A stretch of 39,257 nt of DNA from Gammaproteobacteria bacterium. Lineage in GTDB: Bacteria > Pseudomonadota > Gammaproteobacteria > Xanthomonadales > Rhodanobacteraceae. Shown one piece after another: positions 1-39,257 of the stretch. The notes beneath the pieces were generated by a model. That model made no database searches and was not told where the DNA came from. It saw only the letters and a list, made by a program, of their open reading frames with translations. How positions within the stretch are numbered: the first letter of the stretch is position 1; each line of letters opens with the position of its first letter. The translations under genes were made by a program, and so were the position numbers. The stretch lies in the NCBI GenBank assembly GCA_021325195.1, contig JAJPHQ010000116.1:1-39257 (forward strand), written 5' to 3'.

Positions 1-1178
1 CACTCCGAGCAGGCCAACGCCAGCGGCATCCCGGTCACGCCAAACTGTGCAGTCAGTAGCGTGGCCGCGATAATCAGCACGACCAAACCTGCCACTTCGA
101 AGCCAACCCGCATCCACGGTTTGCCCAAGGCCATCAATACACTGCCTGCGGCTATCCGCAACGCCATTCCGGGCACGGCAAGGCACAACCAGTGGATCAT
201 GTGCTCGATGCCGTGATACTTCGGCCCGAACAACCACACGAATACCGGCGCAATGAACCACAGAATCACCGCGAGCGCGACGCTGTAGACCATCGCCGCG
301 CCGAAGATCCAGCGCAACAGGTGCGCGGTGCGCCGGGGTTGATCCTGCCCCTCACGGAAGAGACGTGGCAGTGCCGAGAGCAGCATCGCGCTCACCGGCA
401 GGGTCGCTGCGCCGATCACGCGAGCACCAGCGGCGTACACGCCTGCTGCTCCAAGGGGAAGCAGTTTCGCGGCCAGCGTCTTGTCGAGTTCTGCCGGACT
501 GGTCGCGGTAATGGCGAGTGCAGCGTAGCCGGTGGCTTGCCGCATTTCGGCACGGGCAGGCAACCGCCACGAGTGTGGCGCCGGCCAAGGTGTGGGCATC
601 GTGACCGTGGCGACCGCAAGCGCGGCGAATGAGGCCGCGAGATAGCCATACGCATACGCGGCCAGCGGGTCGGCGAAATGCAGCAGGAACACCGCCGTGG
701 CGGCGGCGAGGCGCAACATGAACGGCAGCGTGGTCAGCAGTTGCGAACACGCGGTGCGCCCGAGCGCGAGGTGTTCGGTGGCGGGTAGCCCGAACAATGG
801 CTGGAGCCATATTTCGGCAATGCCGATTGCGAACAACACATGGATGCCGACCCCGGCTTCGCGCAGTACCAGCAGGCAAATCGCAAGATAGATCACCAGC
901 AGTATGCCGCCGCATAGCAGCGTGGTCGGGATCGCGTACCGAAGGACTTGTTCGCGCCGTGACGGATCCTTCGATACCTCGCCCAGCAGCACCAGGTGCG
1001 TCCCAAACGTGGACAGTGTGCCCAGGATCACCGCCAAGGCGGCGATGCCTGCGAACGCGCCAAAGCCGTGCGGGCCCAGCATCCGTGCAACGATCAGTAA
1101 CGTGCCGGCTTGCACCGCCAGACGCATGAAGAGCACGAACGTCGTGCGGATCGTGCCGCGAGCGATCGGACCTTTCAT
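1..1178 (-). CDS. Wzx-type flippase / polysaccharide biosynthesis membrane protein (3' end outside window)
   Basis: The minus-strand frame from ATG 1178 is open to base 1, so about 392 N-terminal residues are present and the C-terminus is missing. The translation starts MKGPIARGTIRTTFVLFMR and is a chain of hydrophobic helices with the look of the MATE/PST (RfbX/Wzx) fold: an early amphipathic start, a MLGPHGFGAFAG-like loop typical of oligosaccharide flippases, and repeated paired helices. Such proteins flip lipid-linked sugar units across the inner membrane. It lies downstream of a sugar aminotransferase, an acyltransferase and two membrane glycosyltransferases on the same strand, which fits export of a modified glycan. 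A toxin-antitoxin island of about 1.2 kb separates it from the aminotransferase. Family assignment is good; the substrate is unknown. Confidence 0.8.
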   Translation of the reverse strand, partial: MKGPIARGTIRTTFVLFMRLAVQAGTLLIVARMLGPHGFGAFAGIAALAVILGTLSTFGTHLVLLGEVSKDPSRREQVLRYAIPTTLLCGGILLVIYLAICLLVLREAGVGIHVLFAIGIAEIWLQPLFGLPATEHLALGRTACSQLLTTLPFMLRLAAATAVFLLHFADPLAAYAYGYLAASFAALAVATVTMPTPWPAPHSWRLPARAEMRQATGYAALAITATSPAELDKTLAAKLLPLGAAGVYAAGARVIGAATLPVSAMLLSALPRLFREGQDQPRRTAHLLRWIFGAAMVYSVALAVILWFIAPVFVWLFGPKYHGIEHMIHWLCLAVPGMALRIAAGSVLMALGKPWMRVGFEVAGLVVLIIAATLLTAQFGVTGMPLALACSE

Positions 1179-1218
1179 GGCACCGCGTTCATCGGCGTGC
1201 GGGGGGTGTGCGGACAAG

Positions 1219-1518
1219 TCACGAGGCCGTCGCGCTCCGCGGGTCGATGACTTCGATTCCGCAGCCTTCGAAATCCCCGATGTTGCGCGTGGCCAGCGTG
1301 GCGCCGCGCGCCGGCAATTCCAGCTCCACGCAGCCCAGCGGCTCGATCCTTGACCTGATGGACGCGACCAGTGACACACGACGCGCGGTATCGGTCGACA
1401 GCGTATTGCGCAGGATGTCGCGCGCCTCATCTTCCATCGAACGTCCGTGGCGGGCTGCCCGGATGCGCAGCCGCTGCTTCAAATTGTCGTCGAAATTGCG
1501 GATGGTCATTGTCGCCAT
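1219..1518 (-). CDS. FitA-like RHH antitoxin fused to the tail of a PIN toxin (TA remnant)
   Basis: This ORF encodes 99 residues. Residues 1-40 (MATMTIRNFDD... HGRSMEDEARDILRNTL) are a classic FitA/VapB ribbon-helix-helix antitoxin, and residues 52-70, ending in VELELPA, match the usual antitoxin C-terminus. From residue 73 the sequence changes to ATLATRNIGDFEGCGIEVID, which is the C-terminal strand of a VapC/FitB PIN toxin and does not belong to any antitoxin. The simplest reading is a deletion of about 110-120 toxin codons that joined antitoxin to toxin end in frame. The toxin's catalytic aspartates other than the region around residue 82 are gone, so no nuclease is expected. The RHH part could still bind DNA. 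GGAG precedes ATG 1518. It may now act only as an orphan repressor or be decaying. Confidence 0.75.
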   Translation of the reverse strand: MATMTIRNFDDNLKQRLRIRAARHGRSMEDEARDILRNTLSTDTARRVSLVASIRSRIEPLGCVELELPARGATLATRNIGDFEGCGIEVIDPRSATAS

Positions 1519-1531
1519 GTCTAGGCTCCAT

Positions 1532-1544
1532 CAGTCAATGACTG
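1532..1544. promoter_or_regulatory. Candidate operator of the FitA-like gene
   Basis: A 13-base palindrome, CAGTCA-A-TGACTG, sits 14-26 bases upstream of the FitA-like ATG at 1518. FitA/VapB antitoxins repress their own promoters by binding inverted repeats near the start codon, so this is a plausible operator. No footprint can be inferred from sequence alone, and a clear -10/-35 pair was not identified. Confidence 0.35.
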
Positions 1545-1656
1545 CATTTTGGTCGTTGACGGCATCGCTTTCCATGCCGAGCCGAGGAAGGGCCGACCGG
1601 CGCCGCCAGCTGGCACGGGTCGGGCACGGTCGTTGCGCCCAATCAAAGGGAGACAG

Positions 1657-2043
1657 TCACACCAGGATGACGGTGTCGGAATACGTGGCCAATGTCTGGT
1701 CGTGGGTCATCAGCCGCAGTGGCTCTGTCAGCGCTTGCGCAATCAGCATGCGATCGAAAGGGTCGCCGTGCAGTGGGGGCAGCGTCTCGACCACCGCGGC
1801 GTGTTCCGGCTGCACGGCAAGAAGCTGGTAACCGGCCTGATCGAAGTAATCAATCGCTTTCCTGGCGGAAAACGGGATCCCACTGCGTCCGAACGCGTGC
1901 TTGATTGCGATTTCCCAAATGCTGGCCGCCGATACCCAAATCGCATTGTCGGGGTCGGAGACGGCATCACGTGCGTAGGCGGACAAGCGGCGATCGTCGG
2001 ACAGCGCCCACAGCGCGATATGGGTATCGAGCAGGATTTGCAC
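1657..2043 (-). CDS. VapC-family PIN-domain toxin
   Basis: The gene encodes 128 residues, a normal length for VapC toxins. The acidic PIN residues are visible: D6 in LLDTHIALWAL, E44 in SIWEIAIK, D94/D97 in GDPFDRMLIAQA and D115 in MTHDQTLATY. PIN toxins are Mg-dependent RNases that cut tRNA or rRNA and are held inactive by the partner antitoxin. It starts with GTG at 2043, one base after the stop of the upstream Phd-like antitoxin, so the pair is almost certainly one transcript with coupled translation. All expected catalytic residues are present, so it looks functional, unlike the neighbouring FitA/VapC remnant. Confidence 0.88.
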   Translation of the reverse strand: MQILLDTHIALWALSDDRRLSAYARDAVSDPDNAIWVSAASIWEIAIKHAFGRSGIPFSARKAIDYFDQAGYQLLAVQPEHAAVVETLPPLHGDPFDRMLIAQALTEPLRLMTHDQTLATYSDTVILV

Positions 2044-2044
2044 G

Positions 2045-2290
2045 TCAGTCGCTGCCGAACGCGCGTTTTATGTACGGGTTGCGGCTGTCCAGCTGCCGCA
2101 GCGAAGGCGCCTTGAATTTGCCCTTCAGAAGGCCAATGCGCTTTCTATGCGGGCGATTCACGACGGGCACCAGGCGTGCGGCAGGGCGGCCGTTGCGTGC
2201 AATCACGATCTCGTCGTCCCTCCCGCTTTCTATGCGATCCACGAGCTTGGACAACTGCGTCTTGGCTTCGAGCATGTTGACGGATTTCAT
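2045..2290 (-). CDS. Phd/YefM-family antitoxin
   Basis: The gene encodes 81 residues starting MKSVNMLEAKTQLSKLVD, the N-terminal DNA-binding motif of Phd/YefM antitoxins. It continues with DDEIVIARNGRPAARLVP, the typical hairpin of the family, and has a basic C-terminal tail that would wrap the toxin. ATG 2290 was chosen because GGAG stands ten bases upstream; a start at 2311 would add seven unrelated residues. It lies directly before vapC with a 1-base gap. A small palindrome in front of the start could be its operator. Confidence 0.88.
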   Translation of the reverse strand: MKSVNMLEAKTQLSKLVDRIESGRDDEIVIARNGRPAARLVPVVNRPHRKRIGLLKGKFKAPSLRQLDSRNPYIKRAFGSD

Positions 2291-2304
2291 GAGGGACTCC
2301 GGCT

Positions 2305-2315
2305 TGACCAAGTCA
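2305..2315. promoter_or_regulatory. Candidate operator of the phd-vapC pair
   Basis: The 11-base palindrome TGAC-CAA-GTCA lies 15-25 bases upstream of the antitoxin ATG at 2290. Phd/YefM antitoxins autoregulate by binding short palindromes at this position. The half-site TGAC recurs in the palindrome at 1532-1544, but the spacing differs, so cross-regulation is only a guess. Confidence 0.35.
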
Positions 2316-2431
2316 GACTAATCCATTCCTGTTGGGTTGGCAACTTGGCTGCCGTGTGTCACGGCGCAGGGTGGCCGCATGTCTAAAATCAGCCTTCCGA
2401 TGGATGCCGCGGAGGCAAGTGCCGGCTGCCG

Positions 2432-3604
2432 TCAACATCCGCCAGCAAGCGCACTCACCGCCGCGATCACGCGCTCGACATCCGCATCGGTCAGCTTGGG
2501 CGACAGCGGCAGGCTGACGGTCTGGCGCCCAAGCCGCATCGCGTTGGGCCATTGCTCCGGCTTCCAGCCGTGGCGTTGCTGGTAATACGGATGCTCAGGG
2601 ACGGACAGATAGTGCACGCCGGTGCCGATGCGGCGCGCGTTCATGGCGTCGAGAAAGGCGTCACGGGAGATGCCGCAGCGCGCCTCGTCGATCATGATGG
2701 TGAACAGGTGGTACGCGTGCCGGGTGCCGGGCGCAGGCGGCGCGGGCAGACCGATCGGCAGGTCGGTGAAGGCTTCCAGGTAGCGGTTCCAGATTGTCTC
2801 GCGTCGTTGCCAATTCCGCTCGACCCGCGCGAGCTGGTGGATGCCGATCGCGGCCTGCAGATCCATCATGTTGTACTTGAAGCCTGCCTCGACCACCTGG
2901 TAGTGCTTGTAGCCCTGGTCGCCGAAGCGATGCCAGGCATCCTTGCTCATGCCGTGCAGCGCCAGCACCTTGGCGCGCGCGATGTGCGCCTCGTCCCGGC
3001 CGGTGATCATGCCGCCCTCGCCGGTCACGACGTTCTTGGTCGCGTAGAAACTGAAGCAGCCGAAATCGCCGAACGTGCCGGCCTTGCGACCGTGGTACGT
3101 GGTTTCGATGGCGTGTGCGCAGTCCTCGATCACCATCAGGTCGTGCTTGCGTGCGATCGCCATGATCGCATCCATCTTGCACGGCCGGCCAGCGAAATGC
3201 ACCGGCAGGATCGCACGCGTGCGCGGCGTGATCGCGGCCTCGATGGCGGCTGGATCGATGTTCTGCGTGGCCGGATCGACGTCCGCCAGCACCGGCGTCA
3301 GGCCGGCATGGATGATCGCGTTGACCGAGGCGCAGAAGGTCATCGGCGTGGTGATCACCTCGCTGCCGGCCTCGATCCCGGACGCGACCATGCTGACGTG
3401 CAGCGCGGCCGTGCAGGAATTGACCGCGGCGACCTGCGACGGCTGCAGGCCCTGGTAGGCGGCGAAATCGCGCTCGAACCGTGCTACGCGCGGTCCGGTG
3501 CCCAACCATGCCGATTCCATGCACGCCGCGACCTCGTCGATCTCGGCCTGCTCGATCAGCGGCGAGCCGAAGATGAGGAAAGGTTGATCAGAGCCCTTGA
3601 TCAT
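2432..3604 (-). CDS. DegT/DnrJ/EryC1/StrS sugar aminotransferase, ArnB-like
   Basis: This 390-residue PLP enzyme transfers an amino group to a nucleotide keto-sugar. The PLP-lysine is K190 in FSFYATKNVVTGEGGMI and the pyridine-contact aspartate is D161 in VIEDCAHA. The pattern of SAWLGTGPRV, AITPRTRAILPVHFAGRP and CGISRDAFLDAMNARRIGTG follows ArnB, the UDP-4-keto-L-arabinose aminotransferase, more than WecE, but no other arn gene is in the window, so the sugar is open. ATG 3604 overlaps the stop of the upstream acyltransferase as ATGA, so translation is coupled. The likely role is to supply an amino sugar for the glycan handled by the neighbouring transferases and flippase. Confidence 0.87.
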   Translation of the reverse strand: MIKGSDQPFLIFGSPLIEQAEIDEVAACMESAWLGTGPRVARFERDFAAYQGLQPSQVAAVNSCTAALHVSMVASGIEAGSEVITTPMTFCASVNAIIHAGLTPVLADVDPATQNIDPAAIEAAITPRTRAILPVHFAGRPCKMDAIMAIARKHDLMVIEDCAHAIETTYHGRKAGTFGDFGCFSFYATKNVVTGEGGMITGRDEAHIARAKVLALHGMSKDAWHRFGDQGYKHYQVVEAGFKYNMMDLQAAIGIHQLARVERNWQRRETIWNRYLEAFTDLPIGLPAPPAPGTRHAYHLFTIMIDEARCGISRDAFLDAMNARRIGTGVHYLSVPEHPYYQQRHGWKPEQWPNAMRLGRQTVSLPLSPKLTDADVERVIAAVSALAGGC

Positions 3605-5625
3605 TCTGCATTTCCACCGGATAAACGATGCAAAGATTTATCAGCTTCTACAACGGAATCGAGCCTTTTGCCAAAATCCGGGGCTAGCGAACGTGCAAAG
3701 CTGGCCGTCATGTGCTGTTCGTCCCGGAACACGACCATGCCGTCCAGTTCGGCGTGGCATACCCCATTAGGGCAGACACTGCCTATCATGTCGATCACGC
3801 GAACATTCCGGAAGGGTGCCGCTGCGGTCTGCAGCCATTGATGGACATTGTCGCTCCGCGTCGTGTAGGCGGGGCTCGTGCAATGCGATGGGCCGGACAA
3901 GACACGATACAGCCAGCTTCGCGGCGCCAGACAGGATGGCGCATCGAACGGCAGCGTCGGCGTGGACCGCATGATGTAGATCTGCTTTGCGTCCGCATCC
4001 AACGCAGCCAGCACCTTCCTTGTACCTTCGATCCATTGTGTTTCGGTGTAAGCGTAGGTAAAAGTGGAACCCATCACGACCACATCGGGCTTCATTGTGG
4101 CGACGGTCCGCAACGCGTCACGTCGCCATTGCGCGCATTCGGTGTACTTGCGGCCGATGCGCGGATAGAAAATCGGCACGTCCACCATCGGACACGATGA
4201 CTTGGTTATCACCAGCAGGCGCCAGCCGGGCTTGTCGAAAATTTCCGCGTAGGCAGGAAACCATTGCAACGCCACGCTGTCGCCCATCGCGACGGCAGTG
4301 TGCGTGGCACTCTCGTCTCCGAATGTGCAGATTTGCACGCGTGCCGAGTGATACCACTCGTCGCAATCCATGCCATAGATGACCGGCGCATCCATACGCG
4401 CAGCCTCGTAGCGCAATTGTTCCGGGCTTTGCATGCGAGCTAGGGCAGCATTGTGCCAGCGCAGCGCAATCGAGCCGGCCAGTGCCATGATGGCCAGTGC
4501 CACGAAGACCGCCATCCGTGGTTTAGCAAGGATCTTCCGGCTGCGGCGTATCGGTGTCTCGAAGAATCGGTAGGACAACGTCGCGATCACCAGCGATATC
4601 GCCACCAGCAATACGCGGTTCCATGCGCTATTGATGTCCAGCACGGTCGCTCCCAGCAGCATTGCCGGCCAGTGCCACAGGTACCATGCGTAGGAAACGC
4701 GACCAATGGCCTGCATCGGACGCAGTGAAAGCATCTTTGTTGCACCCGAGGCGCTGTCTTGCACCCCTGCGGCCAACACCATCGCCGCGCCGAATGAGGG
4801 CAGCAGCGCCCATGTGCCCGGATAGGGAACGCTGCTGTCAATCAGCACCGCGGCCAGCAGGACCATTCCCAAGCCGAGCCAAGCGGCGATGTTCAGCCAT
4901 TCGCGCTTGAACACGCGCACGGGGGGCCGAACAGCCGGCGTCCCGAATGCCAGGAATACCAGGGCGCCAAGCGCGAACTGCCAGGCGCGCGACGGCATCA
5001 TGTAAAACGCAAGATGCGGCGCATTGCGCGTCCAGTACAGCGACAACGCAAGACTGATCACGAAAATGCCGCTGAACAACCATTTCAGACGCGAGGTATG
5101 CGGCGGTGTTTTGGCGCCGCGCCACGCGCCCATGCCCAGCACCACCAGCAACGGCCACACAAGATAAAACTGCTCTTCCACGCCCAGCGACCAAGTGTGC
5201 AGGAACAGGTTGGTTTCGCTGCCGGGAGCGAAGTAACCCAGGTTCGAAAACGCGAAATGGAAATTGCTCAGCCACAACGCCGCGCTCGCGGCGGCCAACG
5301 CCTGTTCCGGTTGGCCGCCCGGCGCGAGCAGCAGCCTTCCCAAAATGCAGGTGACCGCCAGCATGAGCAGCAGCGCCGGCATCAATCTGCGCAGCCGCCG
5401 AGCGTAGAAACCAGCGAAGCGCAAATCGCCGGTGGTCCGGATTTCCTGCACCAGCAAGCCGGTGATCAGATAGCCCGAAAGTACGTAGAAAACATCGACG
5501 CCGACAAAGCCGCCTGCGAGCCAGCGGACCTTGGCGTGACAAGCCATCACGAGCAGAATCGCGACGGCGCGCAATCCCTCGATGTCTCCGCGGTAACCTA
5601 GGCGGTATTCCCCTGCCTGTTTCAT
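3601..5625 (-). CDS. AT3-SGNH membrane O-acyltransferase (OafA/YrhL type)
   Basis: The protein has 674 residues with two modules. Residues 12-390 form the AT3 membrane domain: YRGDIEGLRAVAILLV, the conserved H30 in MACHAK, the FVGVDVFYVLSGYLI motif, and about ten helices. Residues 425-650 form an extracytoplasmic SGNH domain with the nucleophile S450 in AMGDSVALQW and the Asp/His pair D635 and H638 in FRDEQHMT. Such proteins add acetyl groups to O-antigen or other envelope glycans. ATG 5625 overlaps the stop of the upstream TMTC-like gene as ATGA. A long in-frame extension upstream of this ATG is only the shadow of that gene and was left out. Both catalytic sets are intact, so an active acyltransferase is expected. 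Confidence 0.9.
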   Translation of the reverse strand: MKQAGEYRLGYRGDIEGLRAVAILLVMACHAKVRWLAGGFVGVDVFYVLSGYLITGLLVQEIRTTGDLRFAGFYARRLRRLMPALLLMLAVTCILGRLLLAPGGQPEQALAAASAALWLSNFHFAFSNLGYFAPGSETNLFLHTWSLGVEEQFYLVWPLLVVLGMGAWRGAKTPPHTSRLKWLFSGIFVISLALSLYWTRNAPHLAFYMMPSRAWQFALGALVFLAFGTPAVRPPVRVFKREWLNIAAWLGLGMVLLAAVLIDSSVPYPGTWALLPSFGAAMVLAAGVQDSASGATKMLSLRPMQAIGRVSYAWYLWHWPAMLLGATVLDINSAWNRVLLVAISLVIATLSYRFFETPIRRSRKILAKPRMAVFVALAIMALAGSIALRWHNAALARMQSPEQLRYEAARMDAPVIYGMDCDEWYHSARVQICTFGDESATHTAVAMGDSVALQWFPAYAEIFDKPGWRLLVITKSSCPMVDVPIFYPRIGRKYTECAQWRRDALRTVATMKPDVVVMGSTFTYAYTETQWIEGTRKVLAALDADAKQIYIMRSTPTLPFDAPSCLAPRSWLYRVLSGPSHCTSPAYTTRSDNVHQWLQTAAAPFRNVRVIDMIGSVCPNGVCHAELDGMVVFRDEQHMTASFARSLAPDFGKRLDSVVEADKSLHRLSGGNAE

Positions 5626-8000
5626 GGGTGCACGGTTCCGGAAGAAGGATCGGAAATGGGGTGTTCGGCCATTTGCTCCAGCGCCGCGATCTGCCGGTCC
5701 AGCCGCCCGAACGCGTTCATCCGGCGCAGCGCATCGATCTGCTCGATCGCCAGTTCCGTCTTGCCGTGTTTTGCGTAGAGTGCGGCGAGATCCTCGCGGT
5801 AGGCGGCCTCGCCGGGCTCGCCGGCCACCGCGCGCGCGAGGTATTCCATGGCGGCCGCGTCGTCGTGCAACTGGTCGCGCTGGAAATCCGCGTAGGCGCC
5901 CAGCAGGCGCGGGATGGGATGCGGGCGAGACAGCGCCGCCGCGTAGGCCCGCTTCAGCCAGTCGAGATCGAATTCGCAGATGCCGTTGCCGAAGCAGTTG
6001 GTCAGGGAGATCAAGGCCGAGATGTCCTCCTGACTGGTCGGCTGGGTCCCGAGCTTGCGGATCATCGCCCGCCACAACGCCGTGTCGTCGCCACGGTGTC
6101 CGTGGTCGGTGATCATGATCATCGCCTGTTCGGGCAACGACGAAGAACCCGGAATCGCGGCGGCGCGGCGCAGGTATACCCACGATTGCGTCAGTGCCGG
6201 CGATGGCTGGTAATCCGATGCGATCAGCAGCAGGCGTCCGGCCTCGTAATTGGCGCGCGCAGAGGTCGGATGGCGATTGGCCTCGGCAATCGCGAGCCGC
6301 AACGGATTCGACCATTCCTGCGCGCGCAGGTAAGTGACGCTTGCGTACAGCAGCAGCAGCAGCGCGATCACCGTGCCCCTTGCCAGCGGCAGGCGAATCC
6401 GGTTGCGCAGGCCGAGAAGCAGCGAAAACACCGCGAGCAGCACGCCGATCGATCCGAAATACATGCGCTGCTCGTACACCAGTTCCAGCGGCACGATCGT
6501 CGCTGTCAGCAACTGCGAGGCGAAGAACCAGCCGATGCCCAGCGCGACCAGCGGCAGGCGGTTGCGCAGCCACACCGCGATCGCGATCAATGCGGCGAGC
6601 AGTGCGATGGAAGGCAACGTCGTCCACGGCGTGAACAGGCCGGTCGAGGTCACGATCTCGTCGTGATACAGGCTCAGCGTCCCCGGGTCGGGCAGCAGCG
6701 TCCAGTGCAGGTAATCGACCAGCACCCGCGGTTCGGTCAGCAGACGCTGGCCGAGGGTGAAGGTGCGGCCGGCCCAGCTCGCAGGCCGCAACGCCGCGCG
6801 CAACAGCCACGCAAAACCCAGAATCGCCGGCACGAACAGCGTAATGACGAACAACCAGCCGATGCGTTTGTCGAATGATTTTTTTCCTTGCCCAGCCTGC
6901 GGGAGAAGGGAATCGGAATCAGTGGTCGGACCTTCACCGGCACCCCCCTTCTCGTTCGCCATTCCGGGGTTGCGCGCAGCACTGAACCCCGAATCTCCTT
7001 CCTCTCTCGTCATTCCGGGGCCGCGCTCAACACTGAATCCCGAATCCCTTTCCTCACTCGTCGTTCCGGGGCCGCGCGCAGCGCGGAACCCGGAATCCAT
7101 GCCTGGTTCTCCGAAACGCTTCCCGGTGTCTTCGAAGCCGGATTCCGGGTTCTGCCGGTTGATCAGCCCCGGAACCACGAATGGACGTGGCGAAACACTG
7201 CGCCGGAACCGCATCACCAGCGCCTCCGCCAGAAACGCGAATGCCGGCAGCAGCACGGCCGATTCCTTGGCCAGCACACCGATGCCGGCGCCCAGCACGA
7301 TGCCTGCGGTCGCGATGGAGAAACCGCGTTGCTGCCCGGCTGCATCGCTCGCGGTCAGCATCACCCGCCGGCCGTACAGATAGGCCCACAGCCCCGCCAG
7401 CACGAACACCTGGCACAGGCTTTCCATCCGCTGGACCACGTACAGCACGCCCAGCAGGTTGATGGGCAGCAGCAACCACGCTGCCGTCACCGCCAATGCC
7501 AGCCGGGTTGCAGCGGCCTCGTCGATGCAAATTTCCTCTACCCCCGGAGGGGCGGGGGTGCATTGCTCGTCCGATGCCGGATCGGTGACCGAGCCGCCGT
7601 GCGCCGCCGTGCGCCGCCTTCTTCCTTCAGCGGAGGGATGACGACTCGCCACCCGCAGCAGCTCGCGCAGCATCCCGTACAGCAGCACGCCATTGAGCAG
7701 ATGTATCAGCACGTTGGTCAGCTTGAACGGCCACGGATTGCCTTCGCCGAAGTACCAGTTGGCGGCAAAAGTCAGCGATGCCAGTGGACGGTGCAGAAAG
7801 CTGGATGGTGACGAGAGCGCGGCGTTGACCCATGCACCGAGAGTCGATGTGGCGTGAGTAATACGAATCGCCGGGTTGTCAACGATATTGGGGAAATCGT
7901 CGAACACCCAGCCGCCGGTCAACCCGGGCCAGTACACGATAGCGGTGACGATCAGCGCGGCGGCAAGCAGCAGGATCGTGGTCGTGCGGGGAAAGCGCAT
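5622..8000 (-). CDS. TMTC-like GT-C membrane glycosyltransferase with TPR-type tail; carries in-frame repeat insertions
   Basis: The protein has 792 residues: an N-terminal multi-helix part with VFDDFPNI (the acidic GT-C motif after helix 1), HRPLASLTFAANW, FKLTNVLIHLLNGVLLYG and IGWFFASQLL, then a soluble helical TPR-like region over the last 200 or so residues. This layout matches TMTC O-mannosyltransferases and bacterial relatives that glycosylate exported proteins. It is a paralogue of the next gene upstream; both share GQRLLTEPRVL and PWTTLP. ATG 8000 follows that gene's stop by four bases. The cytoplasmic loop encoded by about 6900-7200 is far longer than in the paralogue and consists of DSGFxxxRxPGM-type repeats, which are translated palindromic elements. 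A second loop expansion is encoded near 7520-7650. The acceptor is not known; the nearby pilins are candidates. Confidence 0.82.
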   Translation of the reverse strand: MRFPRTTTILLLAAALIVTAIVYWPGLTGGWVFDDFPNIVDNPAIRITHATSTLGAWVNAALSSPSSFLHRPLASLTFAANWYFGEGNPWPFKLTNVLIHLLNGVLLYGMLRELLRVASRHPSAEGRRRRTAAHGGSVTDPASDEQCTPAPPGVEEICIDEAAATRLALAVTAAWLLLPINLLGVLYVVQRMESLCQVFVLAGLWAYLYGRRVMLTASDAAGQQRGFSIATAGIVLGAGIGVLAKESAVLLPAFAFLAEALVMRFRRSVSPRPFVVPGLINRQNPESGFEDTGKRFGEPGMDSGFRAARGPGTTSEERDSGFSVERGPGMTREEGDSGFSAARNPGMANEKGGAGEGPTTDSDSLLPQAGQGKKSFDKRIGWLFVITLFVPAILGFAWLLRAALRPASWAGRTFTLGQRLLTEPRVLVDYLHWTLLPDPGTLSLYHDEIVTSTGLFTPWTTLPSIALLAALIAIAVWLRNRLPLVALGIGWFFASQLLTATIVPLELVYEQRMYFGSIGVLLAVFSLLLGLRNRIRLPLARGTVIALLLLLYASVTYLRAQEWSNPLRLAIAEANRHPTSARANYEAGRLLLIASDYQPSPALTQSWVYLRRAAAIPGSSSLPEQAMIMITDHGHRGDDTALWRAMIRKLGTQPTSQEDISALISLTNCFGNGICEFDLDWLKRAYAAALSRPHPIPRLLGAYADFQRDQLHDDAAAMEYLARAVAGEPGEAAYREDLAALYAKHGKTELAIEQIDALRRMNAFGRLDRQIAALEQMAEHPISDPSSGTVHP
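6957..7182. repeat. Four ATTCCGGG-type palindromic units inside a coding sequence
   Basis: Units lie at about 6960-6997, 7009-7048, 7060-7100 and, in the opposite orientation, 7137-7180. Each pairs an ATTCCGGGG-like start with a CCCGAAT/CCCGGAAT-like end, the same family found in the intergenic regions of this window. Here all are in frame with the TMTC-like protein and encode a peptide repeated about every 16 residues (DSGFRAARGPG, DSGFSVERGPG, DSGFSAARNPG). The reading frame has been kept through all four. Confidence 0.8.
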
Positions 8001-8004
8001 GCTT

Positions 8005-10074
8005 TCAGTCTTCGCGGGCTGGTTCGTGACGGGCTGCCGGTGCTGTCGCACCGTCGTTCGCGCGCCTCGCCGCATCCGCTTCCAGCGTGGCGCGCAGGCG
8101 CGCGGTTTCATGTTGCCAGTAGTGCTGCTGTTGCAGTACCCAGACGTGAGCCATCGGCATCCCCAGTGCGGGTTTCATGCGTGGAGTCTGGGTTTGCGCG
8201 AAGTCGAGATGCTGCAATCCCTCGACGGGATAACCCGACGCTCCCAATGTCGCTGCCTGTTCCAGGGCTGTATCGTGATTGGGCGAGGCCGCCAGCGCAT
8301 CATCGAATTGTTGCAAGGCGAGCTCGGGTTGGTGCATCGCCAGTGCCAACAAACCGGCAATATGATCGAAATTCTGCCTGGGCCCGGGATAGCCGAATTT
8401 GGGGTTCGCACGCGCCGCTGCGACGGCCTGTTGCAGCATGTTCAATGACAGACCATTGCAATCGTGATTCGCAACCAGCGGGATGATCTCGGCAAACCAA
8501 TTGAGTAGCAGGCTGGAATTCTCGCGGGTGTGGCGCAGCGAATACAGCACCCGTTGCCACGTGGAAGGCACGAACATTCCGGCCTTGCACTCGATCGAGG
8601 CAAGATTAAGGGTGAGCTGAACATCGGAGGGGTTGCCGACCGCCGCATTCTGCAAGCGCTTGATGGCGTGCCCCGGATCGCCCATGGCTGCCTCTGCCAT
8701 GGCGGCCAACGCCTGTGCCCGGCCCGAATGGGGATTGATCTTGCCCCAGATCAGCGCCTGCCTCACCTCGTCTCCCCATACGGTGGCGCGCGCATAGGTG
8801 AGCATTGACAGTCCCGTCAACGCCAGCAACACAAACGCGATACGGATGACACGGAATCCGCCCGCGGCCGTCAGCCAAATGGCCAACGGCCAAAACATGA
8901 ACGCGGCAGGCAGGTAATTGCGGTGCTCGAAGGCCAGCTCCAATGGGAGCAAGCCGCTTTCGAGCAGTTGCCCGCCGAAGTAGAACAGGATAGCGAACGC
9001 AACGAACCTGTAACGTGTTCGCAGCAACCAGGCGCCGACGATCAGCGCAACGATCGCGAGGATGCACGGAAGCGTGGTCCAGGGATGCAGGACGTCAACG
9101 GATGCGCGGACCTGGTCGTTGAACAAACCGAAAGATGTGGCCCGCGGCACCCACAATAGCCGCAGGTAATCCATCAGGACGCGCGGCTCGGTCAGCAGTC
9201 TTTGGCCGATGGTCCAGGGGCGATAGGCTGCGGCGGCATGGATGGAGGAAGGTATTTCGCCAATCAGCACCGCGACGAGCGCGACAAGGGGAATGCCCAG
9301 TACCCATCGCCGGGCGCGGTGCAGCGATCTGCTGCCGGCGTCTTCCGTCTTGGCCTCGCGCGAACGCAAAATCGTACATTCCGCCGCGGCGATCAACAGC
9401 GGCAGCAGGATGCCGTTGGCCTTGCACAGCGTCGCCAGCGCGGTGCACAACCAGCCACCGGCGAGCAGCCACCACCGACCCGAGCCGCTGCGCCCTTCGT
9501 CGAATCGCCGCCGCCCGACGCACCAACAGAGCAGGCCACAAAAGGTGAAGGTGGCCGGGAGCATTGCCTCGCGCTGCACGATATACAGCGTGGTGGAGAC
9601 GAACAAGGGATGCAGCAGCCAGAAAGCCGCCCCGAGCAGTGCCGCAGTCCCCGCATGTGTTTTGTCAAGCCCCGCTTGCGTTCCCAGAGCGCGCATCGCG
9701 CAGCACAACAGCGCGCCATTCAACAAATGCAGCAGGACATTGGTGACCTTGAACCAGTACGGGTTTGCCGGCCAATCCTGCGCGTTGAGCAGAAACGTCA
9801 ACATCGTCAGGGGACGCCCGGTCGGGTCCGCCTTGCCGGAGGTGATGTAGCGCAGAAACGAGGGCCAGTCGTGCACCGGCCCGGTGGCGCCCAGGGCCGT
9901 CAAATTGAAATAGTCGTCGAACAGGAAGTTGCCCGACAGTCCCGGGTGATAAACGAGCCAGGTAATCAAAAGCAATGCCGCCATCGCCGCTGCAAAGGCG
10001 ATAGAGGACGTCAATCGTACGATACACGGGTGGTGTCGCAGCATCGAAGGATCGTTGCTTGGCGCGTTACGCAT
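8005..10074 (-). CDS. TMTC-like GT-C membrane glycosyltransferase with TPR-type tail
   Basis: The protein has 689 residues. A first helix (about 22-42) is followed by FLFDDYFNL, carrying the paired acidic residues expected of a GT-C active site, then GRPLTMLTFLLNAQ and FKVTNVLLHLLNGALL, both close to the TMTC/DUF1736 signature. About ten further helices follow. The C-terminal 240 residues are soluble and alpha-helical with TPR-like spacing (ALQQFDDALAASPNHDTALE). It lies just after two pilin genes and a terminator, and just before its paralogue, which suggests a role in glycosylating pilin or another exported protein (inference). The compact cytoplasmic loop near residue 235 shows what its paralogue looked like before repeat insertion. 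ATG 10074 has no strong ribosome site; ATG 10044 is the alternative. Confidence 0.82.
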   Translation of the reverse strand: MRNAPSNDPSMLRHHPCIVRLTSSIAFAAAMAALLLITWLVYHPGLSGNFLFDDYFNLTALGATGPVHDWPSFLRYITSGKADPTGRPLTMLTFLLNAQDWPANPYWFKVTNVLLHLLNGALLCCAMRALGTQAGLDKTHAGTAALLGAAFWLLHPLFVSTTLYIVQREAMLPATFTFCGLLCWCVGRRRFDEGRSGSGRWWLLAGGWLCTALATLCKANGILLPLLIAAAECTILRSREAKTEDAGSRSLHRARRWVLGIPLVALVAVLIGEIPSSIHAAAAYRPWTIGQRLLTEPRVLMDYLRLLWVPRATSFGLFNDQVRASVDVLHPWTTLPCILAIVALIVGAWLLRTRYRFVAFAILFYFGGQLLESGLLPLELAFEHRNYLPAAFMFWPLAIWLTAAGGFRVIRIAFVLLALTGLSMLTYARATVWGDEVRQALIWGKINPHSGRAQALAAMAEAAMGDPGHAIKRLQNAAVGNPSDVQLTLNLASIECKAGMFVPSTWQRVLYSLRHTRENSSLLLNWFAEIIPLVANHDCNGLSLNMLQQAVAAARANPKFGYPGPRQNFDHIAGLLALAMHQPELALQQFDDALAASPNHDTALEQAATLGASGYPVEGLQHLDFAQTQTPRMKPALGMPMAHVWVLQQQHYWQHETARLRATLEADAARRANDGATAPAARHEPARED

Positions 10075-10156
10075 GGAAAGCGAAGGATAGATAGGGCATG
10101 GCTGCGTCGCCAGTCGCCAGGCGGCAAGGGCGCGCGGTTTGCAGCCTCACCGTGGC

Positions 10157-10184
10157 AAAAAAGAAGGGCCGCGTGATGCGGCCC
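10157..10184 (-). terminator. Rho-independent terminator after the pilin gene
   Basis: Read on the minus strand, a perfect 7-bp stem GGGCCGC/GCGGCCC with a 5-base loop is followed by TTCTTTTTT. It lies 30 bases beyond the pilin stop codon at 10214. It would end most pilin transcripts and keep pilin expression far above that of the downstream glycosyltransferase genes, which then depend on read-through or their own promoter. Confidence 0.9.
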
Positions 10185-10213
10185 TCCGGGTAAAACGTTG
10201 CTGCAAAGCGCGA

Positions 10214-10678
10214 TTACTGGTTGGCGCCGCGGCAGGACGAAGGCAGATACTTTGCCGGAACCGTTGTCGAGTTAGTGGCGCAATGCCACGCGATGCTGCC
10301 CCCTGAGGTACCGGCTCCAACCGGCGACAGCGCCAATACCTTGGTGTCGAGATTTTTGTTGGCAACTTGCGGGCTGGTAGCGGAGAAGGTGGCCGTAATT
10401 ACGCCACTGGTCACGTCGACTTTGCTGACATACTTGCCATTAATCTGGCTGTCGGCTGCCAAGCCAGCCTGGGCGTTGTCGGACGGCCACGTACCGTTGT
10501 TGGTGTAGTACTCGGCCACCGCGGTCTTGGCGCCATCCAGCAAGCTCATGCCTTCCGACACCTGCGAGCGGATCACGTAGTCCTGGTACGCCGGGATGGC
10601 GATGGCGGCAAGGATGGCGATGATCGCGACCACGATCATCAGTTCGATCAGGGTGAAGCCTTTCTGCATCGTTTTCAT
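10214..10678 (-). CDS. pilA: Type IVa major pilin (PilA-like), copy 1
   Basis: The prepilin has 154 residues. The leader MKTMQKG is cut before [20 protein letters not shown], the hydrophobic N-terminal helix, with E5 of the mature protein present. Two cysteines, in WHCATN and LPSSCRG, would close the C-terminal disulphide loop. The protein ends GANQ, so it has no C-terminal serine, unlike the next pilin. AGAGG lies about ten bases before ATG 10678, and longer upstream starts would destroy the leader. A -24/-12 promoter stands upstream and a terminator downstream, so this is a self-contained, strongly expressed unit. Pilins of this class build pili for twitching, adhesion and DNA uptake. Confidence 0.93.
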   Translation of the reverse strand: MKTMQKGFTLIELMIVVAIIAILAAIAIPAYQDYVIRSQVSEGMSLLDGAKTAVAEYYTNNGTWPSDNAQAGLAADSQINGKYVSKVDVTSGVITATFSATSPQVANKNLDTKVLALSPVGAGTSGGSIAWHCATNSTTVPAKYLPSSCRGANQ

Positions 10679-10801
10679 GGGATGGATACCTCTTGCTTGT
10701 GACTGTTGGCCTACTGGTTGGGATGCCCCGAGATTGCTTGAAGCCCCTGACGCGAACCCCCTGGCCAGCGGCCAGTGAGCCAGAAGCTCGGGAGGAATGA
10801 A

Positions 10802-10816
10802 GCAGTTTTCGTGCCA
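10802..10816 (-). promoter_or_regulatory. Sigma-54 (-24/-12) promoter of pilin copy 1
   Basis: The minus strand reads TGGCACGAAAACTGC. The GG and GC dinucleotides are separated by exactly ten bases, and TGGCAC is the perfect -24 element; the -12 element is CTGC instead of TTGC. Transcription would start near 10790, giving a leader of about 112 bases to ATG 10678. PilA genes of Pseudomonas and Xanthomonas relatives are known to use RpoN with PilR, which supports the call. Confidence 0.78.
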
Positions 10817-10956
10817 GATTCCGTGGATTGCGGCGCTCGGGAAGCGTGAGGGGTTGCGCAGTCCGCAGCGGAACGGGTTCACGGTTATTGACATTCCGCG
10901 TCACCGCTGCCGCAAGGCGTCAGCGCGGATTCGTCAGGTCGCGGCAGCGGGTCGCG

Positions 10957-11388
10957 CTAGCTCCGGCAAGAGGAAGGCAGGTATTTGCCCGGCAGGTTGT
11001 TGGACTTGCAGGTCCAAGTCATGCTGCCCGCGCTGGTGATCGGTGACAGCAGCAGCGTGTCGGACTTGATCGCGGTATTGGTTTTCGGGCCGGCGTAGGC
11101 CACCGTGATCAGGCCTTTGGTGACGGTGACCGAGGAAACGTAATTGCCGGTGATCGATGCCGGCGACGCCATGCCTGCCGAACCATTGCCGGTTGGCAGG
11201 CTGCCAGTGTTGCTCCAGTAGTCCCACACCGCCAGCTTGCCCGCGTCCGCCAGCACGATGCCCTCCGACACCTGGCTGCGGATCACGTAATCCTGGTAGG
11301 CGGGGATGGCGATGGCGGCCAGGATCGCGATGATCGCGACCACGATCATCAATTCGATCAGCGTGAAACCTCGTTGCAGCGTGCGCAT
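10957..11388 (-). CDS. Type IVa pilin (PilA-like), copy 2, ending in serine
   Basis: The prepilin has 143 residues: leader MRTLQRG, cleavage before [20 protein letters not shown], mature E5 present. The first 36 mature residues are identical to those of the downstream pilin, while the central part is unrelated. The disulphide loop (WTCKSNN to SSCRS) is shared in style. The last residue is serine, the kind of site that TfpO-type enzymes glycosylate in Pseudomonas; whether that applies here is only inferred. ATG 11388 was chosen because it gives the standard 7-residue leader; a start at 11433 would add 15 residues. It has its own -24/-12 promoter. No clear terminator separates it from copy 1. 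Confidence 0.92.
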
Positions 11389-11445
11389 GGGCGAAGGAAC
11401 CCCCGTTCCCGACGAGCCGGTCCGGCCGTGCATGCCGGGTTTTCA

Positions 11446-11460
11446 GCACGTTGCGTGCCA
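11446..11460 (-). promoter_or_regulatory. Sigma-54 (-24/-12) promoter of pilin copy 2
   Basis: The minus strand reads TGGCACGCAACGTGC, with GG and GC ten bases apart, a perfect -24 hexamer and a TGC-type -12 element. The predicted start near 11434 leaves a leader of about 46 bases to ATG 11388. Because both pilins carry the same promoter class, they are probably under the same PilR-type activator but differ in leader length. Confidence 0.72.
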
Positions 11461-11516
11461 ATCGGCACGATTGTTTGCATTTCCGGCCGCTCTTCCCCGA
11501 CCGGCGGCCGAATCAC

Positions 11517-11583
11517 CTCCCCTCGCCCCCTTTGGCGAGAGGCGGCCGCAGGCCGAGCGCGTAGCGCTGGAGTGAGGGGAGAG
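11517..11583. repeat. Intergenic repeat, family B (CCTC...GTGAGGGG), copy 1
   Basis: This GC-rich unit begins CTCCCCTCGCCCCC and ends GGAGTGAGGGGAG, with internal hairpin arms such as GGCGGCCGCAGGCC. The outer ends are inverted repeats. Related units lie at 11680-11741 (reverse orientation) and inside rfbD at 15552-15611. The 396-base gap 11389-11784 holds this unit, the next one and the pilin promoter; no gene is seen in it. Confidence 0.6.
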
Positions 11584-11679
11584 ACAGGCGCGCAACCATC
11601 CTTGGTGCCGGTGCGGCCGTCCATGGCCGCCCGTTCGCAACGACGCGCGATGCCCCTTGTATCGCGCAAACGTCGCTTC

Positions 11680-11741
11680 CCACCCTCACCCGCCCGACCA
11701 CTCGCGAGTGGTCGGGCGCCTTCTCCCGGGGGAGAGGGGCG
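11680..11741. repeat. Intergenic repeat, family B, copy 2 (reverse orientation)
   Basis: The unit runs from CCACCCTCACCCGCC to CCCGGGGGAGAGGGG around a near-perfect palindrome, CGCCCGACCACT/AGTGGTCGGGCG. On the minus strand it has the order CTCTCCC, CCGGGAGAAGGCG, hairpin, GGGTGAGGGT, the same order as the stretch embedded in rfbD. It ends about 44 bases before the rfbB start and may shape the 5' end of that mRNA. Confidence 0.6.
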
Positions 11742-11784
11742 GCCCATGGCAAAATGGCGTCTTTTGACGAGACGCGAGGCAAGG

Positions 11785-12837
11785 ATGAAGACCCTGCTGG
11801 TCACCGGCGGCGCCGGGTTCATCGGCGGCAATTTCGTGCTGCAGGCGGTGGCCGATGGGCTGACCGTGGTCAACCTGGACAAGCTGACCTATGCCGGCAA
11901 CCTCGACACGCTGAAATCGCTGGAAGGCAATCCGCGCCACGTGTTCGTGCGCGGCGACTTCGGCGACCGCGCGCTGGTGTCGCGTTTGCTGGCAGAACAC
12001 GAGCCCGATGCGATCTTGAACTTCGCGGCCGAATCGCACGTGGATCGTTCCATCGACGGGCCGGCCGCGTTCGTCGAGACCAACGTGGTCGGCACGCTGG
12101 CGCTGCTGGAATGCGCGCGCGACTGGTGGAAGACACTGGATGGCGCGGCGAGGGAACGCTTCCGCTTCCTGCACGTCTCCACCGACGAGGTGTACGGTTC
12201 GCTGGGCGCGACCGGCAAGTTCACCGAGGACACGCCTTACGCGCCCAACTCGCTGTATTCGGCCAGCAAGGCGGCCAGCGATCACCTGGTGCGCGCCTTT
12301 CACCACACCTACGGCCTGCCGGTGCTGACGACCAACTGCTCGAACAACTACGGGCCCTACCAGTTTCCGGAGAAGTTGATCCCGCTGATCATCCAGCGCG
12401 CGCTGGCGGGCGAAACACTGCCGGTGTACGGTGACGGCCGGAACGTGCGCGACTGGCTGTACGTGCTGGACCACTGCGCCGCGATCCGGCGCGTGCTGGA
12501 AGCGGGACGGGTGGGCGAGACCTACAACGTGGGCGGCGACGCCGAACGCGAGAACCTCCACGTGGTGAAGACCATCTGCGTGCTGCTGGACGAGCGGCGC
12601 CCCTTGCCGGACGGCCGCAGGCGCGAGTCGCTGATCGAATTCGTCAAGGACCGCCCCGGCCACGACCGCCGCTACGCGATCGACGCCTCCAAGCTGAAAC
12701 GCGAGCTGGGCTGGAAGCCGTCGGTCGATTTCGAAACCGGCATCGCGCGCACGGTGGACTGGTATCTCGACAACCAACCGTGGGTGAAGCGCGTGCTGGA
12801 CGGCAGCTACCGGATGGAGCGATTGGGGCAGGGATGA
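11785..12837 (+). CDS. rfbB: dTDP-glucose 4,6-dehydratase
   Basis: The protein has 350 residues, the usual length. It catalyses the second step of dTDP-L-rhamnose synthesis, making dTDP-4-keto-6-deoxyglucose with tightly bound NAD. The NAD motif GGAGFIG is at residues 8-14, the substrate motif is HVSTDEVYG, and the catalytic Tyr and Lys are in [20 protein letters not shown]-like and [12 protein letters not shown] segments follow, as in RmlB. ATG 11785 has AGGCAAGG upstream and begins exactly at MKTLLVTGG. It is normally followed directly by rfbA; here about 870 bases of repeats and a nuclease gene lie between. The product feeds O-antigen or other rhamnose-containing surface glycans. Confidence 0.96.
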
Positions 12838-12842
12838 TGTGC

Positions 12843-13110
12843 CGGAAAAGCTGGATTCCGGGTTCGCGCCGCGGTGGAGCCGTGGAGCGCCCCGGAATGG
12901 CAAGCCGGGATAGTTACGCGGCATTATGTGTTGCTCGTCATTCCGGGGCCGCGGGAAGTGCGGGTTGCCGGGAAAGCTGGATTCCGGGTTCGCGCCGCGG
13001 TGGAGCCGTGGAGCGCCCCGGAATGGCAAGCCGGGATAGTTACGCGGCATTGTTTGTTGCTCGTCATTCCGGGATCGATCCGAAGGATCGGAACCCGGAA
13101 TCCAGCTTTC
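12843..13110. repeat. Cluster of ATTCCGGG palindromes with a 126-bp direct duplication
   Basis: Palindromic units lie at about 12851-12900 (reverse), 12936-12973 (forward, cut short), 12975-13027 (reverse) and 13061-13110 (forward, complete with AGCTTTC tail). A block of about 105 bases starting at 12845 is repeated almost exactly 126 bases later, differing by only a few bases near 12926/13052, so the duplication is recent. The cluster fills the gap between rfbB and the GIY-YIG gene; no gene is seen in it. Confidence 0.85.
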
Positions 13111-13158
13111 AGGTTCGTAGCGCGACGGCCTGCGGCCCGCGACAGTCAGGATGCCAGG

Positions 13159-13449
13159 ATGCGTCAACCCTCCGTTTACATTCTTGCCAGCAGGCCGAAT
13201 GGCACGTTGTACATCGGAGTAACGTCCGACTTGATGAAACGGGTGTGGGAACACCGCAATGATGTTGTGAAGGGATTTACGCAACGTTACGGAGTCCACC
13301 GCTTGGTGCACTTCGAGCAATTTCGTTCGATGTTTGAGGCGATCGAGCGTGAGAAGGAATTGAAGAAATGGCGACGTGCCTGGAAGATCGCTCTGATTGA
13401 ACGCTCGAATCCCGCATGGCGCGATTTGTGGCCGGAAATCAGTCAGTAG
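13159..13449 (+). CDS. Single-domain GIY-YIG nuclease, Ssn-like
   Basis: The protein has 96 residues and is a whole GIY-YIG domain with nothing attached. Catalytic and core residues are visible: Y7 in VYILAS, Y18-I19-G20 in TLYIGVTSDL, R28 and H32 in KRVWEH, the metal-binding E63 in AIEREKELKKWRR, and N84 in ERSNPAWRDL. Small GIY-YIG proteins of this type include the Ssn family, described in Neisseria as site-specific single-stranded DNA nucleases acting on a dispersed repeat. ATG 13159 is preceded by CCAGG; the longer upstream frame is translated repeat DNA. It splits the rfb operon and is bracketed on both sides by ATTCCGGG palindromes, the likely candidates for its target. The activity is inferred, not shown. 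Confidence 0.88.
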   Translation: MRQPSVYILASRPNGTLYIGVTSDLMKRVWEHRNDVVKGFTQRYGVHRLVHFEQFRSMFEAIEREKELKKWRRAWKIALIERSNPAWRDLWPEISQ

Positions 13450-13468
13450 GAAAGTGCACGTCGCGTGC

Positions 13469-13668
13469 GAAAAGCTGGATTCCGGGTTCGGCGCTTCGCG
13501 CCGCCCCGGAATGAAGAAGTTGGGTTTCATCGGCAGTGAAGCGGCGCCACCCCGGAATGGCGAGGTTGGGTTTCATCGGCGGTGAAGCGGTGCCACCCGG
13601 AATGACGGAGAACGTGTGGTCATTCCGGGGCCGATCCGAAGGATCGTAACCCGGAATCCAGCTTTCAG
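13469..13668. repeat. ATTCCGGG palindromes and a 46-bp tandem repeat after the GIY-YIG gene
   Basis: A reverse unit lies at 13469-13513, with arms GGCGC/GCGCC. Then come two tandem copies of a 46-base block (from 13519 and from 13565), each starting GTTGGGTTTCATCGGC and ending in a half-palindrome CCCGGAATG. A complete forward unit at 13619-13668 has arms CGATCC/GGATCG and the tail AGCTTTCAG. The last unit closely resembles the forward unit at 13061-13110, so the nuclease gene sits between two matching copies. Confidence 0.82.
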
Positions 13669-13710
13669 TTGCAGCATGACGAAGCAGTGGGTAGGAAGGA
13701 ACGAACCGAG

Positions 13711-14589
13711 ATGACGACAAAAAAAGGCATCATCCTCGCCGGCGGCTCCGGCACCCGGCTGTACCCGGTGACCCAGGCGGTCAGCAAGCAACTGCTGCCG
13801 GTGTACGACAAGCCGATGATCTACTACCCCCTCAGCGTGCTGATGCTGGCGGGCATCCGCGACGTGCTGGTGATCAACACGCCGCACGAGCAGGCGCTGT
13901 TCAGGAATCTTCTCGGCGACGGCTCGCAGTGGGGCATCCGGATTTCCTACGCGGTGCAGCCTTCGCCGGACGGTCTGGCGCAGGCGTTCCTGATCGGCCG
14001 CGAGTTCGTGGCGGGCGAACCTTGCGCGCTGGTGCTGGGCGACAACATCTTCTTCGGCCACGGCCTGACCGAACTGCTGCAGCGCGCCGCGTCGCGCACG
14101 CGCGGGGCCACGGTGTTCGGTTATCTGGTGCGCGACCCCGAACGCTACGGCGTGGCGGAGTTCGATGCGTCCGGCCGCGTGATCGGGCTGGAGGAAAAGC
14201 CGGAACGGCCGAAATCGAACTATGCGGTGACCGGGCTGTATTTCTACGACGGGCGTGTGTGCGATTTCGCGGCGAAACTGAAACCCTCGGCGCGCGGCGA
14301 GCTGGAGATCACCGACCTGAATCGCTGCTATCTGGAAGACGGTTCGCTGATGCTGGAACAACTGGGTCGTGGTTATGCATGGCTCGACACCGGCACCCAC
14401 GAGTCGATGATGGATGCCGGCAACTACATCGCCACCGTGCAGCACCGTCAGGGCCTGCAGGTGTGCTGTCCCGAGGAGATCGCCTTCCAGCAGGGCTGGA
14501 TCGACGCCGCGCGGGTACGGGAGCTCGCGCAGCCGCTGGCGAAAACCGGCTACGGACAGTATCTGTTGCGCCTGATCGGCGGATGTTGA
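13711..14589 (+). CDS. rfbA: Glucose-1-phosphate thymidylyltransferase
   Basis: The protein has 292 residues and makes dTDP-glucose from glucose-1-phosphate and dTTP, the first step of the rhamnose route. The nucleotidyltransferase signature [16 protein letters not shown] is at residues 5-20, followed by [30 protein letters not shown] with the metal aspartate, and the [20 protein letters not shown] substrate loop. All are typical of RmlA. ATG 13711 begins at MTTKKG; the longer frame from 13669 runs into repeat DNA. It is followed 68 bases later by rfbC. Confidence 0.96.
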
Positions 14590-14657
14590 GTTCCGGAAAC
14601 CGCCGATGTGTCATTCGAAATGCCGGGAAGTCGGCACAAAATCATGAGAAGGCAGCA

Positions 14658-15236
14658 ATGACCCGCCAACCCCAACCCAGGCGCATCGACACCGATCTTC
14701 CCGGCTGCTGCGTGATCGAGCCGGTGGTGCACGGCGATGCGCGCGGCTATTTCTACGAGAGCTTCCACGCGGAGAAATACAAGGCGTTGGGCATCGAAGC
14801 GCTTTTCGTGCAATCCAACGTGTCGCGTTCCGCGTGTGGCGTGCTGCGCGGCCTGCATTACCAGTGGCCCAATCCGCAGGGCAAGCTGGTGCATGTGCTG
14901 GAGGGCGAGGTGTACGACGTGGCGGTGGACATCCGCCGCGGCTCGCCCGCCTTCGGCCGCTGGACCGCGGCGATGCTGACGGCGGACAACAAGCGCCAGT
15001 TCTGGATACCCGAGGGTTTCGCGCACGGTTTCTGCGTGGTCAGCGATTGGGCGACGTTCGTGTATCAATGCACCGCGCTGTACGACCCCAGGGCCGACGC
15101 CGGCGTGCGCTGGAACGATGCGCAGATCGGCATCGACTGGCCGGTGGCCGAGCCGCTGCTGTCGGACAAGGACAAGGCGGCGCCGTTCCTCGCCGACGTG
15201 CCGGCGGACAGGTTGCCGGTGTACGCGAAACCGTGA
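14658..15236 (+). CDS. rfbC: dTDP-4-dehydrorhamnose 3,5-epimerase
   Basis: The protein has 192 residues with a cupin fold and epimerises C3 and C5 of the dTDP-4-keto sugar. The catalytic histidine is in GVLRGLHYQWPNPQGKL, and GEVYDVAVDIRRGSPAFG, FWIPEGFAHGFCV and VYQCTALYDP are standard RmlC motifs. AGAAGG stands six bases before ATG 14658. Palindromic repeats follow before rfbD, which would otherwise be directly adjacent. Confidence 0.96.
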   Translation: MTRQPQPRRIDTDLPGCCVIEPVVHGDARGYFYESFHAEKYKALGIEALFVQSNVSRSACGVLRGLHYQWPNPQGKLVHVLEGEVYDVAVDIRRGSPAFGRWTAAMLTADNKRQFWIPEGFAHGFCVVSDWATFVYQCTALYDPRADAGVRWNDAQIGIDWPVAEPLLSDKDKAAPFLADVPADRLPVYAKP

Positions 15237-15248
15237 CCCGGCCCGGAT

Positions 15249-15413
15249 CGTCATTCCGGGGCCGGCCGCAGCCGACGCGGAGAGCGGTCAGGGATGACCG
15301 CGCTTTGAGGAGCGAGGAAACCCGGAATCCATGATTGGCGTGATGGGCGTGCGATAGAAACCGGATTCAGGATTCGACCCGCGATGGAATCGCGGGTCGC
15401 TCCGGAATGACGA
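15249..15413. repeat. Pair of ATTCCGGG palindromes facing each other, between rfbC and rfbD
   Basis: A forward unit (15249-15333) with an enlarged middle is followed by a reverse unit (15359-15413). The reverse unit has an 11-bp inner arm, CGACCCGCGAT/ATCGCGGGTCG, between degenerate outer ends. The forward-then-reverse order is the same as at 24886, 26301, 28360 and 30582. Confidence 0.78.
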
Positions 15414-15450
15414 GAGTCGCGCGATTTCGAGGCAGGAGATGGAACAATCC

Positions 15451-16479
15451 ATGCGCATCCTGGTCACCGGCGCCAATGGACAGGTGGGGCACGAGCTGTT
15501 GTCAGCCATCCCCGGCGGCTTTGCCCGGGAGGGAATGGAAAACGCTTTGAACTCCTCTCTCTCCGGGAAAGGCGGCGCGAAGCTGCGGGCGCGCAGCGCC
15601 GGGGTGAGGGTACGCGCTTGCGAAATCCTCTGCGCCACCCGGGAAGGCAGACTCGAGGATGGCAGCGCATGCGAGCGCGTCGATCTTGCCGATCTCGATG
15701 CCCTGCCGAAAGCGCTCGACAGAATAGCGCCCGACCTGATCGTCAACGCCGCCGCGTACACCGCCGTCGATCGGGCCGAGGACGAACCGGACCTGGCGAT
15801 GCGCATCAACGGCGAGGCCGTGGGCGTGCTCGGCGCGTGGGCGGCAGGACGTGGCGCGCGCGTCATCCACTACTCGACCGATTACGTGTTCGACGGCAAC
15901 GCGACGATTCCGTACCGCGAGGACGATCCCGCGCAACCGCTGGGCGCCTACGGCCGCTCCAAGCTGGCCGGTGAAATCGCCCTGCGCGACAGCGGCGCAC
16001 GGCACCTGATCTTGCGCACCGCCTGGGTCTATGCCGCGCGCGGCCACAATTTCCTGCGCACGATGCTGCGGCTCGGAACCGAACGCGACGAATTGCGGGT
16101 GGTGGACGACCAGACCGGCGCGCCCACGTCGGCACGGTTGATCGCCGATGTCACTGCTCACGCGATGGCGCGATGGTGCAAGGCAGATGAAGGCACCGGG
16201 CCGGGGTCACTGGATGGCACGTATCACCTGGTCGCTTCCGGCCGGACCAGTTGGTGCGGTTTCGCCCGCGCAATCTTCGAACGCGCCCATCGTGCCGGTC
16301 TGATCGCGCGCGTGCCGCGCGTGACCGCGATCCGGACGGCGGACTATCCGACCCGGGCGAAGCGTCCAGCCTGGTCGGTGCTCGACACCACGAAGTTGCG
16401 GAAAGCCTTCGGCGTCGCATTGCCCGACTGGCAGGCCGCGCTCGATGGAGTGATCGCGGAGCTGACGGCGGCCCGTTGA
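15451..16479 (+). CDS. rfbD: dTDP-4-dehydrorhamnose reductase with an internal repeat-encoded insert
   Basis: The enzyme reduces the 4-keto sugar to dTDP-L-rhamnose. TGANGQVG (residues 6-13) binds NADPH, and NAAAYTAVDRAEDE, HYSTDYVFDG and AYGRSKLAGE carry the reductase signature with the Tyr-Lys pair. The 342 residues are about 40 more than usual. The extra segment lies between LLSAI and about VRACEIL, near residues 20-55, and matches intergenic repeat family B. AGGAG ends at 15438, so ATG 15451 (MRILVTG) is spaced well; ATG 15439 would leave no spacing. Whether the insert harms folding is unknown, but all catalytic motifs lie outside it. Confidence 0.93.
   Translation: MRILVTGANGQVGHELLSAIPGGFAREGMENALNSSLSGKGGAKLRARSAGVRVRACEILCATREGRLEDGSACERVDLADLDALPKALDRIAPDLIVNAAAYTAVDRAEDEPDLAMRINGEAVGVLGAWAAGRGARVIHYSTDYVFDGNATIPYREDDPAQPLGAYGRSKLAGEIALRDSGARHLILRTAWVYAARGHNFLRTMLRLGTERDELRVVDDQTGAPTSARLIADVTAHAMARWCKADEGTGPGSLDGTYHLVASGRTSWCGFARAIFERAHRAGLIARVPRVTAIRTADYPTRAKRPAWSVLDTTKLRKAFGVALPDWQAALDGVIAELTAAR
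15552..15611. repeat. Family B repeat translated inside rfbD
   Basis: The stretch running CTCTCTCTCCGGGAAAGGCG, hairpin, GGGGTGAGGGT has the same order of blocks as the intergenic copies at 11517-11583 and 11680-11741. It is in frame and codes for about 20 residues ([19 protein letters not shown]). It coincides with the part of RmlD that is absent from normal family members. Confidence 0.68.
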
Positions 16480-16620
16480 TCCGGTCGCCGGTGGATCACC
16501 GCGGCGGTCTGCTATATCGTGGCGACGGCACGGGTGCCGGCCTGCAGGGCGAGCGCCATGGATGGCGCGAGTCAAGTACAAGGAAAGCACTTTCTCGACA
16601 ATCTGCTGGGGGGAATCACG

Positions 16621-18627
16621 ATGAAAACACTGCGTCGTTGCGTGCTCGCCTTGCTTGCCTGCGGCGTTGCAGGCGTGGCGCTGGCCGATCCGGTGTCCTT
16701 CGCGGATCTCGCGCGCCACGCGCAATACAGGATGGTCAAGATCTCGCCCGCCGGCACCCACATCGCCGCGACGTCGGTGCTGGCGGACGGCCAGACCGTG
16801 CTGTCGCTGATCGACATCGTGCACAGGAAGGGCGTCAACATCACCCCGCGCCAGGGCGACGACGTGCAGGACTTCTGGTGGGCGTCGCCGAAGTACGTGG
16901 TGTACACCGAAGCCCTGCATCAGGGCGGCTGGGATGCGCCGATCGCCACGGGCGAGCTGTACAGCGTCGAAGCCGACGGCGGCAGTCCGACGATGCTGTA
17001 CGGCTACCGCATGGACACGATGGAGGCCGGCACGCACATCCAGCACGCCACGCCCGAGTACGGCAGCGCGGATTTCCTGTCGCGGATCGACGGCGACCCC
17101 GACCACATCCTGGCGGTTGTCACCAACTGGGAAGCCTCCGGATCCGCCGGTGCGCTGAGCGTGGTGTACAAGATGGACGTGCGCGACGGCAACAAGGTGC
17201 GCGTCGCCGCCGCGCCGATGCGCGAGGCGGATTACCTTGCCGATCACCACGGTCACGTGCGCTTTGCCTACGGCGACGACCTTTCGGGCAACCGCGTGAT
17301 CTACATGCGTCCCGCCGACGGCGGCGATTGGCAGTTGCTGGAGAAGGCCAGCGCGGATCGCGACGTCCCGATCGCCTTCAGTGCCGACGACACGACGGTG
17401 TGGTTCACCTGTCCGGGTTCGCCGGGCTTCGGCGTCTGCAAGTTCGACCCGGCGAACCGGAAGATGACCAACGTGTGGAGCAATCCGCACGTGGAGCCGC
17501 AGGCGCTGGCGCGTGGGTTGGCCGAGGATTCGATCATCGGCGTGCGTTTCACCGATGGCCGGCCCGCGATCTCGGTGTTCGACAACGGTGCGCCGGGTGT
17601 GCAGGCGCTGATCGCATTGATGAAGCAGTACCCGGGCGAGGACGTGTGGTTCACTTCCGGCAGCGACGACGGCAGCAAGGCGGTCGCGCTGGTCGAGGCC
17701 GACGTCGATCCGGGCACGTTCTTTCTCTATGACCGCGCGTCGAACAAGTTCACGCCGCTGCTGCAGCGCGCGTCGTGGATCGACCCGGAAAAACTGGGAC
17801 GCGCCGAGCCCTTCACCTTCAAGACCCGCGACGGTCTGACCGAACAGGGCTACGTGACGTATCCGCCCGGCAAGGACGATGCCAGGCACCTGCCGATGGT
17901 GGTGTACGTGCACGGCGGACCGTACGGCATCCGCGACTGGTGGGAATACGACCCGTACGTGCAGGCGATGGCGATCCGCGGCTACGCAGTGCTGCAGGTG
18001 AACTACCGAGGCTCCGGTGGTTACGGATTCGACTTCGAAAAGGCCGGCTGGCGGCAATGGGGCGGCGAGATGCAGGACGACGTCACCGATGCCACGCGCT
18101 GGGCGGTTGCGCAGGGCATCGCCGATCCCGGCCGGATCTGCATCTACGGCGGCAGTTATGGCGGCTATGCAGCGCTGGAGGGCGCGGTCAAGGAACCCGA
18201 CCTCTACAAATGCGCAATCGGTTACGTCGGCGTGTACGACCTGCGCCTGATGGACACGCGCGGCGACATTCCGCAAAACATTTACGGCAAGGATTACCTG
18301 AAGCGCGTGCTGGGCACCGACATGGACGTGCTGGCGCAGCATTCGCCGATCTATCAATTGGACAACCTGAAGGCCAAGGTGATGCTGATCGTGGGCGGCC
18401 GCGACACCCGCGTGCCGCCGGTGCAGGGCATGGACATGCACATCGCGCTGCTGAAGCGCAGGATCGCGCACGAGTGGCTGTACAAGCCCGACGAATGGCA
18501 CGGCTTCTACAACCAGGACAACATCGCCGAACTGTTCCGGAAGGTCGATGCGTTTCTGGATGCCAACATCGGCCCGGCCGCGGTTTCGATGACGGGCTCG
18601 TCGTCCGCGCCAGCGACCGGCAAGTAG
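16621..18627 (+). CDS. Exported S9 (prolyl oligopeptidase) family peptidase
   Basis: The protein has 668 residues. Residues 1-22 are a signal peptide ending ALA-DP. Residues 30-390 form the beta-propeller part, and the C-terminal alpha/beta-hydrolase carries the triad S512 (YGGSYGGYAA), D595 (GGRDTRVP) and H627 (DEWHGF). The family cuts short peptides after proline or alanine, here in the periplasm. ATG 16621 has GGGGGAA eight bases upstream; the longer frame from 16519 would disrupt the signal peptide. A second S9 gene follows after 125 bases, where a CCCTCTCCC/GGAAGAGGG hairpin lies. The two proteins are only distantly similar, so this is not a recent duplication. Confidence 0.92.
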   Translation: MKTLRRCVLALLACGVAGVALADPVSFADLARHAQYRMVKISPAGTHIAATSVLADGQTVLSLIDIVHRKGVNITPRQGDDVQDFWWASPKYVVYTEALHQGGWDAPIATGELYSVEADGGSPTMLYGYRMDTMEAGTHIQHATPEYGSADFLSRIDGDPDHILAVVTNWEASGSAGALSVVYKMDVRDGNKVRVAAAPMREADYLADHHGHVRFAYGDDLSGNRVIYMRPADGGDWQLLEKASADRDVPIAFSADDTTVWFTCPGSPGFGVCKFDPANRKMTNVWSNPHVEPQALARGLAEDSIIGVRFTDGRPAISVFDNGAPGVQALIALMKQYPGEDVWFTSGSDDGSKAVALVEADVDPGTFFLYDRASNKFTPLLQRASWIDPEKLGRAEPFTFKTRDGLTEQGYVTYPPGKDDARHLPMVVYVHGGPYGIRDWWEYDPYVQAMAIRGYAVLQVNYRGSGGYGFDFEKAGWRQWGGEMQDDVTDATRWAVAQGIADPGRICIYGGSYGGYAALEGAVKEPDLYKCAIGYVGVYDLRLMDTRGDIPQNIYGKDYLKRVLGTDMDVLAQHSPIYQLDNLKAKVMLIVGGRDTRVPPVQGMDMHIALLKRRIAHEWLYKPDEWHGFYNQDNIAELFRKVDAFLDANIGPAAVSMTGSSSAPATGK

Positions 18628-18752
18628 CTGCCGGCGACACACGCTGCGCTTTTGAATCCCTCTCCCGAGGGAAGAGGGCTCCATGCGTCGCTTGCGCGCA
18701 GTTCCTCCGCGCCGTACCGTGGCGCCCTTGACCAGCCTGTCGGGGAATCGCC

Positions 18753-20813
18753 ATGAACGTTCGGCTTGCCGCTTGCGCCTTCGCGCTGTTTCTTGCCACG
18801 GGGGCCGCCACCGCGGCCACGCATCCCTTCGACGCGCACGATCTGGCGATGATGGACCGGGTATCCGATCCGCACCTGTCGCCGGACGGCGAATGGGTGG
18901 CCTTCAGCGTGCGCAGCACCGACTGGAAGGACAACAAGGGCGTCAACAGCGTTTGGCTGCTCGATCTTTCGAAGAAGGCCGCCGGACCACGCCGCGTCAC
19001 CGATCCGGAATTGAATGCCAACAGCCCGGCGTTCTCGCCGGACGGCAAGACGGTGTATTTCCTCGCGACCGAAAAGGATTCGACGCAACTGTGGTCGGCG
19101 CCGGTCGCGGGCGGTGCGCCGGTGCAGGTGACGCACCTGCCGCTGGACATCGACAACTACAGGATTTCGCCCGACGGCAAGTCGCTGCTGTTCTCGGCGC
19201 AGATGTTCGAGGATTGCGCGACGCCGGCATGCACGCGCGCGAGACTCGATGCGCAGAAGAAAATCAAGGCCACCGGCCGGCTGTACCACCGCCTGTTCGT
19301 CCGGCACTGGGATGTCTGGTCCGATCACCGGCGCGGCCAGTTGTTCACGATGCCGCTGGACGGTTCTTCCGGGCCGATCCTGTTGACCAAGGGCATCGAC
19401 GGCGACGTGCCCAGCAAGCCGGATGGCAGCAACGCCGAATACGCGTTCTCGCCGGACGGCAAGACCGTGTACTTCGACGTGCGGATCGCGGGCAAGACCG
19501 AGCCGTGGTCCACCAACTTCGACGTGTATTCGGTGCCGGCCGACGGTTCGGCCGCGCCGAGAAACCTGACCGTCTCGAACCTCGCGTGGGATGCGTATCC
19601 GCTGCCCTCGCGCGATGGCAGGACGCTGTACTACCTCGCGCAGAAGGTGCCGGGGTTCGAGTCCGACCGCTTCGGGATCATGGCGCTGGATCTCGCGACC
19701 GGCAAGACACGTGAAATCGATCCGGACTGGGACCGTTCCGCGACGCCGATGGAACTCTCCGCCGACGGCAAGACGCTGTACACCACGGTCGCCGATGAGG
19801 GCAACGTCGCGCTGTATGCGATCGACGTCGCCAGCGGCAGGCCTGCGAAGTTGCTGAGCGACGGCAGCGTGATGGGCTTCGACGTGACGGGTGACCGCAT
19901 CGTCGCCGCACGCCAGGATTTCACGCATCCGACCGATCTGCACACGCTGAACGCACAAGGCAAGGCTCTCGCCCAGGTCACGCATTTCAACGCGGCGCGG
20001 CTCAAGGACATCGAGTTTTCCAGGGCGCAGTGGTTTGCGTTCAAGGGCTGGAACGGCGACATCGTGCACGGTTACGTGATGCCGCCGGTGGGCGCCAAAC
20101 CGGGCCGGAAATATCCCGTCGCGTTCCTGGTCCACGGCGGCCCGCAGGGCGCCTGGCCCGACGAGTTCCATTACCGCTGGAATCCCGAGGTGTATGCCGG
20201 CGCCGGCTTCGCGGTGGTCGCGGTCAACTTCCACGGCTCGGTCGGCTACGGTCAGGCCTTCACCAATGCGATCTCCGAGCACTGGGGCGACCGTCCGCTG
20301 GAGGATTTGCAGAAGGGCTGGGCCGCGGCGCTGGAACGGTTTTCCTTCCTCGACGGCCACGCTGCCTGCGCGCTGGGCGCGAGCTACGGCGGCTACATGA
20401 TCTACTGGATGGCCGGCGTGTGGAACCAGCCGTGGAAATGCATGGTCGATCACGACGGCGTGTTCGACGCGCGAATGATGTACTACGCCACCGACGAGCT
20501 GTGGTTCGAGGAGCACGAGAACGGCGGCACGCAGTTCGATCATCCGGAGAACTACGAGAAGTTCAACCCGCTCGACCACGTCAGGGACTGGCGCGTGCCG
20601 ATGCTGGTGATCCATTCCGACCACGATTACAGGATTCCGCTGTCGCAGGGACTGGGCGCGTTCACCGCGCTGCAGCGGCGCGGCATCCCCAGCGAGTTCC
20701 TGAACTTCCCGGACGAAAGCCACCTCGTGCTGAAGCCGCAGAACAGCGTGCAGTGGCACGACACCGTGATCGGGTGGCTGAAAAAGTGGACGGCTGGGGC
20801 CCCCGACAAGTGA
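18753..20813 (+). CDS. Exported S9 family dipeptidyl-peptidase-like enzyme
   Basis: The protein has 686 residues with a signal peptide (MNVRLAACAFALFLATGAAT-A). WD/PD40-like propeller strands (HLSPDGEWVAFS, AFSPDGKTVYFL, AFSPDGKTVYFD) come next, then a hydrolase domain with S544 (GASYGGYM), D625 (HSDHDYRIP) and H657 (DESHLVL). The pattern fits DPP-like S9C enzymes that release dipeptides or acylated residues. It lies 125 bases after the other S9 gene on the same strand, and the two may act together in periplasmic peptide use. It ends 167 bases before the convergent dxs gene, with palindromes between. Confidence 0.92.
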   Translation: MNVRLAACAFALFLATGAATAATHPFDAHDLAMMDRVSDPHLSPDGEWVAFSVRSTDWKDNKGVNSVWLLDLSKKAAGPRRVTDPELNANSPAFSPDGKTVYFLATEKDSTQLWSAPVAGGAPVQVTHLPLDIDNYRISPDGKSLLFSAQMFEDCATPACTRARLDAQKKIKATGRLYHRLFVRHWDVWSDHRRGQLFTMPLDGSSGPILLTKGIDGDVPSKPDGSNAEYAFSPDGKTVYFDVRIAGKTEPWSTNFDVYSVPADGSAAPRNLTVSNLAWDAYPLPSRDGRTLYYLAQKVPGFESDRFGIMALDLATGKTREIDPDWDRSATPMELSADGKTLYTTVADEGNVALYAIDVASGRPAKLLSDGSVMGFDVTGDRIVAARQDFTHPTDLHTLNAQGKALAQVTHFNAARLKDIEFSRAQWFAFKGWNGDIVHGYVMPPVGAKPGRKYPVAFLVHGGPQGAWPDEFHYRWNPEVYAGAGFAVVAVNFHGSVGYGQAFTNAISEHWGDRPLEDLQKGWAAALERFSFLDGHAACALGASYGGYMIYWMAGVWNQPWKCMVDHDGVFDARMMYYATDELWFEEHENGGTQFDHPENYEKFNPLDHVRDWRVPMLVIHSDHDYRIPLSQGLGAFTALQRRGIPSEFLNFPDESHLVLKPQNSVQWHDTVIGWLKKWTAGAPDK

Positions 20814-20817
20814 GAGC

Positions 20818-20955
20818 AGATTCCGGGTTCCGCCGCGATGAGGCCGCGGCGGCCACGAAATGACGAGTTTCAGGAATGTGCGGCGTCTGGAATGGCGGGT
20901 AAATTTTGTTGTCATTCCGGGGCCGGCCGAAGGCCGGAACCCGGAATCTGCTTTC
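20818..20955. repeat. Two ATTCCGGG palindromes between convergent genes
   Basis: A reverse unit (20818-20866, arms CCGCCGCG/CGCGGCGG) is followed by a forward unit (20910-20955, arms CCGGCC/GGCCGG). They fill the gap between the S9 peptidase and dxs, which run towards each other. The strong hairpins might stop or protect both mRNAs. Confidence 0.82.
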
Positions 20956-20980
20956 TGCAAGCCGCGGAACAACGAGCGTG

Positions 20981-22795
20981 CTACACCGCGTTGCGCAGCG
21001 ACGACGTTGCGTGAGCGAATTGCGGAAAGCGCGCGAGGATCGCGCTGCGGATGCCATCGGCATCCAATCCAGCTTCGGCCAGCAATTCTTCCCGGCTTCC
21101 GTGTCCCAGAAATGCATCGGGAAGGCCGAGGTGCAGGATCGGAATCTCGATGCCGTCTTTCGAAAGCGACTCCGCGACGGCGGAACCCGCGCCGCCGGCG
21201 ATCGCGTTGTCTTCCAGCGTCACCAGTGCGTCGTGGGTGCGCGCGATGTCCCGCACCAGCATCGCATCCAGCGGCTTGACGAAGCGCATGTTGACCACGG
21301 TCGCGCCGAGTTCCGTGCCCACCTTTTCCGCGGGCGCGACGGTGCAGCCGAACGCCAGCAACGCCAGGCCCGAACCGTGACGGCGCACCTGCGCCTTGCC
21401 CACCGGCAGTCCGGTCAGCGCGGGATCGATCATGGCGCCGGGACCACCGCCACGCGGATAGCGGATCGCGGCGGGACCCTGGTGGCGGAAACCGGTGGTC
21501 AGCATCTGCCGGCATTCGTTCTCGTCGGCGGGCGCCATCACGAGCATGTTGGGAATGCAGCGCAGGTACGAGAGATCGAAACTGCCCGCGTGCGTGGGGC
21601 CGTCGGGACCGACCACGCCGGCGCGGTCGATCGCGAAGGTGACGTCGAGGTTCTGCAGCGCGACGTCGTGGATCAACTGGTCGTAGGCGCGCTGCAGGAA
21701 CGTGGAGGAGATCGCCACCACCGGCTTCGCGCCTTCGCAGGCCAGCCCCGCCGCCAGCGTGACCGCGTGCTGCTCGGCGATCGCGACATCGAAATAGCGG
21801 TCCGGAAATGCCTGCGAGAAACGCACCAGTCCGGAACCCTCGCGCATCGCCGGCGTGATGCCGCAGAGACGCGGATCCGCGGCGGCCATGTCGCACAGCC
21901 AGTCGGCGAACACGTCGGTGTAGGTCGGTTTCTTCGCATCGGGCTTGTGCGCCACGCCCTGGCCGGGATCGAACGGGCCCACCGCGTGGTATTCGATCTG
22001 CGCGTGCTCGGCCGGGGCGTAGCCCTTGCCCTTGACGGTGACGACGTGCAGCAGTTGCGGACCGCGCCTGTCTCGCGACGCACGCAACGCCGACAGCAGT
22101 TGCGGCAAGTCGTGACCGTCCACCGGACCCGAATAGGCAAAACCCCATTCCTCGAACAGTGCTTCGGGATGCGGCCCCGCCTTGCCTGCCTCGCCCGCAC
22201 GCAGGCGCGCGAGGGTGCGGTCCAGTCCGCCCACGTTCTCGCTGATCGACATGCCGTTGTCGTTGAGGATCACCAGGAGGTCGAGTCCGGCGCCGCCGGC
22301 GTGGTTCAGCGCCTCGAACGCCATGCCCGCGGTCATCGCGCCGTCGCCGATCACCGCGACCACCTTGCGCGGATCGCCCTTGCGCCGCGCGGCGATCGCC
22401 ATGCCCAGCGCGGCGGAAATGGACGTCGAGGAATGTCCCACGCCGAAGGCGTCGTACCCGCTCTCCTCGCGGCTGGGAAACGGCGCCAGCCCGTCCTTCT
22501 TCTTGATGGTGGTGATCCGGTCGCGCCGGCCGGTCAGGATCTTGTGCGGATAACTCTGGTGGCCCACGTCCCACACGATCCGGTCTTCCGGCGTGTCGAA
22601 CAGGTAATGCAGCGCGACCGTCAGCTCGACCACGCCCAGTCCCGCGCCGAAATGGCCGCCCACGCTGGCGACCGATTCGATCAGGTATTCGCGCAGTTCC
22701 TTCGCCACCTGCGGCAGTTCACGCTCGGGAACGCGCTTCAAGTCCGCCGGTGAATCGATGCGGGCGAGGCGGGGATAGCGGACGGGGTCGATCAT
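20981..22795 (-). CDS. dxs: 1-deoxy-D-xylulose-5-phosphate synthase
   Basis: The protein has 604 residues, near the usual 620. It condenses pyruvate and glyceraldehyde-3-phosphate, using thiamine diphosphate, to start the MEP isoprenoid pathway. The early histidine motif [20 protein letters not shown] is present, the TPP/Mg motif is [17 protein letters not shown] with LNDNGMSIS, and the glutamate for TPP activation lies in [14 protein letters not shown]. Start [13 protein letters not shown] at ATG 22795 was preferred to 22873, which would overlap the clc gene and add 26 non-conserved residues. It follows clc by 43 bases on the same strand. The usual partners xseB and ispA are not in the window. 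Confidence 0.96.
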
Positions 22796-22838
22796 CCGGC
22801 TATTGTTCGCCGCGCGGCGACGCGCCGCAAGCGTGGTT

Positions 22839-24767
22839 TCACGACACCGACGCGCGGTCGTTGCGCGATCCATTCACCGCGCCGAAGCGCCGCTTCAGGG
22901 TCTGCCGGATCCGGATGTTGCGTGCCGCGTCGCGCGCCTCGTGCAGCCGCCGCGCGTGTGCCGACAGCAGGTCGCCGCGGGTCAGGATCCCGACCATCCG
23001 CGTGGCGTCATCGCGCGCCACCACGATCAGCCGTCCGACGTTCTCGGCCACCATGTGATCGGCCGCCTCGCGCAGCGAATGATCCTCGCGCACCACGATC
23101 GGTCCGCGCTTCAGCATCTCGCCGATCCGCTTCAGTCCCGGCTGGTCGGGATCAAGCAGGTCGCGGCGGGTGATCACGCCGCGCACCCGGCCGTTGTCGT
23201 CGATCACCGGATAGCCCTGGTGCTGCGCCTCGGCGCGGCCGGAGTTCAGCCATGCGCGCACCTCGCCCAGTTCGTCGGACGTCTTCAGCGTCTGCACGTC
23301 GCGGGTGCAGGCCTGTCCCACTGCAATCTGGTCGAGAAAATCCGCCGCGTATTCGGATGGCACGCGCACGCCACGGCGCGCGATCTTCTCGGTCATGATG
23401 GTGTTGCGCATCATCAGCGCCGAAATCAGGTAGGCCGCGGTGCAGCCGCCCAGCAGCGGCAGCAGACCCAGCGGCTGGCGGGTGGTCTCGAACGCGAACA
23501 CGATCGAGGTCAGCAGCGCGCGCGAGGCGCCGGCGAAGATCGCGGCCATCCCGACCAGCGCGGCGATGCGCGGGTCGATGCCCAAGACGGGCGCGAAGTG
23601 CACCGCGGCGAAACCCAGCAGCGCGCCGAACGCGCCGCCGATCGTGAACAGCGGCGCCAGCGTGCCGCCCGAGGTGCCGCTGCCCAGCGCGATCACCCAC
23701 GACAGGAACTTCAGCAGGCACAGGCCCAGCAGCACCCTGACGCCGAAGTGGCCGGACACCATCGCCTCGATGTTGTCGTAGCCCACGCCCAGCGTGTGCG
23801 GCGCGATCCAGCCGATCAGGCCGACCGCAAGGCCGCCGATCGCCGGCCACCACATCCAGTGCACCGGCAGTTTCTCGAACGCATCCTCGACGCCGTACAC
23901 CACCCGCGTCACGCCCACGCTGACCAGGCCCACCAGCGCGCCCAGCGCGATGTAGCTGGCCAGTGCCGCACCACTCGGTTCGCTCAACGCAGGCATCGCG
24001 AACACCGCGGCCGAACCGTGACTCGCGTAACGGATGCCGGTGGCGGTGACGGTGGCCAGCGCGACCGGGATCAGCGAGCGCGGACGCAGTTCGAACAGCA
24101 GCAGCTCCACCGCCAGGATCACCGCCGACACCGGCGAGCCGAACACCGCGGCCATGCCCGCGGCCGCGCCGGCCGCCAGCAGCACCTTGCGTTCCTCGGC
24201 GGTGACGCGCAGCAGTTGTCCCAGGAACGAGCCCAGCGCGCCGCCGGTGGCGATGATCGGGCCCTCGGCGCCGAACGGGCCGCCGGTGCCGATCGCGATC
24301 GCGGACGACACCGGTTTCAGGAAGGTGATGCGCGGCGCGATCCGCGATTCGTTCAGCAGCACCTGTTCCATCGCTTCCGGAATGCCGTGGCCGCGGATCG
24401 CCGACGAACCCCAGCGCGCCATCGCGCCCACGATCACGCCCCCGATCACCGGAATCGCGATCACCCACGGACCCAGATGGTTGTCCGCGGGCGAGGAGAA
24501 CGCGGCCGACCAGCGCCCGTAGAAGGCGAGATTGGTGACCAGTCCGATCAGCGCGATCAGAATCTGCGCGATGTATGCGGTGCCGATCGCGATCAACACC
24601 GCCAGCGCGCTGACCAGCAGCACGCGCCGGGTGACCAGCGTCGAACGGCGGGGCATGCTGGCCGCGTCCAGCGCCACGCCCAGCGAAGGCGCGATCGGCA
24701 GCGCATCGGTGGAACCTTCGGTGCGGACGCTCTCGTGGTCGGGCAGGCGGGGTTGCGGATCGTTCAA
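22839..24767 (-). CDS. ClC-type chloride/proton transporter with two CBS domains
   Basis: The protein has about 642 residues. The membrane domain shows the ClC filter motifs [17 protein letters not shown], with the gating glutamate, and [24 protein letters not shown] after helix H keeps a glutamate at the place of the internal proton glutamate of CLC-ec1, so it is probably a Cl/H antiporter. Two CBS domains cover about the last 150 residues before a basic tail ([20 protein letters not shown] and [20 protein letters not shown]) and may sense adenine nucleotides. The start is uncertain: TTG 24767 (LNDPQPRL) sits downstream of a TGTAAAAT extended -10-like sequence, ATG 24656 is the alternative, and the longer frame to 24950 reads into repeats. 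Confidence 0.87.
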
Positions 24768-24885
24768 GGGTGTTCCCGTGGGCAGACGCCGCGAGGGTCC
24801 CGCGGCAAAAGCGGGAGATTTTACAGGCCGCCACGGCGCAACCGAAGAGGGGAAACCGCGACGACAAGGAAACGGCAGACCCCTT

Positions 24886-25031
24886 CGTGATCCCGGAGCC
24901 GCCGTGGACGAAATGCGCGGCAGAACCCGAATCTGCTTCGCACCAAACACGTCTGCGCGCGATGACTGCCGTCCATGGCCAAGCGCGCCGTGGTTTCGTT
25001 CGCGATGAAACCGCGAACGGCGCCGGAATGA
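24886..25031. repeat. Composite palindromic element (forward unit, spacer, reverse unit), degenerate
   Basis: A worn forward unit (about 24886-24940) and a reverse unit (about 24983-25031) flank a spacer containing GTCTGCGCGCGATGACTGCC. The same order and spacer recur at 26301-26451, so the whole element of about 150 bases has been copied as one piece. It fills most of the 308-base gap between clc and the HNH gene; no gene is seen there. Confidence 0.75.
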
Positions 25032-25075
25032 CGACCGCTCTTATGCTTCCCCAGTCCCGAGTCCCGGGTCCCGTT

Positions 25076-25693
25076 CTAGCTGGGCCGCCGGTTCTTCGGC
25101 AGGTGGTGCATCAGGAACTCCATCTGGTCCGCCAGGATGTTGCGGTTGGACAGGATCAGGTGTTCCACCCAGCTCGGCTTGTACGGCACCGCCAGCAGGC
25201 GCATCCCGGCCTGCTGCGGCGTGCGTCCGCCCTTGTGGATGTTGCAGGCCAGACAGGCGCTGACCACGTTCTCCCACGCATCGCGTCCGCCGCGCGACAG
25301 CGGCAGCACGTGATCGCGGGTCAGCTCGCCGCGCGTGCAATGCCGGCCGCAGTACAGGCACAGGTAACGGTCGCGCGCGAACAACGCGCCGTTGGTCAGT
25401 GCGGGCGAAGGATCGATCGCGGTGCTGCGGCAATGACCGCGGCTGGCGACGATCGGATGCAGCAGCAGGGTGCTCTGTTCGCCGGTGAGGCGGCTATGGC
25501 CGCCATGGACAGTCAGGCACGGCTCGCCCAGCGTCCAGGCCACCGCTTCGCGCACGTACAGGCATGCCGCGTCCTGCCAACTGATCCAGTCCAGGATCCG
25601 GCCGCCCGCATCCAGCGACAGCACGCGCGTGCTGTGCAGATCGGCCACGGCGCCCCGGAGGTGATCGGTGTCGCTGGCTGTGTGCGAGTCCAT
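25076..25693 (-). CDS. HNH endonuclease family protein
   Basis: The protein has 205 residues. The C-terminal half is an HNH domain of the zinc-ribbon kind: C112 and C115 (CLYC), D127-H128 (RDHVLPLSRGG), N142 (ENVVSAC), C147/C150 and N151 with H153-K154 (CNIHKGG). The N-terminal 100 residues form a conserved region found in the proteobacterial relatives of this protein but without known function. ATG 25693 was chosen; a TTG at 25714 is the alternative. It follows a GNAT gene by 36 bases. No methyltransferase or other restriction partner is near, so a housekeeping or repair role is as likely as defence. Confidence 0.87.
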   Translation of the reverse strand: MDSHTASDTDHLRGAVADLHSTRVLSLDAGGRILDWISWQDAACLYVREAVAWTLGEPCLTVHGGHSRLTGEQSTLLLHPIVASRGHCRSTAIDPSPALTNGALFARDRYLCLYCGRHCTRGELTRDHVLPLSRGGRDAWENVVSACLACNIHKGGRTPQQAGMRLLAVPYKPSWVEHLILSNRNILADQMEFLMHHLPKNRRPS

Positions 25694-25729
25694 GATCCGT
25701 GCAGCATAGAACAAATCGCCGAACAGGCG

Positions 25730-26227
25730 TTAGCGGCGGGTTCCTTGCAGGGGCTTGGCCATTCGCAGCAATTCGACGGTAAAACCGGCGCGCTCGTACA
25801 GCGCGCGGGCGCGCGCGTTGCCGGGGAACACCGCGAGCGTCAGCAGCTTGCAGCGGTTGGCCTTGGCCCACTTTTGTGCGTGGTCGAGCAGGGCGCGGCC
25901 GATGCCTCGCCCGTCGTGCCCGTTCGCGACCACCAGGTCGGAGATGTGGCAGGCACGCACGCCGGAAAAGAAATCACGCTGCACCTGCAGGCGCAGGAAA
26001 CCGGTCCGCGCGCCGCGCGGGCCTTCGGCAATGAAGAAGCAGTCGTCGGCCGACGGATTGCGCAAGCCGCGCGCGACGTCCGCGCGTATCGCGGCGGTGC
26101 ACGCGCACTTGTGGCGGCCCTTCGGCAGTTCGAAGGCAACGAGCCGCGGCACCAGCGACAGGACGAATGCGTTGTCGTCCGCGGTGGCGGGGCGGATGTG
26201 TATCTTCGTTTCCTGAGGAGCGGTCAC
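25730..26227 (-). CDS. GNAT-family N-acetyltransferase
   Basis: The protein has 165 residues. The acetyl-CoA loop is GHDGRGIGRALLDHAQKWA (motif A, R/Q-x-x-G-x-G/A), preceded by a beta strand ACHISDLVVANG and followed by LYERAGFTVE (motif B). The substrate cannot be told from sequence. It starts with GTG at 26227 (VTAPQETKIHIRPAT) and probably shares a transcript with the HNH gene downstream. Confidence 0.87.
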   Translation of the reverse strand: MTAPQETKIHIRPATADDNAFVLSLVPRLVAFELPKGRHKCACTAAIRADVARGLRNPSADDCFFIAEGPRGARTGFLRLQVQRDFFSGVRACHISDLVVANGHDGRGIGRALLDHAQKWAKANRCKLLTLAVFPGNARARALYERAGFTVELLRMAKPLQGTRR

Positions 26228-26300
26228 TGCGATTCGATTCCGGGGTGCCCTGCCGGGTCAGTCAGGACATTCAGCCGAGTTCGGCGATGGTCTCCATTTT

Positions 26301-26451
26301 CTCGTCATTCCGGGGCTGCCCGCGCTTTATGCGGGCAGAACCCGGAATCTGCTTTCGCAAGAGCGTGTCTGCGCGCGATAGCTGCCTTCCGTGGCCAAGA
26401 GTTCCGTGGTTCCGGTCGCGATGAATCCGCGCCCGGCCCCGGAATGACGAG
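26301..26451. repeat. Composite palindromic element (forward unit, spacer, reverse unit)
   Basis: The forward unit at 26301-26355 has perfect arms CTGCCCGC/GCGGGCAG between ATTCCGGGG and CCCGGAAT. The reverse unit runs from about 26405 to 26451. The spacer (GTCTGCGCGCGATAGCTGCC onwards) matches that of 24886-25031. It lies between the acyl-CoA dehydrogenase and the GNAT gene. Confidence 0.85.
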
Positions 26452-26500
26452 ATACGAAATGACGCGTTTCGAATGGTGGATGGCGGGGCGTACAGGCAAA

Positions 26501-28294
26501 TCAGCCGAACAACGCATCCGGCAGCGCGAACACGCTGTCGCCCCCCGCCTGCATCGCGGCGAGGTGGGTGCGGGTGCGCGGCAGGATGCGGTCGAAGTAG
26601 AAGCGCGCGGTCAGGCGCTTGGCCTGCTTGAAACCTTCGGGGTGCGGCGAGGCTTCCGCCGCGGCCACGCTGCGCGCCCATGCGTAGGCGAGCGCGACGT
26701 AGCCCGAATACATCAGGTAATCGAACGCCGCGGCGCCCACCTCGTCGGCGTTCGAAACCGCGCGCATCCCGATCGCCTGCGTGGCGTCGCCCCATTCCTT
26801 CGCGAGCGCGGAAAGCTTCGAGATGAATCCTTTCAATGATTCGTTTTCGACGTGCCGCGCGCAGAAGGCGCCGAGGCGTTCGAGGAACAACTGCAGGCCC
26901 TCGCCGCGCTGCTGCATGATCTTGCGGCCCAGCAGGTCCAGCGCCTGGATTTGGGTGGTGCCCTCGTAGATCGTGGTGATGCGGGCGTCGCGCAGGTACT
27001 GCTCCATGCCCTGTTCGGCGATGTAGCCGTGGCCGCCGTACACCTGCAGCGCGAGGCTGGTGCACTCGTTGGCGTTCTCGGTCAGCATGGCCTTGATGAT
27101 GGGCGTGAGGAAAGACACCAGCGCCTCGGCGCGTTTCACTTCCTCGGCATCTTGCGAGCGGTGCTGGATGTCCACCAGCGTCGCCGCATACAGGCCCAGC
27201 GCGCGTCCGCCTTCGATCAGCACCTTCTGCGTCAGCAGCATCCGGCGCACGTCGCCGTGCACGATCAAGGGATCGGCCGGCTTGTCCGGAAACTTCGCGC
27301 CCGACAGCGCGCGCATCTGCAGGCGCTCGCGCGCGTACGAGAGCGCGTTCTGGTACGCGCGTTCGCTCAACGCCAATCCCTGCAAGCCGACTGCCAGCCG
27401 CGCGGTGTTCATCATCGTGAACATCGCATTCAGGCCGCGGTTCGGTTCGCCGATCAGCCAGCCCTGCGCGCCGTCGAAATTCATCACGCAGGTGGCGGAG
27501 CCTTTCAGGCCCATCTTGTGCTCGATCGCGCCGCAGCGTACGGCGTTGCGTTCGCCTTGCCTGCCGTCCTTGCCGACCTTGAATTTCGGCACGATGAACA
27601 GCGAAATGCCCTTGACGCCTTTCGGCGCATCCGGCAACCGCGCCAGCACCAGATGCACGATATTGCCGGTGAAGTCGTGCTCGCCCGCGGTGATGAAGAT
27701 CTTGGTGCCGCTGATGGCGTGGCTGCCGTCCTCGTTCGGCTCCGCGCGTGTCTTCAGCAACCCGAGGTCGGAGCCGCAATGCGGCTCGGTCAGGCACATC
27801 GTGCCGGTCCACTCGCCCGAGACGATGCGTTTCAGGAACGCCTCTTTCTGCCAGTCCTCGCCGTGCACGCGCAGCGCTTCGGTCGCGCCGTGCGAGAGCA
27901 GCGGGTAGGTACCCCACGCGAGGTTGGCCGAATCGATCATCTCCTTGACCGGCGCGCCGACGGTTTCCGGAAGGCCCTGTCCGCCGAAGGCTTCCGGCGC
28001 GGTCAGCCCGGCCCAGCCGGCTTCGACGTACTGGTCGTAGGCGTGCTTGAAGCCTTCCGGCGTTTTCACCTCGCCGCTGGACTTGTCGAACGTGCAGCCC
28101 TGCCGGTCGCCGGTTTCGTTCAAGGGCGCCAGCACGGTCTGCGAGAACTTCGCGGCTTCGTCCAGCACGGCGTCGATGGTGTCGCGGGTCAGTCCCTCGC
28201 AGCCGGGCAGCTTCGCGAACAGCTTTTCGACATCCAGCAGGTCGTACAGGCAGAAGCGGATGTCGGCGAGCGGGGCGGTGTAGTGGGTGGTCAT
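26501..28294 (-). CDS. Acyl-CoA dehydrogenase (DmdC-like, with C-terminal extension)
   Basis: The protein has 597 residues, the long subclass with an additional C-terminal helical domain, as in 3-methylmercaptopropionyl-CoA dehydrogenase and relatives. FAD and substrate motifs are CLTEPHCGSDLGLLKTRA and YGGHGYIAEQGMEQYLRDAR. The catalytic base is E444 in TIYEGTTQIQALDLLGRK. It oxidises an acyl-CoA to the enoyl-CoA and passes electrons to ETF. ATG 28294 (MTTHYTAPLADIRF) was chosen; the longer frame to 28519 runs through palindromic repeats. The true substrate may simply be fatty acyl-CoA. Confidence 0.94.
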   Translation of the reverse strand: MTTHYTAPLADIRFCLYDLLDVEKLFAKLPGCEGLTRDTIDAVLDEAAKFSQTVLAPLNETGDRQGCTFDKSSGEVKTPEGFKHAYDQYVEAGWAGLTAPEAFGGQGLPETVGAPVKEMIDSANLAWGTYPLLSHGATEALRVHGEDWQKEAFLKRIVSGEWTGTMCLTEPHCGSDLGLLKTRAEPNEDGSHAISGTKIFITAGEHDFTGNIVHLVLARLPDAPKGVKGISLFIVPKFKVGKDGRQGERNAVRCGAIEHKMGLKGSATCVMNFDGAQGWLIGEPNRGLNAMFTMMNTARLAVGLQGLALSERAYQNALSYARERLQMRALSGAKFPDKPADPLIVHGDVRRMLLTQKVLIEGGRALGLYAATLVDIQHRSQDAEEVKRAEALVSFLTPIIKAMLTENANECTSLALQVYGGHGYIAEQGMEQYLRDARITTIYEGTTQIQALDLLGRKIMQQRGEGLQLFLERLGAFCARHVENESLKGFISKLSALAKEWGDATQAIGMRAVSNADEVGAAAFDYLMYSGYVALAYAWARSVAAAEASPHPEGFKQAKRLTARFYFDRILPRTRTHLAAMQAGGDSVFALPDALFG

Positions 28295-28359
28295 TGGGTT
28301 CCGTGTCAACGATTGTGATGAAGCGTGGCGATTGATCCACGGCGCCGGTCTTCCTGTTT

Positions 28360-28482
28360 CGTCATTCCGGTTCCATCGCCATCGGCGATGGAACCGGGAA
28401 TCCAGCGCCTGACCGAACCAGAGCCGAGACGCTGGATTCCGGGTTCCGCCCGCAAACACCGCGGGCGGCCCCGGAATGACAA
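28360..28482. repeat. Pair of ATTCCGG palindromes facing each other
   Basis: The forward unit (28360-28405) has the 12-bp perfect arm GGTTCCATCGCC/GGCGATGGAACC. The reverse unit (28431-28482) has the arm CCGCCCGC/GCGGGCGG. The inner arms share no sequence, yet both fold perfectly. They separate the acyl-CoA dehydrogenase from the LEA-type lipoprotein gene. Confidence 0.87.
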
Positions 28483-28522
28483 CCAAATACATGTTTGCCT
28501 GCGACACGTGGCGGTGCATTCA

Positions 28523-29020
28523 CTACCGCCAGACGTTGGACACCCCCGGCACCGGCGAAAGGTAGCCCTTGCCGTCCAGCTTGAATGGCTGCGCGCTGCC
28601 GTTGGTGCCCTTGCCCACCGACAGCGTACCCTTCAGCTCGTATGCGACCGCATTGCCTTTCGCGCCGGCCAGCACGGCGCTGCCGGCCGGATCGGGCTTG
28701 AACACCGCGGTGGCGATGTCGGCGTCCATCGCGGGAATGTCGAGCGCGGGCGAAATCGCGACGTGGCCCGCGGGTTTGCCGTTCAGGCTCAGCTCCGCGT
28801 CGATCGCGTACACGTGCATGCCGGTGTCGTAGCTGTAGTTCTGGAAGCGCACCACCGCGGCCCAGGTGCCGTCGCTGTTGACGGTGAGCTGCTGGATGCC
28901 GGCAGTGGGCGGTTGCAGCCGGGTGCCCAGGCTGGCGCAGGCGGCCAGCGCGACCACGAGGACCATCAGCGCCACGCCAGCAGATGCGCGCGCGCGGAGG
29001 CGAAGGGACTTGGCGATCAT
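28523..29020 (-). CDS. LEA type 2 / WHy-domain lipoprotein
   Basis: The protein has 165 residues. A lipobox (VVALAAC) ends a 27-residue lipoprotein signal, so the mature protein is anchored by cysteine 28. The rest (LQPPTAGIQQLTVNSDGTWA, VRFQNYSYDTGMHVYAIDAE, LNGKPAGHVAISPALDIPA) has the immunoglobulin-like pattern of the LEA14/water-stress-hypersensitive family, which is linked to desiccation tolerance in plants and is of unknown role in bacteria. GGAG stands before ATG 29020. It begins 43 bases after modC and may share its transcript. Confidence 0.78.
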   Translation of the reverse strand: MIAKSLRLRARASAGVALMVLVVALAACASLGTRLQPPTAGIQQLTVNSDGTWAAVVRFQNYSYDTGMHVYAIDAELSLNGKPAGHVAISPALDIPAMDADIATAVFKPDPAGSAVLAGAKGNAVAYELKGTLSVGKGTNGSAQPFKLDGKGYLSPVPGVSNVWR

Positions 29021-29063
29021 CGGCCGGCTCCTCGGAACGGCGGATCGGAACGGAACCGATACT

Positions 29064-29774
29064 CTAGCGCGCGGCGCGCAGGTTGGGCGCAACCGGCGGC
29101 CCGAACGGTGCCGCCGGCAGGGCGCGGAAGGCTTCGATGCCGTGCAGCGCGGCAAGGCGGCCGTCGTCGATCACCGCCACCGCGTCGGCCAGCGCGGCCA
29201 CCTCGTCGTGCTGATGGCTGACCAGGATCGTGATCAGCGAGAGTTCGCGCTTCAGGCCGCGCAGGTGGTCCAGCACCTCCGCGCGCGCCTCGCGGTGCAG
29301 GTTGGTCAGGGGTTCGTCCAGCAGCAGCGCACGGGGTTCGCGCAGCAGCGCGCGCCCGATCGCGACGCGGCGGATCTGGCCGCCCGACAACTGCGCCGGT
29401 TTGCGCTTCAGGAGGCCGGCCAGTCCCAGCAGTTGCACCGCCGCATCGAAACGGTCGGGCTGGTGCCGGTGCGGCATGCCGTAGCGCAGGTTGTCGCGCA
29501 CGCTCATGTGCGGAAACAGCCGCGCGTCCTGGAACACCACGCCCAGTCCGCGTTGCGCGACCGCCACGTCGATGCGCGCACGGCTGTCGAACAGCGCCTG
29601 CCCGTCGAAGGCGATCCGTCCGCACTGCGGGTGCAGCAGTCCCGCGATCGCGAGCAGGGTGGTGGTCTTGCCGCAGCCGGACGGCCCGAACAGCGCCAGC
29701 GTCCGCGCCGGCGAGACTAGGTCGAGTTCCAGCGAGAACTCGCCGCGCTGCAGCGCGAGATCCAGCTCGATCAT
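29064..29774 (-). CDS. modC: Molybdate ABC transporter ATP-binding protein, short form
   Basis: The protein has 236 residues: Walker A GPSGCGKTTT, the ABC signature QLSGGQIRRVAIGRALL, Walker B ALLLDEPLTNL and H-loop ILVSHQHDE. The usual ModC of about 350 residues has a C-terminal TOBE/MOP domain that binds molybdate and causes feedback inhibition; here the protein stops right after the ATPase core. ATG 29774 overlaps the modB stop as ATGA. Sulfate or tungstate is a possible alternative substrate, but the partner ModA is molybdate-type. Confidence 0.88.
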   Translation of the reverse strand: MIELDLALQRGEFSLELDLVSPARTLALFGPSGCGKTTTLLAIAGLLHPQCGRIAFDGQALFDSRARIDVAVAQRGLGVVFQDARLFPHMSVRDNLRYGMPHRHQPDRFDAAVQLLGLAGLLKRKPAQLSGGQIRRVAIGRALLREPRALLLDEPLTNLHREARAEVLDHLRGLKRELSLITILVSHQHDEVAALADAVAVIDDGRLAALHGIEAFRALPAAPFGPPVAPNLRAAR

Positions 29775-30466
29775 GCCTCGGCCTCCTGATGCGTACCGCC
29801 GTGCAGCAGCATCAGCGCGGCGATCACGCCGGCCAGCAGGGCCACGACCACCGCGACCAGCGTCAGGCGCAGCGCACCGCCTTCGCCGCCGGGCGTGGAG
29901 ATCAATTCGTACAGCGCGATCGGCAGCGTGCGGGTCTGGCCGGGGATCGACGACACGAAGGTGATGGTCGCGCCGAACTCGCCGAACGCACGTGCGAATG
30001 CCAGGGCCAGCCCCGCGACCAGGCCGCGCAACGAAAGCGGCAGGGTGATGCCGAAGAAGATCCGCCACGGGCCGGCGCCCAGCGTCGCGGCGGCCTGCTC
30101 CAGCTTGCGATCGACGGATTCGAACGCGTTGCGCAATGCCACCACCAGCAGCGGAAACGCCATCACCGCGGCGGCCAGCGCGGCGCCGGTCCAGCGGAAC
30201 GCGATGCCCAGGCCCGCCGCATCCAGCAGGCGGCCGATCGGGCCGTGGTGGCCGAACACGATGAGCAGCACGTAGCCGGTCACCACCGGCGGCAGGATCA
30301 GCGGCAGCAGCAGCAGCCCTTCGCACAGCGGCTTGCCGGGAAAACGCCGCCGCGCCAGCAGCCAGGCGCAGCCGACCGCGACCGGCAGCGATGCGAACAC
30401 CCCGACCAGCGAGACCTTCAGGCTCAAGGCCAGCGCGACCGCTTCGGCGTGGGTCAGTGGATTCAT
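29771..30466 (-). CDS. modB: Molybdate ABC transporter permease
   Basis: The protein has 231 residues with five to six helices. The permease EAA loop is EQAAATLGAGPWRIFFGITLP, and AFGEFGATITFVSSIPGQTRTLP is characteristic of ModB. It is translationally coupled to modC. A palindrome-rich gap of 349 bases lies between modA and this gene, whereas these genes are normally tightly packed. Confidence 0.92.
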   Translation of the reverse strand: MNPLTHAEAVALALSLKVSLVGVFASLPVAVGCAWLLARRRFPGKPLCEGLLLLPLILPPVVTGYVLLIVFGHHGPIGRLLDAAGLGIAFRWTGAALAAAVMAFPLLVVALRNAFESVDRKLEQAAATLGAGPWRIFFGITLPLSLRGLVAGLALAFARAFGEFGATITFVSSIPGQTRTLPIALYELISTPGGEGGALRLTLVAVVVALLAGVIAALMLLHGGTHQEAEA

Positions 30467-30581
30467 GCGGTGGCGGGACGATTGAAGAGCGGTTTATCCG
30501 CCAATGAACGCGAAGAGAACAACGGCGCCTGGAGCAAAATCATGTGTGATTCGCGCCATGTGTCAGCCCATGTCATTTATC

Positions 30582-30780
30582 TCGTCATTCCGGGGCGCCT
30601 GCGGCTTCATCGCAGGCGAACCCGGAATCCATGTTTCCGTCTGACAAAGATCAAGATAGATGGACTCAGCGCGTCGCGCAGCTCGCCCTTCGGGCATCGG
30701 CTTCGCCGATGTTCGCTCTGGCATCCTGCCCCCGCAGTCGGGTTCTGCCCGCAAGCAGCGCGGGCGGCCCCGGAATGACA
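30582..30780. repeat. Pair of ATTCCGGG palindromes between modA and modB
   Basis: The forward unit (30582-30632) has the perfect arm CGCCTGCG/CGCAGGCG. The reverse unit (30733-30780) has TGCCCGC/GCGGGCG. They are about 100 bases apart. They occupy most of the 349-base gap 30467-30815, which holds no gene, and could lower read-through from modA into modBC. Confidence 0.85.
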
Positions 30781-30815
30781 ACATTCTTTGCCGACATGCG
30801 ACGCCAACCGGGAAA

Positions 30816-31610
30816 TCATTTGCGTCCATTGGCGGACGGGGTTGCCTTTGATTCCGGCGCCGACAGCACGCTGAATCCCCAGTGGCGGAAGATCGCATCG
30901 GCACGTGGCGACCGCAACGCTGCAAGCAGCGCGCGCGTGAGGGCGTTGTCATGGCCTTTCACGATCGCGGCCGGATACACGATCGGATCGTGCGTGCCGG
31001 CCGGAAAGGTCGCCAGCACGCGCACGCGCGGCTCGGACACCGCATCGGAGCGGTACACGATCCCGAGCGGACACTGCCCCAGCACCACCAGGTTCAGCGC
31101 CGCGCGCACGTCGCGGGCCATCGCCATGCGCGGCTGCAGTGCGTTCCACATCCCGAGCTTGAGCAGCGCCTGCTTGGCGTAGATGCCGGCCGGCACGGAA
31201 TCGGGCAGCGCGATCGCAAGGCGTCCGTCGCTGCCCAGCGCCCTCAGCAGGGGCGCCGCGCCGTGGTCGAGATCGGCATGCACCGTGGAATCCGCCGGCG
31301 CGATCAGCACCAGCGCGTTGCCCAGCAGGTCGCGGCGCGTGGTCACCACGACCGCTTCGTGCAGCACGGCGTCGTCCATCCAGTCCTCGTCGGCGGAAAT
31401 GAAGAGGTCGGCGGGCGCGCCCTCCTCGATCTGCCGCGCCAGCGCCGACGACGCCGCGTACACCAGGCGCGGCGCGGGCGTGCCGAGCGCGCCTTCGGCG
31501 GCGAGCTGGTCCAGCGCGGGTTTCAGGCTGGCGGCGGCGAAGATCGTGGGCGGTGCGGGCTGCGCCGCGAGCGGCACGGCACAGGCGAGCAGCAGCATCC
31601 AGCGGCGCAT
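30816..31610 (-). CDS. modA: Molybdate-binding periplasmic protein
   Basis: The protein has 264 residues. A signal peptide (MRRWMLLLACAVPLAAQPA) precedes TIFAAASLKPALDQLA, the oxyanion-binding serine loop of ModA, and APADLFISADEDWMD and VPAGIYAKQALLKLGMW are also typical. It captures molybdate for ModBC. GAGGA lies six bases before ATG 31610, so that start is preferred over ATG 31616. A molybdopterin enzyme near the window's right end could be a user of the imported metal. Confidence 0.93.
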   Translation of the reverse strand: MRRWMLLLACAVPLAAQPAPPTIFAAASLKPALDQLAAEGALGTPAPRLVYAASSALARQIEEGAPADLFISADEDWMDDAVLHEAVVVTTRRDLLGNALVLIAPADSTVHADLDHGAAPLLRALGSDGRLAIALPDSVPAGIYAKQALLKLGMWNALQPRMAMARDVRAALNLVVLGQCPLGIVYRSDAVSEPRVRVLATFPAGTHDPIVYPAAIVKGHDNALTRALLAALRSPRADAIFRHWGFSVLSAPESKATPSANGRK

Positions 31611-31668
31611 CGGCATTCCTCGGGAGGTCAAGGCCCCGGATTCTAGGGAAGCTCCGGTTTGTCAGGGC

Positions 31669-32208
31669 TCAACGCCCGAAGCGCGCCGTCAGCGAGGCCT
31701 GCGCCAGCGCATGCTTCCTGATCGCGGCCAGCGCGGTTTCCGGACTGGCGTCGCCGGACACGCCCAGCTCCGGCACGTCCAGCGCATACACGGTGAACAC
31801 ATAGCGGTGCGGCTTGCCCGGCGGCGGACAGGGACCGGAATAGCCGACCTCGCCGAAACCGTTGCGCAATTGCACGGTGTCGCCCGGCGCGTTGCCGCTG
31901 TGCGGCGCACCGGCGCCGGCGTTCAGTCCGTGCGCGCCGACCGCGATGTCGAACGCGATCCAGTGCCAGAAACCGCCGCCCGGCGCGTCGGGATCGAACA
32001 CCGTCACCGCAAAACTTCTGGTGCCCGCCGGCGGATCGTGCCAGCGCAGTTGCGGCGAGACGTTCTGTCCGCCGCAGCGGGTATAGACGTGCGCCATCGC
32101 GATCGGCGCGTTGGCGGAAAGCTGCGGACTGTCCAGGGTGAAACGCTGTGCGGCGAACGCGCCCGGACCCATCGCGCACAGGCACAACCAGAGCATCGCG
32201 TGTTTCAT
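31669..32208 (-). CDS. YbhB/YbcL-type PEBP family protein, exported
   Basis: The protein has 179 residues. A signal peptide ends GAFA-A. The PEBP ligand-pocket motifs are VTVFDPDAPGGGFWHW and YSGPCPPPGKPHRYVFTVYALD. Bacterial members resemble Raf-kinase inhibitor proteins, and their real function is unknown. It precedes modA by 58 bases on the same strand, and is divergent from the SET-domain gene across only 67 bases, so the two promoters must be close. Confidence 0.9.
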   Translation of the reverse strand: MKHAMLWLCLCAMGPGAFAAQRFTLDSPQLSANAPIAMAHVYTRCGGQNVSPQLRWHDPPAGTRSFAVTVFDPDAPGGGFWHWIAFDIAVGAHGLNAGAGAPHSGNAPGDTVQLRNGFGEVGYSGPCPPPGKPHRYVFTVYALDVPELGVSGDASPETALAAIRKHALAQASLTARFGR

Positions 32209-32275
32209 GGACGTTTCCTCTGTGCAGCGGTGCGGCAACGGGGCATCATAGGCGTTTGCCCGTGAAAGATACGCA

Positions 32276-32746
32276 ATGATCCGACGCCTGATCGTCCGCC
32301 GCTCGCCCATCCACGGCAACGGCGTGTATGCCGCCGTGGACATCCCCGCCCGTACCGCGCTGATCCAGTACAAGGGCCGCCTGCTGACCCACGCGCAGGC
32401 CGACCGGCTCTACGGCGACGGTGCCGACACCGGGCACACCTTCCTGTTCACGCTGAACGACAAGTACATCGTGGACGCCAACGTGGGCGGCAACAGCGCA
32501 CGCTGGATCAATCACTCCTGCTCGCCCAACTGCGAGGCATGGATCGAGGAGGTGGACGGAGGCCTTCACGACAAGGTGATGATCGGCACCAAACGCGCGA
32601 TCAAGGCCGGCGAGGAGCTCACCTACGACTACGGCATCACGCTGGACGTGCCGCACACCGCGAAGATGAAGAGGATCTGGGCCTGCCACTGCGGCGCGAA
32701 GCGCTGCACCGGCACGATGCTGAAGCCCAAGCGCGGCAGGAAATAG
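32276..32746 (+). CDS. SET-domain protein-lysine methyltransferase
   Basis: The protein has 156 residues forming a compact SET fold. The SAM-binding SPIHGNGVYA and YKGR come first, then RWINHSCSPNCEAW (the pseudoknot), GEELTYDYG with the catalytic tyrosine, and a post-SET zinc cluster CHCGAKRCTGTM. All residues needed for activity are present. SET enzymes are mostly eukaryotic histone methyltransferases; stand-alone bacterial forms occur in some groups and modify unknown or DNA-binding proteins. Start ATG 32276 begins at the first conserved strand. A hairpin CGGCGCG/CGCGCCG at 32764-32781 follows the gene. Confidence 0.92.
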   Translation: MIRRLIVRRSPIHGNGVYAAVDIPARTALIQYKGRLLTHAQADRLYGDGADTGHTFLFTLNDKYIVDANVGGNSARWINHSCSPNCEAWIEEVDGGLHDKVMIGTKRAIKAGEELTYDYGITLDVPHTAKMKRIWACHCGAKRCTGTMLKPKRGRK

Positions 32747-32829
32747 GTTGTTGCGAAGCGCGACGGCGCGTGTTCGCGCCGCCGGGCGCAGGATCGATCG
32801 GGAAGCGTTTTCTTCTTGTACCGGGTCGA

Positions 32830-33597
32830 TCAACGCGAGGGCTTGCGGAACAGCAGCATGAAGCGGTCGGTGTGGCCCAGCGCCGGCGGCTTGTACGAAA
32901 TCGCGTCGCGCCCGTCGGCGGGATTGCGCAGCGCGTCGCTCGCTTTCACGAACCGCAGGCCGTGGCGCTCGAAATCCTTGCGTGCATAGGCCTCGTCGAT
33001 GCGGTGCAGGGTGCCGGCATCCCTGTTGCCGGTGCCGGGTTTGGCCGAGTGGTCCACCAGCAGCAACACGCCGCCCGGCTTCAGCGCCGCGACCAGCTGG
33101 TCGAGCACCACGGGCACATCCACCTTCGGCCAGCCATCCTGCGGCGAGACCCAATAGAGGTCGTGATAGACCTTGACCATCACGATCGCGTCGAACGAGT
33201 TCGGCGCAAGGCCGAGGTTTGCGAATTCGGCGATGCGGTGTTCGACGTTGGGCAGCCCGCCGATGCGCGACTTCCATTTGCCGCTGGCATAGGCGTCGTA
33301 GGCCTTGTTGTTCAACAGCAGCACGTGTCCTTTCGGGCCGACGACGTAGCTCAGCAGTTGGCTGTAGTAACCCTCGTAACCCAGGAAATCCAGCACGCGC
33401 ATGCCCGGCCCGATGCCGGCGAAGCGCAGCACCGTGGCAGGCTTGTCGGTGACATCGCGCTGCAGGTCGGCAGCGGCACGGCCGGGGTGTGCGAGCGCGG
33501 TGTCATGGATGTCCGCGGCGGACACCGGCGCCGCGGCGAGCGCGGTGCCCAGGGTCAGGGCCAGGGTGGCACCGAACCGGAAAACGCGGGACGTCAT
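32830..33597 (-). CDS. SAM-dependent methyltransferase-like protein with signal peptide
   Basis: The protein has 255 residues. Residues 1-28 are a clear signal peptide (MTSRVFRFGATLALTLGTAL... VSA-AD). Then comes a Rossmann-like class I methyltransferase: GMRVLDFLGYEGYYSQLLS (motif I), FDAIVMVKVYHDLYW and LKPGGVLLLVDHSA. The fold belongs to the group of predicted exported methyltransferases (COG4798-like). SAM is not expected in the periplasm, so the true role is unclear. GGAG stands eight bases before ATG 33597. It follows a small membrane protein by 108 bases. Confidence 0.83.
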   Translation of the reverse strand: MTSRVFRFGATLALTLGTALAAAPVSAADIHDTALAHPGRAAADLQRDVTDKPATVLRFAGIGPGMRVLDFLGYEGYYSQLLSYVVGPKGHVLLLNNKAYDAYASGKWKSRIGGLPNVEHRIAEFANLGLAPNSFDAIVMVKVYHDLYWVSPQDGWPKVDVPVVLDQLVAALKPGGVLLLVDHSAKPGTGNRDAGTLHRIDEAYARKDFERHGLRFVKASDALRNPADGRDAISYKPPALGHTDRFMLLFRKPSR

Positions 33598-33705
33598 GGC
33601 GATGCTCCGGGGACGCGCGCAAGGCGCGGGTTCGCGCATCCTGAAGCCGTGCCGGCGTGCACTCGAATGCCGGAAGTCACGCCGCCGCGCAATTCGTATT
33701 TTTCG

Positions 33706-34266
33706 TCACGCTGCCGGCCACAGCCACACGAAGACGACGCCGGTGATGATCGCGTAGATCACGCCATCGACCACGTACTTGACCGCGCTCTTCCACGGCA
33801 CGCCCCACCAGATCGCGTCCTGGAAGTAGCCGAACGCGTAACCCATCGCCGCCGACAGCGCCATCACGCGGAAGACCTGGTGACGGTCCGCGCCGGGTGC
33901 CAGCGCGAGCACGCCGATCAGCGCGCAGCACACCGAAACCAGCAGGCAGAACACCAACCACTGCAGCAGCGACGCGCCCGGGTTCATCGAGCCGGGGCGG
34001 CGCAGGTTCACGATGCCGACCGGACCCTGCCTGAATTTCTCCTGCGTCGCCGGATCCTTCATCGCTTCCGGTTTGCAATGCGGAAACACGTACTGTCCGG
34101 GCGCCGTGCTGCCGGCGCGGATCGCGGCGCGTACCTCGTCCTCGTTGGCGAACGGCTTGTAGTCGGACGTGTGCCAGAAGCGCGGCAGCTTGTTGATGAT
34201 GGCGCTGGCGATGAACACGAATACCGTGGAAAGCAGGAACGGCAGCCACAACGATGCGAGTGTCAT
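33706..34266 (-). CDS. Small multi-pass membrane protein of unknown function
   Basis: The protein has 186 residues and is not recognised. An N-terminal helix (LWLPFLLSTVFVFIASAII) is followed by a soluble stretch of about 70 residues (PFANEDEVRAAIRAGST, GQYVFPHCKPEAMK), then three helices: LLQWLVFCLLVSVCCALIG, MALSAAMGYAFGYFQDAIWW and VIYAIITGVVFVWLW. GGAG lies upstream of ATG 34266. It begins 41 bases after the EF-G-like gene on the same strand and probably shares its transcript. Confidence 0.82.
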   Translation of the reverse strand: MTLASLWLPFLLSTVFVFIASAIINKLPRFWHTSDYKPFANEDEVRAAIRAGSTAPGQYVFPHCKPEAMKDPATQEKFRQGPVGIVNLRRPGSMNPGASLLQWLVFCLLVSVCCALIGVLALAPGADRHQVFRVMALSAAMGYAFGYFQDAIWWGVPWKSAVKYVVDGVIYAIITGVVFVWLWPAA

Positions 34267-34307
34267 CACGGTTCTCCTCGTGGGTGGTGCTGCGGGACGA
34301 CGCGATC

Positions 34308-36359
34308 TCAATCTTCCTCGGGTCTGGGCTTGAACGCCTCGGTCAACTGCTTCTGGATCTGCGCCGGCACCGGATCGTAGTGCGACAGTTCGATCGCGTA
34401 GCGGCCCTGGCCGCCGGTGATCGCGCGCAGCTCGGTCTGGTAATCGACGACTTCGGCCAGCGGCACCTGCGCCTTGATCACCAGTTCGCCGCCGCGCAAT
34501 GAATCGGTGCCGTTGATGCGCGCGCGTTTCGACGCCAGGCCGCCGGTGACGTCGCCCATGTACTGCTCGGGCACGCTGACGTCGAGGTTGACGATCGGTT
34601 CCAGCAGGATCGGCCTGGCCTTCGATACCGCATCGAGGAACGCCTTCTTGCCGGCGGTGACGAAGGCGACTTCCTTGGAATCGACCGGATGATATTTGCC
34701 GTCATACACGATCACGCGGACATCCTGCATGGGATAACCGGCGATCGCGCCGTGTTCCAGCACCTGCCGGACGCCCTTCTCGATCGCCGGGATGAACTGG
34801 TTCGGGATCACGCCGCCCTTGACCTCGTCCACGAATTCGAAGCCGGCGCCGCGCGGCAGCGGTTCCACGCGCAGGAACACCTCGCCGAACTGGCCGGCGC
34901 CGCCGGTCTGCTTCTTGTGGCGATGATGGCCATCGGCCTTGCCGCCGATGGTTTCGCGATAGGCGATCCGGGGCGGGCGCGTCTTCACTTCCACGCCGTA
35001 GCGGTCCTTCATCCGTTCCAGCACGAGTTTCAGGTGCAGGTCCGAAAGGCCGCGCACCACGGTCTCGTTCAATTCCTTGTTGTGCTCGACGCCGAGGCAC
35101 GGGTCTTCCTCGGCCAGCCGCATCAGCGCGGTCGCGAGTTTCTGGTCCTGGCCCTTGTGCGCGGGTTCCACCGCCAGGCCGAACATCGAAAGCGGATACT
35201 GCAGCGGCTGCAGGCGGATCTCGTCCTCGTCGTGCGAGTCGTGCAGCACCGCGTCGAAATGGATTTCCTCCACCTTCGCCACGCCCGCGATGTCGCCCGG
35301 CACGGCCTGCTCGATCTCGTGGTGATCCTTGCCCTGCAGCCGGAACAGGTGTCCCACCTTGAACGGCTTCTTGCCGTCGTCGATGAAGAGTTGCGAATCC
35401 TTCCTGACCGATCCCTGCCACACCCGGAACACCGCCAGCTTGCCCACGAACGGATCGTTGACGATCTTGAACACGTCGGCGATCACGTGCGCCTTCGGAT
35501 CGGGTTTCGCGACGATGGGCCTGGCATTCGCGCCGCTGCCCTTCACGAACGGCGGGGGATTGGCCTCGCCCGGATGCGGCAGCAGCTTGTGCGCGATCGC
35601 GAGCCACTCGGCGACGCCCGCACCGCTGCGCGCGGAGGTGAAGCAGACCGGCACCAGATGGCCCTCGCGCAGGCATTGCTCGAACGCGTCGTGCAGTTCC
35701 TCCGGTGCGAGCGCCGCCTCGCCGTCCTCGAGGTACTTGCCCATCACCCGCTCGTTGATCTCGACCACCTGGTCGATGATCCGCTGGTGCGCGCCGGCCA
35801 CGGGACCGAGATCGCTTTCGCCCCGGGATGAGAAGAAGCAATCGACCACCTGCGTGCCGTGCCCGGCGGGAAGGTTGACCGGCAGGCACTCGTGCCCGAA
35901 TTCCTCGCGCAGCGCCTCGACCAGCGCGGCGAGGTCCAGGCCTTCCATGTCGATCCGGTTGACCACCAGCATCCGCGCGAGCCGCCGTTCCTTCGCGTAG
36001 TGCATCATCCGGCGCGTGCCGTGTTCGATGCCGACGGCGGCGTTCACCACCACCGCGCAGGTTTCCACCGCGGCCAGCGCGGACAGCGTCTCGCCGCGGA
36101 AATCGGCGTAACCCGGGGTGTCGATCAGGTTGATGTGCGTGCTGCCGAAATCGACCGAGGCGATCGCGGAATGGATCGAGTGGCGGCGTTCCCTTTCCTG
36201 CGGATCGAAGTCCGACACGGTGTTGCCGCGCTCGATGGTGCCTGCCGTCTGGATCGCGCCGCCGGCATGCAGCAGGGCTTCGAACAAGGTGGTTTTGCCG
36301 GCGCCTGCGTGGCCCGCGAGGGCCACATTGCGGATGTCCTGCGTGGTGTGGGTGGTCAT
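34308..36359 (-). CDS. Elongation factor G-like GTPase (EF-G2 type)
   Basis: The protein has 683 residues in the EF-G domain order. The P-loop is GHAGAGKTT (residues 16-24) instead of the AHIDAGKTT of true EF-G. G3 is DTPGYADF instead of DTPGHVDF, and G4 is NRID. Domains II to V follow, with GYPMQDVRVIVYDGKYHPVDS and EPIVNLDVSVPEQYMGDVTGGL in domains IV and V. This matches the EF-G-like group found beside canonical FusA in many bacteria, whose role is not settled. GGAGAGG precedes ATG 36359; the frame to 36500 is unconserved extension. No ribosomal genes surround it, in keeping with a paralogue. Confidence 0.92.
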   Translation of the reverse strand: MTTHTTQDIRNVALAGHAGAGKTTLFEALLHAGGAIQTAGTIERGNTVSDFDPQERERRHSIHSAIASVDFGSTHINLIDTPGYADFRGETLSALAAVETCAVVVNAAVGIEHGTRRMMHYAKERRLARMLVVNRIDMEGLDLAALVEALREEFGHECLPVNLPAGHGTQVVDCFFSSRGESDLGPVAGAHQRIIDQVVEINERVMGKYLEDGEAALAPEELHDAFEQCLREGHLVPVCFTSARSGAGVAEWLAIAHKLLPHPGEANPPPFVKGSGANARPIVAKPDPKAHVIADVFKIVNDPFVGKLAVFRVWQGSVRKDSQLFIDDGKKPFKVGHLFRLQGKDHHEIEQAVPGDIAGVAKVEEIHFDAVLHDSHDEDEIRLQPLQYPLSMFGLAVEPAHKGQDQKLATALMRLAEEDPCLGVEHNKELNETVVRGLSDLHLKLVLERMKDRYGVEVKTRPPRIAYRETIGGKADGHHRHKKQTGGAGQFGEVFLRVEPLPRGAGFEFVDEVKGGVIPNQFIPAIEKGVRQVLEHGAIAGYPMQDVRVIVYDGKYHPVDSKEVAFVTAGKKAFLDAVSKARPILLEPIVNLDVSVPEQYMGDVTGGLASKRARINGTDSLRGGELVIKAQVPLAEVVDYQTELRAITGGQGRYAIELSHYDPVPAQIQKQLTEAFKPRPEED

Positions 36360-36625
36360 GGCGGCCTCTCCGATGGACGGCAGTCTGTCGAACATGCGCC
36401 GAACGCGGGGTGCGGTCAAGCGATGCCCCGGCTCGCGCGTCCCGCCGGCGGCCGCGGAACCGTTCCCGCTCCCGGAACTCGCCGCGGCGCACGCGGTCAC
36501 AGGCTGACCTGCCGGGCGGGCCCAGTTCCGCCGCTGCCCGCCGCGCCAGCGGGCGCGTTCCCGGGCCGTGCTTCATCGATCGCCGGTTACACTGCCTCGC
36601 GCCTTTCGCGCGCACACCCCAGACC

Positions 36626-37570
36626 ATGCCCCGTCGCCAGGAATCGGAACAGCCGCTGGAACCGCATGTCCTGCATCTCGAGGACATGCAAGGCCACGGC
36701 CACCTGGACCGCACCGGCATCGTCTACATGCACGAGGTCGGCTGGCGCAAGCCGCCGCCGGATCGCCGCCGCTTCTTCGCGGTGCTGCTGGGGGTGCTGG
36801 CGTTCCACGCCGGGCTGATCTGGCTGATGCGGATCGGCATGCGCCCGCAATACGAGGACTACGGCATTCCCTACAGCGGCCCGCTCAGCGTCACGCTGAT
36901 CCAGCCGCAAACCGAGACCGCGCCGCCGCCGGAACTGAACCTGCCGCCGCCGACCGGGCGTGCGCCGCCGCCGCCCGTGCATCTGCACTACGAACCGCGC
37001 GCGCCCGGCAGCATCAGCGCCACGCTGGAAGGCGTGAAGAGCCCGCCGCTGCGCCTGTACAACGCGCAGGGCCAGATCAACGTTCCGCCCGCGGGGCGGG
37101 GCACCTTGGCGCCGCCGGCCTACCGCGCCCCCGCATTGAAGGGCTCGCGGATCTACAGCGGCAACTCGCCGGTGCCCTATCACGCCACGCAGTTCGACAA
37201 GGACTGGGCGCCCGACCACGAAAGCATCGGCGCCAGGGCGTTCCGCAGGGCGGTCGATGCCACCACCAGGGAGAAGACCGTCAAGCTGCCCGGCGGCATC
37301 AAGATCAAGTGCGTCGCCTCGCCGCTGGTGCTGCTGTTCGGCTGCGGTCCCGAAGCACCGCCGCCGCCGCCCAAGAACGACGACGACATCCGCCTGTCGA
37401 TGCCGCCGGCGGAAACGCTCACCGGCAAGAAGGTCGTGCTGCCGGGATCGTCGTCGAGCATTGCACCACCGCCGGCGTCGTCCGGCAATGCGAAGCCCGC
37501 ATCGTCGTCGAGCGTGGTGAAACCGGCTCACGCGAGCAGTGTGTCGCCTCCGCGCGGATCGGGCGCGTGA
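36626..37570 (+). CDS. Proline-rich single-pass membrane protein of unknown function
   Basis: The protein has 314 residues. About 48 cytoplasmic residues lead to one helix (FFAVLLGVLAFHAGLIWLM). A long periplasmic part begins with TAPPPELNLPPPTGRAPPPPV, similar in layout to TonB-like anchors, and ends in a low-complexity serine/proline tail. A cysteine pair (IKCVASPLVLLFGCG) lies near residue 240. No TonB C-terminal domain is visible, so energy transduction is only a weak possibility. It is divergent from the EF-G-like gene across 266 bases. Confidence 0.8.
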   Translation: MPRRQESEQPLEPHVLHLEDMQGHGHLDRTGIVYMHEVGWRKPPPDRRRFFAVLLGVLAFHAGLIWLMRIGMRPQYEDYGIPYSGPLSVTLIQPQTETAPPPELNLPPPTGRAPPPPVHLHYEPRAPGSISATLEGVKSPPLRLYNAQGQINVPPAGRGTLAPPAYRAPALKGSRIYSGNSPVPYHATQFDKDWAPDHESIGARAFRRAVDATTREKTVKLPGGIKIKCVASPLVLLFGCGPEAPPPPPKNDDDIRLSMPPAETLTGKKVVLPGSSSSIAPPPASSGNAKPASSSSVVKPAHASSVSPPRGSGA

Positions 37571-37633
37571 ATCACGTCGATTCACGCATTCGTCACCGTC
37601 TTCGCCCTTCCTGATTTGCGGATAGACATCCAT

Positions 37634-38053
37634 GTCTTTTTCCGCTCGCCTCCAAGGCGAGCGGGTGACTTTCTCTTGTGTGGCCAAGAGAAAGTCACCA
37701 AAGAGAAGGCCACCCCGCGGACACGTCCTGCGCACATCAATGTGCTCCGGATTCGCTCGCAGTCGGCGGGGGTCGCCGGAGGTGCATCCCTGCACCTTCG
37801 GCGAACTGGCCCACCTCCTGTGGGCCATCCTTCGGACTGATCCGTCGCCCGCTCGCCGTGTTCGAGGGGCCCCATTTGCGCGCATCCTGCGCGCATCGCA
37901 CATCGAAACGAAGTTGCGCGATGTCGCGATGAGGCAGGCCAAGGATGGCCGTCATCGAACTACAGCCACCGCCTCCGGCGCCTATCCTTTTGGCCACTTT
38001 TGGGCAATGCCAAAAGTGGCCCGCTCGCGCTGGACGCGAGCGGAAAAAGATGT
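37634..38053. mobile_element. 420-bp element with inverted ends and paired terminal hairpins
   Basis: Each end carries the inverted repeat TCTTTTTCCGCTCGC, which opens an outer hairpin with a 9-bp stem and 5-base loop (37642-37664 and 38021-38043). An inner hairpin follows: 14 bp at 37665-37698 (GTGACTTTCTCTTG arm) on the left and 12 bp at 37992-38021 (GGCCACTTTTGG arm) on the right, each with a 6-base loop. The interior has further small hairpins (AGGTGCA/TGCACCT, GGCCCAC/GTGGGCC). No convincing gene lies inside. It looks like a non-autonomous mobile or structured repeat. It fills most of the 524-base gap 37571-38094. Confidence 0.7.
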
Positions 38054-38094
38054 CGAACGGATGACGACGAGTGCGCTGCATCCGCGCGCTGCAC

Positions 38095-39257
38095 CTACAG
38101 CAGCCGCATCAGTTCCGGCCAGACCGGCAGCGCGCGCACGCGCACGCCGCTGGCGGCGAAGATCGCGTTGACCAGCGCTGGCGCGGCGGAAGGAAAACCC
38201 ATCGACCATGCGCCGGTCGGCGTGTCCTGCGAGGACACCAGGATGGTTTCCACCTCGTGCGGCATCTGCGCCATCGTCGCGAGCGGGTAATCGCGGAAAC
38301 TCCGTTGCGCGATGCGCCCCTGTTTGACGGTAATGGCGGGACGCAGCGCGGTGGACAGCGCGTCCAGCGTGGCGCCCGTCAGCGCCGCGCGCGCACCCAG
38401 CGGATTGATCACGCGGCCGATGTCGGCCGCGCACACCGCGCGGTGGATGATCAGCTTGCGTCCTTCCACGGAAACTTCCAGCGCGTGGGCAACGTAGCCG
38501 CCGAAGGTGAAATGACAGGCCAGTCCGAAACCGTGTCCGTCGTCGTTGCCGAGGCGCCGGCTCCAGCCGATCGCGGCCGCCGCGAGTTGCAGCACGTTGG
38601 ACATGCGGCCGGTGTCGAACACCGGGCCGCCGTGACCGCGGTACGGCAGCTTGCGCGGCTCGCCCAGCAGGGCGAGACGCAGTTTCAGCGGATCCTGCCT
38701 GAGTCCGTGCGCGATTTCATCCAGGAATCCCTGCGTCGCGAACGCGTTGACGCCGTGCGCGCTGCCGCGGTAGCTGCCGCGCGGCAGCGGCGAATCCAGC
38801 GCGAACCAGTCATAGACCAGGTTGTCGATCAGTCCCGCCGGCGGATCATCGGGATGCATTTCAGTGAGCCACCAGCGCGCGCGCGGTTCGCGCCCGGCCA
38901 GGCGCGAGGTGCTGGCGATGCGGTGGCTCCAGCCCGTGATCCGGCGCCGGCGGTCGGCGCAGGCAGACAGCCGGTGCAGCGAGAACGGCCGGTAGGTGTC
39001 GTTGGCAAATGCGTCGGCGCGCGTCCAGACCAGTTTGACCGGTTTCTTCGCCGCCTTGGCCAGCATCACCGCCTCGGCGACGTGGTCGTTTTCCAGAAAG
39101 CGGCCGAAGGCGCCGCCTGCGCGCGGCAGCCGCACCTCGATCCTGTCCGGCGCGAGGCCGGTCAGTCGTGCGACGGTGAGCAGCGTTTCGCGCGGGTTCT
39201 GCAGCGGCGCGACGATCACCGCGCGCGCGCTGTCCAGCCTGACCAGCGCGTTGGGCG
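38095..39257 (-). CDS. Molybdopterin-binding subunit, isoquinoline 1-oxidoreductase beta-like (N-terminus outside window)
   Basis: The frame is open to the window edge, giving about 386 C-terminal residues. RLPRAGGAFGRF, PRGSYRGSAHGVNAFATQGFLDEIAHGL, FDTGRMSNVL and AVCAADIGRVINPLGARAAL follow the xanthine-oxidase-family Moco domain, closest to IorB-type proteins. In that family the catalytic glutamate lies in GVGEPG just before PxAPA; here the aligned sequence is GAWSMGFPSAAPA, so a serine stands at the glutamate position. The enzyme may be altered or inactive. The 2Fe-2S partner subunit is not in the window. Confidence 0.85.
   Translation of the reverse strand, partial: PNALVRLDSARAVIVAPLQNPRETLLTVARLTGLAPDRIEVRLPRAGGAFGRFLENDHVAEAVMLAKAAKKPVKLVWTRADAFANDTYRPFSLHRLSACADRRRRITGWSHRIASTSRLAGREPRARWWLTEMHPDDPPAGLIDNLVYDWFALDSPLPRGSYRGSAHGVNAFATQGFLDEIAHGLRQDPLKLRLALLGEPRKLPYRGHGGPVFDTGRMSNVLQLAAAAIGWSRRLGNDDGHGFGLACHFTFGGYVAHALEVSVEGRKLIIHRAVCAADIGRVINPLGARAALTGATLDALSTALRPAITVKQGRIAQRSFRDYPLATMAQMPHEVETILVSSQDTPTGAWSMGFPSAAPALVNAIFAASGVRVRALPVWPELMRLL

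Follow-up and report, generated by a model that had tools for sequence, protein, structure and literature searches.

The window analysed here covers 39,257 nucleotides of contig JAJPHQ010000116.1 and belongs to a 2.92-Mb genome in 118 contigs (Rhodanobacteraceae, Gammaproteobacteria; G000 in the comparisons below). On its forward strand, rfbB, coding for dTDP-glucose 4,6-dehydratase (TIGR01181; 11797–12837, the tested stretch and not the gene start), is followed by rfbA, coding for glucose-1-phosphate thymidylyltransferase (TIGR01207; 13711–14589), and then by rfbC (TIGR01221). As the earlier note had read it, the rfb operon is split between rfbB and rfbA by a small nuclease gene (13159–13449, forward strand), which codes for 96 amino acids plus a stop. 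Its reading frame extends upstream to a GTG at 12874, and the homologues support the ATG at 13159 as the probable start. The sole Pfam match of the protein was the GIY-YIG domain PF01541 (52.9 bits at a cut-off of 22.6), no HUH tyrosine transposase being recognised, and a total length of 96 amino acids leaves no room for a second domain. Five residues (Y7, Y18, R28, E65 and N84), which we take to be the catalytic positions, were unchanged across an alignment of 20 homologues, and the AlphaFold2 model was confident (pLDDT 95.6). The protein has thus the stand-alone domain of an Ssn-type nuclease, and its first description as a single-domain GIY-YIG protein with all catalytic residues was borne out.

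Only one PDB entry matched the model below an E-value of 0.001, the UPF0213 protein 1zg2 (E 3.6e-4), followed by another UPF0213-type protein and then by the GIY-YIG domains of Slx1 and UvrC. The group I intron endonuclease family TIGR01453 scored 20.2 bits, below its cut-off of 56.05. The phage collection searched with the protein gave no match, leaving a phage origin of the gene without support there; phmmer matches to WD-40 proteins, of which no stretch passed, were regarded as an artefact. Ssn-family proteins of Neisseria are reportedly single-domain GIY-YIG, sequence-specific single-stranded DNA nucleases which recognise a dispersed repeat and affect natural transformation. The proposed kinship with the Neisseria protein was supported by the homologue of Neisseria gonorrhoeae, 59.8% identical over 92 amino acids and sitting among CGTC-1/dRS3-type repeats on both sides; it is probably the published ssn gene.

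The hairpin nearest to the gene on its upstream side (13062–13106, forward) consists of a CGTC tag (13062–13065), outer stems at 13066–13073 and 13094–13101, and the tail CCAGC. The nearest one downstream (13474–13516, reverse strand; hairpin 13479–13512) is inverted, with the tail GCTGG towards the gene and a degenerate tag, CTTC. The gene had been described as lying between two near-identical forward palindromes; such a pair exists (13063–13112 and 13619–13668, 94% identity), but since the nearest downstream hairpin is inverted, it is an inverted pair, and not two forward copies, that encloses the gene. Two degenerate half-hairpins (13551–13603, reverse strand; CCCGGAAT at 13551 and 13596) and a second, forward hairpin (13619–13662; hairpin 13622–13657) also lie downstream. 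Just upstream of the gene, a tandem duplication (12840–13073, repeat family D4) comprises two 108-nt copies at 126-bp spacing (12840–12947 and 12966–13073; 97% identical), each made of a hairpin and a half-hairpin. The inverted hairpins of the first and second unit occupy 12850–12901 (hairpin 12855–12898) and 12976–13027 (hairpin 12981–13024) on the reverse strand, and this duplication accounts for part of the upstream crowding. Tandem arrays of degenerate hairpin units adjoin the nuclease gene in two other genomes of the genus as well, G005 (both sides; L071, L003) and G015 (L362).

Further hairpins are dispersed over the window: three in forward orientation at 20911–20952 (hairpin 20914–20947), 26304–26353 (26307–26348) and 30584–30633 (30587–30628), a pair in inverted orientation at 28361–28482 (28364–28401 with a variant stem, and 28436–28477), and a cluster of degenerate hairpins at 6958–7181, three of them at 51-bp spacing. 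Exact hairpins of the form ATTCCGGG(N10-40)CCCGGAAT number nine in the window, with none in 100 dinucleotide shuffles, and 46 across the 2.92-Mb genome, with none in the control. The earlier figure of about two dozen copies is reached only by counting half-hairpins and degenerate copies as well; allowing up to one mismatch per arm gave 17 pairings in the window, some overlapping or by chance. Four window hairpins folded as single-stranded DNA had energies of −13.5 to −20.1 kcal/mol (z −4.0 to −5.6). Rfam gave no match in the window at gathering thresholds.

The structure of the repeat was compared in 84 copies sampled from five genomes of the genus (24 of 46 in G000, 15 of 15 in G005, 12 of 63 in G015, 18 of 66 in G009 and 15 of 85 in G013). 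An unpaired, CGTC-like tag was recognised by its GTC in 81 of the 84, a figure slightly inflated because copies with GTC at one end only were oriented with it on the 5' side. The outer stem ATTCCGGG, whose invariance in this sample is by construction of the search, fits the 8–9-bp stem beginning with AT of CGTC-REPs. According to excerpts of Di Nocera et al. (2013; PMC3733652), the loops of CGTC-REPs have 4–5 bases with few exceptions, whereas here the outer arms are 16–30 bases apart and enclose an internal loop followed by a variable inner stem. For this reason we call the hairpin an extended variant and do not assign it to any of the four named CGTC-REP families. It shares with them, as far as the same excerpts go, the CGTC-type tag, an 8-bp stem starting with AT, the occurrence in inverted pairs and, in 19 of the 24 G000 copies sampled, a CCA tail.

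An asymmetric G/AA internal loop closed by a C-G pair was present in 67 of the 84 copies, and 61 different inner hairpins were found among these 67. In the 41 copies that were long enough, 6.44 of 7 inner-stem positions were paired, compared to 3.31 when partners were exchanged between copies (maximum 4.07 in 2000 shuffles). The genus variant is a hairpin with a fixed outer stem, a G/AA internal loop and an inner stem that varies yet is predicted to stay paired. Our guess is that strand-switch correction of imperfect palindromes might change the inner stem while keeping it paired. The tails differ between genomes: CCA ends 32 of the 84 copies overall, CGG prevails in G005 and G013, and CTG in G015. 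In the three sampled genomes with a matching gene, the tail of the gene's own hairpin was also the commonest one (CCA in 19 of 24 copies in G000, CGG in 15 of 15 in G005, CTG in 7 of 12 in G015), the copies flanking the gene being counted in and G012 not being among the samples. Few genomes beyond the genus contain the exact hairpin: all 16 genus genomes had 2 to 127 copies; outside the genus, four of 84 relatives had 1 to 7 copies, one of these counts being equalled by its control.

The combination of gene and hairpins recurs far from the rfb operon. Loci were assembled from relatives (30), from a species collection (80 named loci, the top-ranking ones among no fewer than 583) and from 40 further stretches; 133 family loci were tested, while 12 distant homologues or fragments, one locus without a match and four short of flank were set apart. 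By eye, GTCAT-stem-ATCC preceded the gene in most of the first 30 loci, with the reverse complement following it. By a test for tag and stem, a tagged hairpin lay within 400 bp upstream in 108 of the 133 loci, an inverted one downstream in 106 and both in 90, an undercount, as the tag pattern misses real repeats visible by eye (Novosphingobium, Planktothrix). Randomly placed controls in such loci had hairpins on both sides in 0.8% of cases (n = 2020, from the first 106 loci, 75 of which had both). Among the 12 distant GIY-YIG proteins or fragments, two had an upstream hairpin (both fragments of family genes), one a downstream hairpin and none both. In a motif-free test, 105 of 131 loci had inverted repeats spanning the gene that exceeded the 99% control level. 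The loci are not independent, since some sites are common to relatives and the 80 named loci were selected as the best from a larger set. The nearest hairpins turn their tags outward on both sides in 68 of the 133 loci and inward on both sides in 18, with 19 mixed, 25 one-sided and three without any; hairpins of the opposite orientation also occurred within 400 bp upstream in 42 of 106 loci and downstream in 48 of 106.

By record title, the loci with hairpins on both sides include ones from Anaerolineae, Nitrospirae, Dehalococcoidia, Bipolaricaulota, Elusimicrobia and Zixiibacteriota in addition to Proteobacteria, many of them being metagenome bins. The nuclease gene of Azospirillum lipoferum 4B lies inside CGTCATCCCCGC pairs and splits sufB from sufC (L377:1351–1969); that of Novosphingobium aromaticivorans is enclosed by CGTCGCCCCGTG copies in inverted orientation; that of Sinorhizobium meliloti adjoins CCTCATCCCTGTG copies; and that of N. 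gonorrhoeae is found among CGTCATTCCCGC repeats. All four are species or genera named in the excerpts of PMC3733652, and in A. lipoferum and N. gonorrhoeae tagged hairpins flank the gene on both sides. The rfb case is thus one instance of a common layout. A plasmid collection had 33 records with a match to the protein; among six of these that were inspected, the tag pattern gave hairpins on both sides in three and upstream only in one, and the other two had repeats on both sides by eye only. Two records of this collection, NZ_CP119140.1 and NZ_AP026896.1, are chromosome-sized (2.2 and 4.9 Mb) yet filed as plasmids. On a Planktothrix agardhii plasmid, a homologue lies among TGTCATTCTGAG repeats between a MmeI-type restriction enzyme and DISARM drmA (L381:1501–1785).

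The two hairpins of a gene resemble each other: in 91 loci with hairpins on both sides, left-to-right similarity was 0.912, as opposed to 0.757 after permutation (maximum of 10,000 permutations 0.791). Protein identity and hairpin similarity were correlated over all loci (Mantel r 0.368; 0 of 5000 permutations) and for the genus alone (r 0.552; 0 of 10,000; 15 copies), the rows of these tests not being independent because insertion sites are shared. On a tree of 122 proteins, hairpin stem class required 21 changes in comparison with 52.0 after shuffling (0 of 200 as low); this tree is based on 95 columns, 68 of its 116 inner branches are unresolved, and 11 rows with differing sides were left out. 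Within the genus, the gene copies with ATTCCGGGG hairpins (G000, G012, G005 and G015) are mutually nearest proteins, and those of the CCCGC and CCGGC classes group apart from them. The exception is L006, with hairpins of one class and its nearest genus proteins of another. Comparison at the sequence level shows, then, a layout recurring in several phyla, hairpins matched from side to side and a hairpin class that follows the descent of the nuclease. Together with the co-occurrence described below, this upholds the specific nuclease–repeat pair that the earlier note had proposed.

Co-occurrence was examined in 100 relatives, in which hairpins were counted by a short-stem pattern and the genus pattern. 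A protein match was found in 56 genomes, 41 of them close in our own reading; the other 15, distant or partial, were treated as gene-less. At least five hairpins were present in 33 of the 41 gene-bearing genomes versus 16 of the 59 without the gene (p 1.8e-7), in 22 of 31 versus 10 of 53 outside the genus, and in 19 of 24 versus 4 of 27 after collapsing to genera. The remaining eight of the 41 had fewer than five, the patterns used missing some stem classes. Within the 16 genus genomes, no dependence of hairpin number on a matching gene was found (p 0.43): the counts were 46, 15, 50 and 63 with the gene, and 35, 2, 39, 127, 14, 29, 22, 66, 2, 7, 85 and 21 without it. The pattern that the earlier note had named as counting against its view, relatives with the repeats but never the gene, was thus in part observed: 12 of the 16 genus genomes, mostly drafts, have 2–127 hairpins and no gene of the matching class. 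Either the hairpins outlast the gene, or the drafts miss it. A simple scheme in which the gene drives the repeats is disfavoured by this lack of dependence, and filled and bare sites cannot be polarised.

The content of the rfbB–rfbA junction, readable in 11 of the 16 genus genomes, alternates between species. It consists of the GIY-YIG gene with hairpins in G000 and G005, a DUF559 reading frame beside CCCTCACCC/CCCTCTCCC palindromes in G006, G007, G012 and G013, a third palindrome pair in G009 and G014, another palindrome in G010, 17 bp in G011, and a hairpin pair without a gene in G015. In G015, the nuclease gene occupies instead a site where the window has hairpins only (20820–20948), the junction orthologous to the hairpin at 20911–20952 being hairpin-gene-hairpin there. 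At an ABC-transporter junction, G004 has the order hairpin-gene-hairpin; in the 14 genomes with both flanks located, the junction held the GIY-YIG unit once, was bare (about 30 bp) seven times, had gene-less DUF559-type palindrome pairs four times and other sequence twice. The gene is present at apparently the same junction in G009 (one flank only) and in G046, a genome of another genus, for which reason the bare junctions may be losses. Several insertion sites are common to genera, e.g., beside thiD and valS (gene names by eye from the flanks), so that movement appears rare and frequent movement is disfavoured. The suggestion that the gene moved together with the repeats is in this way favoured by the alternating rfb junction and by the filled G004 site with 7 of 14 genomes bare, but opposed by the filled G046 site and the sites common to genera. 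By eye, three further window junctions had palindromes of different families in different species; in one of these comparisons, at 28280–28540 of the window (L369–L375), the families differ between species of the genus.

The DUF559 genes at the rfb junction show a second, unrelated putative nuclease with a GIY-YIG-like layout but other palindromes. The G013 copy matched PF04480 with 134 bits, and those of G006, G007 and G012 are 64–67% identical to it; both at this junction (L047, L048, L049, L052) and in further loci (L226–L255; L286–L315), DUF559 genes stand between inverted CCCTCTCCC-type palindromes. Inverted repeats across the gene exceeded control levels in 22 of 29 loci from relatives, the query's own included, and in 24 of 30 loci class-wide (0 of 130 in the class-wide control). 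At least one gene occurs in both sets, and part of the class-wide repeats differ in sequence. Among the 100 relatives, 36 of 47 genomes with DUF559 had at least five CCCTCTCCC palindromes, compared with 6 of 53 without it (p 1.6e-11), four genomes with partial or repeat-encoded matches being treated as lacking it. In L049 (1420–1500) and in many genomes, the palindrome encodes part of the DUF559 C-terminus, so that query residues 115–135 match short stretches at dozens of other places. Excerpts of PMC12907096 describe DUF559 as Vsr-like and do not mention palindromes.

In a second GIY-YIG subfamily, TTCGCCCTGAG/TCGAAGG-type repeats flank the gene on both sides (L191–L195, L162, L165, L256, L260). 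In a class-wide motif-free test, 9 of 36 GIY-YIG loci passed (control 1 of 207), namely 8 of 11 with at least 50% identity to this TTCG subfamily and 1 of 25 below that identity. The view that distant GIY-YIG proteins are without repeats was consequently wrong for one subfamily, with tagged hairpins on both sides in 0 of 12 but 8 of 11 exceeding their own control level (50 control placements) in the motif-free test, owing to another repeat family. The 25 remote loci are presumably YhbQ-like. The window protein has the fold of UPF0213/YhbQ-like proteins, 1zg2 being its best PDB match, yet it is not favoured as an ordinary relative of them, 24 of the 25 being without inverted repeats across the gene.

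Our preferred reading, at a probability of about 0.7, is an Ssn-type GIY-YIG nuclease dedicated to CGTC-tagged REP hairpins, the unit being hairpin, gene and inverted hairpin, mostly with the tags outward and the tails towards the gene. The protein would recognise the folded hairpin on single-stranded DNA by its tag, outer stem, G/AA internal loop and tail, and would nick beside it, as RAYT enzymes do with GTAG-REPs. With less certainty, cutting and repair could copy single hairpins, pairs and, rarely, the whole unit into permissive intergenic junctions; GIY-YIG enzymes are hydrolytic, so strand transfer by such an enzyme alone is not expected. The nuclease would be long-lived and mostly inherited, and the hairpins would persist where it has been lost. 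Cleavage, transposition and a role in transformation are what we infer for this protein. GIY-YIG domains occur in homing endonucleases too, and the gene might be one of these, residing within inverted hairpin pairs, cutting gene-less pairs and being copied into them by repair, the hairpins themselves spreading otherwise. Its place in an inverted pair, the gene-less inverted pair at the rfb junction of G015, the G015 gene standing where G000 has only hairpins and the weak match to TIGR01453 would all agree with homing. We nevertheless hold it to be unlikely, as intact hairpins on both sides would remain cuttable, the window hairpins at the site of the G015 gene face their tags inward, unlike the usual gene-bearing pair, half of the readable genomes (7 of 14) are bare and hairpin-less at the G004 site, and the TIGR01453 score is far below the cut-off.

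It is likewise doubtful that the nuclease serves to restrict or shape natural transformation, single strands being cut at hairpins as they enter, with the repeats as self-marks or break points and movement incidental. The reported role of Ssn in Neisseria and the presence of the gonococcal homologue among the same repeat superfamily speak for this, but the bracketing by hairpins in 90 of 133 loci and the matching of classes are left unexplained by it. Hairpins acting as terminators or RNA stabilisers, with the gene a neutral passenger in repeat-rich junctions, would fit their intergenic location and the other palindrome families filling the same junctions in relatives. Such a coincidence is very improbable in view of the 0.8% of control placements with hairpins on both sides, the class matching with its tree concordance and the 24 of 25 remote GIY-YIG relatives devoid of flanking inverted repeats. 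Beyond the dedicated nuclease itself, we lean slightly towards a wider interpretation, in which a small orphan nuclease with its own palindrome family arose repeatedly from unrelated folds: HUH (RAYT) with GTAG-REPs, GIY-YIG with CGTC-REPs, the second GIY-YIG subfamily with TTCG-type repeats, and DUF559 (Vsr-like, PD-(D/E)XK) with the CCCTCTCCC type, the systems alternating at shared junctions between genes.

A pairing between Ssn and repeats has reportedly been published already, and the novelty of the nuclease–repeat pairing itself is uncertain. The present case resembles the Ssn family in its single GIY-YIG domain and through the gonococcal homologue among CGTC-type repeats; it differs in the hairpin class, with a long two-part stem, and its nuclease activity is predicted. 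Among the matches listed from open-licence literature, a precedent did not appear for the CGTC-REP identification, the two-part hairpin or the DUF559 parallel; excerpts in that set contained no link of GIY-YIG or DUF559 to REPs, and the passages of the RepRanger paper (PMC12306157) contained no GIY-YIG. A further likeness is to RAYT/TnpA-REP systems (REPtrons) with GTAG-REPs, for which excerpts describe an enzyme gene with tagged REPs of its own on either side (PMC3733652), enzyme–REP co-evolution and an internal bulge in one REP group (PMC8266576). Unlike there, the enzyme here is of the GIY-YIG and not the HUH tyrosine type, and the tag is CGTC instead of GTAG. For CGTC-REPs, no dedicated enzyme had been found according to excerpts of Di Nocera et al. 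(2013; PMC3733652), and our data suggest an Ssn-type enzyme as the missing partner of this widespread hairpin class. A matched 96-amino-acid protein and hairpin, class-specific and present in several phyla, makes their enzyme question testable by binding and cleavage, and the two-part hairpins of the genus, whose inner stems differ while keeping their pairing, offer a ready-made series of natural mutants for finding out which features the enzyme reads. Should DUF559 act in a similar way, enzymes could be assigned to several common bacterial repeat families, and this domain, so far without a known function, would acquire one.
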